Program-made: the position numbers and the translations under genes
NCBI GenBank assembly: GCA_024636155.1
Contig: JAGXHM010000068.1
Location: 1 to 64,000 of the forward strand
Reading direction: 5' to 3'
DNA from: Deltaproteobacteria bacterium
Lineage (GTDB): Bacteria > Desulfobacterota > Desulfuromonadia > Desulfuromonadales > BM103
DNA length: 64,000 bases
Notes under the pieces: model-generated
What the model was told of the DNA's origin: nothing
Database searches by the model: none
The model's input: the letters and a program-made list of their open reading frames with translations, nothing else
Shown here: positions 1-64,000 of the stretch, in pieces
Position numbering within the stretch: position 1 is the first letter of the stretch
Layout of the letters: every line of letters begins with the position of its first letter

Positions 1-141
1 GAAGCGAAAATTTGAATATTTGAGGTCAGATTTTGGCTCATTTGAGAGTAATAGCCGTAGCTATTGGTCGAAAAGGAGCTGAAATATGGACCAAATAGAC
101 GAATTTGCAGCCAGTTTATTGATTGTCCGACAGGCTGCTAG
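1..141 (+). repeat. MITE-like palindromic repeat, copy A (left end cut by window)
   Basis: This stretch matches, in inverted orientation, the complete element at 52265-52431. It ends in GATTGTCCGACAGGCTGCTAG (first 20 bases shown at 121-140), the terminal inverted repeat of the family, and contains an internal hairpin, AATAGC-CGTA-GCTATT, around 50-66. About 27 bases of the left terminal repeat lie before the window start. It carries no ORF of its own and is best read as a non-autonomous element. The right end touches the last codon of the sensor kinase on the minus strand. Confidence 0.8.
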
Positions 142-2165
142 CTTTCGTCTCCATCGAGAACACTCCGCACCTTACGCAGCAACTCATTTGGAGGCGATGG
201 CTTGGCGATAAGGTAGGCACCGGTGGCGAGAGTCAGCTTTTGCCGGAGGGTCTCGGGTGCATAGCCGCTGGAGAAGATGACTTTGATCCCGGAGCGGACT
301 TTGCGGATTTCGTCGAAGGCCTCCTTGCCGTTCATTATCGGCATGATCAGGTCGAAGAGGAGCAGATCAATGGCCACATTCTGCTGGGTAAATTTGCGTA
401 CAGCGTCCGCGCCGTCTTCAGCGGTAATGACCGTATAGCCGAACTCCGTCAGCATAGCCACTGTCATCTCCCGCACCATCTTGTCGTCCTCGGCAAGGAG
501 GATCGTTTCGGTACCGCCGATAATGGTGTCTTCCACAGTCGAACTCTTTGCCTCCACCACCTGATCGATGAGTGGCAAATAGATGCAGAAGTTCGTCCCT
601 GCCCCCGGTTCACTGGCGATGTCGATATAGCCGTTATGTTCCTTGATGATGCCGTAGACGACGGAAAGGCCGAGCCCCGTCCCTTTGCCAGCTTCCTTGG
701 TGGTGAAGAATGGCTCGAAGATCCGCTCCCGGGTCTCCTCATCCATCCCTGTGCCAGTATCTGCAACGGTGATGAGGGCGCAGGTGCCAGGCGAGGGGAT
801 ACCGTGGGCCGATGCGAGGTCCTTGCTCATGCTTAGAGTCTTTGTGGTCACCGTTAATGCTCCACCATGCGGCATGGCATCACGGGCATTGGTTGCCAGA
901 TTCATCAACACCTGTTCAAGCTGATGGGTGTCCGCAAGAACCGAGATCGGCGTTTCATGAATGGCCGTTTTGAAGTCTATGTCTTCACCGATGACTCTTT
1001 TTAGAAATTTTTCCACATTGGCAACGATTTCATTCAGGTCTACCGACCTTTTGTCGCTGCTCTTTTTTCTGCTGAAGAGCAGCATCTGCTGGGTGAGATG
1101 AGTCGCCCGAACCACAGCTTCAAGGATGCTTTCGGTGTTGTGGCGATGCGGGTCATCTGCCGCCATTTTCATGAGGCTTAGCTGGCCGTAGCCGCTGATG
1201 GCCGTCAATATGTTGTTAAAGTCATGGGCGATGCCGCCAGCCAGGGTGCCGATTGACTCCATCTTCTGACTCTGGCGCAACTGCTCTTCAAGTTTGCGCT
1301 GCTCAGTGAGGTCGCGTTTGATGGCAATGAAATGGGTGATGAGTCCATCGGTGTTCTTGACCGGTGTGATCGTTTGCCCTTCGTAATAGATGGTGCCATT
1401 CTTGTGGCGATTGGTCATCTCGCCGCGCCAGACTACCCCATTAAGCAGGGTCTCCCATAACTCTTCATAGAAGGCACTATCGTGCATGCCGGATTTGACC
1501 AGCTCCCGAGGGTTTTTGCCAATGGCTTCTTCAGCGCTGTAGCCGGTCAGCTCGGAAAATGCCGGGTTGATCCACTCAATCGAGCCGTTGCGATTGGTAA
1601 TGACAATGGCGCTGGCTGCAGCTTTCAGGGCCACGCTTTGCAGGCGCAACCCTTCTTCCGCCAGCTTTTGTTGCGTGGTGTCCTGAAGGGTCTCGATAGC
1701 AGCGAGCAGTTTGCCAGAACGGTCATAGACCGGAGCGGCATCGAAGAGGATATAACGATCCTTGCCGTTCAGTTGTTTGTACCATCCTTCGGCACGCAGT
1801 CCCTGTTCAACCAAGGTCGATTTTGCATAGGTCGTATAGTGTTCTGCAAGGCCATCGAAGCCGGAATCGAGGGCAATGTCTGCCAGGCACGGGCGCGGAT
1901 GATCGTAAAAGGGCTTCCACTGATGATCGGTGCCGATCATGGTGCTCGCTGCCATTCCGGTGAGCTCTTCGCAGGCCTTGTTCCAGATGATGATCCTGTG
2001 CTGTGCGTCGATGACGAAGGTTGCCGGTGCCAAGCTCTCAATCAGGTTGACTGTGAAATCGGTCCGCTCCAGCAACGATCCTTCTGCATTCTGACGCTCG
2101 CTGATATCCGTCGCCACCTGCAACTTTTCACGATTCAAATCATTACTGCGGTGATTGTCGGACAT
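138..2165 (-). CDS. PAS-domain hybrid sensor histidine kinase
   Basis: A soluble hybrid two-component kinase of 675 residues with no membrane segment or signal peptide. Two PAS domains (about 35-160 and 175-290) precede a HisKA domain with the phosphoacceptor box GGIAHDFNN near residue 315, an HATPase domain with the DTGTGMD and [11 protein letters not shown] boxes, and a C-terminal receiver domain (about 555-670) with the acceptor aspartate in LLLFDLIMP. The ATG at 2165 is chosen because AAAGGA lies 8 bases upstream; an upstream TTG would add only 7 residues. The signal is unknown. It is followed upstream on the same strand by an HD-GYP regulator, so the two could be partners, but the roughly 60-base gap does not prove it. 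The stop codon lies in the terminal repeat of the adjacent MITE-like element. Confidence 0.93.
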
Positions 2166-2228
2166 CTCGGCAAATCCTTTTAACAACCGGGGGGGTAAAA
2201 ACTAAGGGGCTCGCGTCTGTATAGCGCT

Positions 2229-3293
2229 TTACACGTCATGCAACTCTTCAAAGGCAAGGGCGAACTCGGCCTGTTTTTGTCTGAAAACTTCAAGGACCTG
2301 TGGATCAAAATGGTCCGGGTGGGTGCGGCCGTCTCCTACGAGAATGATCTGACTTGCTTCTTCGTGGCTGAAAGGCTTCTTGTAGGGACGTTGCGCGCGC
2401 AGGGCGTCGTACTGATCCGCCAGCATCACGATCCGCCCCTCGATCGGGATTGTTTCTCCCTTCAGCCCGTTCGGGTAGCCGCCACCATCCCAGCGCTCAT
2501 GGTGATTCAAGGCAATTGATTCGGCCAACTGGATAACCGCATGCGCCGAGCCTGACAGCATCTTTGCTCCGACCTTCGAGTGGCTCTTGATCACCGCGAA
2601 CTCCTCACCGGTCAGTGCGCCGGGCTTCAAGAGGATACTGTCCGGGACCGCAACCTTGCCGATATCATGCAGAGAACTGGCAAGAGACAGCGTCTCGATA
2701 AAATCGGCCTCCAGGCCGATTCCTTCGGCGATGATGCTGGAAAAACGGCCGATTCGAGAATTGTGCTGGCCGGTGTCCGTGTCACGGTATTCGGCAACCA
2801 CGGTCAGGCGACGGATGATTTCATGGTTCAGGTCCCTGAGCTCTTTGGTCTTTCTCGCCACTTCCGTTTCGAGGTCTTGCCGGTAATTTCTATCACGGCT
2901 CTTCATCTGCCATAAGACTGCCGCCTTGCCAAGGGAATGCAGCAGCTGATCATAATTGATCGGCTTGTAGATGAAATCGAAAGCGCCGCGCTTCAAAGCG
3001 CCGATCGCCACATCGATTTCGGCGAAGCCAGTCATGATCAGGACAGGTAGATCCGGATATTGATCGTGAATCCTTCCGGCCAGTTCGATACCGTTCATAC
3101 CGGGCATTTTGATGTCGGTCAGCACGATCTGGATGTCTTTTGTCTCAAGAAACCCAAGGGCTTCGATAGCGTTGTTCGCTGTAATAATCCTGTATCCCTG
3201 GTCGCTGATGAACAAGAGAAGCGATTCGAGCACGTACTTGTCATCATCGACGACGAGAATGGTCATGGAGGAGGGCTCTTTTTCTACTGTCAT
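2229..3293 (-). CDS. Response regulator with HD-GYP phosphodiesterase domain
   Basis: A 354-residue protein with an N-terminal receiver domain (ILVVDDD at about residue 13, acceptor Asp in [12 protein letters not shown]) and a C-terminal HD-GYP domain with SLHDIGK and [19 protein letters not shown] proteins hydrolyse cyclic dinucleotides, mainly c-di-GMP, and all metal-binding signature residues are visible, so it should be active. The start at 3293 has GGAG 9 bases upstream; the frame stays open 37 codons further without such a site. It lies upstream of the hybrid kinase on the same strand and may form a signalling unit with it, linking a phosphorelay to cyclic dinucleotide turnover. The specific target is not visible. 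Confidence 0.93.
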
Positions 3294-3855
3294 GATGGAT
3301 CTCCGCGTGTCAGGTTGGCTCCTGCAAAAAAAAGTTAGTATAGGACATCTTGCAACGGTCTGAACAACGTTGGTTAATCCCGAGGGTTTCGCCTGGAATG
3401 ACAAAAATTGTTATTTGTGCTGAGTTATAACCTTTGTAATCATTCCCAAAGCGTGACAAATCAGTAAATACCAGCCATGACTCCCCAGTAAACCATTCTG
3501 GGGTGCCGCCTTTTGCAACTGTTTCCAAAAATAAAGAATACTCTATTTTTTGCTTCTTGACAGCGAAAATTCTGGATCGTGCCAGCTTCTGAGCGGGAAA
3601 ATATGTCTTTTGCTGCTGAACGACAGGCAATGTATGAGCCATTACGGCGTGATGTGCACAGAATTTTGCCCCCCTTGATGTACCGTGCATTGGTAGAAAG
3701 TGAATTCTCCTTTTGCGTGCGAGCCCGGAAAACCGATGCTGGTTAAGTTTGCACACCCTTCGATAGTCAAACGCTTTAATATGACTTGTCTGCCGCAAAA
3801 CAAAACGGCTCCTGTTCCGCTTGGTCACGCCTGCAAGTTGTGATATTTTGTCGCT
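3294..3855. other. 562-base intergenic region, no convincing gene
   Basis: This gap separates two divergent genes and should hold both promoters. A TATACT hexamer on the minus strand near 3343 could be the -10 of the HD-GYP gene. A small hairpin, CCCCAG to CTGGGG, lies at 3483-3503. A 172-codon open frame on the minus strand (3310-3828) has no recognisable domain, an odd composition, and overlaps the regulator's leader, so I do not call it. I see no riboswitch or RNA gene that I recognise. Confidence 0.5.
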
Positions 3856-5592
3856 ATGAGTGACTCTCTTCTGCCACTACTGATAGCTTTCTCTTGTATC
3901 TTCCTCGGCGCACTGATCGGTGGACGCCTGGCATCGGCTTGCCATATTCCTCGAGTTACCGGGTATCTTTTGACTGGTCTGTTGATCGGGCCGTCATTCG
4001 CTCATCTGACCAACCTGCCAGTACTTTTACCTCCGGAAGTGCTTTTGGAGCTAAGGCCCCTCTCTGAAATGGCTTTAGCGCTGATCCTGATGCATATCGG
4101 CGGCCTTTTCGAAATCAGTTATCTCGAGCGCTGGCGGCATCGCATCCTGCTTTTTTCTGGCAGTGAGATTTTGCTGACTTTTTTTCTGGTTGTCAGCGCA
4201 GTTCTAACGGTCAATCTTGCCATTTTGCAAAAGACTGTGCCGGGCATGACTCTCTGGCAGACGTCTCTGGCCTTTGCCCTGTTCCTTGGTGTTATTGCTG
4301 TAGCAACCGCTCCGGCCGCGACCTTGATGGTTATTCGTGAATATGAGGCAGAGGGCCCTGTAACCAGTGTGGTCTTGACTCTGGTCGGTTTTAATAATCT
4401 TGTTTCAGTCCTCGGCTTTGCCGTTCTGGCTCACATCTTTATCTTCCCGGGTGAGAGCTTTGGTGTCCTCATTCTGCGTATGGCCGGGCCGGTTCTGGTC
4501 GGTGCCCTCATGGGTTTTGCCATGTCAGTATGGGCTCAACGACTGGAGTTGCCGAGTGAGAACAAGATTCTGATGCTCGGAGGTATTGCCGTCAATGTAG
4601 CTATCTGTCGAACGTTGCAGATCGACCCACTGCTGGCGAGCCTGATTCTGGGGATGACCCTGGCGAACAGCTGCCCACGCTGGCATCGGCTTCAGGAGGA
4701 TATTCGCCAGGTTGATTACCTGCTTTATGTCGCTTTTTTCGTGCTGGCCGGAGCCAATCTGCATATCGAGACATTGACCCACATCGGTCTGATCGGCGTA
4801 GCCTATGTGATAGCCCGGACCATTGGTAAATGGTTGGGAGCAGCTATTGGCGCTCGGCTCAGCGGCTTCGGACCGAACGAAAAAGCCTATGTCGGTTTGA
4901 CCCTGATGGCACAAGCTGGTGTTGCCATCGGTCTGGCGACGCAACTTGCCAACCACTGGCCAGTCGGTGGCAAGCTGCTGGAAACGGTTGTGCTTGGTGC
5001 CGTGGTGGTCTTCGAACTGGTAGGGCCGCTTGCGGTGCGCCATGGCCTGGTGCGGTCCGGAGAAGTGCCGATTCTCGCACTGTTGCAGAAACGGGCTCCG
5101 GTGGGAACTTTGGAAGGAATGCATAATGTCGTGCACCATTTTCGTAGCTCCCTGGGTGTTCCGGTAGGGCACAAATTGGAAGATCCAGGCGATATCCTGG
5201 TGCGGCATATCATGCGACAAAATGTGGAGACGGTACTGCATAGCACTCCTTATTACGCACTGCTCAAGCATATTGCTCACAGCCGCTACGATCGGTTCCC
5301 GGTGGTCGATGGCAGCAACCGTTTTATCGGTGTCATTGACTACACGGAAATCCGCAACCTGCTTTTTGAACCGGCGCTGGTGCCTTTGGTGGTTGCCGGA
5401 GATTTGACCACTACTGCGCAATATTGTCTGCAGCCGGATCAACCTCTGCGTGAAGCGCTGAAGGTTCTACAGTTGCATCGCAACATCAGTTATTTTCCCG
5501 TAGTCGACGCTGATGATCCACAAAAGCTGGTGGGTATCCTCAATCAGAATGATGTGCTGGCCGCTTTCCGCCGCCTGGGGCAGGATGCGTAG
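3856..5592 (+). CDS. CPA2-family cation/proton antiporter with C-terminal CBS pair
   Basis: A 578-residue inner-membrane protein. Residues 1-400 form about 12 hydrophobic segments typical of monovalent cation:proton antiporters (Kef/NapA type), beginning MSDSLLPLLIAFSCIFLGAL with the helix-breaking GYLLTGLLIGP motif. Residues about 445-575 hold two CBS motifs (HIMRQNVETVL.. and VVAGDLTTTAQ..), which in other transporters sense nucleotides. No TrkA-N/KTN domain is present, unlike KefB/KefC. It probably exchanges Na+ or K+ for H+; the ion cannot be told from sequence. The start has no obvious ribosome-binding site. The gene appears monocistronic, with a structured repeat just downstream. Confidence 0.88.
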   Translation: MSDSLLPLLIAFSCIFLGALIGGRLASACHIPRVTGYLLTGLLIGPSFAHLTNLPVLLPPEVLLELRPLSEMALALILMHIGGLFEISYLERWRHRILLFSGSEILLTFFLVVSAVLTVNLAILQKTVPGMTLWQTSLAFALFLGVIAVATAPAATLMVIREYEAEGPVTSVVLTLVGFNNLVSVLGFAVLAHIFIFPGESFGVLILRMAGPVLVGALMGFAMSVWAQRLELPSENKILMLGGIAVNVAICRTLQIDPLLASLILGMTLANSCPRWHRLQEDIRQVDYLLYVAFFVLAGANLHIETLTHIGLIGVAYVIARTIGKWLGAAIGARLSGFGPNEKAYVGLTLMAQAGVAIGLATQLANHWPVGGKLLETVVLGAVVVFELVGPLAVRHGLVRSGEVPILALLQKRAPVGTLEGMHNVVHHFRSSLGVPVGHKLEDPGDILVRHIMRQNVETVLHSTPYYALLKHIAHSRYDRFPVVDGSNRFIGVIDYTEIRNLLFEPALVPLVVAGDLTTTAQYCLQPDQPLREALKVLQLHRNISYFPVVDADDPQKLVGILNQNDVLAAFRRLGQDA

Positions 5593-5667
5593 CCTTTGAG
5601 AAGTCAGGTAGCAACAAAGGTTTAATTTGATTTGTGCGAAAATGGTCATCTGTTCGGCACTTTAGTA

Positions 5668-5779
5668 AAGGCATGCGGTCTGCAGCTATTGCCAGCGTCC
5701 AACGTTGTCACTTAACTTCCCGCTGGCAACAACAGCAGCCCACATGCTGTGCGTATTGGCGTTGGATCTGAATCGTCAC
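5668..5779 (+). repeat. Structured 112-bp repeat, copy 1
   Basis: Roughly 80 percent identical to, and the same length as, the copy at 16448-16559, in the same orientation. It contains a nested stem: an outer pair GCATGCGG/CCACATGC (one mismatch here) and an inner perfect pair TTGCCAGCG/CGCTGGCAA, with a conserved loop beginning TCCAACGTTGT. There is no ORF. It could be a REP-like DNA element or a transcribed RNA; the sequence does not decide this. Confidence 0.8.
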
Positions 5780-5858
5780 AAAAAATGAAATGTGTAGACC
5801 TGAACCCTTTTCCATAGTAGATATCGCTTCGAAACTTTAGATGCACCGGAGGTTTATT

Positions 5859-6296
5859 TTGATCCCGAAACAATTTCGTATTCATCTTGTGCTTATTGTC
5901 GCTGCCGTGTTCATGATCATTTATCCGATTCTCAATGAAAAGCCAGATACGGAAAAAGCGGAAAAGGCAACTGTGGTAGCGAAGGAGTTTTTTCAGCTGA
6001 TTGATGCTGGGCAGTACGCTGAGAGTTGGCAAATGTCGGCAGATATGATGAAAGAGAAGGTGACCGAAAAGGATTGGGTTGAAAAGTTGACCAAGGCACG
6101 GAGCCTTTCTGGAGAGTTGATCGAGCGTGTGAAGAAGAGCGCCAGTTACTCTCCTACTGCCCAAGACAGCCCGGATGGAGAGTATATCTCGCTGATTTTT
6201 AAATCAAAATATCAACGAGCCGAGAGTGTTTCCGAATACGTGACGGTGATGCTTGAGGGCGGTCATTGGAAGGTTGCTGGCTACTTTATTCAGTAG
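5859..6296 (+). CDS. Small membrane-anchored DUF4019-like protein
   Basis: About 145 residues: one N-terminal hydrophobic segment (IHLVLIVAAVFMIIYPIL) and a soluble domain with ATVVAKEFFQLIDAGQYAESW and DWVEKLTKAR, the pattern of the DUF4019 family, whose function is unknown. The soluble part is probably periplasmic. The preferred start is the TTG at 5859 because GGAGG ends 6 bases before it; an in-frame ATG at 5841 would add 6 residues but has no ribosome-binding site. The stop codon lies inside the stem of a rho-independent terminator, so the gene is monocistronic or last in its transcript. Confidence 0.75.
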   Translation: MIPKQFRIHLVLIVAAVFMIIYPILNEKPDTEKAEKATVVAKEFFQLIDAGQYAESWQMSADMMKEKVTEKDWVEKLTKARSLSGELIERVKKSASYSPTAQDSPDGEYISLIFKSKYQRAESVSEYVTVMLEGGHWKVAGYFIQ

Positions 6297-6314
6297 AACT
6301 CTACTGCCTTTTTG
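6291..6314 (+). terminator. Rho-independent terminator overlapping the DUF4019-like stop codon
   Basis: CAGTAG-AACT-CTACTG forms a 6-bp stem with a 4-base loop, followed by CCTTTTTG. The TAG stop is part of the left arm. Confidence 0.75.
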
Positions 6315-6398
6315 CGAACAAAGAATGTGCTTTACTTTTGCGTCTTCAAATTACGTCGCATTAAACCGGTCCCCAACTTCACCTTTTTTGGCTTAAGT

Positions 6399-6854
6399 CT
6401 AAAGCTCATCCATCAATTCCCGTCGTTTCGGTGAAAACCGAATGGCGCTGATGCGCACGCCCATCAGCGCCACAACCAAGGCAATTGCCACGCCGACCCT
6501 TTCAATTTCCACCTCCCGGTACCAGAACCCCATAATCTCGGTGATCACCACAACCAGCACGGTATCGATAATATAGGTGACCTTGACCCGTCCTTCGCTG
6601 AAGTAGGCTTTCACCGTCCGAAAAAGTTCGACTACGGCAAGCACCATCAACACGTTCACGACCAGCTGTTTCAATGCTTCGTGCAATCCGGAGCCGTTGA
6701 GCAAGCGCCCGCTGGCGGCAAACAGGTCAAGCGCACAGCGTGCCACGCCGTAAGCTATCCCCGCCAGAAGAACCATCAGAAGCAGGCTGAGAAGGGTCCG
6801 GCATAATGTTTCCAAACAAATTCCCGTAACATCTTTAATCACTTCTTTTTGCAT
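6399..6854 (-). CDS. psiE: PsiE-family phosphate-starvation-inducible membrane protein
   Basis: A 151-residue protein with four hydrophobic segments (for example TLLSLLLMVLLAGIAYGVA and VTYIIDTVLVVVITEIMGFW), matching PsiE in length and layout. PsiE is induced by phosphate starvation in enterobacteria; its molecular function is unknown. GGGG lies 5 bases before the ATG. It lies downstream of phoU on the same strand, but the phoU terminator and a separate small gene intervene, so it probably has its own promoter. Its place at the edge of the pho-pst block supports the family call. Confidence 0.8.
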   Translation of the reverse strand: MQKEVIKDVTGICLETLCRTLLSLLLMVLLAGIAYGVARCALDLFAASGRLLNGSGLHEALKQLVVNVLMVLAVVELFRTVKAYFSEGRVKVTYIIDTVLVVVITEIMGFWYREVEIERVGVAIALVVALMGVRISAIRFSPKRRELMDEL

Positions 6855-6889
6855 ATTTCCCCAATTTACTGAAAGGCTTTAAATAGCGT

Positions 6890-7135
6890 TTATTTGCCGC
6901 TGTCGAAAAGGGTTTCGCGGTCCAGACCTTGATGGCGGCTGCTGCGAAGCGCTTTGCAAAGATATAATGAGCAATTATCGTAATCGTCTGATGCACAATA
7001 ACGCAATTGCTTATTGTGGGGCGGGATCATCCGACTTGCTGAAGCTATGCAGAGCTGCTTGCTTCCGTTGTAGTAAGGACACTTGTTATGCGTCAGCATG
7101 TGATTTTCAGTTCGTAGCAAAATTCTGTTAAGCAT
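6890..7135 (-). CDS. Small cysteine-rich protein, function unknown
   Basis: An 81-codon ORF with GGAG 10 bases before the ATG. Five cysteines are spaced as CPYYNGSKQLC, a lone Cys in RYCASDDYDNC and a last one in SLYLCKALR, which looks like a metal- or cluster-binding fold rather than chance. Methionine 13 is an alternative start, placing the Cys motif close to the N-terminus. No signal peptide is visible. It lies between psiE and the phoU terminator on the same strand. I recall small proteins of this general pattern as hypothetical genes in Geobacter relatives but cannot name a family. Confidence 0.6.
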   Translation of the reverse strand: MLNRILLRTENHMLTHNKCPYYNGSKQLCIASASRMIPPHNKQLRYCASDDYDNCSLYLCKALRSSRHQGLDRETLFDSGK

Positions 7136-7275
7136 CTGTTTTTATCTCCACTTTGTTGTTTTAATTGCTGCTACTTTCCATGGTTTTTCCTTGAATTGTG
7201 TTAACAGTATGTAAGCTTTTTGTTATTTTTCTTAAACAAGCGGTTTCGCTTTGCCCAATCTTTCCCAAAACGACA

Positions 7276-7299
7276 CAAGCCACCCTGCAGGGTGGCTTG
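7276..7299 (-). terminator. Terminator of the pho-pst operon
   Basis: A perfect 24-base palindrome with halves CAAGCCACCCTG/CAGGGTGGCTTG lies just downstream of phoU. On the minus strand it is followed by TGTCGTTTT, a modest T-rich tail. Confidence 0.75.
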
Positions 7300-7352
7300 T
7301 TGAGAACTTTGATGATCAGGAATCTTAGCGACGTGCTAGTGACGTACCAGTC

Positions 7353-8021
7353 TTACTGACAGCCCTGAATGCCGCCGTGACGAATAATTTCGCCGTCAAC
7401 CTGATAGACGACATCTTCAGCGATGTTGGTTGCCAGGTCACCCATCCGTTCGAGATAGCGCGAAATCGACAGGTAGTAAACCAGGCCATCCAGATCATCA
7501 ATGTTTTTCCTGATGGCTTTTTTAACGCTGATAAAATTTTCCCTGTGCATATTGTCGACATCGTCGTCCAGCTTGATTGTCTGGCGAGCCAGTTCTGTAT
7601 CACTTTCTACTAAAGAATCAAGAGCCATCTTGAGCATTTTCTCTACAACCTCTGCCATAGCGGCAACATTGTAGGGGCATTTAATTCGACCATCGTTACT
7701 TAAATTAATCGATCTCTGGGCAATGTTGACCGCAAAGTCGGCAACACGCTCGAGGTCGTTATTGATCTTTAAGACCGAAACGATAAAGCGGAGATCCGTT
7801 GCAACCGGCTGATGTAGAGCTAGAATTTTAAGACATTCTTCTTCAAGTTCGATTTCCATGTTGTCAATCTGGGCATCCCCCTTCCGTACTTTTTGGGCCA
7901 GTTTGTGGTCTCCGGTGAGAAGAGCCTGCACCGATTGCTTTACGCGCCCCTCAACCTCGGCACTGAGCACCAGTAGTTTCTTTTTCAGGGAATCAAGTTC
8001 TTGCTGCATTAAAACTGCCAT
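7353..8021 (-). CDS. phoU: Phosphate signalling complex protein PhoU
   Basis: A 222-residue all-helical protein with the two tandem PhoU repeats (about 15-105 and 118-210), each with the E/DxxxD-type metal-binding pattern, as in DLERVADFAVNIAQRS and YLERMGDLATNIAEDV. PhoU links the Pst transporter to the PhoR kinase and keeps it off when phosphate is plentiful. It is the last gene of the pst operon, 24 bases after pstB, followed by a strong hairpin. Its length is usual for the family. Confidence 0.97.
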   Translation of the reverse strand: MAVLMQQELDSLKKKLLVLSAEVEGRVKQSVQALLTGDHKLAQKVRKGDAQIDNMEIELEEECLKILALHQPVATDLRFIVSVLKINNDLERVADFAVNIAQRSINLSNDGRIKCPYNVAAMAEVVEKMLKMALDSLVESDTELARQTIKLDDDVDNMHRENFISVKKAIRKNIDDLDGLVYYLSISRYLERMGDLATNIAEDVVYQVDGEIIRHGGIQGCQ

Positions 8022-8045
8022 GTGGGATGCCTTTCAAAAAAGGGT

Positions 8046-8819
8046 TTAGCCAAAGCGGCCAGTTATATAGTCTTCTGTTTGTTTGTTGCGTGGTTTGACA
8101 AAAATTTGGTCGGTCAGACCATATTCTATGAGACTCCCTTCAAACAAAAAGGCTGTAAAATCAGAAACTCGCGCGGCCTGCTGCATATTGTGAGTCACTA
8201 TGATGATCGTAAAGTCTTTGCGCAGCTCGCTGATCAATTCTTCAACGCGAGCGGTTGATTTCGGATCCAGGGCGCTGCAGGGCTCATCCATCAGAATAAC
8301 CTTGGGATTGACAGCGATCGCCCTGGCGATACAGAGCCGCTGCATTTGACCACCAGAGAGGCCGAGAGCACTGTCCTGTAGCCGATCTTTGACCTCGTCC
8401 CAGAGCGCGGCGCCCTTCAGACAGCTTTCGACGCGCTCGTCCAGCAATTTATGGTCATTCTCACCCGCGATCCTCAGGCCGTAGATAACGTTCTCATAAA
8501 TTGATTTCGGGAAAGGGTTCGGCTTCTGAAACACCATCCCAACTTCCCGCCGCAGTTCGATGATGTCGGTGCTGCGGTCATAAATATTCTGACCGCTCAA
8601 CAATACCTTGCCTTCGACCCGGCTGATGTCAATCAGGTCATTCATGCGGTTGAAACAGCGCAGCAGGGTACTCTTGCCACAGCCGGAAGGCCCGATCAGG
8701 GCGGTCACCTGTTTTTCCGGAAAAGAAATGTCAACGCCGTGAATTGCTTGTGAATCGCCATAGAAAAAACACAGGTTTTCTACCTCGATAATCGGGTTGT
8801 CAATTTTGATGCTGTTCAT
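8046..8819 (-). CDS. pstB: Phosphate ABC transporter ATP-binding protein PstB
   Basis: A 257-residue ABC ATPase that powers high-affinity phosphate import. It has Walker [10 protein letters not shown] (residues 43-51), the Q-loop at about 98, signature [16 protein letters not shown] near 153, Walker [13 protein letters not shown] near 173 and the switch His in [19 protein letters not shown]. Length and motifs are those of PstB rather than other ABC ATPases. It starts 16 bases after pstA ends and is followed by phoU. Confidence 0.98.
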
Positions 8820-8835
8820 GATTTTTTCTGTACTC

Positions 8836-10446
8836 CTAGAACGTTCCGAAAGTATAGCGTTTTTTCATTTTATTACGAAGGCGGATTGCGACACTGCTCA
8901 TCAACAGCACAATCAGAACCAGCAGCAATGTGGTCACAAAGACCATCGGTTTGGCGGCCTCGACATTAGGTGACTGAAAGCCGATGTCGTAGATATGAAA
9001 ACCAAGGTGCATGAACTTGCGGTCCAGATGAAGAAAAGGGAAATTGCCGTCGAGTGGCAAGGCCGGGGCCAACTTGACCACCCCGGTGATCATCAGTGGC
9101 GCGACTTCTCCGGCGGCACGAGCCATGGCCAGGATTAAGCCGGTCATGATGCCGGGTGAGGCCATCGGCAGCAGAATCCGATACAGGGTCTGAAACTTGG
9201 TTGCACCGAGCGCATAAGAGCCTTCGCGCATCTCGCGTGGAATCGCGCCCAAGGCCTCTTCGGTCGAGACGATGACCACCGGTACGGTCAACAGCGCCAG
9301 GGTCAGACTGGCCCAGAGCAGACCGCCAGTGCCAAAGGTTGGAGTGGGCAGGCGTTCTGGAAAAAACAAGCTGTCGATGCCATGGCCGATACCGTAGATG
9401 AAGAAGCCGAGGCCGAAGATGCCGTAGACAATCGAGGGAATGCCTGCCAGATTATTGACTGCAATCCGCACAATCCGCACAACAATGCCTTCTTTGGCGT
9501 ACTCGCGCAGATAAATCGCAGCGATCACCCCCAACGGGAAGGAGAAGAGGCTCATGACGAAGATGAGCATCACGGTGCCGAAAATCGCCGGGAAGAGCCC
9601 ACCTTCAGTGTTTGATTCGCGCGGTTCGCCGAGCAATAACTCTTTCAATTTATATGCGTAGAAGAGCAGCTTGTCAGCGGTTGACATCTGATTCGGAGCA
9701 TAGGCCTGAACAATGTCGACCAAGGCGATCGACTTCTCTTGCCCCGCAGCATCGGCAAAGACCGCCTTGGCCTGACGCGCAGCTGCCTGACGTTTGGTCT
9801 GCAGTTTAACCAGCTCCGTGAACTGGGCTTCTAATCTGACTTTCTCGTCCATGAGTTGTACGCGAGCTGGATCTTCGATGGCGATCTTACGATAGTCGAG
9901 TTTCTGCAGTTCAAGCCGCAACTTCTCCATGCGATAACTGGCTGTATTCAGTTTTTCTACAAGCTCAGCCAGCTGGGCCAGATCGTTGTTCGCTATTTGC
10001 AGCTGCTGCCGCAGGTTGGCCAGCGTCGCTGGGCCCACGCTTTTGCTGATCTCAAAGCTTTTCAAAGTTCCGTAAAAATCACCGTGCTCGATCCGTTCCA
10101 GAACCAGCAGCTCTTCTGGTGTTGTTTCAGTCAGGATCTGCGCTTCATCAATCCAACGAAAATCGAGGCCATAGAGATCACGATTGGCGATCTTGTACTG
10201 CCGCCGCAGGGCCGATTTGTCCGCCGTCTCTTCGACTTTTATCTGCTGACCATAAACCAGGCTGCCATCCTTGAGCTCCAGTCTCTGCAGTGGTGACGGC
10301 CAGAAGACGCCAAGACCGTTGACCATGATGACGATCAACAGAATTGCAGCGCTGAGCAGAGTCAGTGTTAAAGCGGCTGCCGAAAGCCAGACCATCGGCT
10401 CACCAGCCCGCCAGTAGCTATTTGTTCTTTTCGGTTGAGATATCAT
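8836..10446 (-). CDS. pstA: Phosphate ABC transporter permease PstA with enlarged N-terminal insert
   Basis: Inner-membrane permease of 536 residues, far longer than the roughly 290 of E. coli PstA. One membrane segment at about 20-45 is followed by a periplasmic stretch of about 230 residues with a long heptad-like region ([24 protein letters not shown] and onward) predicted to form coiled coil. The conserved permease core with the EAA-type loop ([21 protein letters not shown]) occupies about 285-530. The extended form is known in proteobacteria that also have an extended PstC, as here. It starts 9 bases after pstC. Confidence 0.93.
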
Positions 10447-10455
10447 AGCAGCCCT

Positions 10456-12687
10456 TTAGAAACGGCCATATTTGGCGCGCAACCGCTGGCGAACAACCTC
10501 AGCGACGGTATTCACAATAAAGGTCATGACAAACAGAATGACCGCGGTGAGGAAGAGGGTTCGGTAAAGAGAACTATCGACTGGCGCCTCGGGTATCTCA
10601 ACGGCAATATTGGCAGAAAGGGGGCGCATGCCGTTGAAGATGCTTAAATCCATGATCGCCGTGTTGCCGGTCGCCATAAGCACGATCATGGTTTCACCGA
10701 CCGCACGACCAAAACCGATCATGGTCCCGGCAAAGATTCCTGGTGAGGCTGAGGGCAGAATGATTCGCCAGACGGTCTGCCAGCGACTGGCTCCCAGTGC
10801 CAGAGAGGCGGCCCTGAGACTTGCCGGAACGTTAGAGAGACTGTCCTCGGCGATGGTAAAGATGATTGGGATGACCGCAAAACCCATGGCAAAGGCGATG
10901 ATGATACAGTTCCGTGGGTCGTAGCGGGTATCCAGCTCAGTAAACAGCCACTGTTTGAGGTCGCCAGCAAACAACCAGTTCTCCAGACCCGGCCCGAGGT
11001 TAACGGCGATGGCGACGGCCATGATCACGATCGGCGCCACGGCCAGAAACTCAAAACCGCGCTCAATTCGTTTCAACGCCTCAATCTGACGCGCCGCCTG
11101 CCAGAGCAGGATGCTGACCATCAACGATAACGGCACCAGTATCAGGCTGAGAAACAACGAACCCAAAGAGCGTTCGATCAGCGGTGCCAGCCAGAGTGCG
11201 GCGAGAAAGCCGATGATAACGGTTGGTACCGCTGCCATAACTTCGACCGCCGGTTTGATGACTTCGCGAAACCGTGGCCGGGCAAACTGACTGGTGTAGA
11301 TCGCCCCAAAAATGGCCAGAGGCACGGCAAACAGCATGGCATAGAAGGTCCCTTTCAGAGTGCCGAAAATTAACGGCATCAGGCTGAGTTTAGGCTCGTA
11401 GTCATCGCTCGAAGACGAGGATTGCCAAGCGTAGACGGGTTCGTCGTAACTCTCGTACCAGACCTTGCCGAACAGAGTACCGAGACTCACTTCCGGGTGT
11501 GGGATGTCGAGCTTCCAGCTGAGCAAGCTGCCACTTTCAGTCAGAGCAATCAAGGCATTGCCGCGGGTTGTCAAGGCGAAGATTGCCAGCTTCCCTGGTG
11601 GGTTCAGAGCGAGCAGAAAACGCTCGCTGGTCATGTGATCCAGATGCAACCCATCGACCGCGAGGCTGAAAACCGTCTTGTCTCGCGTGGAGGGAGAAAT
11701 CGTCTGCACCGCTCCCGAATGTTGGGTAAGGTTGTGAATCCGGGTAAGGGTGCGCCCGCCACCGTCGTTGCGCACCGGGAACCAGGTGCTGACCTCACCC
11801 TGGGCATCTCCTACCGCCAGGGAGATATCACCGAACACCATGTTCAGGGCAGTAATCGCGCGCTGATCGTCAAAGGCCTGTAAATGATCGGTCAGCTCCG
11901 GTGCTGCGCTGTCAGCCAGATCCCAACGCAGCAGTTCGCCACGGTCAGTGCCAACGTAAAGTTGCTGCCCGTCACTACTCAGTGCCAAGGTGCTAACCAG
12001 ACCAACGACCTCCAACTCTAAATCATGACTATTTTCACTGGTCTCTTCTTCGCCAAGAAAGTTTTCCGATATCTCCTGCTGCTGCAGATGCAGACGACCA
12101 TTCTCCAGCAGATCAACGCGGGTCCGGCGGCCCTCGCTGCTAACGCGTGCCAGCGTCTTGATCGACGATCCTTCTGTGTTGGCCGCAAAGAGCGCTCGTT
12201 GCTTAACCTGATGGGATATGCTGCGCTGATTGCCGTTCGCCTCATCGAAAAACGGTTTAAACTGGATCTGTTCAATGGTCAGCGAACCGTCCTCCCAGAG
12301 CAGGGCATGATTCAAACGACCGAAACTTTCCACTGAGACAAGGCGTGTGGCGGGGCCATCCGTGGCCAGTTGTACCCGGTCAAGTTCACTGCCGTCTTTG
12401 ATGCTGAAAAAAGTAAGCTCGCCACGGTCGTCCAGGGAATAGCCGGTTTCGAGATATTCATCCATACCTATGGCCAGAATGTTCTGCGGACGGATCGTCT
12501 CAACCTTGGCGTAGAGTTTGGCCTCGGCGGAGAAGAAGAGGGGCAGGGAGACCTCGGCAATCAGTACCAGGATGAAGATAACGCTGAAAATAATCACCAT
12601 GCCGCCGATGGTAATCAACCACTTGGCCAGACGATCATTGCGTTTTATTTTTTTCAGAAATGCGGGGTTCATAGCGTCTCGATTCAT
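10456..12687 (-). CDS. pstC: Phosphate ABC transporter permease PstC with beta-propeller-like periplasmic domain
   Basis: A 743-residue permease, against about 320 in E. coli. A first membrane helix (about 20-45) is followed by about 370 periplasmic residues with repeats resembling WD40 blades: ALSSDGQQLYVGTDRGELL, AVGDAQGEVSTWFP and LTESGSLLSWKLD. The permease core (about 430-740) includes the EAA-type loop LSNVPASLRAASLALGASRW. The insert may contact PstS or the envelope; that is inference. Two close ATG codons (12687 and 12672) are possible starts, with neither having a strong ribosome-binding site. It lies downstream of pstS behind a hairpin. Confidence 0.93.
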   Translation of the reverse strand: MNRDAMNPAFLKKIKRNDRLAKWLITIGGMVIIFSVIFILVLIAEVSLPLFFSAEAKLYAKVETIRPQNILAIGMDEYLETGYSLDDRGELTFFSIKDGSELDRVQLATDGPATRLVSVESFGRLNHALLWEDGSLTIEQIQFKPFFDEANGNQRSISHQVKQRALFAANTEGSSIKTLARVSSEGRRTRVDLLENGRLHLQQQEISENFLGEEETSENSHDLELEVVGLVSTLALSSDGQQLYVGTDRGELLRWDLADSAAPELTDHLQAFDDQRAITALNMVFGDISLAVGDAQGEVSTWFPVRNDGGGRTLTRIHNLTQHSGAVQTISPSTRDKTVFSLAVDGLHLDHMTSERFLLALNPPGKLAIFALTTRGNALIALTESGSLLSWKLDIPHPEVSLGTLFGKVWYESYDEPVYAWQSSSSSDDYEPKLSLMPLIFGTLKGTFYAMLFAVPLAIFGAIYTSQFARPRFREVIKPAVEVMAAVPTVIIGFLAALWLAPLIERSLGSLFLSLILVPLSLMVSILLWQAARQIEALKRIERGFEFLAVAPIVIMAVAIAVNLGPGLENWLFAGDLKQWLFTELDTRYDPRNCIIIAFAMGFAVIPIIFTIAEDSLSNVPASLRAASLALGASRWQTVWRIILPSASPGIFAGTMIGFGRAVGETMIVLMATGNTAIMDLSIFNGMRPLSANIAVEIPEAPVDSSLYRTLFLTAVILFVMTFIVNTVAEVVRQRLRAKYGRF

Positions 12688-12707
12688 AAACTCTAAATGC
12701 GCGAACA

Positions 12708-12734
12708 GGCTCTACCTCTTAATGAGATAGAGCC
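12708..12734 (-). promoter_or_regulatory. Intercistronic hairpin between pstS and pstC
   Basis: GGCTCTA and TAGAGCC pair around a partly paired interior, with no T-tract on the minus strand. A stem in this place is typical of transcripts in which the binding-protein message is stabilised relative to the permease message, or of partial termination. Confidence 0.55.
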
Positions 12735-12766
12735 GCCCACTTTTTCCAACTTTATCTCGACTCGAC

Positions 12767-13750
12767 TTAGTCGAGCAGAGCCAGTTGCTTCTTGGCCACT
12801 TCAGCAGTCAACGGCAGATAGCCATCCTTGACCACGATCTCCTGACCTTCCTTTGACAGTGCATAGTGAAGGAATTCCTTGACCAGCGCTGGCAGTGGCT
12901 TGTTCGGCTCCTTGCCAACATAGATGTAGAGCAGGCGACCGAGTGGGTACTTGCCATTCAGAACGTTTTCGTAGTTCGGCTCGTATTGCTGGTCACCATC
13001 CTTCTTGCCGAGAGCGACCGCCTTGACCCCGGAGGTTTTGTAGCCGATACCGGAGTAGCCGACGCCGCTTAAATCTTCGGTGACCCCGAGAACCACCGAG
13101 GCGCTGCCTGGTTGCTCTTTGACGGTATTCTTGTAATCACCTTTGAAGAGTGCTTTTTCCTTGAAGTAGCCGTAGGTTCCCGAAGCCGAGTTACGACCGT
13201 AGAGGCTGAGCGGCTTGTTGGCCCAGTCTCCGGTCAGGCCAAGCTGACCCCAGGTGGTGACATCGGTCGCCAAGCCGCCTTTGCGGTTCTTGGAGAAGAT
13301 CGCATCAACCTGCTGCAGCGAGAGACCCTCAAGCGGGTTATCCTTGTTGATGAAGACTGCCAGAGAATCAAGCGCAACACCGATGGCCGTTGGCTTGTAA
13401 CCGAACTTGGCTTCAAACGCCTGAATCTCTTCGTTCTTCATCTTGCGCGACATCGGGCCGACCTGGCTGGTCCCTTCGATCAGGGCCGGGGGGGCGGTGC
13501 TTGAACCTTTGCCTTCGATCTGAATATTGACGTTGGGATATTTCTTACGGAAGCCTTCAGCCCAAAAGGTCATCATGTTGTTCAGGGTGTCGGAACCGAC
13601 ACTGTTCAGATTACCAGCCACGCCTTGAACCTTGATGTAATCGCTCAGGTTAACATCGACCTTGAGAGGCTCGGCGAAAACGTTGGTGGCGGCCAGAGTC
13701 AGAACCACCAGGGTCAGACTGATTTTTTTCAACGTAAGTAACGGTCTCAT
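12767..13750 (-). CDS. pstS: Periplasmic phosphate-binding protein PstS
   Basis: A 327-residue exported protein: signal peptide [20 protein letters not shown] cleaved before EPLKVD, then a mature phosphate-binding fold with the ligand loops [29 protein letters not shown] and [12 protein letters not shown]. It captures phosphate and delivers it to PstCA. The start at 13750 (MRPLLTLKK) is chosen because AAGGAG lies 10 bases upstream. A 27-bp tandem duplication of this leader creates a second in-frame ATG at 13777 with its own AAGGAG, which would add 9 residues. It is the first gene of the pst group, downstream of phoR. Confidence 0.96.
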
Positions 13751-13801
13751 TGCTGTGCATCTCCTTGACTGTTTCATTGCTGTGCATCTCCTTGACTGTT
13801 T
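13748..13801 (-). repeat. 27-bp tandem duplication of the pstS translation start region
   Basis: Two perfect 27-bp units (13748-13774 and 13775-13801), each with AAGGAG, its spacer and an ATG. Because 27 is a multiple of 3 the two start codons share a reading frame. Confidence 0.9.
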
Positions 13802-13925
13802 TTGTTGTTAGCTTAGTTTCTGTCGTGAAGATGCTCCGGAATTGTTAGGTTTGTGTGAGCAGCAGGTGAGGAGTTCGCCAGATCTGACACCGCTGATTGT
13901 GCTGGTAAGGAATCAGAACGTTTTC

Positions 13926-15701
13926 TCAACCCGTCGGGAGCAGGAGAGTAAAGCAGCTACCCTGCCCCGGAGTACTGGTCACCTCAACCTCGCCTCGGTG
14001 AGCTTGAGCCACATGTTTAACGATTGCGAGTCCAAGGCCGGTGCCACCGAGGTTACGGCTACGTGCTTGATCTGCACGATAAAAGCGCTCGAAAATTCGG
14101 TGTTGGTGCTCCTTTTCGATGCCACAGCCGAAATCCTGCACCCGAATACTGATCTGTGTTTCCAACTCTGTCGCTTCGATCACTACCTGCCCACCAGGGT
14201 CACTATATTTGAGGGCATTTGTCAGCAGATTGATAATTGCTTGTTCTAAAAGTGGCGCATTGATCCGGGCCTTAAGCTGCTCTGAACAGAGGATCTGCAG
14301 ATCGATCTGCTGTTGCTGAAGTAAGCCTTCGCAGGCAGCCTGCGAGCTTTCCAAAACAGGACGCAGGGGAGAGCTCGTTAGTTCCCAGCCCCCCTGGATA
14401 GCTCCCTGTTCGATCCGCGATAGATCAAGCAGATCCTCGACCAGAGCATTAAGACGTTCATTCTGCTTAAAAATGATTTGCAGAAAACGCTGACCAGTCG
14501 CATCAGCAAACTCTTCATCGAGCAGAGTTTCAACCGCCCCGCGAATGGCAGTGATCGGGGTTTTTAACTCGTGGGAGACGTTGGCAACAAAATCACGCCG
14601 GACCGATTCAAGTTGGCGCAGTCTGGTGAGATCATGAAGCACAATCAGTACACCGACCCGTTCATCACTATTGCCCATCAGTGGCGTTGCTTGAATGTGC
14701 AGGTAACGTTTTTTAGGACCGTGCATCACCAGCTCATCTTCGAGCGGTCCCCGTTGGCTCAAAGCCTGACGGATGAAGCGCTGCAGTTCGGCCTGGCGGA
14801 TCACCTCCTGGATGGGGCGACCAGAACGTAGTTTTGGTGAAACAGCAAACAGCTCGGCCGCAGCCTTATTCAGGCGAATAACCCGTTCGTCGTTGTCGAC
14901 CGCGACGATCCCTTCGATCATACAGCCAAGTATCGCTTCAATTTCACCCCGTTGTTCAACTGCACGCTCAATCCGTTCAGCCAGTTGGAGTGCCATGCGG
15001 TTCATCGCTTCGGCCAGACGAGCGGTCTCTTCAGAGCCGGTTACCTCCATGGGGAGAGCCAGCTCTCCGCGTGAAAAGCGCTCGGCTCCTGCGGTCATCA
15101 GTTCCAGAGGTCGGCTGAGACGCCGTGAGAACCACCAGCAGATTGGAGCTAACAGGGCCGCAATCACCAAACCGCCAAGCAGAAGTTGCCAGTAAATCCC
15201 CTTAAGGGTGTCGTCAATATCAGACACCGGCAAGGCGGTACGGATAGTCCCGACCAGCTGACCTCCGTCAGAAACCGGAACTGCCACGTACATCAATGAT
15301 TGCCCAAGGGTGTTGCTAAAGCGGATTGACATCCCTTGCTGATTGGCAAGCGCTTGCAAAACCTCTGGCCGCTGACCATGATTATCCATCTGGTCCGCAT
15401 TTTCGTGAGAATCAGCCACTACGCGGCCGTTTTTCAGGATAATGGTGATGCGGGTGTTTGATCGCTCCCCAAGCTGCTTAACCAGCTGTTTCAGCCGGTT
15501 CTGGCGGCTGTCGCTGATTTGCCCCTTGAGTTGATGTTCGACCAATTGTGCCCGGGCACGCAGATCATCAGCAGTCTGCCGGTAATGAAAAGTGCGCAGC
15601 TCAACCGATACAAACCAGCCAACGGCCAACAACACGAGTAAGATCAGTAACAGGAAAGAGGGATAGAGCTGCCAGACTAGTCGCCGCCGATTAAGATTCA
15701 C
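13926..15701 (-). CDS. phoR: Phosphate-regulon sensor histidine kinase PhoR
   Basis: A 591-residue membrane kinase: TM1 (about 10-32), a periplasmic domain with sensor-like segments to about 165, TM2 (about 168-190), HAMP (190-245), PAS (about 255-350), HisKA with DFVANVSHELKTPITAI near 370, and HATPase with DFGCGIEKEHQHRIFERFYR and GTGLGLAIVKH. It phosphorylates PhoB when Pst flux is low. It starts with GTG at 15701, overlapping the phoB stop by 4 bases (GTGA), so the two are translationally coupled. The large periplasmic domain, absent from E. coli PhoR, is usual in many other phyla. Confidence 0.95.
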   Translation of the reverse strand: MNLNRRRLVWQLYPSFLLLILLVLLAVGWFVSVELRTFHYRQTADDLRARAQLVEHQLKGQISDSRQNRLKQLVKQLGERSNTRITIILKNGRVVADSHENADQMDNHGQRPEVLQALANQQGMSIRFSNTLGQSLMYVAVPVSDGGQLVGTIRTALPVSDIDDTLKGIYWQLLLGGLVIAALLAPICWWFSRRLSRPLELMTAGAERFSRGELALPMEVTGSEETARLAEAMNRMALQLAERIERAVEQRGEIEAILGCMIEGIVAVDNDERVIRLNKAAAELFAVSPKLRSGRPIQEVIRQAELQRFIRQALSQRGPLEDELVMHGPKKRYLHIQATPLMGNSDERVGVLIVLHDLTRLRQLESVRRDFVANVSHELKTPITAIRGAVETLLDEEFADATGQRFLQIIFKQNERLNALVEDLLDLSRIEQGAIQGGWELTSSPLRPVLESSQAACEGLLQQQQIDLQILCSEQLKARINAPLLEQAIINLLTNALKYSDPGGQVVIEATELETQISIRVQDFGCGIEKEHQHRIFERFYRADQARSRNLGGTGLGLAIVKHVAQAHRGEVEVTSTPGQGSCFTLLLPTG

Positions 15702-16399
15702 AAGCCCTCCAGAAAGCGATAGCCAACGCCACGCACAGTTTCAATGTAGTGACCACAGGCCCCTAGCTTTTTCCGCAACCCGGCGATTTGCACGTCAACG
15801 GCCCGATCAGTAACGGCATAATCTTCGCCGCGAACCGCATTGACAATCTGGTAGCGAGTAAACACCCAGCCAGGTCGACCTGCAAGAGCCTCGAGGACGC
15901 GAAACTCGGTGAAAGTCAGTTCAACCGTTGCGCCATCAACCTGCACCAGATTGCGCCCCGGGTGAATGCGCAGCGCGCCCCGAACCAGTTCTTCGGTCTC
16001 CGTCTGCTCTTGCAACTCGCTTCTGCGGCGCATGACAGTTTGAACCCGGGCAAGCAGAACCTTGATACTGAAGGGTTTGGTGACGTAGTCATCAGCGCCA
16101 AGCTCAAGGCCACGGACCACATCGGCCTCTTCGCCGCAGGCGGTGAGCATAATAATCGGGATCTCGCTGGTTGCCTCGTCGTTCCTTAACCGACGGCAGA
16201 TTTCCAAGCCATCGATACCGGGCAACATCAAGTCGAGCAGAATGAGATGAGGCTTCTGCGCCGAGACGGCTGCCAGGGCCTCTTCGCCGTGGGTAGCGCA
16301 GTCGACATTGTAGCCCGCCTTGATCAGGTTGAAATGCAACAGAGCCAGAATGTCTTCTTCGTCTTCAACAACCAGAACGGTCTTTTTTTGATCTGACAT
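15698..16399 (-). CDS. phoB: Phosphate-regulon response regulator PhoB
   Basis: A 233-residue OmpR-family regulator: receiver domain with VEDEED and acceptor Asp in LILLDLMLPGIDG, then a winged-helix DNA-binding domain with VELTFTEFRVLEALAGRPG and a C-terminal ETVRGVGYRF wing. It activates pst and other phosphate-starvation genes. It heads the cluster phoB-phoR-pstSCAB-phoU. I looked for a canonical Pho box upstream and found only weak, wrongly spaced CTGT repeats near 16430. GAGGGG lies just before the ATG. Confidence 0.96.
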   Translation of the reverse strand: MSDQKKTVLVVEDEEDILALLHFNLIKAGYNVDCATHGEEALAAVSAQKPHLILLDLMLPGIDGLEICRRLRNDEATSEIPIIMLTACGEEADVVRGLELGADDYVTKPFSIKVLLARVQTVMRRRSELQEQTETEELVRGALRIHPGRNLVQVDGATVELTFTEFRVLEALAGRPGWVFTRYQIVNAVRGEDYAVTDRAVDVQIAGLRKKLGACGHYIETVRGVGYRFLEGL

Positions 16400-16447
16400 A
16401 ACCCCTCGCCATTGATCTCTTCAATGTAACTGTTTCGTGATTCTGTG

Positions 16448-16559
16448 AAGGCATGCGGTCTACCGCGATTGCCAGCGTCCAACGTTGTGACTTAACTCCC
16501 CGCAGGCAACAGCAGCCGCCCGCATGCTGTGCGGATAGAGCCGGGTGTTGAATCGTTAC
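16448..16559 (+). repeat. Structured 112-bp repeat, copy 2
   Basis: Same orientation and length as 5668-5779. Here the outer stem GCATGCGG/CCGCATGC is perfect and the inner stem TTGCCAGCG/CGCAGGCAA has one mismatch, the reverse of copy 1. Some 50 bases upstream of the phoB start. The rest of the gap to 16760 is AT-rich with poly-T runs and no gene that I can see. Confidence 0.8.
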
Positions 16560-16760
16560 TCCTCAATAATCGGATTCCGTCATAATCTTTTTTGTTTGTT
16601 AGCGTTTTGTGAGTTTTTTTGATTTTAATTGCTTTCGCATTATAACAAGGTCTGAGGAGAAGGCTGAAGGAATTGTTGGAAACTTTAAAGAATACTTCAG
16701 AGGCGGATGAGTCTGTTTATGCTCCCAGTTTGGGCTGGCAGATTGAGTCCGGCTCGCATA

Positions 16761-16798
16761 ATTGCAAAGGCCACCCCGGTGAGGGTGGCCTTTGCAAT
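16761..16798 (-). terminator. Strong hairpin downstream of purA
   Basis: A perfect 16-bp stem (ATTGCAAAGGCCACCC and its complement) around the loop CGGTGA. There is no T-tract on the minus strand, but the position just after purA and the stem strength suggest transcript-end formation. Confidence 0.65.
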
Positions 16799-16858
16799 GT
16801 CCTGCGTTTACAGATTATCGGATGTGGTGCGTTTCGTTGTTTTTTTTAAAAAAGATGA

Positions 16859-19445
<2,587 letters not shown>

Positions 19446-19455
19446 GTTCAGGTCC

Positions 19456-21039
19456 TTATAAGACGATCTGGTTTGCGGCCACGATGTGCGGGTGAGCGCG
19501 CAATTTTTTCAGAGTTTCATCGGGAATACAACTGTCAATATTGATCAGGGAGACAGCTTGGCCGTCAATTGATTGGCGAGTCAGGTTCATGCCCGCGATG
19601 TTAATTTTCGCTTCGCCGAGCACCTGGCCGATAAAGCCAATGATGCCTGGGTGATCTTCGTTAAACAGTACCAGGATATGGCCGTGGGGGCTTGCCTCAA
19701 CGTAGCAGCCGTTGACGCGTACAATGCGATAGTCGTTTTCGCCAAACATGGCTCCGCAGATAGCGTGTTCGCCTTCGGCGCCGACTACCGTCAGGCGTAT
19801 CATGCTGGAGAATCCGCGACTCGTCTGGCTGCGGGTCTCGGTAACACGGATGCGGCGCTCCTTGGCCAGATGCGTGGCGTTGATGTAGTTGACCTCAGAT
19901 CCGATCATCGGTGTCAGGATGCCCTTCAGGGCGGCCATGGTTAAAGGTTCGGTCGGGTGATTGGTGACCGTGCCAGCATATTCAAGGTGAACCTCTTCAA
20001 GCCCCTTGCCATACAACTGGGCCTGGAATGAACCGAGACGTTCTGCAAGTTCTATATGTGGGCGTAAGGTGCCCAGCAGATCAGCGCTGATCGAAGGCAC
20101 GTTGACGGCGTTGACAATGATGCCTTTGCCCAGGAAGTCAATGACCTGGTTGGCGACTTGTACTGTGACGTTTATCTGAGCGTCGCGGGTGGAGGTGCGC
20201 AGATGTGGGGTGCAGATGACTTGATCAAGGCTCAGTAATGGATTGTCCGCTTCTGGCGGCTCTTTGGCGAAGACGTCAATAGCTGCTCCGCCGACACGTC
20301 CGTTTCTGATCGCATCAGCCAGGGCGATTTCATCGATCAGGCCACCAGTGGCGCAATTGATGATGTGACAACCTTGCTTGACTCTGGACAGGGTTTCGCT
20401 GTTGAGAATGTTGGCGGTCTCGGCATTCAGCGGTATGTGCAGAGTCAAGAAGTCTGATCGAGCCAATAACTTATCGAAATTAACCTGCTCTGCACCGAAC
20501 AGACGAACCGCGTCATCGGTAAGATAAGGATCGTAAACAATCGGTTTCATTTTCAGGGCGAGGGCTCTTTCGATCACAAGTTGACCAATTTTACCTGCGC
20601 CTATGACGCCAATGGTTTTTCCGGCGACTTCAATGCCGAGGAAGCGATCTGATTCCCATTGGCCGCTCTTGGTTGATTGGCTGGCAATCGGAATCTGTCT
20701 GGCCAGGGCGAAGACCATGGCAATGGTGTGCTCTGCAGTGGTCGTGGTGCTGCCGAACGGGGTGTGCATGACGACGACCCCTTTGCGGTTGGCGGCATCC
20801 AGATCCAGATTGCCGGTGCCAACCCCGGCGCGGCCCACGACCTTGAGCTTGTTGGCCGCTTGAAAGACCTCTTCTGTGACCAGTGTGCCGCTGCGGACAA
20901 TCAGTGCGTCAGTCTCGGCAACAGCTTTCAGCAACTGCTCAGTTGTCAGCCCAGGTTGATAGTCGAGCTCGATGCCTTCTGCCTGTTCCAGGACTTGAAG
21001 ACCTTCGGCGGGGAATTTGTCAGAAACCAGTACTCTCAT
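19456..21039 (-). CDS. serA: D-3-phosphoglycerate dehydrogenase
   Basis: A 527-residue enzyme catalysing the first step of serine synthesis from 3-phosphoglycerate. It has the type-I long form: NAD-binding Rossmann motif GVIGAGKIGQ, the substrate segment VVGRAGVGTGNLDL, catalytic HLRTSTRDAQ (His-containing), an intervening ASB domain (about 320-450) and a C-terminal ACT domain (HILVLFNEDHPGIIGFIGQV) that could bind serine. Catalytic His region departs from the common TPHLGAST (here TPHLRTST). The start MRVLVSDKFP at 21039 is the family start; the 18 codons upstream are likely leader. Confidence 0.96.
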   Translation of the reverse strand: MRVLVSDKFPAEGLQVLEQAEGIELDYQPGLTTEQLLKAVAETDALIVRSGTLVTEEVFQAANKLKVVGRAGVGTGNLDLDAANRKGVVVMHTPFGSTTTTAEHTIAMVFALARQIPIASQSTKSGQWESDRFLGIEVAGKTIGVIGAGKIGQLVIERALALKMKPIVYDPYLTDDAVRLFGAEQVNFDKLLARSDFLTLHIPLNAETANILNSETLSRVKQGCHIINCATGGLIDEIALADAIRNGRVGGAAIDVFAKEPPEADNPLLSLDQVICTPHLRTSTRDAQINVTVQVANQVIDFLGKGIIVNAVNVPSISADLLGTLRPHIELAERLGSFQAQLYGKGLEEVHLEYAGTVTNHPTEPLTMAALKGILTPMIGSEVNYINATHLAKERRIRVTETRSQTSRGFSSMIRLTVVGAEGEHAICGAMFGENDYRIVRVNGCYVEASPHGHILVLFNEDHPGIIGFIGQVLGEAKINIAGMNLTRQSIDGQAVSLINIDSCIPDETLKKLRAHPHIVAANQIVL

Positions 21040-21108
21040 GACATGGATCCGTAGTCGTTGGAAGGAAGTCTTTATGCAAAAGTTATAACTCAACTTAGCA
21101 AACTAGCA

Positions 21109-21142
21109 ACCGGCCTCTCCTCTGTCAAGATGAAAGGCCGGT
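21109..21142 (-). terminator. Hairpin between pepA and serA
   Basis: ACCGGCCT pairs with AGGCCGGT across an 18-base loop in the 112 to 166-base spacer. There is no clear T-tract, so termination is only partial or doubtful. Confidence 0.4.
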
Positions 21143-21205
21143 ATCGTAAGTGGCTGAACAGCTGAATTTACTGCTGGCTCGTTAATCCTTGCCGCTACTT
21201 AGCTT

Positions 21206-22720
21206 CTATCCCTCATTGCCTCCCTCGGCCAGCTTTTGCAGAAACGCGACCAGTAGTCGGACACCAACGCCGGTACCCCCTTTGGGAATATAGGGCTGGT
21301 TCTGGTCGCGCCAGGCGGTCCCGGCGATGTCAAGATGTGCCCAGCGGAAGTCGTCAGCAAATTTTTTCAGGAAAGCTGCGGCCGTAATGGTTCCGGCTGC
21401 CCGGCCACCGGTGTTCTTGACGTCGGCAACGTCACTCTTGATCTGTTGGTCGTAGTCATCCCAGAGTGGTAGCTGCCAGAGCCGCTCACCGCTTTCTTCT
21501 CCGGCGTTCAATAGCGACTGGACAAGCTTCTGGTCGTTGCCGAGGACCGCCGTCGCCTGGTGTCCCAAGGCAATAATGCACGCGCCGGTCAGGGTTGCCA
21601 GGTCGACGACCAGCTTTGGCTCGTATCTTTTTGCGTAAGTCAGGGCATCAGCGAGGATCAGACGACCTTCGGCGTCGGTATTCAGAACTTCGATCGTTTG
21701 GCCGGAAAGGCTGGTCAGTATGTCGCCGGGTCGGTAAGCGGTTCCCGAAGGCATGTTTTCCACCGCAGGTACGATGCCGACCAGATTGATGGGCAACTCT
21801 AACAGTGCGGCGGCCAGCATGGTGCCGATGACTGCTGCCGCGCCCGCCATATCCATCTTCATTTCATCCATTTTTTCGCCGGGTTTCAACGAGATGCCAC
21901 CGGAGTCAAAGGTTACACCTTTACCGACCAGAGCAACGGGTGCCTCTTTTTTGCTGCCACCGTTATGTTCAAGGATGATCAACTGTGGTTCGCTTACACT
22001 GCCTTGGGCGACACCAAGCAAGGCACCAAGTCCTTCTTTGACCAATTCTTTCCGACCAAGGATTTTACACTTCAGGGTGCTTTCGTTGGCAGCCGTCTGG
22101 GCCTGTTCGGCAAGGTAAGCGGGCGATTTGATATTGCCCGGTGCATTGACCAGATCGCGTGCGAGGATGACTGCCCGACAGATCTTTTGCGCTCTCTCCA
22201 GAGCAGATTCGCAAGCTTGCTTTTCGCGTGCATTGTCGATCAGTAAGGTCACTGTCTTTGGCAGCTTGCGCGAGCTTTTAGCTTTTTCGCCGAGAAATCG
22301 ATCATACTTGTAGCTGGCGAGAAGAATGCCTTCTGCCGTAGCCTGAATGTGTGCAGCACGAGCGTTCTCTTTTGCATTAAGGGGCAATTTGAAGGCTGCT
22401 TGTCCCAGCTTTTTCTCAATCACTTGCTGCATAGCATTGCCCGCGGCCTGGCGAACTTTTTCGGCAGAGCTCTCTGCTTTAGATCCGAGGCCGATCAGAA
22501 GAACCCGTTCTGCCGGAAGATGACCGGCGGGTTGGAAAAGGATCTTTTCACCCGTTTTGCCGGTGAATTCTCCGTTACGCTGGGTCTGGTGGAGTAGGCC
22601 GCCCAATTTCTGGTCAAGTTCTTTCAGAAGTGGGTCAGAAAAGCCTTTTTCATAGACACCAATCACCAGGCAGGCGGTTTTTGCTTCCAGTGGGGCTGTT
22701 TTGCGGATTTTTATGTCCAT
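21206..22720 (-). CDS. pepA: Leucyl aminopeptidase (M17 family)
   Basis: A 504-residue cytosolic metallopeptidase that removes N-terminal residues from peptides. The C-terminal catalytic domain has the metal-binding VGKGVTFDSGGISLKPGEKM, MDMAGAAAVIG and the signature NTDAEGRLILADAL, all intact. The N-terminal half is the usual variable macrodomain-like part. AAGGAG lies 8 bases before the ATG. It is divergent from the lipoprotein gene and upstream of serA on the same strand. Confidence 0.97.
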   Translation of the reverse strand: MDIKIRKTAPLEAKTACLVIGVYEKGFSDPLLKELDQKLGGLLHQTQRNGEFTGKTGEKILFQPAGHLPAERVLLIGLGSKAESSAEKVRQAAGNAMQQVIEKKLGQAAFKLPLNAKENARAAHIQATAEGILLASYKYDRFLGEKAKSSRKLPKTVTLLIDNAREKQACESALERAQKICRAVILARDLVNAPGNIKSPAYLAEQAQTAANESTLKCKILGRKELVKEGLGALLGVAQGSVSEPQLIILEHNGGSKKEAPVALVGKGVTFDSGGISLKPGEKMDEMKMDMAGAAAVIGTMLAAALLELPINLVGIVPAVENMPSGTAYRPGDILTSLSGQTIEVLNTDAEGRLILADALTYAKRYEPKLVVDLATLTGACIIALGHQATAVLGNDQKLVQSLLNAGEESGERLWQLPLWDDYDQQIKSDVADVKNTGGRAAGTITAAAFLKKFADDFRWAHLDIAGTAWRDQNQPYIPKGGTGVGVRLLVAFLQKLAEGGNEG

Positions 22721-22887
22721 TACGGATTCTCCTTATTAAGTACAAATAGATTTCGTGAAATATGTGCGATTCTTTTAATAATAGGCTGGTTCACCTTTTT
22801 TGGCCAGAGTTGATGCCCGAGAGAGAATCTTTATGGCTTTGGCTGATTTGTGGGGAGCGTTCATCTCGTCTTTACTCGTTGGTGGTT

Positions 22888-22915
22888 TTGACATTCTGTC
22901 GCAGGTCGCTAAACT
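22888..22915 (+). promoter_or_regulatory. Sigma70-like promoter for the lipoprotein gene
   Basis: TTGACA (22888-22893), 16-base spacer, TAAACT (22910-22915), about 50 bases before the start codon at 22964. Confidence 0.5.
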
Positions 22916-22963
22916 GTTACGCAGTTTGTCTTTTATTCACTCTATAGGGTGTAGGAGGTTTCG

Positions 22964-23836
22964 ATGTCAATGCAGAGCTTGAAGCTATGTTGGAAAGTCG
23001 GGCTGATTATCTGCCTGGCTTTTTCCTTGTCGGCATGCCAGACGGGTATGTCGTCTTCGGATACGATGGGTGAAGCAAATCATCTCGGTGCACAACTGGT
23101 TGGTACGTATGTTGATGGTCAGGGCAAAACAGGGATTAGTGGGCATGTCGTGCTCAAGGAAGAAGGAACACCTTTGGATGGCGGCTACGTAAATATCTAC
23201 CCGGACACGATCTCAAACCTGTTGGGTCCTTCTCAGTTTATATCGACTCCGACTGATCCTGATGGTTACTATCAGTTGGAGGTCCCGGCGGGTGTCTATT
23301 ATGTTGTTGCCCGTAAGCGGATAAGTGGTCAGTCGACGGGTCCTCTTTCTCCAGGGGATTATTATTCTGAACACCAGCGCATAGTCACACGAGTAGAAAC
23401 CGGCAAACTTGTTGAGGTTGACCTGCCTGTTGTGTTGATGAAGGCACCAATGTTTTTCAAGAACAGGGTGGTTGAAAAGGAGACCGATACCGGGATCAGA
23501 GGTGTCTTGGTCGACCAAGCCGGGAAGCCGGTGATGGGTGGTTTCGCCATGGCCTATAGCGATATAGAGATGAAGCGTCTGCCGGATTTTGCTTCAACGC
23601 TATCTGATGAAGAGGGTCGGTTTACGATTTATCTTCCAGAGGGGAGCCGTTATTACGTCGCGGCCCGTATCCATGCCTGGGATATGCCGAGCCCGGGAGA
23701 GCCTTATGGCAAGTATGGTGGTGAGAACCCTGTGCTGCTGAATGTAGCAACTGGTAGCTTCGTTAAGGATGTGCGGATTGTGATGGCGCCTTTTTCTGGA
23801 ACTTACAAGCCAGGTAAGAGTCAGCGGCCCTTTTGA
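22964..23836 (+). CDS. Lipoprotein with two carboxypeptidase-regulatory-like domains
   Basis: A 290-residue protein with a lipobox LSAC (Cys at about residue 25) after a hydrophobic signal, so lipid-anchored. Two similar beta-sandwich units follow: GISGHVVLKEEGTPLDGGYV..DPDGYYQLEVPAGVYYVVAR (first 20 residues shown broken) and GIRGVLVDQAGKPVMGGFAM with DEEGRFTIYLPEG. This is the pattern of the carboxypeptidase regulatory / transthyretin-like fold found in envelope proteins. No catalytic domain is present. GGAGG lies 6 bases before the ATG. It is monocistronic, ending in a large bidirectional terminator; its role is unknown. Confidence 0.82.
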   Translation: MSMQSLKLCWKVGLIICLAFSLSACQTGMSSSDTMGEANHLGAQLVGTYVDGQGKTGISGHVVLKEEGTPLDGGYVNIYPDTISNLLGPSQFISTPTDPDGYYQLEVPAGVYYVVARKRISGQSTGPLSPGDYYSEHQRIVTRVETGKLVEVDLPVVLMKAPMFFKNRVVEKETDTGIRGVLVDQAGKPVMGGFAMAYSDIEMKRLPDFASTLSDEEGRFTIYLPEGSRYYVAARIHAWDMPSPGEPYGKYGGENPVLLNVATGSFVKDVRIVMAPFSGTYKPGKSQRPF

Positions 23837-23850
23837 AAGTGCCGGGTAAC

Positions 23851-23945
23851 GTGAAAAGTAAAAAGGGAAAAGGTTAAAACAGAAAGAGCCCGGCTTCGTT
23901 ATGAAGCCGGGCTCTACTTTTAGCCTTTTACTTTTACCTTTTCAC
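23851..23945. terminator. Long palindromic bidirectional terminator
   Basis: The core AGAGCCCGGCTTC-GTTAT-GAAGCCGGGCTCT is a perfect 13-bp stem (23885-23915) flanked by T runs on both strands. The outer flanks are also near-complementary (GTGAAAAG...CTTTTCAC), extending the palindrome to about 95 bases between the convergent lipoprotein gene and hemL. Confidence 0.85.
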
Positions 23946-25229
23946 TTATAAAGCTTTGAACGCTTTACTTGCCGCTTCAATGGTTTTGTCGAGATCTTCC
24001 TTGGTGTGAGCAACGCTCATGAAGCCTGATTCGTATTGCGACGGTGCAATATTGATCCCGTCATTGAGCATGCTGCGGAAGAATCTGGAAAAGATTTGCG
24101 GCGACTCCGGAGTGACGTCACTGAAGTTGAAAACTTCTTCTGGTTGGAAGTAAGTGCAGAACATGGCACCGACCCGTTGCAGTGAAGTCGGTACCTTGGC
24201 TTCTGCCGCAGCTTCCTGCAACCCTTTGCAGAGGTAGGCACTCTTCTCTTCGAGGGTTTCGTAAAAGCCCTCTTGTTTGAGCAGTTCCAGAGTCGCGATG
24301 CCCGCGCTCATGGCGAGTGGATTGCCGGAGAGGGTGCCAGCCTGATAGACGCCGCCATCGGGCGAGAGGCATTCCATGATCTCCCGCTTGCCGCCAAAGG
24401 CGCCGACCGGCAGGCCACCGCCGATGATTTTGCCAAGGCAGACCAGATCGCCGCGGACGCCGAAACGCTCTTGAGCGCCACCAAAAGCGACCCGGAATCC
24501 AGTCATGACTTCGTCGATGATCAGGACGATACCTTCGGCATCGCAGAGTTGACGTAATCCTTCAAGGAAGCCTGCTCTGGGGGCGACACAGCCCATATTG
24601 CCAGCAATCGGTTCAAGGATAATGCAGGCGATCTCGCCTTTGTTGGCAGCCACCATCGCTCTGGTCTCTTCAAGGTCGTTGTAGGTGGCTGTCAGGGTAA
24701 GTTTGGCGAAGTCGGCTGGAACGCCGGGAGAGGTCGGTATGCCGAAGGTGGCGAGACCGCTGCCAGCTTTTACCAGCAGCGAGTCGGCATGGCCGTGGTA
24801 ACAGCCATCAAATTTGAGTATCTTGTCACGACTGGTGTAGCCGCGTGCCAGACGGATGGCGCTCATGGTTGCTTCGGTGCCGGAGGAGACCATGCGGATC
24901 ATCTCAATATTCGGATAAGCTTCGCAGACCATTTCGGCAAGTTGGGTCTCACGGGCAGTGGGGGCGCCAAAGGAGGCGCCGGTTGCTGCTGTCTGCTGGA
25001 TGGCCTCCACAACTTTCGGGTGGCAATGGCCGAGAATCATCGGTCCCCAGGAACCGACATAATCTATATAGGCGTTGTTATCGGCGTCGAAGATTTTAGA
25101 GCCTGCGGCGCGAGCAATGAAGATTGGGTCACAACCTACGGACTTGAATGCGCGGACCGGGCTGTTGACTCCACCCGGAATGACTTGCTTGGCTTTGGCG
25201 AAGAGGGCAGAAGATTGTTGGTGGTTCAT
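23946..25229 (-). CDS. hemL: Glutamate-1-semialdehyde 2,1-aminomutase
   Basis: A 427-residue PLP enzyme that converts glutamate-1-semialdehyde to 5-aminolevulinate, the C5 route to haem, which the cytochrome-rich relatives of this organism need in quantity. N-terminal [13 protein letters not shown], the cofactor segment [11 protein letters not shown] and the Schiff-base Lys in [17 protein letters not shown] are all present. Full length; AAGGAG lies 6 bases before the ATG. It is convergent with the lipoprotein gene and divergent from rnf. Confidence 0.98.
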
Positions 25230-25598
25230 GGTGGCTCCTTGGCTACTTGGGTCAGTGTGATGATTGTCAAAATTGCTACTTTGGAAGAATTTATAAATGC
25301 AGTCCGTCTGTTAGCATAGCACCTGGAAGCTGTCAAGATATCGACTGTCTGGCCTGGCCTGACTTGCTGGTTTTTTGTCGGTGGTTGTCATTTTAGTATG
25401 GCTAAAAAGATTAGATTGTTATTTGCGCAATTCTTTAAAAATAAGTCTTTATAAAGTCTAATGTTCCGCTGGTCGAGCCGGCTGTTGCCTTCTTGGCTGT
25501 TTTGAAGTAAAACTAAAAGATTCTTATTCTATACTGTTTGACTTTGGGTCGGAACTGATTTATAACCGCTGGCCTGACCATTTTACAAGGTAGGGTTC
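25230..25598 (+). promoter_or_regulatory. hemL-rnf divergent intergenic region with rnf promoter
   Basis: A 369-base AT-rich gap. TTGACT (25538-25543), a 17-base spacer and TATAAC (25561-25566) make a good sigma70-like promoter about 30 bases before rnfA. I found no gene, riboswitch or well-spaced sigma54 site elsewhere in the gap. Confidence 0.6.
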
Positions 25599-26180
25599 AT
25601 GGCTGATCTGCTTGTCATCCTGGTAAGCGCCATTTTTGTCAACAACTTCGTGTTGGCGCGGTTCCTCGGCATCTGTCCGTTCCTGGGCGTTTCCAAAAAA
25701 GTGGAAACTGCGCTGGGCATGGGCATGGCTGTGACTTTTGTTATGACCGTAGCCATGGTTGTCACCTGGTTTGTTCAGTACTTCGTTCTGATCCCCTTCG
25801 GCATTGAATATCTACAGACGATTGCCTTTATCCTGGTCATTGCTTCTCTGGTGCAGTTGGTTGAGATGGTGATCCAGAAGGTCAGTCCGGTCCTCTATCA
25901 GTCTCTGGGGATTTTTCTGCCGTTGATTACCACCAACTGCGCGGTTCTTGGTCTTGCTGTTCTCAGTATCCAGAAGGATTATACTTTTCTGGAGAGTGTC
26001 GTCTTTGCTATCGGGGCTGCGCTCGGTTTTACTCTGGCTCTGGTGCTCTTTGCTGGTCTGCGTGAGCGACTTGAACTCTGTGCTGTGCCGCAGAGCTTTC
26101 GTGGTACAGCAATCGCTCTGGTGACAGCTGGTCTGTTGTCTCTGGCCTTCATGGGCTTTGCCGGGCTGGTTAAGGGTTAA
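25599..26180 (+). CDS. rnfA: Rnf complex membrane subunit RnfA
   Basis: A 193-residue inner-membrane protein with six hydrophobic segments and the family signature [21 protein letters not shown]. RnfA is related to NqrE and RnfE and, with RnfE, encloses a membrane-embedded [2Fe-2S] cluster. Rnf couples electron transfer between ferredoxin and NAD to Na+ or H+ movement. It opens the operon rnfABCDGE, 3 bases before rnfB. AAGGTAGG lies upstream of the ATG. Confidence 0.96.
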
Positions 26181-26183
26181 TTT

Positions 26184-27032
26184 ATGCTTGCAGCTATACT
26201 GAGCCTTGGCTGTATCGGCATGATTGCTGCCATTGCTTTGGGCTTTGCCGCCAAAAAATTTGCGGTTTATGTAGACCCGCGTGAGCTTGCTATCCTTGAA
26301 GCCTTGCCTGGTGCTAATTGCGGCGCCTGCGGATTTCCCGGTTGTGCCGGCTATGCAAAAGCCCTGGTGGCTGGAAGCATCGACTTAAACCAGTGTCCTC
26401 CGGGTGGCGCAGATGTGGTGGCCAAGCTGGCTCATATTCTGGGTTTCGAAGCCTCGGCGGCAGCCCGTGAGATTGCCGTGGTTCTCTGCCAGGGCGATAA
26501 CCGTAAAGCGCAACTTAAATATCATTATCTGGGGCTGGAAGACTGTACCGCAGCACAACGGATTGCCGATGGGCCGAAAGTCTGCCCCGGTGGTTGTCTG
26601 GGACTCGCTTCCTGTCAGCGGGTCTGTCCGTTTGACGCTATTGAAATGACTGCTGATGGTCTGGCGGTTATCAGCCGAGAAAAGTGCACTGGTTGCCGCA
26701 AGTGCATTGCCGTCTGTCCTCGCAAAGTCATCCGCATGACGCCATCTGAGGCGACAGTTCACGTGCTTTGCAACAGTCACGATAAAGGCGCCCTGGTACG
26801 TAAATACTGTCAGATCGGCTGCATCGGCTGCAACATCTGCCTGAAAACCGTTCCTGACGCCTATAAGATAGAGAACTTCCTTGCTGAAGTGGTCTATGAG
26901 CATGACGCTGAAGCCAATGAAGCCCTCCCAAAATGTCCGACCAAATGCATCCGGGACTTTGCTACGGGTTATCCTGAGGGCAGCACTCAGCTTCTTGCGA
27001 GTGCCTCAAGTATGACTGGCAGACAGAAATGA
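26184..27032 (+). CDS. rnfB: Rnf complex iron-sulfur subunit RnfB
   Basis: A 282-residue ferredoxin-like subunit, the likely entry point for ferredoxin electrons. An N-terminal hydrophobic anchor is followed by an Fe-S domain (NCGACGFPGCAGYAKAL with a later Cys), then clusters with CLGLASCQRVCP, CTGCRKCIAVCP and a further CQIGCIGCNIC with a distant CPTKC. It is about 90 residues longer than E. coli RsxB, because of the extra cluster region, resembling the longer RnfB of anaerobes. It overlaps rnfC by 4 bases. Confidence 0.95.
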   Translation: MLAAILSLGCIGMIAAIALGFAAKKFAVYVDPRELAILEALPGANCGACGFPGCAGYAKALVAGSIDLNQCPPGGADVVAKLAHILGFEASAAAREIAVVLCQGDNRKAQLKYHYLGLEDCTAAQRIADGPKVCPGGCLGLASCQRVCPFDAIEMTADGLAVISREKCTGCRKCIAVCPRKVIRMTPSEATVHVLCNSHDKGALVRKYCQIGCIGCNICLKTVPDAYKIENFLAEVVYEHDAEANEALPKCPTKCIRDFATGYPEGSTQLLASASSMTGRQK

Positions 27033-28351
27033 AACTGAAAACTTTCACAGGTGGTATCCATCCGCCGGACAATAAACAGTGGTCGTCGCACAAAGCGATC
27101 GAAGACTGTCCTTTGCCTGCAGAATTTGTTGTGCCTCTGGCGCAGCATATCGGCGCACCATCCGTTGCCTGTGTGGAGGTTGGTCAACGGGTGGCCAGGG
27201 GCCAGGAGATCGGCTCTGCCAAGGGTTTTGTCTCCGTGCCGATGCACGCTCCAACCTCTGGTGAGGTTATTGCTGTCGAAAATCGCCCACACCCGTGGGG
27301 GACATCTCTGCCCGCTGTCGTAATCAGGCCGGACGGTGAAGATCGTTGGTCGACAGAGCTGCAGCCAGCTGATCCGAGCGAGCTCACCCCTGACGAAATC
27401 GTCGAGAGGGTTCGTCTGGCCGGCGTAGTTGGCATGGGTGGCGCAGCTTTTCCGGCGCATGTCAAAATGTCACCGCCGCCGGAAAAGCAGATTCATACCT
27501 TGATTTTCAACGGGATTGAGTGTGAGCCGTATCTGACAGCTGACCATCGCATGATGCTCGAAGAGCCTGAACGGATTCTGCAGGGTGTCGCCCTGTTGCA
27601 ATACGTGCTGGGTGCAGAACGGGTGGTGATTGGTATTGAAGCAAACAAGCCGGATGCGATTGCTCTGCTTAAAAAGCATTGCCTCGAAACACCGGTCGAA
27701 GTGATGTCCCTGGAAGTCAAATATCCACAGGGTGCTGAAAAGCAATTGATTGCCGCGGTAACCGGGCTTGAAGTGCCTTCGGGTGGACTGCCGATGGATA
27801 TTGGTGTTGCAGTGCACAATGTTTCAACGGCGGCGGCAATCACTGACGCCGTACTGCACGGACGACCGTTGATTGAACGGGTCTGTACGGTGACCGGTCC
27901 GGCAATTCGTGAGCCGAAAAATTTAAGGATTCGTATCGGCACGCCGCTCTCCCATCTGGTGGAAGTTTGTGGCGGATTGATCGAGGCACCGGGCAAGATT
28001 ATACTCGGTGGTCCGATGATGGGCTTTACTCAGCTTGGTTTCGATGTGCCGGCAACCCGTGGAACTTCCGGTTTACTGCTGTTGCGCACTGAAGATGTTG
28101 CTCTTCATGCAGAAAGCCCTTGTATTCGCTGCGCACGCTGTGTTCAAGCCTGCCCGATAAAACTCCTGCCGACGACGATTGCTGCTTATGCTCGACGAGA
28201 TCTGCTGGCGGAAACGGCAGAATATTGTGTTATGGACTGCATCGAATGCGGTAGCTGCAGTTACGTCTGTCCAGCAACGATTCCGCTGGTACAGGCGATT
28301 CGTTACGGCAAGGCGGCGATCCTCGCCAAGAAGAGGAGTTCTCAAATCTAG
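27029..28351 (+). CDS. rnfC: Rnf complex NADH-binding subunit RnfC
   Basis: A 440-residue peripheral subunit, homologous to the NADH-binding NuoF fold, where NAD is reduced or NADH oxidised. It contains the glycine-rich GVVGMGGAAFPAHVKM, an SLBB-type region (VTGPAIREPKNLRIRIGTPL) and two C-terminal [4Fe-4S] motifs (CIRCARCVQACP and CIECGSCSYVCP). It lacks the long C-terminal repeat tail of E. coli RsxC. It overlaps rnfB by 4 bases and rnfD by 1. Confidence 0.97.
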   Translation: MKLKTFTGGIHPPDNKQWSSHKAIEDCPLPAEFVVPLAQHIGAPSVACVEVGQRVARGQEIGSAKGFVSVPMHAPTSGEVIAVENRPHPWGTSLPAVVIRPDGEDRWSTELQPADPSELTPDEIVERVRLAGVVGMGGAAFPAHVKMSPPPEKQIHTLIFNGIECEPYLTADHRMMLEEPERILQGVALLQYVLGAERVVIGIEANKPDAIALLKKHCLETPVEVMSLEVKYPQGAEKQLIAAVTGLEVPSGGLPMDIGVAVHNVSTAAAITDAVLHGRPLIERVCTVTGPAIREPKNLRIRIGTPLSHLVEVCGGLIEAPGKIILGGPMMGFTQLGFDVPATRGTSGLLLLRTEDVALHAESPCIRCARCVQACPIKLLPTTIAAYARRDLLAETAEYCVMDCIECGSCSYVCPATIPLVQAIRYGKAAILAKKRSSQI

Positions 28352-29346
28352 TGAGTCAGCAACTTTACCTGTCATCTTCGCCGCATATCCATTCGGGCGA
28401 GACCACCTCCAAGGTGATGCACGCAGTGATCTACAGCCTGTTGCCAGCTTGCGGTGTGGCCGTCTATTTTTTCGGCCCATCGGCGCTGTCCGTCCTGTTG
28501 ATTGCGACTTTGGGCTGCCTTGCGACCGAAGTGGTCTGCCAGCGTCTGATGGGACAACCGGTGACCATTGCCGACGGCAGTGCAGCGATCACTGGTATCC
28601 TGTTAGCCCTCAACCTGCCGCCGTCCAGCCCCTGGTGGCTGACGCTGCTCGGTGCAGTGATTGCGATTGCCATTGGCAAGCAGGTTTACGGTGGGCTGGG
28701 TTCAAATCCTTTCAATCCGGCTCTGGTCGCCAGAGTTGTGCTGCTTATCTCTTTTCCCGTGCAGATGACAACCTGGTCTGCGCCAGCGCCGCTCGGTTCT
28801 GGCCTTGATTTGGTGACAACCGCGACTCCACTGGGCGCGTGGAAAAACGCCGTCATGTTGACGGGACAAATGCCTTCTGATCTACCGGGCAGTACGGCGG
28901 ATTATTTCCTCGGTAATATGCCTGGTTGTATCGGAGAAGTTTCAGCGCTGGCGCTGCTGCTTGGTGCTGCCTATCTTTTCTATCGACGCATTCTGACCTG
29001 GCATATTCCGACTGCTTTTATTGGCACCGTAATTCTGCTCTCGGGATTATTCTGGTTGATCGACCCGGCAAAATACCCGAACCCGGTCTTTCATCTGGTG
29101 ACGGGTGGTTTGATCCTCGGCGCTTTCTATATGGCTACGGATATGGTGACCACACCGGTTTCCACCAGGGGAATGCTACTGTTCGGAGTGGGTTGTGGTT
29201 TGCTCACTGTGTTGATCCGGCTGTTTGGTGGTTATCCTGAAGGGGTCTCTTTCGCTATCCTGCTCATGAATGCTGCGACACCGCTGATTGATCGCTACAC
29301 TCGGCCAAAGACTTTCGGAACGCCAGGACAGGAGGTGGTGCGATGA
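28351..29346 (+). CDS. rnfD: Rnf complex membrane flavoprotein RnfD
   Basis: A 331-residue NqrB-related membrane subunit with about nine hydrophobic segments, thought to form the ion-translocating path. VTTATPLGAW contains the Thr that carries covalent FMN in the family (S/TxATP). Start codon is GTG at 28351, sharing one base with the rnfC stop. Overlaps rnfG by 4 bases. Confidence 0.95.
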   Translation: MSQQLYLSSSPHIHSGETTSKVMHAVIYSLLPACGVAVYFFGPSALSVLLIATLGCLATEVVCQRLMGQPVTIADGSAAITGILLALNLPPSSPWWLTLLGAVIAIAIGKQVYGGLGSNPFNPALVARVVLLISFPVQMTTWSAPAPLGSGLDLVTTATPLGAWKNAVMLTGQMPSDLPGSTADYFLGNMPGCIGEVSALALLLGAAYLFYRRILTWHIPTAFIGTVILLSGLFWLIDPAKYPNPVFHLVTGGLILGAFYMATDMVTTPVSTRGMLLFGVGCGLLTVLIRLFGGYPEGVSFAILLMNAATPLIDRYTRPKTFGTPGQEVVR

Positions 29347-29948
29347 ACAGCACACTGCGTCTGGTCCTGGTGTTGACCTTAATCACTGCCGGTGCTGGCT
29401 TGATCCTCTCTATGGTTGAGTCGGTGACTCGCGAGCCGATCGCTGAGCAGCGTCGTTTGGAAACCTTGCGTGCGTTGAAGACAGTGTTACCCGCTTTTGA
29501 CAATAGCCCTGATGCTGACACGGTTCAACTGGTTTACGGGCAAGATAAGCGGGGGCGTGAACTGCAACGTACCTTTTTTCGCGGTCGTCAGGGTAGCGAA
29601 ATTGCGGGTATCGCATTCCAGGTAATTGCCCCTGATGGTTACAGCGGCAACATTACCATGATGGTTGGTATCGATTCCGAAGGAACGGTTGTCGGTCTCG
29701 AGATCCTCAGTCACGCCGAAACTCCAGGTCTGGGTGATAAAATTACCCGGGAGGAGTTTAAGGGGCAGTTCAAGGGAAAAACCTTGCAGGGTGTGGACTG
29801 GCGTGTCAAAAAGGATGGTGGTGCTTTCGATCAGATCACCGGTGCGACTATTTCACCAAGGGCTGTCGTCAAGGCAGTGCATAAAGGGCTTCAATTTTAT
29901 CATGAACACCGGCAGGATATCCTTACTTCGGAAAGGGTGGGCCAATGA
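29343..29948 (+). CDS. rnfG: Rnf complex flavoprotein RnfG
   Basis: A 201-residue protein with one N-terminal membrane anchor (LVLVLTLITAGAGLILSMV) and a periplasmic FMN-binding domain. FDQITGATISPRAVV holds the SGAT-like motif (here TGAT) whose last Thr takes FMN. Overlaps rnfE by 4 bases (ATGA). Confidence 0.95.
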   Translation: MNSTLRLVLVLTLITAGAGLILSMVESVTREPIAEQRRLETLRALKTVLPAFDNSPDADTVQLVYGQDKRGRELQRTFFRGRQGSEIAGIAFQVIAPDGYSGNITMMVGIDSEGTVVGLEILSHAETPGLGDKITREEFKGQFKGKTLQGVDWRVKKDGGAFDQITGATISPRAVVKAVHKGLQFYHEHRQDILTSERVGQ

Positions 29949-30538
29949 GTTTGCTCGAAAATTTCAAAAAAGGGCTCTGGCGGGAAAACGCCGTCTTCCG
30001 TTTGCTGCTGGGATTGTGTCCGACCCTGGCAGTAACGACCAGCGCTGAGAATGGTGTTGCCATGGGTTTGGCAACGACCTTTGTCCTGGTTGGCTCGAAC
30101 GTTGTTGTTTCGATGTTGCGCAAGGTGATTCCTGGAAAAGTGCGCATCCCTGCCTTTATTGTCATTATTGCGTCTTTTGTCACCGTGGTGCAGCTCTGTA
30201 TGGAGGCGTACTTTTACGATTTGTACAAAGCGCTCGGTATCTTTATCCCTCTGATCGTAGTCAACTGCTTGATCTTGGGTCGCGCAGAGGCTTTTGCGTC
30301 CAAAAACCGCCTCCTTCCGGCCACGGTTGATGGCCTTGGTATGGGTACAGGTTTTACCCTGGCCCTTTTTGTGCTGGGTGCCGTGCGAGAACTGTTCGGT
30401 TCCGGGACGTTATTAGGCTATGCCGTCTTTGGTTCGGGATATCAGCCGCTGATACTGATGATCCTGCCACCAGGGGCGTTTATTGCCATGGGTCTTTTGT
30501 TGGCTGCCATGAACCTGTTTGACGCCCGTCGGCGCTAA
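29945..30538 (+). CDS. rnfE: Rnf complex membrane subunit RnfE
   Basis: A 197-residue six-helix membrane protein, NqrD-related and paralogous to RnfA (FRLLLGLCPTLAVTTSAENG; GIFIPLIVVNCLILGRAEAFA). It ends the operon. The gene order ABCDGE is the classical one. An inverted repeat with weak T content follows. Confidence 0.95.
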   Translation: MSLLENFKKGLWRENAVFRLLLGLCPTLAVTTSAENGVAMGLATTFVLVGSNVVVSMLRKVIPGKVRIPAFIVIIASFVTVVQLCMEAYFYDLYKALGIFIPLIVVNCLILGRAEAFASKNRLLPATVDGLGMGTGFTLALFVLGAVRELFGSGTLLGYAVFGSGYQPLILMILPPGAFIAMGLLLAAMNLFDARRR

Positions 30539-30552
30539 ACGACTCCTTCCTT

Positions 30553-30589
30553 TTAATCCCTCTTTTGGCGCGTTCAATCAGGGGATTAA
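30553..30589 (+). terminator. Possible weak terminator after rnfE
   Basis: TTAATCCC pairs with GGGATTAA around a 21-base loop; no clear T-tract follows. Confidence 0.35.
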
Positions 30590-30696
30590 TCACCTCTAAG
30601 ATAGCCAATTAGCGCATCTTTTCTTCTCTTTGTTAGTACCTGACAAAAACACTCCTAAAGCCCCGAAGGTTGGGCGTTTGTAGCTCTTTAAATTGC

Positions 30697-30712
30697 ATAC
30701 AGTATACTGTAT
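30697..30712. promoter_or_regulatory. Perfect 16-bp palindrome, operator candidate for nuo
   Basis: ATACAGTATACTGTAT is self-complementary over its full length and ends 8 bases before the -35 of the nuo promoter. Palindromes built on GTATAC are typical of GntR-type dimeric regulators; the regulator is not identified here. Confidence 0.6.
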
Positions 30713-30719
30713 TTTTCCC

Positions 30720-30748
30720 TTGACAAAGGGTTGGATTTATCCTAACTT
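30720..30748 (+). promoter_or_regulatory. Sigma70-like promoter of the nuo operon
   Basis: TTGACA (30720-30725), a 17-base spacer and TAACTT (30743-30748), about 70 bases before nuoA. Confidence 0.6.
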
Positions 30749-30820
30749 GCAGGCGGCCGAAGTGCCAAAAAGCTATAGCTGCGGCCTCAGAATTTTGTAA
30801 CATCACCTGGCAGGAGGACT

Positions 30821-31183
30821 ATGTTGATGCTGGATAATTATCTACCGATTATCACCCTGATCATTATCGCTGTTTGCTTTTCCATCGGGTCGGTCATCTT
30901 TTCGCGTCTGGTCGGAGAGAAAAAACCATCGGCTGTTAAATTGGCGGCGTACGAGTGCGGGATGCCCCCTGTCGGTTCTGCTCACGCGAAGTTTTCGGTC
31001 AAGTTTTACATCATCGCCATGCTCTTTATCGTTTTTGATATTGAGGTGGTCTTTATGTATCCCTGGGCTGTCATGTTCAAGCGCCTCGGCCTCTTCGGCT
31101 TTGCGGAAATGGGCGTGTTTATTCTGATTCTTCTCGTTGGCTACATATACGTTTGGAAAAAAGGAGCTCTGGAATGGGAGTAG
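30821..31183 (+). CDS. nuoA: NADH-quinone oxidoreductase subunit A
   Basis: A 120-residue, three-helix membrane subunit of complex I with the family motif [20 protein letters not shown] and [12 protein letters not shown]. It lines the quinone-site entrance with NuoH and NuoJ. AGGAGG precedes the start; the first ATG (30821) is only 3 bases away, so the ATG at 30827 (9 bases) may be the main start. Its last 10 bases overlap nuoB. Confidence 0.97.
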
Positions 31184-31680
31184 AGGAATCACTAGGTAAT
31201 AACTTTATTACCACGTCTCTGGACACAATCGTCAACTGGTCCCGTGCCGGTTCTCTCTGGCCTCTGACCTTTGGTCTGGCTTGCTGCGCTATCGAAATGA
31301 TGGCTACCGGTGCCGCCCGTTTTGACCTGGACCGCTTTGGTGTGCTTTTCCGCGCTTCACCGCGCCAGGCTGACGTTATTATTGTCGCCGGAACTGTCAC
31401 CAAGAAGATGGTGCCGGTCATTAAAACCGTGTACGAGCAGATGCCTGAGCCGCGCTACGTTATTGCGATGGGCGCCTGTGCCTGTTCCGGAGGTATCTTT
31501 GATACCTACAGCACTGTACAAGGGGTCGACGAATTCCTGCCGGTTGATGTTTATATCCCGGGTTGTCCTCCTCGTCCGGAAGGTCTGCTGTATGGCATCA
31601 TGAAGCTTCAGGAGCAGATCAAGAGAGAGCGCAATTCGTTTGGTGCTGCCATCGGTGTCGGCGAGCGTATCGCAGGTTGA
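31174..31680 (+). CDS. nuoB: NADH-quinone oxidoreductase subunit B
   Basis: A 168-residue peripheral subunit that holds terminal cluster N2, the direct donor to quinone. It has the tandem-Cys motif [20 protein letters not shown] and [11 protein letters not shown]. The ATG at 31174 is preferred because AAAGGAG lies 7 bases upstream inside nuoA, and [11 protein letters not shown] matches the family start; a further in-frame start 7 codons upstream is unlikely. Confidence 0.97.
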
Positions 31681-31732
31681 TCGCTTTCTCCCGACTGGCA
31701 ACTTTAACCCAGATAGACAGGATGCAACCGTT

Positions 31733-32215
31733 ATGAGTGTACAGGCTGCTGTTGATAAACTGAAAGCCAAGTTTGGCGATACGGTTCTCGAGACCAGCGA
31801 GTTTCGTGGTGAGACCACTGTGGTTGTCAAAAAAGAGGAAATTGTTGCCGTATGCGCTTTCTTGAAAGGCGATCTCGGTTTTAATTTTCTGACAGATCTC
31901 TGTGGCGTTGATTATATGGGGCAGGCGCCTCGCTTCATGGTGGTTTACCAGCTCTACAATATTGGTACCCACATGCGTCTGCGTATTAAAGCCCCGGTAG
32001 AAGAGTCTGATACCACCATAGACACCGTTAGTGGCGTCTGGGCGACAGCCAACTGGTTGGAGCGCGAGTGCTGGGACCTGATGGGGATTACTTTCAATAA
32101 CCATCCCGATCTACGTCGCATCCTGCTGCCAGAAGACTGGGAAGGTCATCCGCTGCGCAAGGATTACCCGGTACAAGGTCCTGACCGCGAGCCTTACCAG
32201 GGTCGAGTGCAGTAA
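31733..32215 (+). CDS. nuoC: NADH-quinone oxidoreductase subunit C
   Basis: A 160-residue, 30-kDa-type subunit of the connecting module (ECWDLMGITFNNHPDLRRIL and the C-terminal GHPLRKDYPVQGPDREPYQ signature). It is separate from NuoD, unlike the fused NuoCD of E. coli. The frame is open 31 codons upstream, but GGAT and the family start favour MSVQAAVDKL at 31733. Confidence 0.95.
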   Translation: MSVQAAVDKLKAKFGDTVLETSEFRGETTVVVKKEEIVAVCAFLKGDLGFNFLTDLCGVDYMGQAPRFMVVYQLYNIGTHMRLRIKAPVEESDTTIDTVSGVWATANWLERECWDLMGITFNNHPDLRRILLPEDWEGHPLRKDYPVQGPDREPYQGRVQ

Positions 32216-32270
32216 GAAGCTTTTCAAGTCAACTCAAGCTTATTCAGAATAGTGACGAGGCAGAAACTAT

Positions 32271-33449
32271 ATGGCGAATTCAGAAACCATGACCATCAAC
32301 ATGGGCCCGCAGCACCCCTCCACTCACGGAGTGTTGCAGCTGGTTCTTGAACTGGATGGCGAGATTATCCGCAAGGCTACGCCACATATCGGCTTTTTGC
32401 ACCGTGGTGTGGAAAAGTTGTCGGAGCATCGCACTTACCATCAGGTGCTGCCCCTGACAGACCGGCTCGATTACCTGGCCCCCATGCACAACAATCTCGG
32501 TTATGTGCTGGCAGTGGAAAAGCTGCTTGGCATCACCGATGAGATCCCTGAGCGCGCTCAGGTAATACGTGTTCTTTTCGCCGAGTTGACCCGTCTCAAA
32601 AGTCATCTGGTCTGGTTGGCGTGTCATGCACTTGATATCGGGGCCATGACGGTGTTCATTTATGCTTTTCGCGAGCGTGAGCACATCATGAACATCTATG
32701 AGAAGGTCTCTGGTGCGCGTATGACCACCAACTATTTCCGCGTTGGTGGCCTTTCTGCTGATCTTCCGGATGGTTTGGAGCAGGAGATTCGTGAATTTGT
32801 CAATTCGATGCCCGGTCATATCGCTACCTATGAAGGACTTCTGACCGGCAACAAAATCTGGCAGAAACGTATTCAGGGTGTCGGCGTGATCAGTGCAGAA
32901 GATGCTATCGATCTTGGCGTCACTGGTCCTTCACTGCGCGGTTCCGGTGTTGATTGGGACCTGCGTCGCGATCAGCCTTACTCCGGTTACGAAAACTATG
33001 ATTTTAACGTTATCGTTGAAGATGGCTGTGATACCTGGGCCCGTTATGTAGCTCGCCTCAAGGAAATGCACGAGTCGTGCAAAATTATCCATCAGGCGCT
33101 CGACAAGTTGAAGCCTGGCCCGGTTCTGGCTGACGCGCCAAAAATCGTCCTACCTGCCAAGAAAGATACCGTTAATACCATTGAAGGCCTGATTCATCAC
33201 TTCAAGATCATCAGCGAAGGCTTCAAGCCTGAAGTTGGTGAAGTTTATGTCGGTGTCGAGAACCCGAAAGGTGAAGTCGGCTTCTATCTTGTTTCCGATG
33301 GATCACCAAGACCGTATCGGATGAAAATCCGTCCGGCCTCATTCATCAACCTCCAGGCCTTGCCCAAGATGTGCGAAGGTTCGATGATTGCTGATGTTGT
33401 GGCTGTTATCGGAACCCTGGACATCGTCCTGGGTGAGATCGATCGCTAA
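32271..33449 (+). CDS. nuoD: NADH-quinone oxidoreductase subunit D
   Basis: A 392-residue, 49-kDa subunit derived from the hydrogenase large subunit and forming the quinone-binding cavity with NuoB. Motifs: MGPQHPSTHGVLQLVLELDGE, the HRGVEK loop (quinone His) and MKIRPASFINLQALPKMCEG at the C-terminus. No cofactor of its own. Full length. Confidence 0.97.
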   Translation: MANSETMTINMGPQHPSTHGVLQLVLELDGEIIRKATPHIGFLHRGVEKLSEHRTYHQVLPLTDRLDYLAPMHNNLGYVLAVEKLLGITDEIPERAQVIRVLFAELTRLKSHLVWLACHALDIGAMTVFIYAFREREHIMNIYEKVSGARMTTNYFRVGGLSADLPDGLEQEIREFVNSMPGHIATYEGLLTGNKIWQKRIQGVGVISAEDAIDLGVTGPSLRGSGVDWDLRRDQPYSGYENYDFNVIVEDGCDTWARYVARLKEMHESCKIIHQALDKLKPGPVLADAPKIVLPAKKDTVNTIEGLIHHFKIISEGFKPEVGEVYVGVENPKGEVGFYLVSDGSPRPYRMKIRPASFINLQALPKMCEGSMIADVVAVIGTLDIVLGEIDR

Positions 33450-33475
33450 TCTGCTGCGAGGAGAAGGAACCAGCC

Positions 33476-33976
33476 ATGAGTGAAGCAGTCGAAGCAAAAG
33501 TGGAAGAGCAGGATATCGATCTGACCGGTGCTAACCAGATTCTCGACAAGTATGTCGACTTCCACGGTGCTCTGATGCCAGCGCTGCAGGAAATCCAGGA
33601 ATTTTACGGTTATATTCCCGAGCCGACCGTACATCTGACCGCCGAGCGTCTGAATATTTACACCAGTCAGATCTACGGGGTGTTGACGTTCTATGCCCAG
33701 TTCCACCTTAAGCCACGCGGTAAATATATCGTCCGTGTCTGCATGGGAACCGCCTGTCACGTCAAGGGCGCTGGCCGGATCGCGGACACGATCAGGGACC
33801 GCTTGGGTATCGTCCATGCCGAGACTACAGAAGATCTCAAGTTTACCGCTGAATACGTGGCCTGCATCGGGGCTTGCGGTATGGCACCGGTCATCATGGT
33901 CAATGATGGTACCTATGGTTCGCTGACAGTCCAGAAGACGGACGAAGTCATCAAAAAATACCAGCAGTTGGATTGA
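33476..33976 (+). CDS. nuoE: NADH-quinone oxidoreductase subunit E
   Basis: A 166-residue, thioredoxin-like [2Fe-2S] subunit (cluster N1a). Cys ligands are in VCMGTACHVKGAG and ACIGACGMAPVIMV. With NuoF and NuoG it forms the NADH-oxidising module. An AAGGA box lies before the ATG; 18 bases to nuoF. Confidence 0.97.
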   Translation: MSEAVEAKVEEQDIDLTGANQILDKYVDFHGALMPALQEIQEFYGYIPEPTVHLTAERLNIYTSQIYGVLTFYAQFHLKPRGKYIVRVCMGTACHVKGAGRIADTIRDRLGIVHAETTEDLKFTAEYVACIGACGMAPVIMVNDGTYGSLTVQKTDEVIKKYQQLD

Positions 33977-33994
33977 TAACTCCCCGAGGATTTT

Positions 33995-35776
33995 ATGGCC
34001 GAAACAGCTGAAAATATCCAAGTACTTATCTGCACCGGAACCGGTGGCTTTGCCTCTGGCGCCCAGAGTGTCATCGATGCTTTTGAAGCCGAGTTTGAGA
34101 AGCAGGGCGTTGCAGCCAAGGTCGGCAAACGCTGTGATATCAAGAAAACCGGTTGCCGTGGGCTGTGTGCCAACGACGTGCTCGTTGATGTCATAATGCC
34201 TGGCCAGGAAGCTGTGACTTACGATTTCGTAACAGCTGAACTGGTGCCGCAGATTGTTGAAGAACACATGCTCAAGAACGAAGCCGTCGAGAAGAAAGTA
34301 GCCGGACCTTACTACAATAAGTTTCTTGAGAAACAACAGCGCATTATCTTCTCTCGCTGCGGAACCATTGATGCCGAGAGTATGGAAGATTTTCTCGCCA
34401 ATAAGGGCTTTACCGGTATCAAGAAGGCCGTGACCATGACTCCTGATGAAGTTATCGAGGAAGTCAAAAAGTCCGGCTTGCGCGGTCGTGGCGGCGGTGG
34501 TTTCCCTACCGGTGTCAAGTGGTCCTTTTGTAAAGCCACGCCAGGTGAGAACAAGTACCTGATCTGTAATGCTGACGAAGGCGACCCAGGCGCGTTTATG
34601 GACCGCTCGGTTCTCGAAGGCGACCCCTACGGTTTGATCGAGGGGATGATGATTGCTGCCTACGCCATTGGTTGCAAGTTCGGTTATGTTTATTGCCGTG
34701 CCGAATACCCGTTGGCGATCAAGCGCTTGCAAAGAGCTATTGATGACTGTACTGAGAAAGGTTATCTCGGTAAAGATTGCATGGGGCTTGGTTTCGAATT
34801 TGAGATGCGTATCAAGGCTGGCGCCGGAGCTTTTGTCTGCGGCGAAGAAACGGCACTGATGGCCTCGATTGAAGGTGAACGTGGCATGTCACGACCCCGC
34901 CCACCCTTCCCGGCAGTAAAAGGTCTGTGGGGCAAGCCGACCAACATTAATAACGTTGAGACTTTCGCTAACGTTTCATACATTTTTTACCACGGTGCGG
35001 ATTGGTATTCTTCAATCGGCACCGAAGGCACCAAGGGTACCAAGATCTTTGCTCTGACCGGCAAGGTCAAGCATACAGGTCTGGTTGAGGTTCCTGCCGG
35101 AACCACGATGAAGGAAGTCATCTACGATGTTTGTGGCGGCATCCTTAACAACCGCAAGTTTAAAGCGGTTCAGGCTGGTGGTCCATCGGGTGGTTGCTTG
35201 CCCGCTGAAGCTCTCGATGCAGAAGTCGATTACGACTCCCTGATCAAGGCTGGAGCCATGATGGGTTCTGGTGGTCTGGTGGTTATGGACGAGACGACCT
35301 GTATGGTCGATATTGCACGTTTCTTCCTTAACTTTACGCGTGTTGAGTCTTGCGGCAAATGTATCCCCTGTCGTATCGGCCTGAAAATCATGCTCGAAAT
35401 CCTTGAGCGGATCACCCAGGGTAAGGGTCGTGAAGGCGATCTCGAATTGCTGGAAAGCATGGCTTACGACATCAAAAAGAGTTCGCTCTGCGGTCTCGGT
35501 CAAACTGCTCCAAATCCGGTTCTCTCGACTCTCCGTTATTTCCGCCACGAATACGAGGCACACATCAGAGAGAAAGAATGTCCGTCGCATGCTTGCAAAC
35601 CACTACTGCATTTCAAAGTTGTTGAAGAGAAATGTAAGAAGTGCGGTATCTGCCCCAAGGTTTGCCCGGTTGATTGCATCGCTTGGGAAAAAGGGCAGGT
35701 TGCTGTGATCGATCGTGAGAGGTGCACGGAGTGTACATCCTGCTACGATGCTTGCCGTTTTATGGCAATCGAATAG
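33995..35776 (+). CDS. nuoF: NADH-quinone oxidoreductase subunit F, extended form
   Basis: A 593-residue subunit, about 150 longer than E. coli NuoF. An N-terminal thioredoxin-like [2Fe-2S] domain (about 1-115; CTGTGG..KRC..TGCRGLC) precedes the NADH/FMN core (GRGGGGFPTGVKW, NADEGDPGAFMDR) and cluster N3 (ESCGKCIPCRIG near 450). The C-terminus adds two [4Fe-4S] motifs, CKKCGICPKVCPVDC and CTECTSCYDAC. This layout resembles the diaphorase subunit of bifurcating hydrogenases and is normal for nuoF in Geobacter relatives, from general knowledge. Confidence 0.96.
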   Translation: MAETAENIQVLICTGTGGFASGAQSVIDAFEAEFEKQGVAAKVGKRCDIKKTGCRGLCANDVLVDVIMPGQEAVTYDFVTAELVPQIVEEHMLKNEAVEKKVAGPYYNKFLEKQQRIIFSRCGTIDAESMEDFLANKGFTGIKKAVTMTPDEVIEEVKKSGLRGRGGGGFPTGVKWSFCKATPGENKYLICNADEGDPGAFMDRSVLEGDPYGLIEGMMIAAYAIGCKFGYVYCRAEYPLAIKRLQRAIDDCTEKGYLGKDCMGLGFEFEMRIKAGAGAFVCGEETALMASIEGERGMSRPRPPFPAVKGLWGKPTNINNVETFANVSYIFYHGADWYSSIGTEGTKGTKIFALTGKVKHTGLVEVPAGTTMKEVIYDVCGGILNNRKFKAVQAGGPSGGCLPAEALDAEVDYDSLIKAGAMMGSGGLVVMDETTCMVDIARFFLNFTRVESCGKCIPCRIGLKIMLEILERITQGKGREGDLELLESMAYDIKKSSLCGLGQTAPNPVLSTLRYFRHEYEAHIREKECPSHACKPLLHFKVVEEKCKKCGICPKVCPVDCIAWEKGQVAVIDRERCTECTSCYDACRFMAIE

Positions 35777-35816
35777 TCATTATTTTTAAGATTATCACTG
35801 ACGATAAGAGGACACG

Positions 35817-38297
35817 ATGGTTAACCTGACAATCGACGGTAAACAGGTCACGATCAGCAAGACGGCGACGCTTTACGAAGCAGCCAAAGAGGCCGGTATA
35901 CATATTCCGGTGCTCTGCTATGCCAAGAAACTATTACCTTATGGTGCTTGCCGGGTCTGCCTGGTGGAAGTTGAGCAGATGAAGGGACGCTTGATCCCCT
36001 CCTGTACCACTCCGGTTGGTGAAGGCATGGTTGTGATCACCAACTCCGAAGAGATCAAGAAGGTCCGTAAGACGGTGATGGAGTTCCTGCTGGTCAACCA
36101 CGTTCTTGATTGCCCGGTTTGCGACAAGGGTGGCGAATGCGATCTTCAGGATCTGACTTACGAGCTCGGGGCGACTTCAAACCGTTTCGAAGGTGAAAAA
36201 TTTGATCTGCCAACCGACGAAGTTAACCCGCTGATTGAACGCAACATGAACCGTTGCGTACTCTGTGGCAAATGTGTGCGCGTCTGCGATGAAATCGTTG
36301 GCTATGGTTCCTACTCATTTATTAATCGTGGTTTTGAGACCAAGATTGCCACGGCGTTTGACCGCGGCCTGGATTGTGAGTTCTGTGGCCAGTGTCTTTC
36401 CATGTGCCCGGTCGGTGCCCTGCTACCGCGGCCATTCAAGTTTAAAGCGCGCCCCTGGCAGTTGAAGGAAGTCGACTCGGTCTGCGGTTACTGCGGTAAT
36501 GGTTGTACCGTGACACTCGGTGTCCTTGGCGATAAAGTTGAGACCATCCGCTTCAACGACAAGATTGGTGTCAACGATGGTAACCTCTGCGTTCGTGGGC
36601 GATTCGGTTACTCCTATGTCAATCATGACGATCGTCTGACCAAGCCGTTGGTACGTAAGGACGGCGAGCTGGTTGAAACGACTTGGGACGAAGCGCTACA
36701 AGTTGTTGCTGACGGTTTGTCAAAGGCCCAGCAAGGGCAGGGCGCAGGCATTCTGTCCGGTGCCCGTCTGACAAATGAAGAGTTTTATGCGCTCAAACAT
36801 GTTGCCAAAACTCTTGGTACAGAGAATCTCGATCATTCCGGTGGCGAATGCTATAAGGGCGTCACCGAAGGGCTGAAAGGGACAATCGGAGTTGCAGCGT
36901 CTACCGCAACTTTCCCGCAAATTGAAAAAGCCGATGTCGTTCTGGCCATTCGTTCTGATTTTTATGAAACCCACCCGGTTGTCGGTATGGTGATTAACCA
37001 GGCTGTTCGCCGCAACGATGCAAAGCTTCTGGTTCTTGGTGACAAGCGTGGCAAGTTGGACAAGCTCCCCGGAGCCAAGACTCTGTTGAGCCAGCCCGGC
37101 TTGGAGCTTGATGTACTCAATGCGATGGCGAAGGTGCTTCTCGACGAAGGTTTGGCCCAAACTGAGGGCGTTGAAGGTGTTGAGGAATTGAAAGCTGCAT
37201 TGGCAGACTTCAGCCCGGCACAGGTCGCTAAGCGTAGTGGCGTAAATGTTGAACTGTTGCAGTCTGCTGCCCGTCAATTGGTTGGTGCTAAAAACGCAGC
37301 CATCCTGATGGCCTATGGCCTGCCTTACCAGGGCTTGAACAAGGAGCTGGCAACAGCAACCGCCAACCTGGCATTGCTGGCAGGCATTCCTGGCCGCGAA
37401 GGCAGTGGCTTGTATCTCTGCGGTGAAAAATCAAATAGCCAGGGAGCCATTGATCTTGGTGTTCTGCCGCAAGGCAGCGGCAAAGGCGCTCAAGCAATGC
37501 TGGGAGCCGCAATTGAAGGCAAGCTGGACGCTCTGTATATTGTCGCCGAAGATCCTTTGAGTAGCTATCCTGATCGTGACAGGACCGCCAAGGCTCTGGA
37601 AAAAGTACCTTTCCTGGTCGTTCAGGATCTGTTCTTGTCGGCCACGGCTCTGCAGGCCGATGTCGTTCTTCCGGCAGCGTCCTTTGCTGAAAAGGATGGC
37701 ACTTTCACCAACGCCGAGCGGCGCATACAACGGGTGCGCCCAGGTATCCCGAGCCCCGGCGAGGCACGGACAGACGGAGCAATCTTTGCCGCTCTTGCTG
37801 GCAAGCTTGGCAGCAAGCTCTCCTTTACCGCTCCAGCATCTATCTTTGCTGAAATCGGCAAAGAGGTCCCGGCATATGCTGAGTTCAGTTTCAGCGAGAT
37901 TGGTCCGCAAGGAGTTGTCTGGGGTGGTGAGACTCTGCAAATTGCCAACCGCAAGGTAGTTTTTGCCGGTGCCGGAGAGACGGTTGATGGTGATTTCAAA
38001 CTTGTGACTGGGAGCGCCCTTTATCACAGCGGCACTGTTTCCACCAAGGCCAAGGGACCGACGGCGGTACTTGACGAAGCCTATGTAGAGCTTAGTCGTG
38101 AAGATGCTAAAGAACTTGCTGTTGTTGATGGCGATCTGGTTAAAGTCGCCGGCAACGGCACTGAACTGAAGCTAAAAGTTAAAGTGGGTAACCGCTTGCC
38201 GAAGGGTGTGCTCTTTGCCCCTTATCATTTTGCCGAGGCACAGGTCAATCGCCTGTACAAAGGTGAAGCGGTGGTTTCGGTCAAAGTCATTAAGTAA
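35817..38297 (+). CDS. nuoG: NADH-quinone oxidoreductase subunit G
   Basis: A 826-residue 75-kDa subunit. N-terminal [2Fe-2S] (CYAKKLLPYGACRVC), the His/Cys-ligated [4Fe-4S] (HVLDCPVCDKGGECDL), two more [4Fe-4S] (CVLCGKCVRVCD, CEFCGQCLSMCP) and a fourth (CGYCGNGC), followed by the molybdopterin-oxidoreductase-like domain (about 270-820) that in complex I lacks the cofactor. It carries electrons from NuoF to NuoI. Full length. Confidence 0.96.
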   Translation: MVNLTIDGKQVTISKTATLYEAAKEAGIHIPVLCYAKKLLPYGACRVCLVEVEQMKGRLIPSCTTPVGEGMVVITNSEEIKKVRKTVMEFLLVNHVLDCPVCDKGGECDLQDLTYELGATSNRFEGEKFDLPTDEVNPLIERNMNRCVLCGKCVRVCDEIVGYGSYSFINRGFETKIATAFDRGLDCEFCGQCLSMCPVGALLPRPFKFKARPWQLKEVDSVCGYCGNGCTVTLGVLGDKVETIRFNDKIGVNDGNLCVRGRFGYSYVNHDDRLTKPLVRKDGELVETTWDEALQVVADGLSKAQQGQGAGILSGARLTNEEFYALKHVAKTLGTENLDHSGGECYKGVTEGLKGTIGVAASTATFPQIEKADVVLAIRSDFYETHPVVGMVINQAVRRNDAKLLVLGDKRGKLDKLPGAKTLLSQPGLELDVLNAMAKVLLDEGLAQTEGVEGVEELKAALADFSPAQVAKRSGVNVELLQSAARQLVGAKNAAILMAYGLPYQGLNKELATATANLALLAGIPGREGSGLYLCGEKSNSQGAIDLGVLPQGSGKGAQAMLGAAIEGKLDALYIVAEDPLSSYPDRDRTAKALEKVPFLVVQDLFLSATALQADVVLPAASFAEKDGTFTNAERRIQRVRPGIPSPGEARTDGAIFAALAGKLGSKLSFTAPASIFAEIGKEVPAYAEFSFSEIGPQGVVWGGETLQIANRKVVFAGAGETVDGDFKLVTGSALYHSGTVSTKAKGPTAVLDEAYVELSREDAKELAVVDGDLVKVAGNGTELKLKVKVGNRLPKGVLFAPYHFAEAQVNRLYKGEAVVSVKVIK

Positions 38298-38394
38298 TTA
38301 ATTAATTGAAAACACCGTGGGTTGGCACTACAGAGTGTGCTGCGGTGGATAGTTGGAACAATAAGATGAATCTGATACGAGGAAGAGGAAGATC

Positions 38395-39462
38395 ATGACG
38401 CCTGAAATGCTGAGCCTCTATAACAGTCCTGGTTTGTTTGTCGGGATAATGCTGGTAAAACTCCTGGTCGTCTTTACGGTCGTAATGCTGACTGTCGCTT
38501 ACGCTACCTGGTGCGAGCGTAAAGTTATCGGCCATATGCAAACCCGTCTTGGGCCGATGCGAACCGGATGGCACGGGCTTTTACAGCCATTTGCCGACGG
38601 TATCAAACTGTTCTTTAAAGAGGACATCATCCCGACCGACGCAATTAAAGTGCCTTTCCTGCTGGCGCCGATGATGATTCTGGTCCCGGCGCTGATCACG
38701 GTTGCCGTTATCCCGTTTGGTCCGGATCTCCATGTGGGTGCATTTCTGATCCCCCAGCAGATCTCGGAACTTAACATCGGTGTTCTGTACATCCTGGCTT
38801 TTGCTGGTCTCGGTGTTTACGGAATTGTTCTGGCTGGCTGGTCGTCTAACAGCAAGTACTCTCTGCTCGGCGGCGTCCGTGCTTCAGCCCAGATGATTTC
38901 GTATGAATTGGCGGCCGGATTGTCGATCATCGCAATTTTCATGCTCTCAGAAACACTCAGTCTGCGTGAAATTGTTGCCTTGCAGCAGCAGAGTCTCTGG
39001 GGCGTCTTTTCGTTTGTACCAAACTGGTATGTCTTCACCCAGCCGCTGGCCTTTTGCCTCTTTATCGTAACCGGCCTGGCTGAGATCAACCGGACCCCGT
39101 TTGATATGCCAGAAGCTGAGAGCGAGCTGGTTTCCGGCTTCTGTACTGAGTATTCCTCAATGAAGTATGCTCTTTTCTTCATGGCAGAATACGCCAACAT
39201 GATTGTTATCTCGGCCATTGCAGTCACGCTCTTTCTCGGTGGTTGGAGCGCGCCGCTAAACATTGCCATCTTCACCATGATTCCTGGTTTCGTCTGGTTG
39301 CTGGCAAAAATATACTTCCTGATGTTCTGTTTCATGTGGTTGCGTGCCACTTTCCCCCGTGTTCGCTACGACCAATTGATGCGACTGGGTTGGAAAGTTC
39401 TGTTGCCGTTGGCGCTGGCCAATGTATTGGTTACCGGCTTCGTCGTCGTGATTTTGCAATAA
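38395..39462 (+). CDS. nuoH: NADH-quinone oxidoreductase subunit H
   Basis: A 355-residue, eight-helix membrane subunit at the interface to the peripheral arm. Family motifs TWCERKVIGHMQTRLGPMRTG, EINRTPFDMPEAESELVSGF and the GWKVLLPLAL C-terminus. Forms the quinone chamber and first proton path. GAGGAAGAGGAAG lies before the ATG. Confidence 0.97.
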   Translation: MTPEMLSLYNSPGLFVGIMLVKLLVVFTVVMLTVAYATWCERKVIGHMQTRLGPMRTGWHGLLQPFADGIKLFFKEDIIPTDAIKVPFLLAPMMILVPALITVAVIPFGPDLHVGAFLIPQQISELNIGVLYILAFAGLGVYGIVLAGWSSNSKYSLLGGVRASAQMISYELAAGLSIIAIFMLSETLSLREIVALQQQSLWGVFSFVPNWYVFTQPLAFCLFIVTGLAEINRTPFDMPEAESELVSGFCTEYSSMKYALFFMAEYANMIVISAIAVTLFLGGWSAPLNIAIFTMIPGFVWLLAKIYFLMFCFMWLRATFPRVRYDQLMRLGWKVLLPLALANVLVTGFVVVILQ

Positions 39463-39495
39463 ACTGTTACCTTTGAGTCTTTAAGAGGTCTGATC

Positions 39496-39891
39496 ATGTT
39501 CAAAGAATTTGCCAAAGGTCTGAGCATTACCTTCAAACACCTGCTTCCTGGTCATTCAACGACAGTGCAGTATCCGACTGTCAAGCTTAAGACGTCTGAC
39601 CGGTTTCGTGGACTGCATCGGTTGGTTCCTTCTCAGGATCGCGAAAAGTGTGTCGCCTGTTACCTTTGCCCGACTGTTTGTCCTGCAAAGTGTATAACGG
39701 TTGAGTCCGCGGAAAACGAAAAAGGCGAGAAATACCCTAAAGTTTACACGATTGATATGCTGCGTTGTATCTTCTGCGGCTACTGCGTGGAAGCCTGCCC
39801 GGTAGAAGCTATCGAGATGACAGGAAACTATGAACTGGCCAATTACAAGCGTGAAGATTTTCAGTTCACCAAGCAGCGGCTGCTGAAGTAA
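39496..39891 (+). CDS. nuoI: NADH-quinone oxidoreductase subunit I
   Basis: A 131-residue ferredoxin-like subunit with two [4Fe-4S] motifs, CVACYLCPTVCPAKC and CIFCGYCVEACPVEA (clusters N6a/N6b), bridging NuoG to NuoB. Amphipathic N-terminus lies on the membrane. AAGAGG precedes the ATG. Confidence 0.97.
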   Translation: MFKEFAKGLSITFKHLLPGHSTTVQYPTVKLKTSDRFRGLHRLVPSQDREKCVACYLCPTVCPAKCITVESAENEKGEKYPKVYTIDMLRCIFCGYCVEACPVEAIEMTGNYELANYKREDFQFTKQRLLK

Positions 39892-39912
39892 GCCTAGAGG
39901 AGCGTAGAACTC

Positions 39913-40416
39913 ATGGAGATAATCTTTTTCTATCTGGTTGCTTTGGTTGCTGTGGTTTCCGGATTTCTGGTGATCCGTTGCCAGAGCCCAATAAACAGCG
40001 GGCTCGGTCTGGTTAATACCTTTTTCTGCCTGGCAATATTCTATGTCATGCTGCATGCCCCGTTTATGGCGGCGGTGCAGATCATGGTTTATGCCGGGGC
40101 AATCATGGTCCTGATCCTGTTCGTCATCATGCTGCTTAATCTCGGTGCGGAAGCGCGTCACCGCTATACCAAGGGGATCGTTTGGTCGAGCATCGCCAGC
40201 CTGATGATTCTGGCCAATGTGATCTTCTTTATCAAGCGTGGCCGTGTTACCGGTGCCGAAGGAGATATTACTGCTTTCGCAGTTGAAAGCTTTGGCCATA
40301 CCGAGTTAATTGGCAAGGCGATCTTCACCGAGTTTCTGCTGCCATTTGAAATTGCCTCCATTCTCTTGCTGGTGGCGATTGTTGGCGCGGTAGTACTCGC
40401 TAAAAAAGAAGTTTAA
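39913..40416 (+). CDS. nuoJ: NADH-quinone oxidoreductase subunit J
   Basis: A 167-residue, five-helix membrane subunit with QIMVYAGAIMVLILFVIMLL, the helix that contains the flexible pi-bulge in complex I structures, and a C-terminal IASILLLVAIVGAVVLAKKE. Confidence 0.96.
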   Translation: MEIIFFYLVALVAVVSGFLVIRCQSPINSGLGLVNTFFCLAIFYVMLHAPFMAAVQIMVYAGAIMVLILFVIMLLNLGAEARHRYTKGIVWSSIASLMILANVIFFIKRGRVTGAEGDITAFAVESFGHTELIGKAIFTEFLLPFEIASILLLVAIVGAVVLAKKEV

Positions 40417-40444
40417 AACGTAGCGGATTACAGGAGACATACTA

Positions 40445-40747
40445 ATGATTAGCGTTTACCACTACATGACAGTATCTGCAATCCTCTTTGCCCTGGGAAC
40501 CTACGGTGTCCTGACCCGGCGGAATGCAATTGTCATCTTTATGTGCATCGAACTGATGCTTAACTCGGTTAACTTGACCTTCATTGCTCTGTCGAGTCAT
40601 CTGCAAAGCATGGATGGCCAGATCTTCGTCATGTTTGTCATGGTTGTTGCAGCCGCCGAGGCAGCCGTCGGATTAGCCCTGATGATAACCTTTTACAGGA
40701 ATCGTGATTCAATCGACGTTGATGATATGAACCTGCTGAAATTGTGA
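40445..40747 (+). CDS. nuoK: NADH-quinone oxidoreductase subunit K
   Basis: A 100-residue, three-helix membrane subunit (MrpC-like) with the membrane glutamates in [10 protein letters not shown] and [11 protein letters not shown], needed for proton translocation. ACAGGAG lies before the ATG. Confidence 0.97.
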
Positions 40748-40803
40748 GCGACTTAAACCGCCCACTTCCCACAAGAAGCTTACTTTGTTCGGAGGAGAGA
40801 TAG

Positions 40804-42795
40804 ATGTACGATAAACTGTGGCTCATACCCTTCTTCCCGTTGCTCGGCGCAATCATCAACGGGTTGCTTGGCAAGCGGTTCATCAAGAATGAAAAGATTA
40901 TTGGCGCTATCGGCACCGGTGCTGTCTTCCTTTCATTCCTGGTCTCCTGCAAGTATTTTATCCAACTGCTCGGCGACTCCGTTAAGTCTCATCAGAATAT
41001 CGTCGCATCGTGGATCTCAGTTGGTAACCTGCAAGTAGACTGGGGCTTCCTGCTCGATCCACTTTCTGCGCTGATGCTTATGGTGGTCTGTGGTGTTGGC
41101 TCCCTGATTCATCTCTACTCCATTGGCTACATGCATGGTGAAGAAGGCTTCTACCGCTACTTCAGCTATCTGAACCTCTTTGTCTTCTCCATGTTGATGC
41201 TGGTGCTTGGCAACAACGCACTGGTTATGTTTGTCGGCTGGGAAGGTGTTGGTCTCTGCTCCTACCTGCTGATCGGTTACTACTTCGAGAAGCAGAGCGC
41301 AGGTGATGCGGCGAAGAAGGCGTTCGTCATGAACCGTGTTGGTGACTTTGGCTTCCTGCTCGGTCTCTTCCTGATCTACTGGACCCTGGGCAGCAATCAC
41401 GGTGTCTGGACCATAAATTTTGTCGAAATCACCAAAAATGCTCACCTGTTATCTGGTGACATGATTCTGGGTACCGGTGTGACGACAGTCGCTACTCTTT
41501 GTTTCTTTCTTGGTGCAACTGGCAAGTCGGCGCAGTTGCCGCTCTTTACCTGGCTCCCTGATGCCATGGAAGGCCCGACCCCCGTCTCTGCACTGATTCA
41601 TGCTGCCACCATGGTTACCGCCGGTGTCTACATGATTGGCCGTATGAATATCCTCTTTGCCATGAGCCCGACCACTATGTTTGTGGTTGCTTTGGTCGGT
41701 GCTCTGACAGCTATCTTTGCAGCAACAATCGGCTTTGCTCAGAACGACATCAAGCGTGTTCTTGCTTATTCGACCGTTTCTCAGCTTGGTTTTATGTTCG
41801 TCGCTATGGGCGTTGGTGCCTTTACCGCTGGTATCTTTCACCTCATGACGCATGCATTCTTTAAGGCTTGCCTCTTCCTTGGATCAGGATCGGTTATCCA
41901 TGCCATGCACCATGCCCTGCATCACGCCCATCTAGATGATGACGCGCAGGACATGCGTAATATGGGTGGACTGAAAAAGAAGATGCCGATTACATGGGCA
42001 ACCTTTGGTATCTCCTGTCTCGCAATCTCCGGCCTTCCGTTTTTCTCAGGTTTCTTCTCCAAAGACGAGATTCTTTGGTGGGCATTTTCTTCGACCCGCG
42101 GCAACATGTTCGTCTGGGCGATTGCTGTCATTGCAGCGTTCATGACGGCCTTCTATATGTTCCGTTGCCTGTATTTGACTTTCTACGGTGAGCAAAAGAC
42201 TAATCCCAAGGCTAAAGATCATATCCACGAATCACCGTGGGTGATCACCTTGCCTTTGGTCGTCCTTGCTGGCTTGGCTACCGTTGGCGGTTTGATCGGT
42301 ATCCCGCATGCGATTGATATTGCACACATTGGGAATAAGCTTAATGCTTTCCTGGCGCCTGTATTCCAGCACAGTCAGGAACTGTATAAAATCGAGGCAC
42401 ACGGCACAGCCAGCACCGAGATCATTCTGATGGTCTTCTCTGTTGCTGTTGCTCTAGCCGGTATCTTCCTCGCCTACGTGATGTACCGTAAGAATCCTGA
42501 GTTGCCAGCCAAATTCACGGCTAAATTTTCCGCACTGCATCGTGTCGTGTTTAACAAGTGGTATGTCGATGAAATTTACGATGCACTCTTTGTTAACACC
42601 ACCAAGAAACTTGGCATCTTCTGCTGGAAGGGTTTTGATGTCAAAGTGGTTGACGGTGTTGTTAATGGTGTTGCTCGACTGTTCGGAGTCATTGCAGCTA
42701 CATTGCGCCATACACAAACGGGCCTCTTCCAAAACTATGCCTTGACTATGGTTCTTGGCACGGCGGTCATGGTGGCCATTTTTATCCTCAATTAA
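40804..42795 (+). CDS. nuoL: NADH-quinone oxidoreductase subunit L
   Basis: A 663-residue antiporter-like distal subunit with about 16 helices. Conserved WEGVGLCSYLLIGYY, LPLFTWLPDAMEGPTPVSAL (Lys and Asp region of the proton channel) and a C-terminal long lateral helix region (about 530-663). Conducts protons. GGAGGAG lies 5 bases before the ATG. Confidence 0.96.
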   Translation: MYDKLWLIPFFPLLGAIINGLLGKRFIKNEKIIGAIGTGAVFLSFLVSCKYFIQLLGDSVKSHQNIVASWISVGNLQVDWGFLLDPLSALMLMVVCGVGSLIHLYSIGYMHGEEGFYRYFSYLNLFVFSMLMLVLGNNALVMFVGWEGVGLCSYLLIGYYFEKQSAGDAAKKAFVMNRVGDFGFLLGLFLIYWTLGSNHGVWTINFVEITKNAHLLSGDMILGTGVTTVATLCFFLGATGKSAQLPLFTWLPDAMEGPTPVSALIHAATMVTAGVYMIGRMNILFAMSPTTMFVVALVGALTAIFAATIGFAQNDIKRVLAYSTVSQLGFMFVAMGVGAFTAGIFHLMTHAFFKACLFLGSGSVIHAMHHALHHAHLDDDAQDMRNMGGLKKKMPITWATFGISCLAISGLPFFSGFFSKDEILWWAFSSTRGNMFVWAIAVIAAFMTAFYMFRCLYLTFYGEQKTNPKAKDHIHESPWVITLPLVVLAGLATVGGLIGIPHAIDIAHIGNKLNAFLAPVFQHSQELYKIEAHGTASTEIILMVFSVAVALAGIFLAYVMYRKNPELPAKFTAKFSALHRVVFNKWYVDEIYDALFVNTTKKLGIFCWKGFDVKVVDGVVNGVARLFGVIAATLRHTQTGLFQNYALTMVLGTAVMVAIFILN

Positions 42796-42835
42796 GGGTA
42801 GAACGTTCAAGCGTTGATATAAGGAGCAAGTACCC

Positions 42836-44404
42836 ATGAATGACCATCTTCTTAGCCTTATGACCTTTTTCCCGCTGGTGGGGATGATAGTTATCCTCTT
42901 CCTGCCTCGGGAAGCCGACCGCCTGATCAAGACGGTGACATTGATCGTAACGATCATTGTCTTCATAATCAGTCTGCCGTTAGCCTTCGACGACGTTTTT
43001 ATTACCTCGTCGGCGATGCAATATACTGAGTTTGCCAACTGGATCAGCGTCGGTCAGTATTTTCAGATGAACTATAATGTCGGTATTGACGGTATCAGCC
43101 TCTGGCTGGTTCTCTTGACCACGTTCATTATGCCAATTGCTATCCTCTCGACCTGGCATGCCATTGATAAAAACACCAAGGGCTTTATGGCCCTGGCGTT
43201 GCTCCTGGAAACCGGGATGCTCGGTGCATTTATCTCTCTCGACCTCTTTCTCTTCTACATTTTCTGGGAATTGATGCTGGTACCGATGTATTTCATGATC
43301 GGTATCTGGGGTGGTCAAAATCGCATTTATGCAGCGGTTAAGTTCTTCATCTTTACAGCGGTTGGTTCTCTCTTGATGCTGGTCGCTATCATTTATGTCT
43401 ATTACTTTTCGGTTAAAGCGGGCGTGCCTTTCGAGAACGGCTTCAGCGTCGCTCATTTTGCTCAAATGGATATCCCTGCGCATCTGCAAACCTGGCTCTT
43501 CGCTGCTTTTGCTTTCAGCTTTGCCATTAAGGTGCCGATGTTCCCGGTTCATACCTGGTTACCTGATGCGCATACCGAAGCGCCAACGGCTGGTTCGGTT
43601 ATTCTTGCTGCTATCCTGCTGAAAATGGGTACCTACGGTTACGTTCGTTTTGCCATTCCGCTCTTCCCCGTGGCTACCATGCAGTTTACTCCGTTTCTGG
43701 CATTCCTGGCTGTTGTCGGCATCATTTATGGTGCGCTGGTTGCCATGATGCAGGACGATGTGAAAAAGTTAGTCGCCTACTCTTCGGTCTCTCATCTGGG
43801 CTTTGTCATGCTCGGCGTTTTCGCCATGAACCTGCAAGGGCTTTCTGGTGGACTGTTGCAGATGATCAACCATGGTATCTCAACCGGAGCGCTCTTCCTT
43901 ATTGTCGGTTTCCTCTATGAGCGTCGTCATACGCGCCTGATTGTCGATTTCGGTGGCCTTTCCAAGGTGATGCCAGTCTTTGCCGTGATCTTCATGATTG
44001 TCACCTTCTCCTCGATTGGATTGCCCGGTACCAACGGTTTCGTCGGTGAATTCCTGATTCTGGTTGGGGCCTTTGAAAGTGAACTACGTGTCTTCACCGT
44101 CTTTGCCACGACGGGTGTCATCCTCGCGGCCGTCTATATGCTTTGGATGTTCCAACGGGTCATGATGGGTAAGATAACGAATCCGAAGAATGAAAAGCTG
44201 AAAGATTTGTCAGCTCGTGAAATTGCAATCATGATGCCTTTGCTGATCTTCATCTTCTGGATCGGTATTTATCCGAATACATTTTTAGACAAGATGAATC
44301 CAGCTCTTGAAAATATGATTAAGCAAGTTAAGGGTAAGCAGCACATTGCCATGATGGTCGAGGATATGGACCAAACCGTTACGCAAATTACGGTTAACGA
44401 TTAA
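42836..44404 (+). CDS. nuoM: NADH-quinone oxidoreductase subunit M
   Basis: A 522-residue antiporter-like subunit with 14 helices; FYIFWELMLVPMYFMIGIWG carries the key Glu and KVPMFPVHTWLPDAHTEAPT the channel Lys. Middle pump of the membrane arm. AAGGAGC lies before the ATG. Confidence 0.97.
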   Translation: MNDHLLSLMTFFPLVGMIVILFLPREADRLIKTVTLIVTIIVFIISLPLAFDDVFITSSAMQYTEFANWISVGQYFQMNYNVGIDGISLWLVLLTTFIMPIAILSTWHAIDKNTKGFMALALLLETGMLGAFISLDLFLFYIFWELMLVPMYFMIGIWGGQNRIYAAVKFFIFTAVGSLLMLVAIIYVYYFSVKAGVPFENGFSVAHFAQMDIPAHLQTWLFAAFAFSFAIKVPMFPVHTWLPDAHTEAPTAGSVILAAILLKMGTYGYVRFAIPLFPVATMQFTPFLAFLAVVGIIYGALVAMMQDDVKKLVAYSSVSHLGFVMLGVFAMNLQGLSGGLLQMINHGISTGALFLIVGFLYERRHTRLIVDFGGLSKVMPVFAVIFMIVTFSSIGLPGTNGFVGEFLILVGAFESELRVFTVFATTGVILAAVYMLWMFQRVMMGKITNPKNEKLKDLSAREIAIMMPLLIFIFWIGIYPNTFLDKMNPALENMIKQVKGKQHIAMMVEDMDQTVTQITVND

Positions 44405-44436
44405 ATAGATTTTTATAGCGTCTGAGGAGCCATTCA

Positions 44437-45897
44437 ATGGAAAACCTGGTGCAAATCGCCCTGCAGAACGTCAATATGGCGGCTATCCTGCCGTCAGTGA
44501 TTCTGACTTGCTTCGGCATGGGACTACTACTGATAAGCGTGTTTTTGCCTCGTGGCACCACGCGGCATGCCGTCTGGATCAGCATGATCGGTCTTCTGGT
44601 GACCGGATTGTTCGTCTACACTGGTTGGGGCAACCCTCAATATGGCTTCAATGACGCCGTTGCGAATGATAATTACGCTGCATTCTTCAGCATGATTTTT
44701 CTCTTTGCTGCCGGGCTGACAATCCTGATGTCAGATGATTATCTGCATCGTGAGGGCTACCCGGTCAGTGAATACTACCCGCTGATTCTCTTTGCCACAG
44801 CGGGTGCCATGTGGATGGCTTCCGGTACTGACATGATGACTATTTTCCTCGGGTTGGAAGTCATGTCAATCAGCCTCTATGTGTTGGCTGGCTTCTTCCG
44901 CGGTCAGGTCCGTTCTAACGAGGCCGGTCTCAAGTATTTCTTGCTGGGTGCCTTCTCAACTGGATTCCTGCTTTACGGTATGGCTCTGATTTACGGCGTC
45001 ACTGGGTCAACCAAGTTGACTGAAATCGGAATCTACCTGAACGCCCACGCTTCTTTGCTCGACAACCCGATGACTCTTGCAGGACTGGTCTTGCTCTCAA
45101 TCGGTTTCCTTTTCAAGATTGCTGTAGCACCTTTCCATATGTGGACGCCGGACGTCTATGAAGGTGCTCCGACGCCAATAGCCGCTTTCATGAGCGCCGG
45201 TCCGAAGGCTGCGGCTTTTGCCGCATTCCTGCGTATTATGGAGTACTGCTTCTTTAGTTTGAAACCAGAATGGACTGCCATGCTGTGGGTTCTGGCTGTT
45301 CTGACTATGGTCATCGGTAACGTGATTGCCATCAGCCAGACCAATATTAAGCGCATGCTGGCTTACTCATCGATTGCACATGCCGGTTATGCTTTGGTCG
45401 GTATGGTTGCTGCGAATGAAATTGGTTACTCCGGCCTCTTGTTCTACATGCTGGCGTACACTTTCATGAATATCGGTGCCTTCGCTGTCTTGACCCTGGC
45501 AGGTAAAAAAGGTGAGGATAATCTGACACTCGAAGGTTTCTCCGGTTTCGGTTTCAAACGCCCCTACCTGGGTGTGGCAATGACCATCTTCCTCTTCTCG
45601 CTGATGGGGCTTCCGCCATCCGCCGGTTTCTCTGGCAAGTTTTTTATCTTTGCCGGTGCTGTTGACGCCGGGTATATCTGGCTGGCAATCATTGGTGTGC
45701 TCAACTCAGCAGTTTCTCTCTACTATTACCTGCGAGTTATGGTCTACATGTACTTCCGTGATCCTGTTGAAGATTACGCCTGGGTAACTTTGCCTGCAGC
45801 TGCAGTGATTTCTATTGTCATCGCAATTCTCGGTGTACTCTACCTGGGTGTTATCCCAGGTGATGTTATGGAGCTGGCTAAACTGGCCATTTTCTAG
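44437..45897 (+). CDS. nuoN: NADH-quinone oxidoreductase subunit N
   Basis: A 486-residue antiporter-like subunit (FLGLEVMSISLYVLAGFFRG; KIAVAPFHMWTPDVYEGAP), the proximal pump. Last gene of the 14-gene operon, followed 20 bases later by a strong terminator. Gene order A-N is the canonical one, with C and D unfused. Confidence 0.97.
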   Translation: MENLVQIALQNVNMAAILPSVILTCFGMGLLLISVFLPRGTTRHAVWISMIGLLVTGLFVYTGWGNPQYGFNDAVANDNYAAFFSMIFLFAAGLTILMSDDYLHREGYPVSEYYPLILFATAGAMWMASGTDMMTIFLGLEVMSISLYVLAGFFRGQVRSNEAGLKYFLLGAFSTGFLLYGMALIYGVTGSTKLTEIGIYLNAHASLLDNPMTLAGLVLLSIGFLFKIAVAPFHMWTPDVYEGAPTPIAAFMSAGPKAAAFAAFLRIMEYCFFSLKPEWTAMLWVLAVLTMVIGNVIAISQTNIKRMLAYSSIAHAGYALVGMVAANEIGYSGLLFYMLAYTFMNIGAFAVLTLAGKKGEDNLTLEGFSGFGFKRPYLGVAMTIFLFSLMGLPPSAGFSGKFFIFAGAVDAGYIWLAIIGVLNSAVSLYYYLRVMVYMYFRDPVEDYAWVTLPAAAVISIVIAILGVLYLGVIPGDVMELAKLAIF

Positions 45898-45916
45898 AAG
45901 ATATCGGTTGTTAATT

Positions 45917-45949
45917 AAAAAGCCTCGACCTACAGGTCGGGGCTTTTTT
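45917..45949 (+). terminator. Rho-independent terminator of the nuo operon
   Basis: AAAAAGCC(T)CGACC, loop TACA, GGTCG(G)GGCTTTTTT: a GC-rich stem with an A-run on the left and six T on the right. Confidence 0.92.
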
Positions 45950-46052
45950 GTCACTAAGAAGTCAGGCGTTACTTTAATCTAGATCTTAACATTGTGTTAC
46001 AAGGTCTGCTTTGCTTGAACCTGCGGCGAGAGCGTTGTAAAGTGTTTGACTT

Positions 46053-46937
46053 ATGGATAAGACGATAACAAATAAATCCTTGGTCAAGCTGAAGGCTTTG
46101 TTGGAGATGATTAAATTCTCCCACACGGTTTTTGCTTTCCCTTTTGCCCTGATGGGAGTGTTGCTGGCCTCGCTGGCTAGCGGGACAGCGCCAACCTTCG
46201 GTCAACTATTCTGGATCTGCCTCGCAATGGTTGGAGCCCGCACTGGAGCCATGGGGCTGAACCGTATTATTGATGCCCGCATTGACGCTGACAACCCTCG
46301 AACCTCTGAGCGTCATTTGCCAACGGGAAAAGTAGCCATGGTAGAAGCCTGGTTGTTGGTTACTGTGGCTTTTGCTTTGTTGCTGCTTGCTGCCTGGATG
46401 CTTAACCCGCTCTGCCTGAAACTGACGCCTGTAGCAATCTTCTTTCTCGCCCTATACAGCTTCTGCAAACGTTTTACAGCCATGGCTCATGTTGTGTTGG
46501 GGATCTGCCTCGCGATCGCACCTGTTGGAGCCTGGATTGCTCTGCGTGGCGATATTGGCTGGCCAGTCGTGGTTCTTGGCATGGCCGTGCTTTTCTGGGT
46601 GGCTGGTTTCGATATCTTCTATGCTTTGCAGGACTATGAATTTGATCGTGACAAAGGACTCTTTTCAATTCCGTCCCGTTTTGGTATCGAACGTTCTTTT
46701 CTAATTACTCGTCTTTTTCACGTTGCCATGGTTTGCTTGTTGCTGTTATTGGTTTTCAGTGAAGGACTTGGTATCATTTACCTGCTCGGCGTTCTGGTTG
46801 TGACAGGACTTTTGATTTATGAACACATGCTGGTGCGTCCCGATGACTTGACGCGTCTGGATGCTGCTTTTTTTAATATGAATGGTTACATCAGTGTGAC
46901 AATTTTCCTCTTTACTCTTGCGGATGCGCTGGTTTGA
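46053..46937 (+). CDS. ubiA: UbiA-family polyprenyltransferase (menaquinone pathway)
   Basis: A 294-residue membrane enzyme with about eight helices. The two Asp-rich Mg/diphosphate motifs are NRIIDARIDADN (about 72) and DYEFDRDKG (about 195). It attaches a prenyl chain to an aromatic acid. Because ubiX, mqnE and mqnC follow directly, it probably serves the futalosine route (the MqnP role) rather than ubiquinone; this is inference from context. It overlaps ubiX by 4 bases. No clear ribosome-binding site. Confidence 0.88.
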   Translation: MDKTITNKSLVKLKALLEMIKFSHTVFAFPFALMGVLLASLASGTAPTFGQLFWICLAMVGARTGAMGLNRIIDARIDADNPRTSERHLPTGKVAMVEAWLLVTVAFALLLLAAWMLNPLCLKLTPVAIFFLALYSFCKRFTAMAHVVLGICLAIAPVGAWIALRGDIGWPVVVLGMAVLFWVAGFDIFYALQDYEFDRDKGLFSIPSRFGIERSFLITRLFHVAMVCLLLLLVFSEGLGIIYLLGVLVVTGLLIYEHMLVRPDDLTRLDAAFFNMNGYISVTIFLFTLADALV

Positions 46938-47557
46938 ACTCACAAAGCAATAAAATAAGGGACTTTGTCGTAGCCATAACTGGTGCGTCCGGATCTGTTT
47001 ACGGCTTGAAACTGGTCAGTGAATTGCTCCGAGCAGGTCAGCGCGTCAGTTTGATTCTGACCACCGCCGGGCTTCAGGTGCTGCGTCATGAAACCGGGCT
47101 CGACTGGTCTGCAGATAGTAAGGAACTGCGTCACCAGGTTCAGGAGCACTTTGCCAGTATCGCTGTAGAGTGTCTGGCAATCGATGACTTCTGGGCGGGT
47201 GCGGCCAGTGGTTCTGCTACCACTGATGCCATGATTGTTATCCCCTGTTCCATGGGTACCGCCGGAAGAATTGCTGCCGGCTTGAGTGGAAACCTTCTGG
47301 AACGGGCTGCTGACGTTATGCTTAAAGAACGTCGTCCACTGCTTCTGGTGCCGCGCGAAACGCCTTTTAATACAATCCACCTGGAAAACCTGCTGCGTCT
47401 CTCCCGCGCCGGTGCTGTGGTTTTGCCGGCGATGCCGGGTTTTTATCATAGTCCGAAAACGATGGATGACCTGGTGGCTTTTGTGGTCGGCAAGGTGCTT
47501 GATCAGTTGGATATCCAGCACTCACTCTTTGTGCGATGGGGAGAAAGTCAGGATTAG
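46934..47557 (+). CDS. ubiX: UbiX-family flavin prenyltransferase
   Basis: A 207-residue flavoprotein with VAITGASGSVYGLKLVSELL and MVIPCSMGTAGRIAAGLS. UbiX makes prenylated FMN, the cofactor for UbiD-type decarboxylases. In this context the partner would be the decarboxylase of the futalosine route, which is not in the window. It begins with TTG at 46934, overlapping the ubiA stop (TTGA), so translation is coupled. Confidence 0.92.
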   Translation: MNSQSNKIRDFVVAITGASGSVYGLKLVSELLRAGQRVSLILTTAGLQVLRHETGLDWSADSKELRHQVQEHFASIAVECLAIDDFWAGAASGSATTDAMIVIPCSMGTAGRIAAGLSGNLLERAADVMLKERRPLLLVPRETPFNTIHLENLLRLSRAGAVVLPAMPGFYHSPKTMDDLVAFVVGKVLDQLDIQHSLFVRWGESQD

Positions 47558-47625
47558 GTGGAGAGATTAAAGAGTCCCATGAGTCTCGTCGGTTTTCTTT
47601 GCAAGCTATCGGTTTATAAATTGTT

Positions 47626-48708
47626 ATGACTAATCTGTTGAAAAATATCCGGGCTAAAATAAAGGCTGGGGCCCGCATCTCGGATGCTGAGGCACTGGCA
47701 CTTTTTAACTGTGACGATCTGCTCGCTATAGGAGAGTTGGCCGCGCTGGCCAATCTGTATGCCAATGGCGTCAAGGTCTACTTCAACGTTAATCGTCATG
47801 TCAACTACACCAATATCTGTGTCAACCGCTGCACCTTCTGTGCGTTCAGTCGTGAAAGTGAAGATGAAGATGGCGGCTACACTCTGGCGCTCAATGACAT
47901 CCTCACGCGTGCTGCCGAAGCCAGTGCTGCAGGTGCGACAGAAATTCATATGGTAGGCGGACTTCACCCTGATTTGCCTTTTGATTTTTACCTCGAGATT
48001 CTGGCGGCCCTCAAGGCGGATAACCCGAGGTTGCACATCAAGGCGTTCACTGCCGTTGAGATTGACTATTTTGCCAAACTCACCGGGCAATCGGTGACAG
48101 ATGTGATCATCGAATTGAAAAATGCTGGACTCGATTCCATGCCAGGTGGTGGCGCAGAGATTTTTGCCCCTGAAGTGCGGAAAAAGATCTGTCCGGAAAA
48201 AATTACCGGCGAGCGCTGGCTGGAGGTTACTGAACAAGTTCACCATGCGGGATTGAAGACCAATGCTACGATGCTCTTCGGCCATGTTGAAACTTTTGCC
48301 GATCGAGTTGATCATCTCTCCAGGTTACGTCAGTTGCAGGACCGCACCGCCGGTTTCCAGGCATTCATTCCACTTGCCTTCCAACCAGATAATACCCGAG
48401 TGCCGGGAGCCAGGGGCGTTGGGGGTGTTGATGCTCTCAAGACCCTGGCAATCAGCCGGATCTACCTCGACAACTTCCGGCACATCAAAGCCTACTGGGT
48501 TATGCTCGGGCTGAAAGTCGCGCAGGTCTCGCTGGCTTTTGGTGTCAACGATATTGACGGCACAGTGGTTGAGGAACAGATTGGTCATGATGCCGGAGCA
48601 GATTCGCCCCAGCAGTTAAACAAGGAGCAACTTGTCGATCTGATTCGTAAAGCCGGGAAGCTGCCGGTGGAACGAGATACACTTTATCAGGAGCTGAGAG
48701 TCTATTGA
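47626..48708 (+). CDS. mqnE: Aminofutalosine synthase MqnE
   Basis: A 360-residue radical SAM enzyme with the cluster motif NICVNRCTFCAFSRESEDED near residue 64. MqnE joins the adenosyl radical to 3-enolpyruvoylbenzoate to form 6-amino-6-deoxyfutalosine. Distinguished from its neighbour MqnC by NDIDGTVVEEQIGHDAGADSP. It sits 68 bases after ubiX and overlaps mqnC by 1 base; no strong ribosome-binding site. Confidence 0.94.
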   Translation: MTNLLKNIRAKIKAGARISDAEALALFNCDDLLAIGELAALANLYANGVKVYFNVNRHVNYTNICVNRCTFCAFSRESEDEDGGYTLALNDILTRAAEASAAGATEIHMVGGLHPDLPFDFYLEILAALKADNPRLHIKAFTAVEIDYFAKLTGQSVTDVIIELKNAGLDSMPGGGAEIFAPEVRKKICPEKITGERWLEVTEQVHHAGLKTNATMLFGHVETFADRVDHLSRLRQLQDRTAGFQAFIPLAFQPDNTRVPGARGVGGVDALKTLAISRIYLDNFRHIKAYWVMLGLKVAQVSLAFGVNDIDGTVVEEQIGHDAGADSPQQLNKEQLVDLIRKAGKLPVERDTLYQELRVY

Positions 48709-49772
48709 TGCTCGAGCAGATCGAAAATAAACTGCATGGTGGACAAGTCCTCGACCGGAGTGAAGCCCTCTGGCTGTTGACCAAGGTTGACCTGCTCAGC
48801 CTGGGCAAGTTGGCTGATGGTGTGCGTCGGCGCACGCATCCGGAGCGACAAGTTTCGTTCGTCGTCGATCGCAATGTCAACTACACCAATGTTTGCACCA
48901 CCAAGTGCAAATTCTGCGCGTTTTACCGGGACGAGACTCATCCTGATGCCTATGTGCTCAGTTATACACAAATTTTTAGTAAGGTCCGGGAGTTGGTTGA
49001 TTATGGCGGTACGCAACTCCTGATGCAGGGAGGATTGCATCCCGATCTGAAGATAGACTGGTTCGAGGATCTCTTTCGCCAACTTCGACGTCGCTTCCCG
49101 GAGGTGCAGATTCATTCCCTGTCGCCTGCAGAAGTTGTTCATATCGCCAAGCTCAGCGGTATTTCAATGATTGAGTGTCTGGCAAGGTTGCATTCTGCCG
49201 GTTTGCAATCGTTACCTGGCGGCGGTGCGGAAATCCTGGTTGACGCGGTGCGTCAGGAAATTTCGCCGAACAAGATCGGTTGGCAGGAGTGGGCTGAGGT
49301 GATGCGAGAGGCTCATCGTAGTGGTATGCCGACAACTGCCACGATGATGTTTGGGGTACGCGAGCGGCCTGAAGATATTGTCGAGCACCTTTTCCGCGTT
49401 CGCGAATTGCAGGCAGAACAGGGTGGCTTTACTGCCTTCATTCCCTGGAGTTACCAGCCCGGAAATACCGAGTTGGGAGGTGAACAGGCGAGCGGGGTTG
49501 AATACCTCAGGGTGTTGGCGCTGTCGAGGGTGATTCTGGATAATATAACAAATATTCAGGCCAGCTGGGTCACCCAGGGCGCGCGTATGGCGCAGATTGC
49601 TCTCTATTTTGGTGCCAATGACCTGGGTGGAACCATGCTCGAGGAGAATGTCGTTGCGGCTGCCGGGGTTGATTTCCGTATGAGTCAGGAGGAGATCATC
49701 GACCTGGCAAAAGATGCAGGGTTTGTCCCTGCGCGTCGAACGACAGGCTATAAAATTTTAGAAACTTATTGA
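48708..49772 (+). CDS. mqnC: Cyclic dehypoxanthine futalosine synthase MqnC
   Basis: A 354-residue radical SAM enzyme with VCTTKCKFCAFYRDE near residue 65 and the C-terminal ANDLGGTMLEENVVAAAGV. It cyclises dehypoxanthine futalosine. The ATG at 48708 shares a base with the mqnE stop (TGATG). A TTG one codon earlier is also possible. Last gene of the menaquinone group here; mqnA, mqnB and mqnD are not in the window. Confidence 0.94.
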   Translation: MLEQIENKLHGGQVLDRSEALWLLTKVDLLSLGKLADGVRRRTHPERQVSFVVDRNVNYTNVCTTKCKFCAFYRDETHPDAYVLSYTQIFSKVRELVDYGGTQLLMQGGLHPDLKIDWFEDLFRQLRRRFPEVQIHSLSPAEVVHIAKLSGISMIECLARLHSAGLQSLPGGGAEILVDAVRQEISPNKIGWQEWAEVMREAHRSGMPTTATMMFGVRERPEDIVEHLFRVRELQAEQGGFTAFIPWSYQPGNTELGGEQASGVEYLRVLALSRVILDNITNIQASWVTQGARMAQIALYFGANDLGGTMLEENVVAAAGVDFRMSQEEIIDLAKDAGFVPARRTTGYKILETY

Positions 49773-49847
49773 ATCGGAAACATTGGGGTTATATGGTTTT
49801 ATGACCCAAGCAGAGGCTTTGATTCTTGCTGCCGATGTGATAAGGGC

Positions 49848-49995
49848 ACAGAGAAAAAACTAACGCAAAGACGCTAAGAAAAGCCAATAAAGACACAATG
49901 AAATTCTTGGGAACAAGACTATTGTTGAACGCTGATAAAACCTGATAAAAGATTTCTTGGTGCTCTTTCCCTTAACCTTTGTGTCTTTGTGTTAA
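49848..49995. repeat. Inverted-repeat element upstream of hisC
   Basis: The left arm AACGCAAAGACGCTAAG (about 49862) is imperfectly complementary to the right arm CCTTTGTGTCTTTGTGTTAA (about 49976-49995), with about 95 bases between. No ORF. This A/C-rich palindrome type is a widespread intergenic element; the right arm ends 27 bases before the hisC start. Confidence 0.6.
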
Positions 49996-50021
49996 ATGCT
50001 GATAGATTTTTGAGGTGCAAA

Positions 50022-51065
50022 ATGTCTTATCTCCGCAAGAACATCGCCGATATGGCTGGCTACGTCCCTGGCTTCCAGCCTCCTGACGCGGTTAGCTGGA
50101 TCAAATTAAATACCAATGAGAATCCTTACCCGCCATCCCCGCAAGTCATTCAGGCCATTCAAGAGGCAACAGGTGATGACTTGCGCAAATACCCCGATGC
50201 GGCCAGTCGTGCCGGACGTGAAGCAGCAGCCGAGCTGTACGGCTATCCGGTTGACTGGGTGATCATGGCCAACGGCTCTGATGAACTGCTCAACAACCTG
50301 ATTCGGGCCTGTGCTGGAGAAGGCGAGGAGATTGCTTACCTGCACCCGTCCTACTCTTATTACGCAACTCTGGCGGGAGTTCAGAGCGCACAGGTAAAAA
50401 CTTTCGCGTTAATGGAGAGTGGCGAGATCAAGGATCTTCCTGAGCGCTACACCGGCAAGCTGTTTTTTCTGACCAATCCCAATGCTCCGCTTGGCCTGCG
50501 CTGGAACGTCGAAGAAGTCGCAGCGCTGGCTGACCGGTGTGACGGTCTGCTGGTTGTGGACGAAGCTTACGCCGATTTCGCTGCAGACAACTGTCTTGAG
50601 CTGGTACGTCAGAAGCCGAATGTGGTGGTTACCCGCACCCTGTCAAAAAGTTATTCATTGGCCGGGATGCGTCTTGGCCTGGCCATTGCCCGTCCTGAAA
50701 TCATCGCTGCCCTGGATAAAATTCGCGATCACTACAATTTGGATCGACTCGCTCAGGCGGCAATTGCGGCTGCCTTGATCGATCAGGATTATTTCCAGAG
50801 CTGTGTCGAGCGCATCTGTGCGACCCGCGAATGGTTCGCTGCCGAGCTGGAAAAGCTTGGCTATCATGTCATCCCGTCGAGTGCCAATTATCTTTTTGCC
50901 AGTCCTTCCGACCGGAATGGAAAACGGGTTTACGAAGCACTCTACCAACGCAAAATTCTGGTGCGTTATTTCAACGACCCGGCTTTGACACATGGTCTAC
51001 GGATATCCATCGGCACACGTGAAGAGATGGAGAAAATAGTGCAGGCTTTGAGTGCGATTGGTTAG
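50022..51065 (+). CDS. hisC: Histidinol-phosphate aminotransferase
   Basis: A 347-residue class I/II PLP aminotransferase for the seventh step of histidine synthesis. [26 protein letters not shown] and the Schiff-base Lys in [18 protein letters not shown] are characteristic. The ATG at 50022 follows GAGG; the frame is open 11 codons further up. It lies apart from hisZ, which is 30 kb away, so histidine genes are scattered. mutY follows beyond another palindromic element. Confidence 0.95.
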
Positions 51066-51071
51066 AAGATG

Positions 51072-51173
51072 GCCACAGAGACACTGAGACACAGAGAAGG
51101 TCAAAGGCTAACGGCTTTAGTATCGTCAACCCTGGACTCGAGGCTCATCTCTGTGCCTCTGTGTCGCTGTGGC
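51072..51173. repeat. Inverted-repeat element between hisC and mutY
   Basis: Left arm GCCACAGAGACACTGAGACA (51072-51091, continuing to CAGAG) and right arm CTCTGTGCCTCTGTGTCGCT (51149-51168, continuing to GTGGC) are near-complementary over about 25 bases. It fills the whole intergenic space and its right end overlaps a possible GTG start of mutY. Confidence 0.75.
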
Positions 51174-51180
51174 AAAGTTT

Positions 51181-52257
51181 ATGTTTGAAGCTTTCCCCTT
51201 TGACCCCGCCGAAGTTTCCCACCAGCTGCTCGCCTGGTATGGTAAAGAAGGTCGTGATCTGCCATGGCGGAACAGCCGCGACCCCTACCGGATCTGGCTT
51301 TCTGAGATCATGCTGCAACAGACCACCGTTGCGGCAGTCATCCCATACTTCGAACGCTTCCTGAAAAAGTTCCCGACATTATCTGCTCTCGCGTCAGCAT
51401 CCTTGGATGACGTCATTACTCTGTGGGCTGGACTTGGCTATTACTCGCGAGCCCGTAATCTGCATCGTGCTGCTCAGCAGATTGCCGTGGAACAGGGCGG
51501 TACTTTTCCTGACAGTCTTGAAGCCCTGACTGCTTTGCCCGGCATTGGTCGCTCCACTGCGGGAGCCATTCTCTCTATTGCCTTTGACAAGCCGACACCG
51601 ATTCTGGATGGTAATGTCCGCCGGGTTCTGGTGCGTCTCTTTGCCTGGTTGGAAGATCCTCGTAGCAGCCGCGCGGAAAAGCAACTTTGGGTGTGGGCGG
51701 AAGCTTTGACGTCAAAAGACAGCCCGCATGATTACGCCCAAGCCATTATGGATTTGGGTGCGACGGTCTGTACGCCGCGTGACCCTGATTGTGATAGCTG
51801 TCCTCTACAGGAGATTTGTCAGGCATATAAGCAGGGATTGACAGCAGTTTTGCCGGTTATACGCAAGAAACAGAAAATATCGGTTCGCCAGCAAATTGCC
51901 CTGATCGTTAGTGGCCCGGGTGGGTTTTTGCTCAGACAACGGCCACCTGAAGGTTTACTCGGTGGTATGTGGGAATTTCCGACAGCTGACTTGTCTCCAG
52001 CGATGATGGCTGAGCAGGCTGCTGCACGTCTGCTCTCTGATCTTTCTTTACACGGTACATTTCAAAAGGTTGGAGAAATTCGTCATGCCTACAGTCATTT
52101 CAAGCTGGAATTGTCTGTGTTTAAGGTTGATGCCGAGGTTGACGAGGGTGTTGCTGAAGGTAGCGTCTATTGCTGGTGCCACGGTGTCGAGCTTGAGAAT
52201 ATCGCTCTGCATGGAGCCCATCGTAAGGCATATCGGCAACTAGAAAATGACAGCTGA
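51181..52257 (+). CDS. mutY: A/G-specific adenine glycosylase MutY
   Basis: A 358-residue DNA repair enzyme that removes adenine opposite 8-oxoguanine. Helix-hairpin-helix motif LPGIGRSTAGAI with catalytic Asp in ILDGNVRRV, the [4Fe-4S] motif CTPRDPDCDSCPLQEIC, and a C-terminal NUDIX-like domain for 8-oxoG recognition (LLGGMWEFPTADL). The ATG at 51181 is taken; a GTG at 51169 inside the palindromic element would add 4 residues. Neither has a clear ribosome-binding site. Translation starts just after the repeat. Confidence 0.95.
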   Translation: MFEAFPFDPAEVSHQLLAWYGKEGRDLPWRNSRDPYRIWLSEIMLQQTTVAAVIPYFERFLKKFPTLSALASASLDDVITLWAGLGYYSRARNLHRAAQQIAVEQGGTFPDSLEALTALPGIGRSTAGAILSIAFDKPTPILDGNVRRVLVRLFAWLEDPRSSRAEKQLWVWAEALTSKDSPHDYAQAIMDLGATVCTPRDPDCDSCPLQEICQAYKQGLTAVLPVIRKKQKISVRQQIALIVSGPGGFLLRQRPPEGLLGGMWEFPTADLSPAMMAEQAAARLLSDLSLHGTFQKVGEIRHAYSHFKLELSVFKVDAEVDEGVAEGSVYCWCHGVELENIALHGAHRKAYRQLENDS

Positions 52258-52264
52258 ATGTTGT

Positions 52265-52431
52265 TAGCAGCCTGTAGGACTATCAATGAACTGGCTGTAA
52301 ATTCGCCTGTTTGGCCCATATCTTCGCTCTTTTTCGACCAATAGCTACGGCTATTACTCTCAAATGAGTTAAGATCTAGTCTCAAACATGCAAATTTTCG
52401 CTTCAGCCCTGATTGTCCGACAGGTTACTAG
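52265..52431 (-). repeat. MITE-like palindromic repeat, copy B (complete)
   Basis: A 167-base element whose ends are imperfect inverted repeats (TTAGCAGCCTGTAGGACTAT at left; GATTGTCCGACAGGTTACTA at right). It contains the internal hairpin AATAGC-CGTA-GCTATT seen on the minus strand. It matches copy A at the window start in the opposite orientation. No ORF. It begins 8 bases after the mutY stop codon. Confidence 0.85.
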
Positions 52432-52512
52432 AAAGAGAATTTATCGGTAGCATGAATCGGAAACTTGGTTTTTCATGCCACACCCTTTGTGCCTGACGTT
52501 ACATTGTATCCT

Positions 52513-54537
52513 ATGTCTGACGAAACGAAAACTTATCAGCTGATCGTTCGCCAGCGTCCTGCAGCCAACCCGGAACTGGGTTCTTTGCTGCAGTTGCTGC
52601 AAGTCGATTTCGGTCTCGATAGCTACACGGCCCGCCAGCGTCTGATCGGTCCTGGGTTAGCTTTGTTCGGCAAGGGTCCTCTTGAAAGTACTGCTAAAAT
52701 CAAGGCTCTGCTGCAACTTCACGGATTTGCCTGCTGGCTGATTGAGCCACAGAAACCTGCCTTTGCTTCTGACCTGCTGCGCAGTCTGGAGATTCATAGC
52801 GACTATCTTTTGTTTACCTGTCAGAAGGGCACGGTACGGCTCGAGCGTGGGGCATCTGTGGTCGGAGTTCTGGCTGACCTTTCGGGAGGACTGGCTGACA
52901 AACATGTCAAGCGACTTCTGGCCCAGAATAGCTATCGTGGCAGCGATGCTCTGGAAGTTATCAGCCACGATGAGATGATTCGCACCACGCTTCAGGGACA
53001 GCCGGTTTTCGATTTTTACCTGCTTGATCAAGAACAGAAGGTACAGCAAGTTGTGCAGGTAATGCCAGGGCGTTTTAATGTTGACGGTCTCGGTTCCCGG
53101 GCCGCGATGGGTACCACGCAGAACTTGCAGGCGCTGGTTAGGCTGGTTGAAGAATATGCCGGGCCGTTCCGATTGTATTGTGACTTTGGCTTGAGCCCGC
53201 TGCCGAGATGCGATGTTAAACGGGCTTCAGACAGCCCGTCGGCAGCCATGGAAAATCTCGACAGCCTGAGCCGTTATGGTTGGCTGGTCACGCAGTTGGA
53301 AGGCGACGGCCGCCCTGCTACGAATCAGCAGCCTGACGGTGTCGGCCTGGTCGCCGGTGTCGCCGCAGCCGTTGTGGTTGGGCAACCGGTGCTTGGCACG
53401 ATGTTAGGATCGCGCGACGGTGTTAATGCGGTTCCAGGTCTTGATGAAGTGGCTCGTGAGATTCAGGGGGCGCTCGGCGATGACGGTGAAATCCCGGCTT
53501 GGCAACCACGTGTCGAAAGTCAAACAGAGCGTAGAGATTTGCCTGCTCCGCCGGATCGCCCGGCAGACAAACTGAATTGGGGCAAGACCTTGATGATGGT
53601 CTTTGTCGTTGCTGCCGGATTTTCAATTGCAACCGTCGGTGGTGATCTGCTCCGCTTGATATCCAGGTACGGGATGGCTGCCGGGGTTTTTCCGGCGGTT
53701 CTGGCCGTGCCCTTGCTCTGGGGTGGCTTTCATTTTCTTCGTCTCAAGCGGCATATTGAAAACACGCCGACCAGCAAAGTACGTTCGGTGGCTATGGGGC
53801 TGGTGGAAGTGCATGGTCGGACCAAACGCCTCTACGCTTTGGTCGCACCGATGACCCAGTCAGCATGTGCCTGGTACCGATTGCGCAAGTACCGCAAAGA
53901 TAACAATAAGAGCTGGAAACTGGTCAAAGAGGTCAACAGCAATCATGTCCCGTTTCAGGTCGACGACGGCACGGGGCGGGTGATCGTTGATCCGGCGGGG
54001 GCTTCCATAAAAGCCAAGGTCCAGCAGACAGGCTATCCCGGGCAGTCGCCGCTCACCTTTACTGCGTTCAGTAGTAGCGCTGATGAAGATGAAAAGTGGA
54101 TCGAGGATGTCATCTACGAAGGAACCTCTGTCTATGTGCTCGGTTTTGCCCGGCCGTTACGTGAAGAGCGTATGAGCCTGCGCGAGCGGACCATGGCCAG
54201 GCTGCGTCAGCTCAAGCTTGACCCTGAATTGATGGAACGTTACGATACTGACGGTGACGGCGTTATCGACGAAGCTGAATGGCAAGAGGCCCGTAACGAT
54301 GCCGAGCAGGAGGCGATGCGCGATCATCTGGATGACGGTAGCGCGCGCAAACGCCAGGAAGAGCATGTGCTGATAGGCAAGGGGCCGCAGCGCAGTCTGC
54401 CGTTTATTATCACCGAAACTGTTTCAGAGGTCGATCTGGTGCGCAAATACGGCTTGATCAGCATTCCCCTGCTGATTGCTGGCTTGGGAACGATGATTTT
54501 GGCTCTTTACAGGTTTTTGCAGTACATCGGGATTTAA
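52513..54537 (+). CDS. GIDE-domain membrane protein with EF-hand
   Basis: About 674 residues. A novel-looking N-terminal region (1-280; MSDETKTYQLIVRQRPAANP onward) is followed by a glycine/valine-rich hydrophobic patch (about 275-298), two membrane helices (about 359-380 and 387-410), and a cytosolic GIDE-like domain (about 420-560; VRSVAMGLVEVHGRTKR, CAWYRLRKYRKD). A canonical EF-hand loop DTDGDGVIDEAE (about 577) and a C-terminal membrane helix (about 645-668) follow. In mitochondrial MUL1 a GIDE domain lies between two membrane helices; the bacterial domain has no RING. The upstream ATG at 52465 is less likely. lemA follows 23 bases later. Confidence 0.8.
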   Translation: MSDETKTYQLIVRQRPAANPELGSLLQLLQVDFGLDSYTARQRLIGPGLALFGKGPLESTAKIKALLQLHGFACWLIEPQKPAFASDLLRSLEIHSDYLLFTCQKGTVRLERGASVVGVLADLSGGLADKHVKRLLAQNSYRGSDALEVISHDEMIRTTLQGQPVFDFYLLDQEQKVQQVVQVMPGRFNVDGLGSRAAMGTTQNLQALVRLVEEYAGPFRLYCDFGLSPLPRCDVKRASDSPSAAMENLDSLSRYGWLVTQLEGDGRPATNQQPDGVGLVAGVAAAVVVGQPVLGTMLGSRDGVNAVPGLDEVAREIQGALGDDGEIPAWQPRVESQTERRDLPAPPDRPADKLNWGKTLMMVFVVAAGFSIATVGGDLLRLISRYGMAAGVFPAVLAVPLLWGGFHFLRLKRHIENTPTSKVRSVAMGLVEVHGRTKRLYALVAPMTQSACAWYRLRKYRKDNNKSWKLVKEVNSNHVPFQVDDGTGRVIVDPAGASIKAKVQQTGYPGQSPLTFTAFSSSADEDEKWIEDVIYEGTSVYVLGFARPLREERMSLRERTMARLRQLKLDPELMERYDTDGDGVIDEAEWQEARNDAEQEAMRDHLDDGSARKRQEEHVLIGKGPQRSLPFIITETVSEVDLVRKYGLISIPLLIAGLGTMILALYRFLQYIGI

Positions 54538-54560
54538 CCTTTTGTCGAAGGAGATTTGCT

Positions 54561-55133
54561 ATGAGTGTCGGTTGGATTATCCTCGGAATTCTGGTTTTCA
54601 TCTTAGTTGCACTGGTGCTCTACATCATTACTATCTACAACGGTTTTGTGGCGTTAAGGAACAACATTGAGCGCAACTGGAGCAATATCGATGTTTTGCT
54701 CAAGCAGCGTTATGATGAACTGCCAAAACTGATCAAGGTCTGTGAAGGCTATATGCAGCACGAGCAGAAGACTTTGGAGGCGGTCATAAAGGCCCGTTCC
54801 ATGGTCAATCAGGCAGGAACCGATGAGCAGAAAATGCAGGCTCAGAACATGTTGACCGACACCTTGAAGTCTCTCTTTATGGTCGTTGAAAAATACCCCG
54901 ACCTTAAGGCTGACAAGTCGTTCCAACAACTCGGTTACCGAATTACCGAAATTGAGGACCAGATTGCAGATCGCCGCGAGTTCCTGAATGAATCGGTCAA
55001 TATCTACAATATTCGCCTTGAGCAGTTCCCCGACGTAATCATCGCTCGTCTCTTCAACTTTGCCAGGCGCACCCTCTGGCAGATTGATCCTGAACACCGC
55101 CAGGACGTCAAGGTCGACTTTCAGCACACTTGA
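54561..55133 (+). CDS. lemA: LemA family protein
   Basis: A 190-residue protein with one N-terminal membrane helix (VGWIILGILVFILVALVLYI) and a helical-bundle domain with NNIERNWSNIDVLLKQRYDEL and ARLFNFARR, the LemA signature. LemA proteins are found in many bacteria; their function is unknown. AAGGAG lies 8 bases before the ATG. It is the second gene of a two-gene unit with the GIDE/EF-hand protein, a pairing seen in other bacteria. Confidence 0.93.
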   Translation: MSVGWIILGILVFILVALVLYIITIYNGFVALRNNIERNWSNIDVLLKQRYDELPKLIKVCEGYMQHEQKTLEAVIKARSMVNQAGTDEQKMQAQNMLTDTLKSLFMVVEKYPDLKADKSFQQLGYRITEIEDQIADRREFLNESVNIYNIRLEQFPDVIIARLFNFARRTLWQIDPEHRQDVKVDFQHT

Positions 55134-55175
55134 GCGAAACCTTCCTGAATTCTTTTGGGGTCTTTGCTCAGCCAT

Positions 55176-55222
55176 AGACAAAGCGGGCTCCGTCTATTTG
55201 CTAGACGGAGCCCGCTTTGTCT
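55176..55222. terminator. Strong bidirectional terminator hairpin
   Basis: A 21-bp perfect stem with arms AGACAAAGCGGGCTCCGTCT(A) and its complement around TTTG. Lies between convergent lemA and the HAMP gene. Confidence 0.85.
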
Positions 55223-55243
55223 CATCATCTTGCTTGTCGAAAG

Positions 55244-55840
55244 CTATCTTTGCTTTGAATATTTATCCAGGGCCTGAGCAATATTCTCTTTGCTCGCTCG
55301 CATCTTTTTGATCAATTCCTGCCCCGTCTCATTGCTGATCTGGCTGTTCCTGATCTTGTCTTCCAATTCACTGATACATGAAGACAAGGTCGCATAGTCC
55401 TCTTGCAGGGTTTTTACAAAGCCCCGCAATTCACTGATCACCAGGTTGAATTCTTCCGCCAGATCCTTGAGATCGTCCTTGTCTCTCAACTTGATGGAAA
55501 TGTCCAGGTTGCCACCAGAAATCTCAGCCAGGACCTTTTTGAAGCGATAAACCGGTCCGGCTATTCTGTGGGTAATGAAGATGCTCACAGAGCTCATGAT
55601 GAGAATGACCGCGCCGAGCGCTGGCCAGATACTCTCGTGTAGAGTCAACAACATCCTGGCAGCTTCAGCTTGCTCCTCGATGGGAGCGTCAAAGGTGAGC
55701 GGCACAATGTAGGGGAAAATCAGGATGACTACGAAAAGAACCGTGTACATAAGAAGCAGCAGAATCGTTAAGATGATGTACTTCGTTTGCAGTTGCTTGT
55801 CGATAAAATATTGTCTTCTTATAAGTTTGGCCATGATCAT
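55244..55840 (-). CDS. HAMP-domain membrane protein without output domain
   Basis: A 198-residue protein with two membrane helices ([20 protein letters not shown] and [17 protein letters not shown]) flanking a short periplasmic loop, then a HAMP domain ([35 protein letters not shown] split here) and a coiled-coil C-terminus. There is no methyl-accepting, kinase or GGDEF domain. It overlaps the prepilin gene by 4 bases (ATGA), so the two are translationally coupled; what it senses or controls is unknown. Confidence 0.8.
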
Positions 55841-56304
55841 GGGGCCTTTGAAATTTCTGTGGGTGTTAAGGTCAGCTCGGTGTGTTCTTTGTCTCTGGCT
55901 TTGACTGTCAAGGAATAGCTGCTGGTGGTTGTGTTGTAAAGTACAGCAGTGAGGTCAAGGTCGCCGTTGATTTGATCTAACATCATGTTTGAAAAGACAA
56001 TTTCACCTAAAGCATCTTGCCCAGAGGTTGGCTGTCCAACAGTAAAGTTTATTGGTTTGGTCGGATATTTTTGGTAGTCTATGTGAAAGGATTCAAAGTC
56101 TCTACGGATCGTATCAAGTGTACTGATTGCGACCGTTACTCTCGCTTTGTCAATATAGCTGTAGTAGGCAGGAATCGCAATCGCGGCCAGCACTCCGATG
56201 ATTGCAACGACAACCAGAAGCTCTAAGAGGGTAAACCCCTTTGATCCTTTGAGAGTGCAGGACTGGCTAAGAGCAGGTCGACTCTGCTTGGTTGGCACAG
56301 GCAT
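55837..56304 (-). CDS. Type IV prepilin-like protein
   Basis: A 155-residue protein with the prepilin peptidase site and methylated Phe in [20 protein letters not shown] (G|F at about residue 23), preceded by a basic leader longer than usual. The head domain (60-155) has no Cys pair, and no major-pilin or GspG signature; it could be a pseudopilin or minor pilin. It precedes the HAMP gene on the minus strand. AGGA precedes the ATG. Confidence 0.8.
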
Positions 56305-56452
56305 TTGATTTGATCCTGTTGAGTCAAAAAAAATATCGAGTGATGACTAAGATTAAAATTGTTAAGTGAGCATTATATTCGACATTTATTCAGGTTGCAA
56401 GGCTAAGGCTACGCTAAGGCTACGTATAATGATGCCGTTACCCCATAAGAAA

Positions 56453-56484
56453 AAGGCCTCGCAGTCGGTAGATTGCGAGGCCTT
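56453..56484 (-). terminator. Rho-independent terminator of the tRNA-Phe gene
   Basis: A perfect 11-bp stem (AAGGCCTCGCA/TGCGAGGCCTT) followed on the minus strand by TTTTTC. It lies just beyond the CCA end of the tRNA-Phe fragment. Confidence 0.8.
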
Positions 56485-56492
56485 GCATCTTG

Positions 56493-56538
56493 TGGTGCCC
56501 AGAGACAGAATCGAACTGCCGACACGAGGATTTTCAGT
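56493..56538 (-). other. tRNA-Phe 3' fragment: island attachment site (att)
   Basis: On the minus strand the last 46 bases of a tRNA-Phe gene are present, from ACTGAAAATCCTCGTGTCGG through the T-arm GTTCGATTC to TCTGGGCACCA. The anticodon loop CTGAAAA (anticodon GAA) and the 3' acceptor and T stems are right for Phe. The sequence 5' of it does not continue the tRNA. This is the classical att remnant left when an element integrates in a tRNA 3' end. Confidence 0.88.
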
Positions 56539-56985
56539 ATTGGTCATGCCTATTCTCGTAACTTCTCAAGACATCTTAACTTGCCAATTGTATTGATAAA
56601 TAACTATGGCTTCAGTCGAATGTATATCTAACTTGTTCTGCTTGTTTGTGTAATTTTCTCAGCATGATTACACATAAATTACACAGAGCCTTTCAACTTT
56701 GTAGGTTTTTTCTGAAAACATTATTATAACTTTGTTTTTCATTGGGATTCGTTGAGAATAGACTTTCGTGACTAATCTTTGACTAGACTAATAATCTCGG
56801 TTAGATTGAAGTACATTTCACCAGCTTGTTTGACCTGGGTTGGAGATAATCCTTTTGAATGTTGGCAAAATCTACCTCTCCCCTGCTGTGGGGGCGAATC
56901 AATCCTTTACGCACGCAGTTCGAGTTGCCATCTATTGTATGGAAAAGTAGGTAACAATAATTTTTTGATCGGAAAGGGGTAACTC
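56539..56985. other. Island left flank, no clear gene
   Basis: AT-rich. It holds an inverted pair TGTGTAAT (56647-56654) and ATTACACA (56667-56674) and a further TTACACAG (56679-56686). A possible 67-codon frame at 56779-56982 has no recognised content and a composition like the surrounding non-coding DNA, so it is not called. Confidence 0.5.
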
Positions 56986-58119
56986 TTGAAACTGGAAGAT
57001 TTTAAATCAGGGGAATTGAAGCAACAATATCAATATAAGAGTTTTTCACCAAGCCATGTTGATAAAGAGTGGAAATGGGAAGACCCACAAATTAATACGT
57101 TGTTAGAGCGGGCTTCTCGTTCCCTTGCTGAGATCAATGCTTTCTCTTTGATTGTGCCTGACATTGACCTCTTTATTCAAATGCATGTGGTTAAAGAGGC
57201 CAGTACCTCCAGTAGGATTGAGGGAACTCAGACTCAGATGGATGAGGCTATTCAAGACGAAGAAGATATCCTCCCAGAGAAAAGAGACGATTGGAAAGAG
57301 GTCCAGAACTATATACTAGCGCTGAATACTGCAATCGAAGAGCTTGACACTTTGCCCTTGTCCAATAGGTTACTGCGGCATACGCATGAAGTCTTGATGC
57401 AGGGTGTTCGTGGAGAAACTAAAACGCCTGGTGAGTTTCGTTGCAGTCAGAACTGGATTGGTGGAACAAGCCTGGCAGACGCCGTCTTTATCCCACCTCA
57501 CCATGATGAGATTGCTGAGCTCATGGGGAACTTGGAAAAGTTTTGGCACAATGAATCGATTGCTGTCCCTGACCTGATAAGGGTTGCGATCAGCCATTAT
57601 CAATTTGAAACAATCCACCCCTTTCTTGATGGTAACGGCAGAATTGGCCGTTTGCTGATTACGTTGTATCTAGTTACTAAAGGTCTTCTTAGTAAGCCAT
57701 GTCTTTACTTGTCGGCCTATTTGGAAAAGAACAAGGGGGCGTATTATGATGCTCTTACCACTGTGCGCTCTTCTCACAATATGATCCACTGGATTAAGTT
57801 TTTTCTTGTTGCGATAAGAGAGACTTCTGAAAAAGGGAAAAAAACATTTCAGGATATTCTTGCTCTAAGGCAAAAGGTTGATACGTTCACCATGAGTCTA
57901 GGAGGGCGTGCGCCTAATGCGAAAACGCTATTCAATAATCTTTATAAACGGCCCATCATAGACGCCAATGGCGCGGCGACTTTGCTGGGTGTAACACATC
58001 AAACGGCCAGCGTGTTAATTCGTGATCTTGTGGAAGCAGGGTTCCTAAGTGAAATGACTGGTTATCAAAGAAACCGTAAGTACCTTTTCTCTCCGTATTT
58101 CAGGTTGTTCATTGATTGA
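56986..58119 (+). CDS. Fic-family protein (predicted AMP transferase)
   Basis: A 377-residue protein with active-site motif HPFLDGNGRIGR (211-222), matching HPFxx(G)NGRxxR exactly, and an N-terminal self-inhibitory motif SSRIEG (75-80), which marks a class II Fic. A C-terminal winged-helix-like segment (ANGAATLLGVTHQTASVLIR) suggests DNA binding. Fic enzymes transfer AMP or another NMP to proteins and often act in toxin-like or stress roles. No partner antitoxin is needed if self-inhibited. TTG start with AAAGGGG 6 bases upstream. AT-rich, unlike the core genome. Confidence 0.9.
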   Translation: MKLEDFKSGELKQQYQYKSFSPSHVDKEWKWEDPQINTLLERASRSLAEINAFSLIVPDIDLFIQMHVVKEASTSSRIEGTQTQMDEAIQDEEDILPEKRDDWKEVQNYILALNTAIEELDTLPLSNRLLRHTHEVLMQGVRGETKTPGEFRCSQNWIGGTSLADAVFIPPHHDEIAELMGNLEKFWHNESIAVPDLIRVAISHYQFETIHPFLDGNGRIGRLLITLYLVTKGLLSKPCLYLSAYLEKNKGAYYDALTTVRSSHNMIHWIKFFLVAIRETSEKGKKTFQDILALRQKVDTFTMSLGGRAPNAKTLFNNLYKRPIIDANGAATLLGVTHQTASVLIRDLVEAGFLSEMTGYQRNRKYLFSPYFRLFID

Positions 58120-58138
58120 TAATTAAGATGGCAATCAA

Positions 58139-58204
58139 TTTACACAGTACAATCCTTATGTAAGAAAAATAGAAAATTTTTACACAAAGCATCTGTTGTG
58201 TAAA
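58139..58204. repeat. TTTACACA repeats after the Fic gene
   Basis: Direct copies TTTACACA at 58139-58146 and 58179-58186, and an inverted TGTGTAAA at 58197-58204. The second and third form an 8-bp inverted repeat with a 10-base spacer. Same motif as at the island's left end. Confidence 0.6.
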
Positions 58205-58290
58205 TCCGTTACTACTTTTTATTGGTAAAGAAGATGTTTCGGAGATACTTTCCTTTGCTGCAGAACTTGACTCAATGAAAGGAGGATTCG

Positions 58291-58491
58291 ATGGGTAAGA
58301 AAGCTCGCGCGGTGGCAAAGTTCCTCAGAGAGAACCCACCTCTCCTTAAAAGGGAAAAGACAACTCATTACGAGGTAAGCGAAACCTCGATGGACAGATT
58401 TCTATACATTGATCCAAGCTCGCCATACCTTGTAAATCCTGCTCCCAAACATTTCATAAGAAAGGTTCGACATCTTTGGGTCATCAAGTAG
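58291..58491 (+). CDS. Small hypothetical protein with strong ribosome-binding site
   Basis: A 66-codon ORF (MGKKARAVAKFLRENPPLLK) with AAAGGAGG 5 bases before its ATG, the best translation signal in the island. The product is basic with no membrane segment or recognised domain. It lies between the Fic gene and the integrase remnant. It may be an island-encoded accessory protein. I do not recognise it. Confidence 0.5.
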   Translation: MGKKARAVAKFLRENPPLLKREKTTHYEVSETSMDRFLYIDPSSPYLVNPAPKHFIRKVRHLWVIK

Positions 58492-58556
58492 AAAGAATTA
58501 TGGCCAGCAATTTAAGAACCGCCCATAACGGGCATGGGGCGTTTGAAAGGGAGGTC

Positions 58557-58628
58557 ATGGATAAAAAGGAATTGAATCCGTTAGAAAGGCAGCTGCTAAT
58601 GCTCAAGGGTCGGAGGAGTTTTCGGTAA
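58557..58628 (+). CDS. Very small ORF (23 codons) with good ribosome-binding site
   Basis: ATG at 58557, AGGGAGG just upstream, encoding MDKKELNPLERQLLMLKGRR and three more residues. Short, basic, leucine-rich and possibly amphipathic. Could be a small peptide or the start of a lost gene. Low confidence. Confidence 0.25.
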   Translation: MDKKELNPLERQLLMLKGRRSFR

Positions 58629-58712
58629 GCCCTGTAGAATCAGAGTATAAATCGAACCAATTCACTTCCGAAACTGTCGACAAAGAAACCGACGTTAACA
58701 TTTGTTAAGTAG

Positions 58713-59183
58713 CACTTTGAACACTATGTTGGATGCAGGTTAATAAATCTAAGTATACGTCGTAAAGATATTGATCTAGACCGACTCATGATAAACGTCC
58801 CCAAAGCCAAGGCAGGCGCACGACAACAACCAATCACGAAGCACCTTGCTGAATTTATCAAGGGTTACTTGGAGGCCTTACCCGAAGGGTCTCCTTGGTT
58901 GTTCCCTTCAGTTGCAGCCAAATCTGGACACACCACAGATATTCGTAAAGCCTTTCGCCGGGTGATTTCAGCTGCAGGACTAGACCCAGACGTGGTAGTC
59001 AGACACACCTTACGGCACACTGCCATTACTCACCTTGTTCAGGCTGGCGTTGATCTGCCGACAGTAAAGCGAATTAGTGGCCATAAGACGCTGATAATGG
59101 TTGAACGTTACGCCCATCAGAACGGTGAACATATACAGGCGGCAATGGATAAACTTCAGGACCGTTACACAGTCGGTGCGTAG
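58713..59183 (+). pseudogene. Tyrosine recombinase (integrase) remnant
   Basis: The C-terminal catalytic domain of a phage-type integrase: HTLRHTAITHLVQAG (HxLR box), SGHKTLIMVERYAH (GH and nucleophile Tyr). Homology extends upstream of the first ATG (58788) through GCRLINLSIRRKDIDLD, where a stop at 58710 interrupts it. The N-terminal arm- and core-binding domains are missing, so it is a decayed or truncated gene. The first catalytic Arg is near the break. The active-site R, H, R/K, H, Y set is only partly kept. A second integrase might exist beyond the window. Confidence 0.8.
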
Positions 59184-59275
59184 AGGTTCGCAATATACTG
59201 AACTAGTCAGAATCGTTGCCCTTGTGAGTTTGATGCTGTATCTTGCTTGAGGGGATAAATTTAGAACAATATTGA

Positions 59276-59312
59276 AACTGTCGGTCCCCGCATAGGGCTG
59301 GCAGTTTTTTTT
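59276..59312 (+). terminator. Terminator downstream of the integrase remnant
   Basis: AACTGTCGGTCCC pairs with AGGGCTGGCAGTT (three G-U pairs, one terminal mismatch) around CGCAT, followed by a run of nine T. Confidence 0.7.
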
Positions 59313-59396
59313 TAGTTTTTGCATCTATTCATAATGTTGCGAGGCAAATTATCTCGCTCTTAGCCAATAGCTAAGTTTTCATTTAGGGGTCAATTC

Positions 59397-60878
59397 ATGA
59401 TCACAGGCGAAATCAAATCCAAAATAGATAGTATCTGGAACACTATGTGGTCAGGAGGGATTTCCAATCCTCTCTCTGTCATTGAGCAGCTGACCTACCT
59501 CCTCTTCATCAAGAGGCTGGATGAACTGCATACTCTGGAGGAGCGCAAGGCTGCGCGTACTGGTAAGTCCATCGATGAACCGGTCTTTTCCGAAGCCCAG
59601 GATCACCTGCGCTGGTCTCGCTTCAAGGAAACCGCACCGGAAAAAATGTACACGATTGTGAAGGATGAGGTTTTTCCTTTCATTAAGGGACTCGGGCAGA
59701 ATGGCGACGGTGACCCGGAGGGTTCGACTTACACCCACCACATGAAGGATGCCATCTTCATGATGCCAAGTGCCAGGTTGCTGGCCAATGTCGTCGACCA
59801 ACTTGACAGCATTGACATGGCTGACGCTGACACCAAGGGTGATCTCTACGAATACATGCTCGGTAAGATTGCCAGCGCCGGCCAGAACGGTCAGTTCCGT
59901 ACTCCACGCCACATCATCAAACTGATGGTCGATATGACCGCCCCGACCCCAAAGGATAAGATCTGCGACCCTGCCTGCGGCACAGCGGGTTTCCTAATCG
60001 CCGCTTCGGAGTCCTTGGTCAAGCACCACAGTGATGATATCTACCGTGACGAAGTGTCCCGTCGCCGTTTCAACGAGGGTACCTTCCACGGGTACGACTT
60101 CGACAGCACAATGTTGCGCATCGGCAGCATGAATATGCTGCTTCACGGCGTGGAGAACCCGGATATCCGCTACCGCGACTCCCTAGCTCAGTCAGTAGAT
60201 GATGAAGCAGAGAAGTACTCGCTGATCCTCGCTAACCCTCCCTTTGCCGGAAGTCTCGACTACGAATCGACCGCCAAGGATTTGCAACAGATCGTCAAGA
60301 CGAAGAAGACCGAGCTGCTCTTCCTGGCCCTCTTCCTGCGGCTGCTACAGAGTGGTGGCAGAGCTGCGATCATCGTGCCGGACGGGGTTCTTTTCGGCTC
60401 CAGTAACGCGCACAAGATCCTGCGCAAGATGCTGGTGGAGGAACAGAAGCTCGACGCAATCATCTCAATGCCCTCGGGGGTGTTCAAGCCCTACGCCGGT
60501 GTCAGCACCGCGATCCTCTTCTTTACCAAGACCAACTCTGGCGGTACTGACAACGTCTGGTTCTACGATATGAAATCGGACGGCTTCTCCCTAGACGACA
60601 AACGTACCCCACAGCCTGAAAAGTGTGACCTTCAGGACATTCTGTCCCGCTGGCAGAACCGCGAGGCGGACGGCGAGCGCAAACGCACCGAGCAGAGCTT
60701 CTGTGTATCCAAGGCGGAGATTGTTGGCAACGACTACGACCTCTCAATCAACCGCTACAAGGAGGTTGAGTACGAGCAGGTCGACTACGATCCTCCGCAG
60801 GAAATTTTAGAACGGTTGGGGAAGCTGGAGGATGAGATTTCTGAGGGGCGGAAAGATTTAGAGAGGCTGTTGAAGTGA
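59397..60878 (+). CDS. hsdM: Type I restriction-modification enzyme, methyltransferase subunit
   Basis: A 493-residue N6-adenine methyltransferase subunit. Residues 1-140 are the HsdM N-terminal domain; the catalytic domain has DPACGTAGFLIAASE (SAM-binding, about 197) and NPPF (about 280). Modifies the recognition site so the host is not cut, and is needed for restriction. It shares the TGATG junction with hsdS. Base composition is higher in GC than the preceding island genes, which suggests a different origin. Confidence 0.96.
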   Translation: MITGEIKSKIDSIWNTMWSGGISNPLSVIEQLTYLLFIKRLDELHTLEERKAARTGKSIDEPVFSEAQDHLRWSRFKETAPEKMYTIVKDEVFPFIKGLGQNGDGDPEGSTYTHHMKDAIFMMPSARLLANVVDQLDSIDMADADTKGDLYEYMLGKIASAGQNGQFRTPRHIIKLMVDMTAPTPKDKICDPACGTAGFLIAASESLVKHHSDDIYRDEVSRRRFNEGTFHGYDFDSTMLRIGSMNMLLHGVENPDIRYRDSLAQSVDDEAEKYSLILANPPFAGSLDYESTAKDLQQIVKTKKTELLFLALFLRLLQSGGRAAIIVPDGVLFGSSNAHKILRKMLVEEQKLDAIISMPSGVFKPYAGVSTAILFFTKTNSGGTDNVWFYDMKSDGFSLDDKRTPQPEKCDLQDILSRWQNREADGERKRTEQSFCVSKAEIVGNDYDLSINRYKEVEYEQVDYDPPQEILERLGKLEDEISEGRKDLERLLK

Positions 60879-62046
60879 TGGTGGACAAGGTCAAACTTGG
60901 ATTAGTCGCGAAAGTCTTGAATGGATATGCATTCAAGAGCAAAGAGTACGTCGATGAAGGCATCCGAATAGTACGCATTACGAATGTTCAAAAGGGTCAG
61001 ATAAAAGACGATGATCCAAAGTTCATCGACATTTACCGCCTTAATGAGTTTTCACGCTACATGCTTGCCCAAGGCGACATTTTAATCTCGCTCACTGGCA
61101 ACGTAGGGAGGGTTGGAGTCATTGATGAATCTATGCTTCCTGCAGCGCTAAACCAACGGGTAGGTGCATTGAAGGTTAAATCTGGGAAAGTTGAGCCTAA
61201 TTACTTATTCCACGTATTGAATTCTGAAACCTTCGAACATGACGCGATCAAGAATTCCAAAGGGTTGCTCAGCTAAACCTGAGTTCTAAATGGATTGAAA
61301 ACTATCAAATCCCCCTCCCACCGCTCGCAGAGCAGAAACGGATTGCGACCATCCTAGACGCAGCAGACGGTCTACGGGCCAAGCGCCGCGAGTCACTCGA
61401 CCAGCTCGACGTTCTGCTTCAATCGACCTTCCTCGACATGTTTGGCGATCCTGTGACCAACCCGAAGGGGTGGGAAAAGGTCAAAATAGGAGCTTGTGGT
61501 GAAGTAATCACAGGCAACACTCCATCTAGAAAAAGACCAGAATATTATGGTGATGAAATCGAGTGGATAAAGTCCGACAACATAAATGATCCGTCATTCA
61601 TGTTGACATCGGCTGAAGAATGTCTTTCCTCTGAAGGCCTGAAAGTGGCTCGAATTGCTCCAGAAGGATCTATCCTTGTTACTTGTATAGCCGGGTCGCC
61701 TTCATGCATTGGTAACGCAGGGATTGCGAACAGAAAAGTCACTTTTAATCAGCAAATTAATGCGTTTGTACCATCTAAAAGAATCCTTACATGGTACGCT
61801 TTTGGCTTGTTTTGGGTAGGGAAAAAACTAATTCAAAAAGCGTCGACAAATTCTATGAAAGGGATGGTGAGCAAGTCGGCTTTTTCTGGAGTTCATATCC
61901 CTATGCCCCCTCTCGACCTCCAACAACGCTTCGCTACTATCGTAGAATCAGTCGAACAGCAAAAGGCTCGACAGCATGATCATCTAGTTGAACTCGATAC
62001 TTTATTCGCCTCACTGCAACAGAGAGCCTTTAACGGAGAACTGTAG
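60878..62046 (+). pseudogene. hsdS: Type I specificity subunit HsdS, frameshifted
   Basis: The N-terminal part (MVDKVKLGLVAKVLNGYAFK to about 61276) is a target-recognition domain and ends early at TAA 61274-61276. The downstream frame continues without a start as QLNLSSKWIENYQIPLPPL, the central conserved region AEQKRIATIL, then a second recognition domain (MFGDPVTNPKGWEKVKIG) and QQRFATIVESVEQQK. The break lies at AAAGGG (61259-61264): one extra G would restore one 390-residue HsdS. A start at 61438 could give a C-terminal half. The gene overlaps hsdM by one base (TGATG) and ends 2 bases before hsdR. Confidence 0.88.
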
Positions 62047-62048
62047 CC

Positions 62049-64000
62049 ATGGGTAACTTTGCCTTCCTGCCAAAAGAATTTCGCGACATCGCAGATTCGG
62101 CCACCAGAGCGGAAGGCCACATCATGAGCGACCCCCGTGCCGCTTGTTTCCACACCCGCTTCACCCTGGAGGCAGTGGTGCACTGGCTGTATCGTCATGA
62201 CGGCAGCCTGCACATGCCCTACGACAACAGTCTCGGAGCACTTCTCCACGAACCAACATTCCAGAACACATTGCCGCAGGCAATCTTCCAGAAGGCAAGA
62301 GTCATTCAGAAGGTTGGCAACCAGGCGGTTCACAACGCCCGCCCGGTTCGTCAGTACGACGCTATGCAGGTGGTCAAGGAGTTACACCACGTCTGCTACT
62401 GGCTGGTGCGTACATACGCTCCCGAAGCATCTCGTGCTGGAGCGAATTGGCAGGACGAGCGGATACCTAAGCCGTTACAACATGAAGATGTTGTCTCTCG
62501 TCAGGAGCTGGAGAAACTTGAGGCCAAGCTCGCTGAGCAGAACCAGAAAGATCTCAAGCAACAACAGGAAAAAGACACTCTCGATGCCGAGCTCCAGAAG
62601 CTACGTGAAGAGCTGGCTAAGGTCCGTGCTGAATCTGAACAAACGACAGATAGTCACGACTACTCTGAGGCGGTGACCCGCCGCTACCTGATCGATGTAG
62701 ATCTCCATCGCTCCGGTTGGCTACTCGACAAGAAGCGTGATCGGGAATACGAAGTCACCTGCATGCCCAACAATAAGGGCGTCGGTTACGTTGATTATGT
62801 TCTGTGGGGGGATGACGGCAAACCACTAGCCGTTGTCGAGGCAAAGAAATCAACCGTAGATCCAGCGGTAGGAAAGCAGCAGGCTAAACTCTATGCCGAC
62901 TGTCTGGAACAGATGCACGGACAGAGGCCACTGATCTTCGTGACCAATGGCTACGAGACATGGCTGTGGGATGATCTAGCTTACCCGCCGAGGCAGGTCG
63001 CCGGATTTTACAAAAAAGACGAGCTCCATCGTCTTATCCTACGGCGCACACAGAAAACCAAGCTAGACGTTGCTCAAATCAAAGATGCCATCGTCGAACG
63101 TTATTATCAGAAACGAGCGATCGGAAGTATTTTCACCCAATTCTCTCAGGCCCGCCGCAAGGCATTATTGGTGATGGCAACCGGTACCGGCAAGACCCGT
63201 ACAGCCATCGCTTTAGTCGACGTACTTCAACGAGCGGGTTTGGTCAAGAGAGCGCTCTTTCTTGCCGACAGAGTGTCTCTGGTCAATCAGACTGTGGGGG
63301 CTTTCAAGACACATCTTCCAGAAGCCAGCCCGGTCAATCTTGTTACAGAAAAAGATACCGAGGGGCGGGTGTACGTCTGTACTTACCCGACCATGCTCAA
63401 CCTGATCGATCAGACCGACGGTGACGAAGCTCGTTTCGGTGTCGGGCATTTTGATCTTGTTATCATCGACGAGGCACACCGTTCCGTCTACCAAAAATAC
63501 GGAGCTATTTTTCGCTACTTTGACTCCTTGCTGGTCGGTTTGACCGCCACCCCTAGAGAAGAGGTTGACAAAAACACTTACGACCTGTTCGAGCTGGAAC
63601 CAGGTGTCCCAACCGATGCCTACGAGCTGGAGACAGCAGTCGCCGACGGTTTTCTCGTTCCCCCCAAGGTGCAGCAGGTTGACCTCAAGTTTCCTCGCGA
63701 AGGAATCGATTACGACTCTCTCAGTGACGAAGAGAAGGAACAGTGGGAGAGTATCGACTGGGGGGACGATGTCGATGAGAATGGCCTACCGACACAAGTC
63801 AACGCCGCTGCGATCAATGGCTGGTTGTTTAACAAGGATACTGTCGATAAGGTCCTTCAGCATCTAATGGAACATGGCCATAAAGTCGAAGGTGGAGATC
63901 GGCTCGCTAAGACCATCGTCTTTGCCCGCAACCACGAACATGCCAAGTTCATCGAGGAACGCTTTAACCACCACTATCCACACTACAAAGGTCACTTCGC
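62049..64000 (+). CDS. hsdR: Type I restriction enzyme, R subunit (partial, right end cut by window)
   Basis: The frame is open from ATG 62049 to the window end, at least 650 codons. An N-terminal DUF4145-like region (MGNFAFLPKEFRDIADSATR) and coiled coil (about 155-195) precede the nuclease core (VDYVLWGDDGKPLAVVEAKK, a PD-(E/D)xK-type D..ExK site). The helicase part has Walker A ATGTGKTRTA (about 376), DEAH (about 474) and LTATPRE (about 497). It cuts DNA after ATP-driven translocation. The C-terminus that binds the M2S core is not in view. Confidence 0.95.
   Translation, partial: MGNFAFLPKEFRDIADSATRAEGHIMSDPRAACFHTRFTLEAVVHWLYRHDGSLHMPYDNSLGALLHEPTFQNTLPQAIFQKARVIQKVGNQAVHNARPVRQYDAMQVVKELHHVCYWLVRTYAPEASRAGANWQDERIPKPLQHEDVVSRQELEKLEAKLAEQNQKDLKQQQEKDTLDAELQKLREELAKVRAESEQTTDSHDYSEAVTRRYLIDVDLHRSGWLLDKKRDREYEVTCMPNNKGVGYVDYVLWGDDGKPLAVVEAKKSTVDPAVGKQQAKLYADCLEQMHGQRPLIFVTNGYETWLWDDLAYPPRQVAGFYKKDELHRLILRRTQKTKLDVAQIKDAIVERYYQKRAIGSIFTQFSQARRKALLVMATGTGKTRTAIALVDVLQRAGLVKRALFLADRVSLVNQTVGAFKTHLPEASPVNLVTEKDTEGRVYVCTYPTMLNLIDQTDGDEARFGVGHFDLVIIDEAHRSVYQKYGAIFRYFDSLLVGLTATPREEVDKNTYDLFELEPGVPTDAYELETAVADGFLVPPKVQQVDLKFPREGIDYDSLSDEEKEQWESIDWGDDVDENGLPTQVNAAAINGWLFNKDTVDKVLQHLMEHGHKVEGGDRLAKTIVFARNHEHAKFIEERFNHHYPHYKGHF

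Follow-up and report, generated by a model that had tools for sequence, protein, structure and literature searches.

We found that a GIDE-domain membrane protein and a LemA protein are encoded together, and have been kept together, in bacteria of at least four phyla, a partnership strongly supported by gene linkage and natural gene fusion. In the locus studied here, which lies in a stretch of 64,000 nucleotides from a Deltaproteobacteria bacterium (contig JAGXHM010000068.1, positions 1 to 64,000; hereafter the window), the GIDE protein also carries a single EF-hand. Judged from its sequence, this EF-hand likely binds Ca2+; since fused forms of the two proteins manage without it, Ca2+ is best regarded as a control layered onto a GIDE-LemA core. 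The breadth and tightness of the partnership, natural fusions included, was a bigger surprise than an EF-hand in one genome. For two families that lack characterisation, the pair offers a common role open to testing, probably within one membrane complex. The features of the locus are as follows.

52513..54537, + strand: GIDE/EF-hand membrane protein, 674 aa (ORF and Pfam; homologues in 45 of 58 related genomes)
52525..52752, + strand: N-terminal subdomain 1, residues 5-80, ClpS or L7/L12 C-terminal domain-like fold (predicted model and structure comparison)
52762..53298, + strand: N-terminal subdomain 2, residues 84-262, strands and helices (high-confidence model)
53308..53532, + strand: linker modeled at low confidence, residues 266-340, including a hydrophobic stretch rich in Ala and Gly (pLDDT <40; hydropathy)
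53578..53760, + strand: membrane helix pair TM1 and TM2, residues 356-416 (predicted structure, hydropathy)
53764..54156, + strand: GIDE/BAM domain with a predicted OB fold, residues 418-548 (PF12483 match in Pfam at residues 463-547; structure comparison)
54178..54342, + strand: EF-hand helix-loop-helix, residues 556-610, with its 12-residue loop at 54244-54279 (Pfam, model, conservation, profiles)
54427..54528, + strand: C-terminal membrane helix, residues 639-672 (predicted structure, hydropathy)
54561..55133, + strand: lemA, 190 aa, a LemA helical domain with one N-terminal membrane helix (Pfam, 4.5e-50; solved relative 2etd, 7.5e-26)
55176..55222, + strand: perfect 21-bp GC-rich hairpin, 42 bases 3' of lemA (-42.1 kcal/mol, z -9.1)

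The ORF coordinates place lemA 23 bases downstream of the GIDE gene, as an earlier note on this DNA had stated, with AAGGAG preceding the lemA ATG. An alternative TTG start 48 bases upstream of the ATG at 52513 would lengthen the GIDE ORF; relatives favor the ATG. The hairpin, which sits between lemA and a convergent gene and has no T-run behind its stem, is a possible operon end and may be a bidirectional terminator or another element. A pattern scan for sigma-70 promoters and terminators found nothing exceeding chance, and a plasmid search gave a single weak match. Upstream of the unit lies a mutY-like gene; the minus strand at window 55244-56304, convergent to the unit, encodes a protein resembling type IV pilins together with a small membrane protein that is HAMP-like. 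A larger conserved operon was considered and rejected: lemA is the only general neighbor, and lineage-specific genes such as the upstream mutY, acyl-CoA genes, and a J-domain gene make up the rest. Antiphage defense was likewise rejected, with no meaningful match in PADLOC; a GajA match on LemA (7e-4, 16 bits) is probably a chance match of coiled helices.

The earlier note had remarked that GIDE and LemA neighbors occur in other bacteria and had proposed a survey of the lemA neighborhood; the linkage proved conserved and far stronger than the letters alone could reveal. Cultured relatives with the pair include Pelovirga terrestris and Desulfuromusa kysingii. In related loci, lemA lay directly 3' of the GIDE gene in 28/30, the remaining two being one locus that stops at a contig edge and one (G040) with two genes inserted between the pair. 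In a public genome collection, lemA was the next gene in 71 of the 72 loci with enough sequence; in the single exception, the GIDE gene is duplicated in tandem and lemA follows the copies. One Elusimicrobia genome (L123:5926-7920) carries two tandem copies of the GIDE/EF-hand gene before lemA. Among Elusimicrobiota sampled, lemA adjoined 9 of 10 EF-hand GIDE loci (six downstream, three upstream). In three EF-hand loci of the Bdellovibrionota sample, lemA lay downstream; it lay upstream in six GIDE loci of greater divergence, only two of which have an EF-like loop. The occurrence of either gene order and of EF-hand-free pairs indicates that the pairing outlasts rearrangement and can do without an EF-hand. 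In 17 loci, most of them Desulfuromusa-type (L068, L069, L071, L080-L082, L084, L085, L087, L089-L092, L094-L096, and L098), the third gene, right behind lemA, encodes a J-domain (DnaJ-like) protein of ~170 to 230 residues.

The two domains also occur in one polypeptide. Single ORFs with both Pfam families over cut-off were found in seven Myxococcota genomes from a sample of 141 (L137, L138, L140, L141, L142, L152, and L154). None of the seven carries an EF-hand, and the N-terminal module of the window protein is absent from them. Helices were counted in six of the fusions, and in each a pair of membrane helices lies between GIDE and LemA, which puts both domains on the same membrane face. GIDE-like sequence occurs twice in L154, and in L137 the fusion gene is immediately followed by another GIDE gene. 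In the same sample, all five EF-hand GIDE proteins adjoin a separate lemA, and GIDE proteins lacking a nearby lemA show no EF-hand. This pattern suggested that the EF-hand is strictly tied to lemA linkage, an idea that we rejected on the evidence of the EF-hand-free Bdellovibrionota pairs. A GIDE-domain tree, built by a quick method and with partly weak support, placed the EF-hand form on one side, plus one further change. Because the EF-hand is absent from the fusions and from several GIDE-lemA pairs, Ca2+ is neither essential to the partnership nor its core.

The source genome holds three lemA genes, each with a different type of partner. The second (L127:2569-5174, contig C11) is directly followed by a gene for a 681-residue protein that is DUF2207-like by eye, with a signal peptide, membrane helices, and a Gly-rich tail. 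The third (L128:5148-7207, contig C23) has a lipoprotein-like start and is followed by two TPM-like proteins.

The GIDE domain, EF-hand loop, and last membrane helix that the earlier note had read in the 674-residue protein were all recovered by our searches and models. The GIDE match (PF12483, 5.5e-9, residues 463-547) was over its cut-off (36.1 versus 23.6 bits), and the domain, predicted to lie between membrane helices at about 388-406 and 647-665, was modeled as an OB fold resembling 5gro (VIA Z 9.3 over 91 residues), archaeal RPA (Z 8.9), and generally the OB domains of AspRS, RPA, and MCM (Z 7 to 9). A further predicted helix spans about 359-377; the weakly hydrophobic segment at 276-294 probably does not cross the membrane.

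The EF-hand loop (residues 578-589, DTDGDGVIDEAE) is canonical, with ligands at positions 1, 3, 5, 9, and 12 and Gly at 6, and the AlphaFold model flanks it with helices 556-575 and 587-610, so that structure prediction bore out a loop between two helices. The HMM check that the earlier note had proposed gave a divided result: GIDE passed, but the single EF-hand_1 match (2.8e-4, residues 572-593) scored 20.7 bits, below its own single-copy cut-off of 25.4. A strict EF pattern arose in 26 of 20,000 shuffles of the GIDE protein, Pfam EF-hand models matched all 21 family members scanned, and a family profile searched against the PDB matched calmodulin-type EF-hands (best 4e-5). The loop was intact in 90/90 complete members from Desulfobacterota, Myxococcota, Bdellovibrionota, Elusimicrobiota, and one UBP2 genome, a count that includes many close relatives and hence fewer than 90 independent cases; the search pattern itself demanded some loop positions, and no complete member needed excluding. 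The only member lacking the loop (L124) is truncated by its contig. Across the 90, D at position 1, G at 6, E at 12, and W at 13 were invariant, only D or N occurred at 3 and 5, and only I, V, or L at 8; position 9 was mostly D or S, and positions 2, 4, 7, 10, and 11 varied. The EF-hand is therefore not an accident of the source genome, as the intact loop across relatives shows. It had been described as unusual; it is instead the defining mark of a GIDE clade. Lone EF-hands often bind weakly unless paired.

Which side of the membrane these domains face bears on what the EF-hand could do: inside the cell it can sense, whereas outside, where such sites are often saturated, it might be always loaded. 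In the window protein, a signal peptide is not obvious and two helices precede GIDE, and over 89 members the mean number of Lys and Arg residues was 5.0 in the 20 residues after TM2 versus 1.3 in the TM1-TM2 loop. These properties favor a cytosolic GIDE domain and EF-hand, and in the six fusions with counted helices positive charge flanks GIDE and LemA as expected for the cytosolic face. Against this, the lipoprotein-like lemA paralogue of the source genome lies beside TPM-like proteins, and the LemA domain has been predicted to be extracellular (PMC3905215). On balance, we consider a cytosolic location probable.

The N-terminus had been called long, novel, and unusual, a description that was not borne out: it is a conserved module common to relatives and not peculiar to the source genome. 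Residues 1-266, modeled separately from 69 sequences, gave a mean pLDDT of 94.5. In that model, residues 5-80 adopt the beta-alpha-alpha-beta-alpha-beta fold of ClpS and L7/L12 (VIA Z 8.6 over 75 residues at 2.7 A versus ClpS1, 7d34; Z 6.9 versus L7/L12, 1ctf; aligned spans of 67 to 75 residues). A PDB sequence search with residues 84-262 gave no significant match, and a limited fold comparison of the same residues showed none either. Proteins with subdomain 1 and no GIDE domain were seen at L039:1150-1809, L040:1414-2253, and G012:C97:35282-35476, the L039 and L040 proteins, from other genomes of this class, being weakly related, standalone versions of the module.

The linkage, the two gene orders, and the Rosetta-stone fusions argue for a GIDE-LemA complex. 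We propose, with a confidence that is about evenly balanced, that the products of both genes assemble into a single complex of the cytoplasmic membrane, in which a helix-loop-helix that binds Ca2+ separates the OB domain from the last helix. The GIDE protein would be seated in the membrane by its helix pair and last helix, holding the OB-fold domain against the membrane, with the single EF-hand connecting that domain to the last helix; LemA would be anchored alongside by its one helix, with its helical domain facing the same side, and the two proteins would bind each other. Ca2+ (or Mg2+) at the EF-hand may then stiffen or move the link between the OB domain and the last helix, which could alter how the GIDE protein engages LemA, and LemA in turn might organize other membrane proteins, as proposed for MamQ. 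A client or partner may dock on the N-terminal module. The earlier note had suggested a calcium-sensing membrane stress module. Its calcium half fared well, in that Ca2+ binding appears well supported by conservation, but no stress gene was consistently linked to GIDE-lemA loci and the EF-hand may play a structural part; a stress role triggered by Ca2+ is an inference.

If the complex is real and the EF-hand is structural, the site would be constitutively loaded with Ca2+ or Mg2+ and would hold the last helix at a fixed angle to the OB domain, with no sensing. Each protein has a lone EF-hand, the invariant Trp that follows the loop might form a structural core by packing, related pairs and fusions do without the motif, and on an outward-facing domain the site would always be occupied. 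However, strict conservation of the ligands in sequences with identity down to 25 to 30% is not needed for a purely structural element, though possible, and we regard this alternative as possible but somewhat unlikely. Less probable again, and in our judgment unlikely, is a role in membrane protein quality control, with the ClpS-like fold of residues 5-80 and the third-gene J-domain protein bringing clients or chaperones to a membrane scaffold. The fold is predicted and the J-domain gene is present at the 17 loci listed above, but hhalign comparisons of the N-terminal module with ClpS or L7/L12, run against single sequences, gave probabilities of ~1% or less, so that N-degron binding is not indicated; moreover, the J-domain gene is missing from the window locus and most others, and the N-terminal module was undetected in Elusimicrobiota members.

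A bolder extension of the complex takes GIDE and LemA as halves of an ancient membrane-remodeling machine in which a Ca2+ switch was gained here, such that a rise in Ca2+ would drive local membrane reshaping or repair. It joins the link of the MAPL BAM domain to mitochondrial dynamics and vesicles with the LemA fold of MamQ, on which normal magnetosome membranes depend, and we consider it doubtful. The Pfam family name, E3 Ubiquitin ligase, would suggest such an enzyme, but Pfam and NCBIfam scans found no RING or other ligase domain; with RING absent, we rejected this identity and give it next to no credence.

Several known systems share parts of this one. Eukaryotic MAPL/MUL1/MULAN likewise has a GIDE/BAM domain between membrane helices; unlike it, the window protein has no RING, carries a large N-terminal module, places an EF-hand after BAM and before the last helix, and is partnered with LemA. 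RING is the ligase part of animal MAPL, and prokaryotic BAM proteins studied have none (PMC4457424). That survey of BAM/GIDE evolution makes no mention of LemA or EF-hands, and it leaves the ancestral role of the MAPL BAM domain as an open question (PMC4457424). Searches of an open-access collection showed no paper joining GIDE with LemA or an EF-hand. A partnership fixed by linkage and fusion, with a testable Ca2+ site, allows bacterial experiments free of the confusing RING ligase part of MAPL.

The LemA family includes the magnetosome protein MamQ, which is needed for wild-type-like magnetosome membranes and has been proposed, from mutant and localization data, to be a cytoplasmic-membrane hub (PMC4902198). 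The window LemA belongs to that family through PF04011 (4.5e-50, 169.8 bits versus a cut-off of 26.2) and its similarity to 2etd (7.5e-26); it differs from MamQ in being paired with a GIDE/EF-hand protein and in scoring far under the MamQ equivalog cut-off (NF040966, 78.6 versus 250 bits). The Myxococcota fusions hold the same two domains, both on one side of the membrane, and differ in being fused and in having neither EF-hand nor N-terminal module. ClpS adaptors and the L7/L12 C-terminal domain share the fold of residues 5-80, whereas the window module is membrane anchored and showed no significant profile similarity to them in the single-sequence hhalign comparisons. By score, the window proteins are a GIDE-domain protein and a LemA protein, neither a MAPL-type ligase nor a MamQ equivalog.
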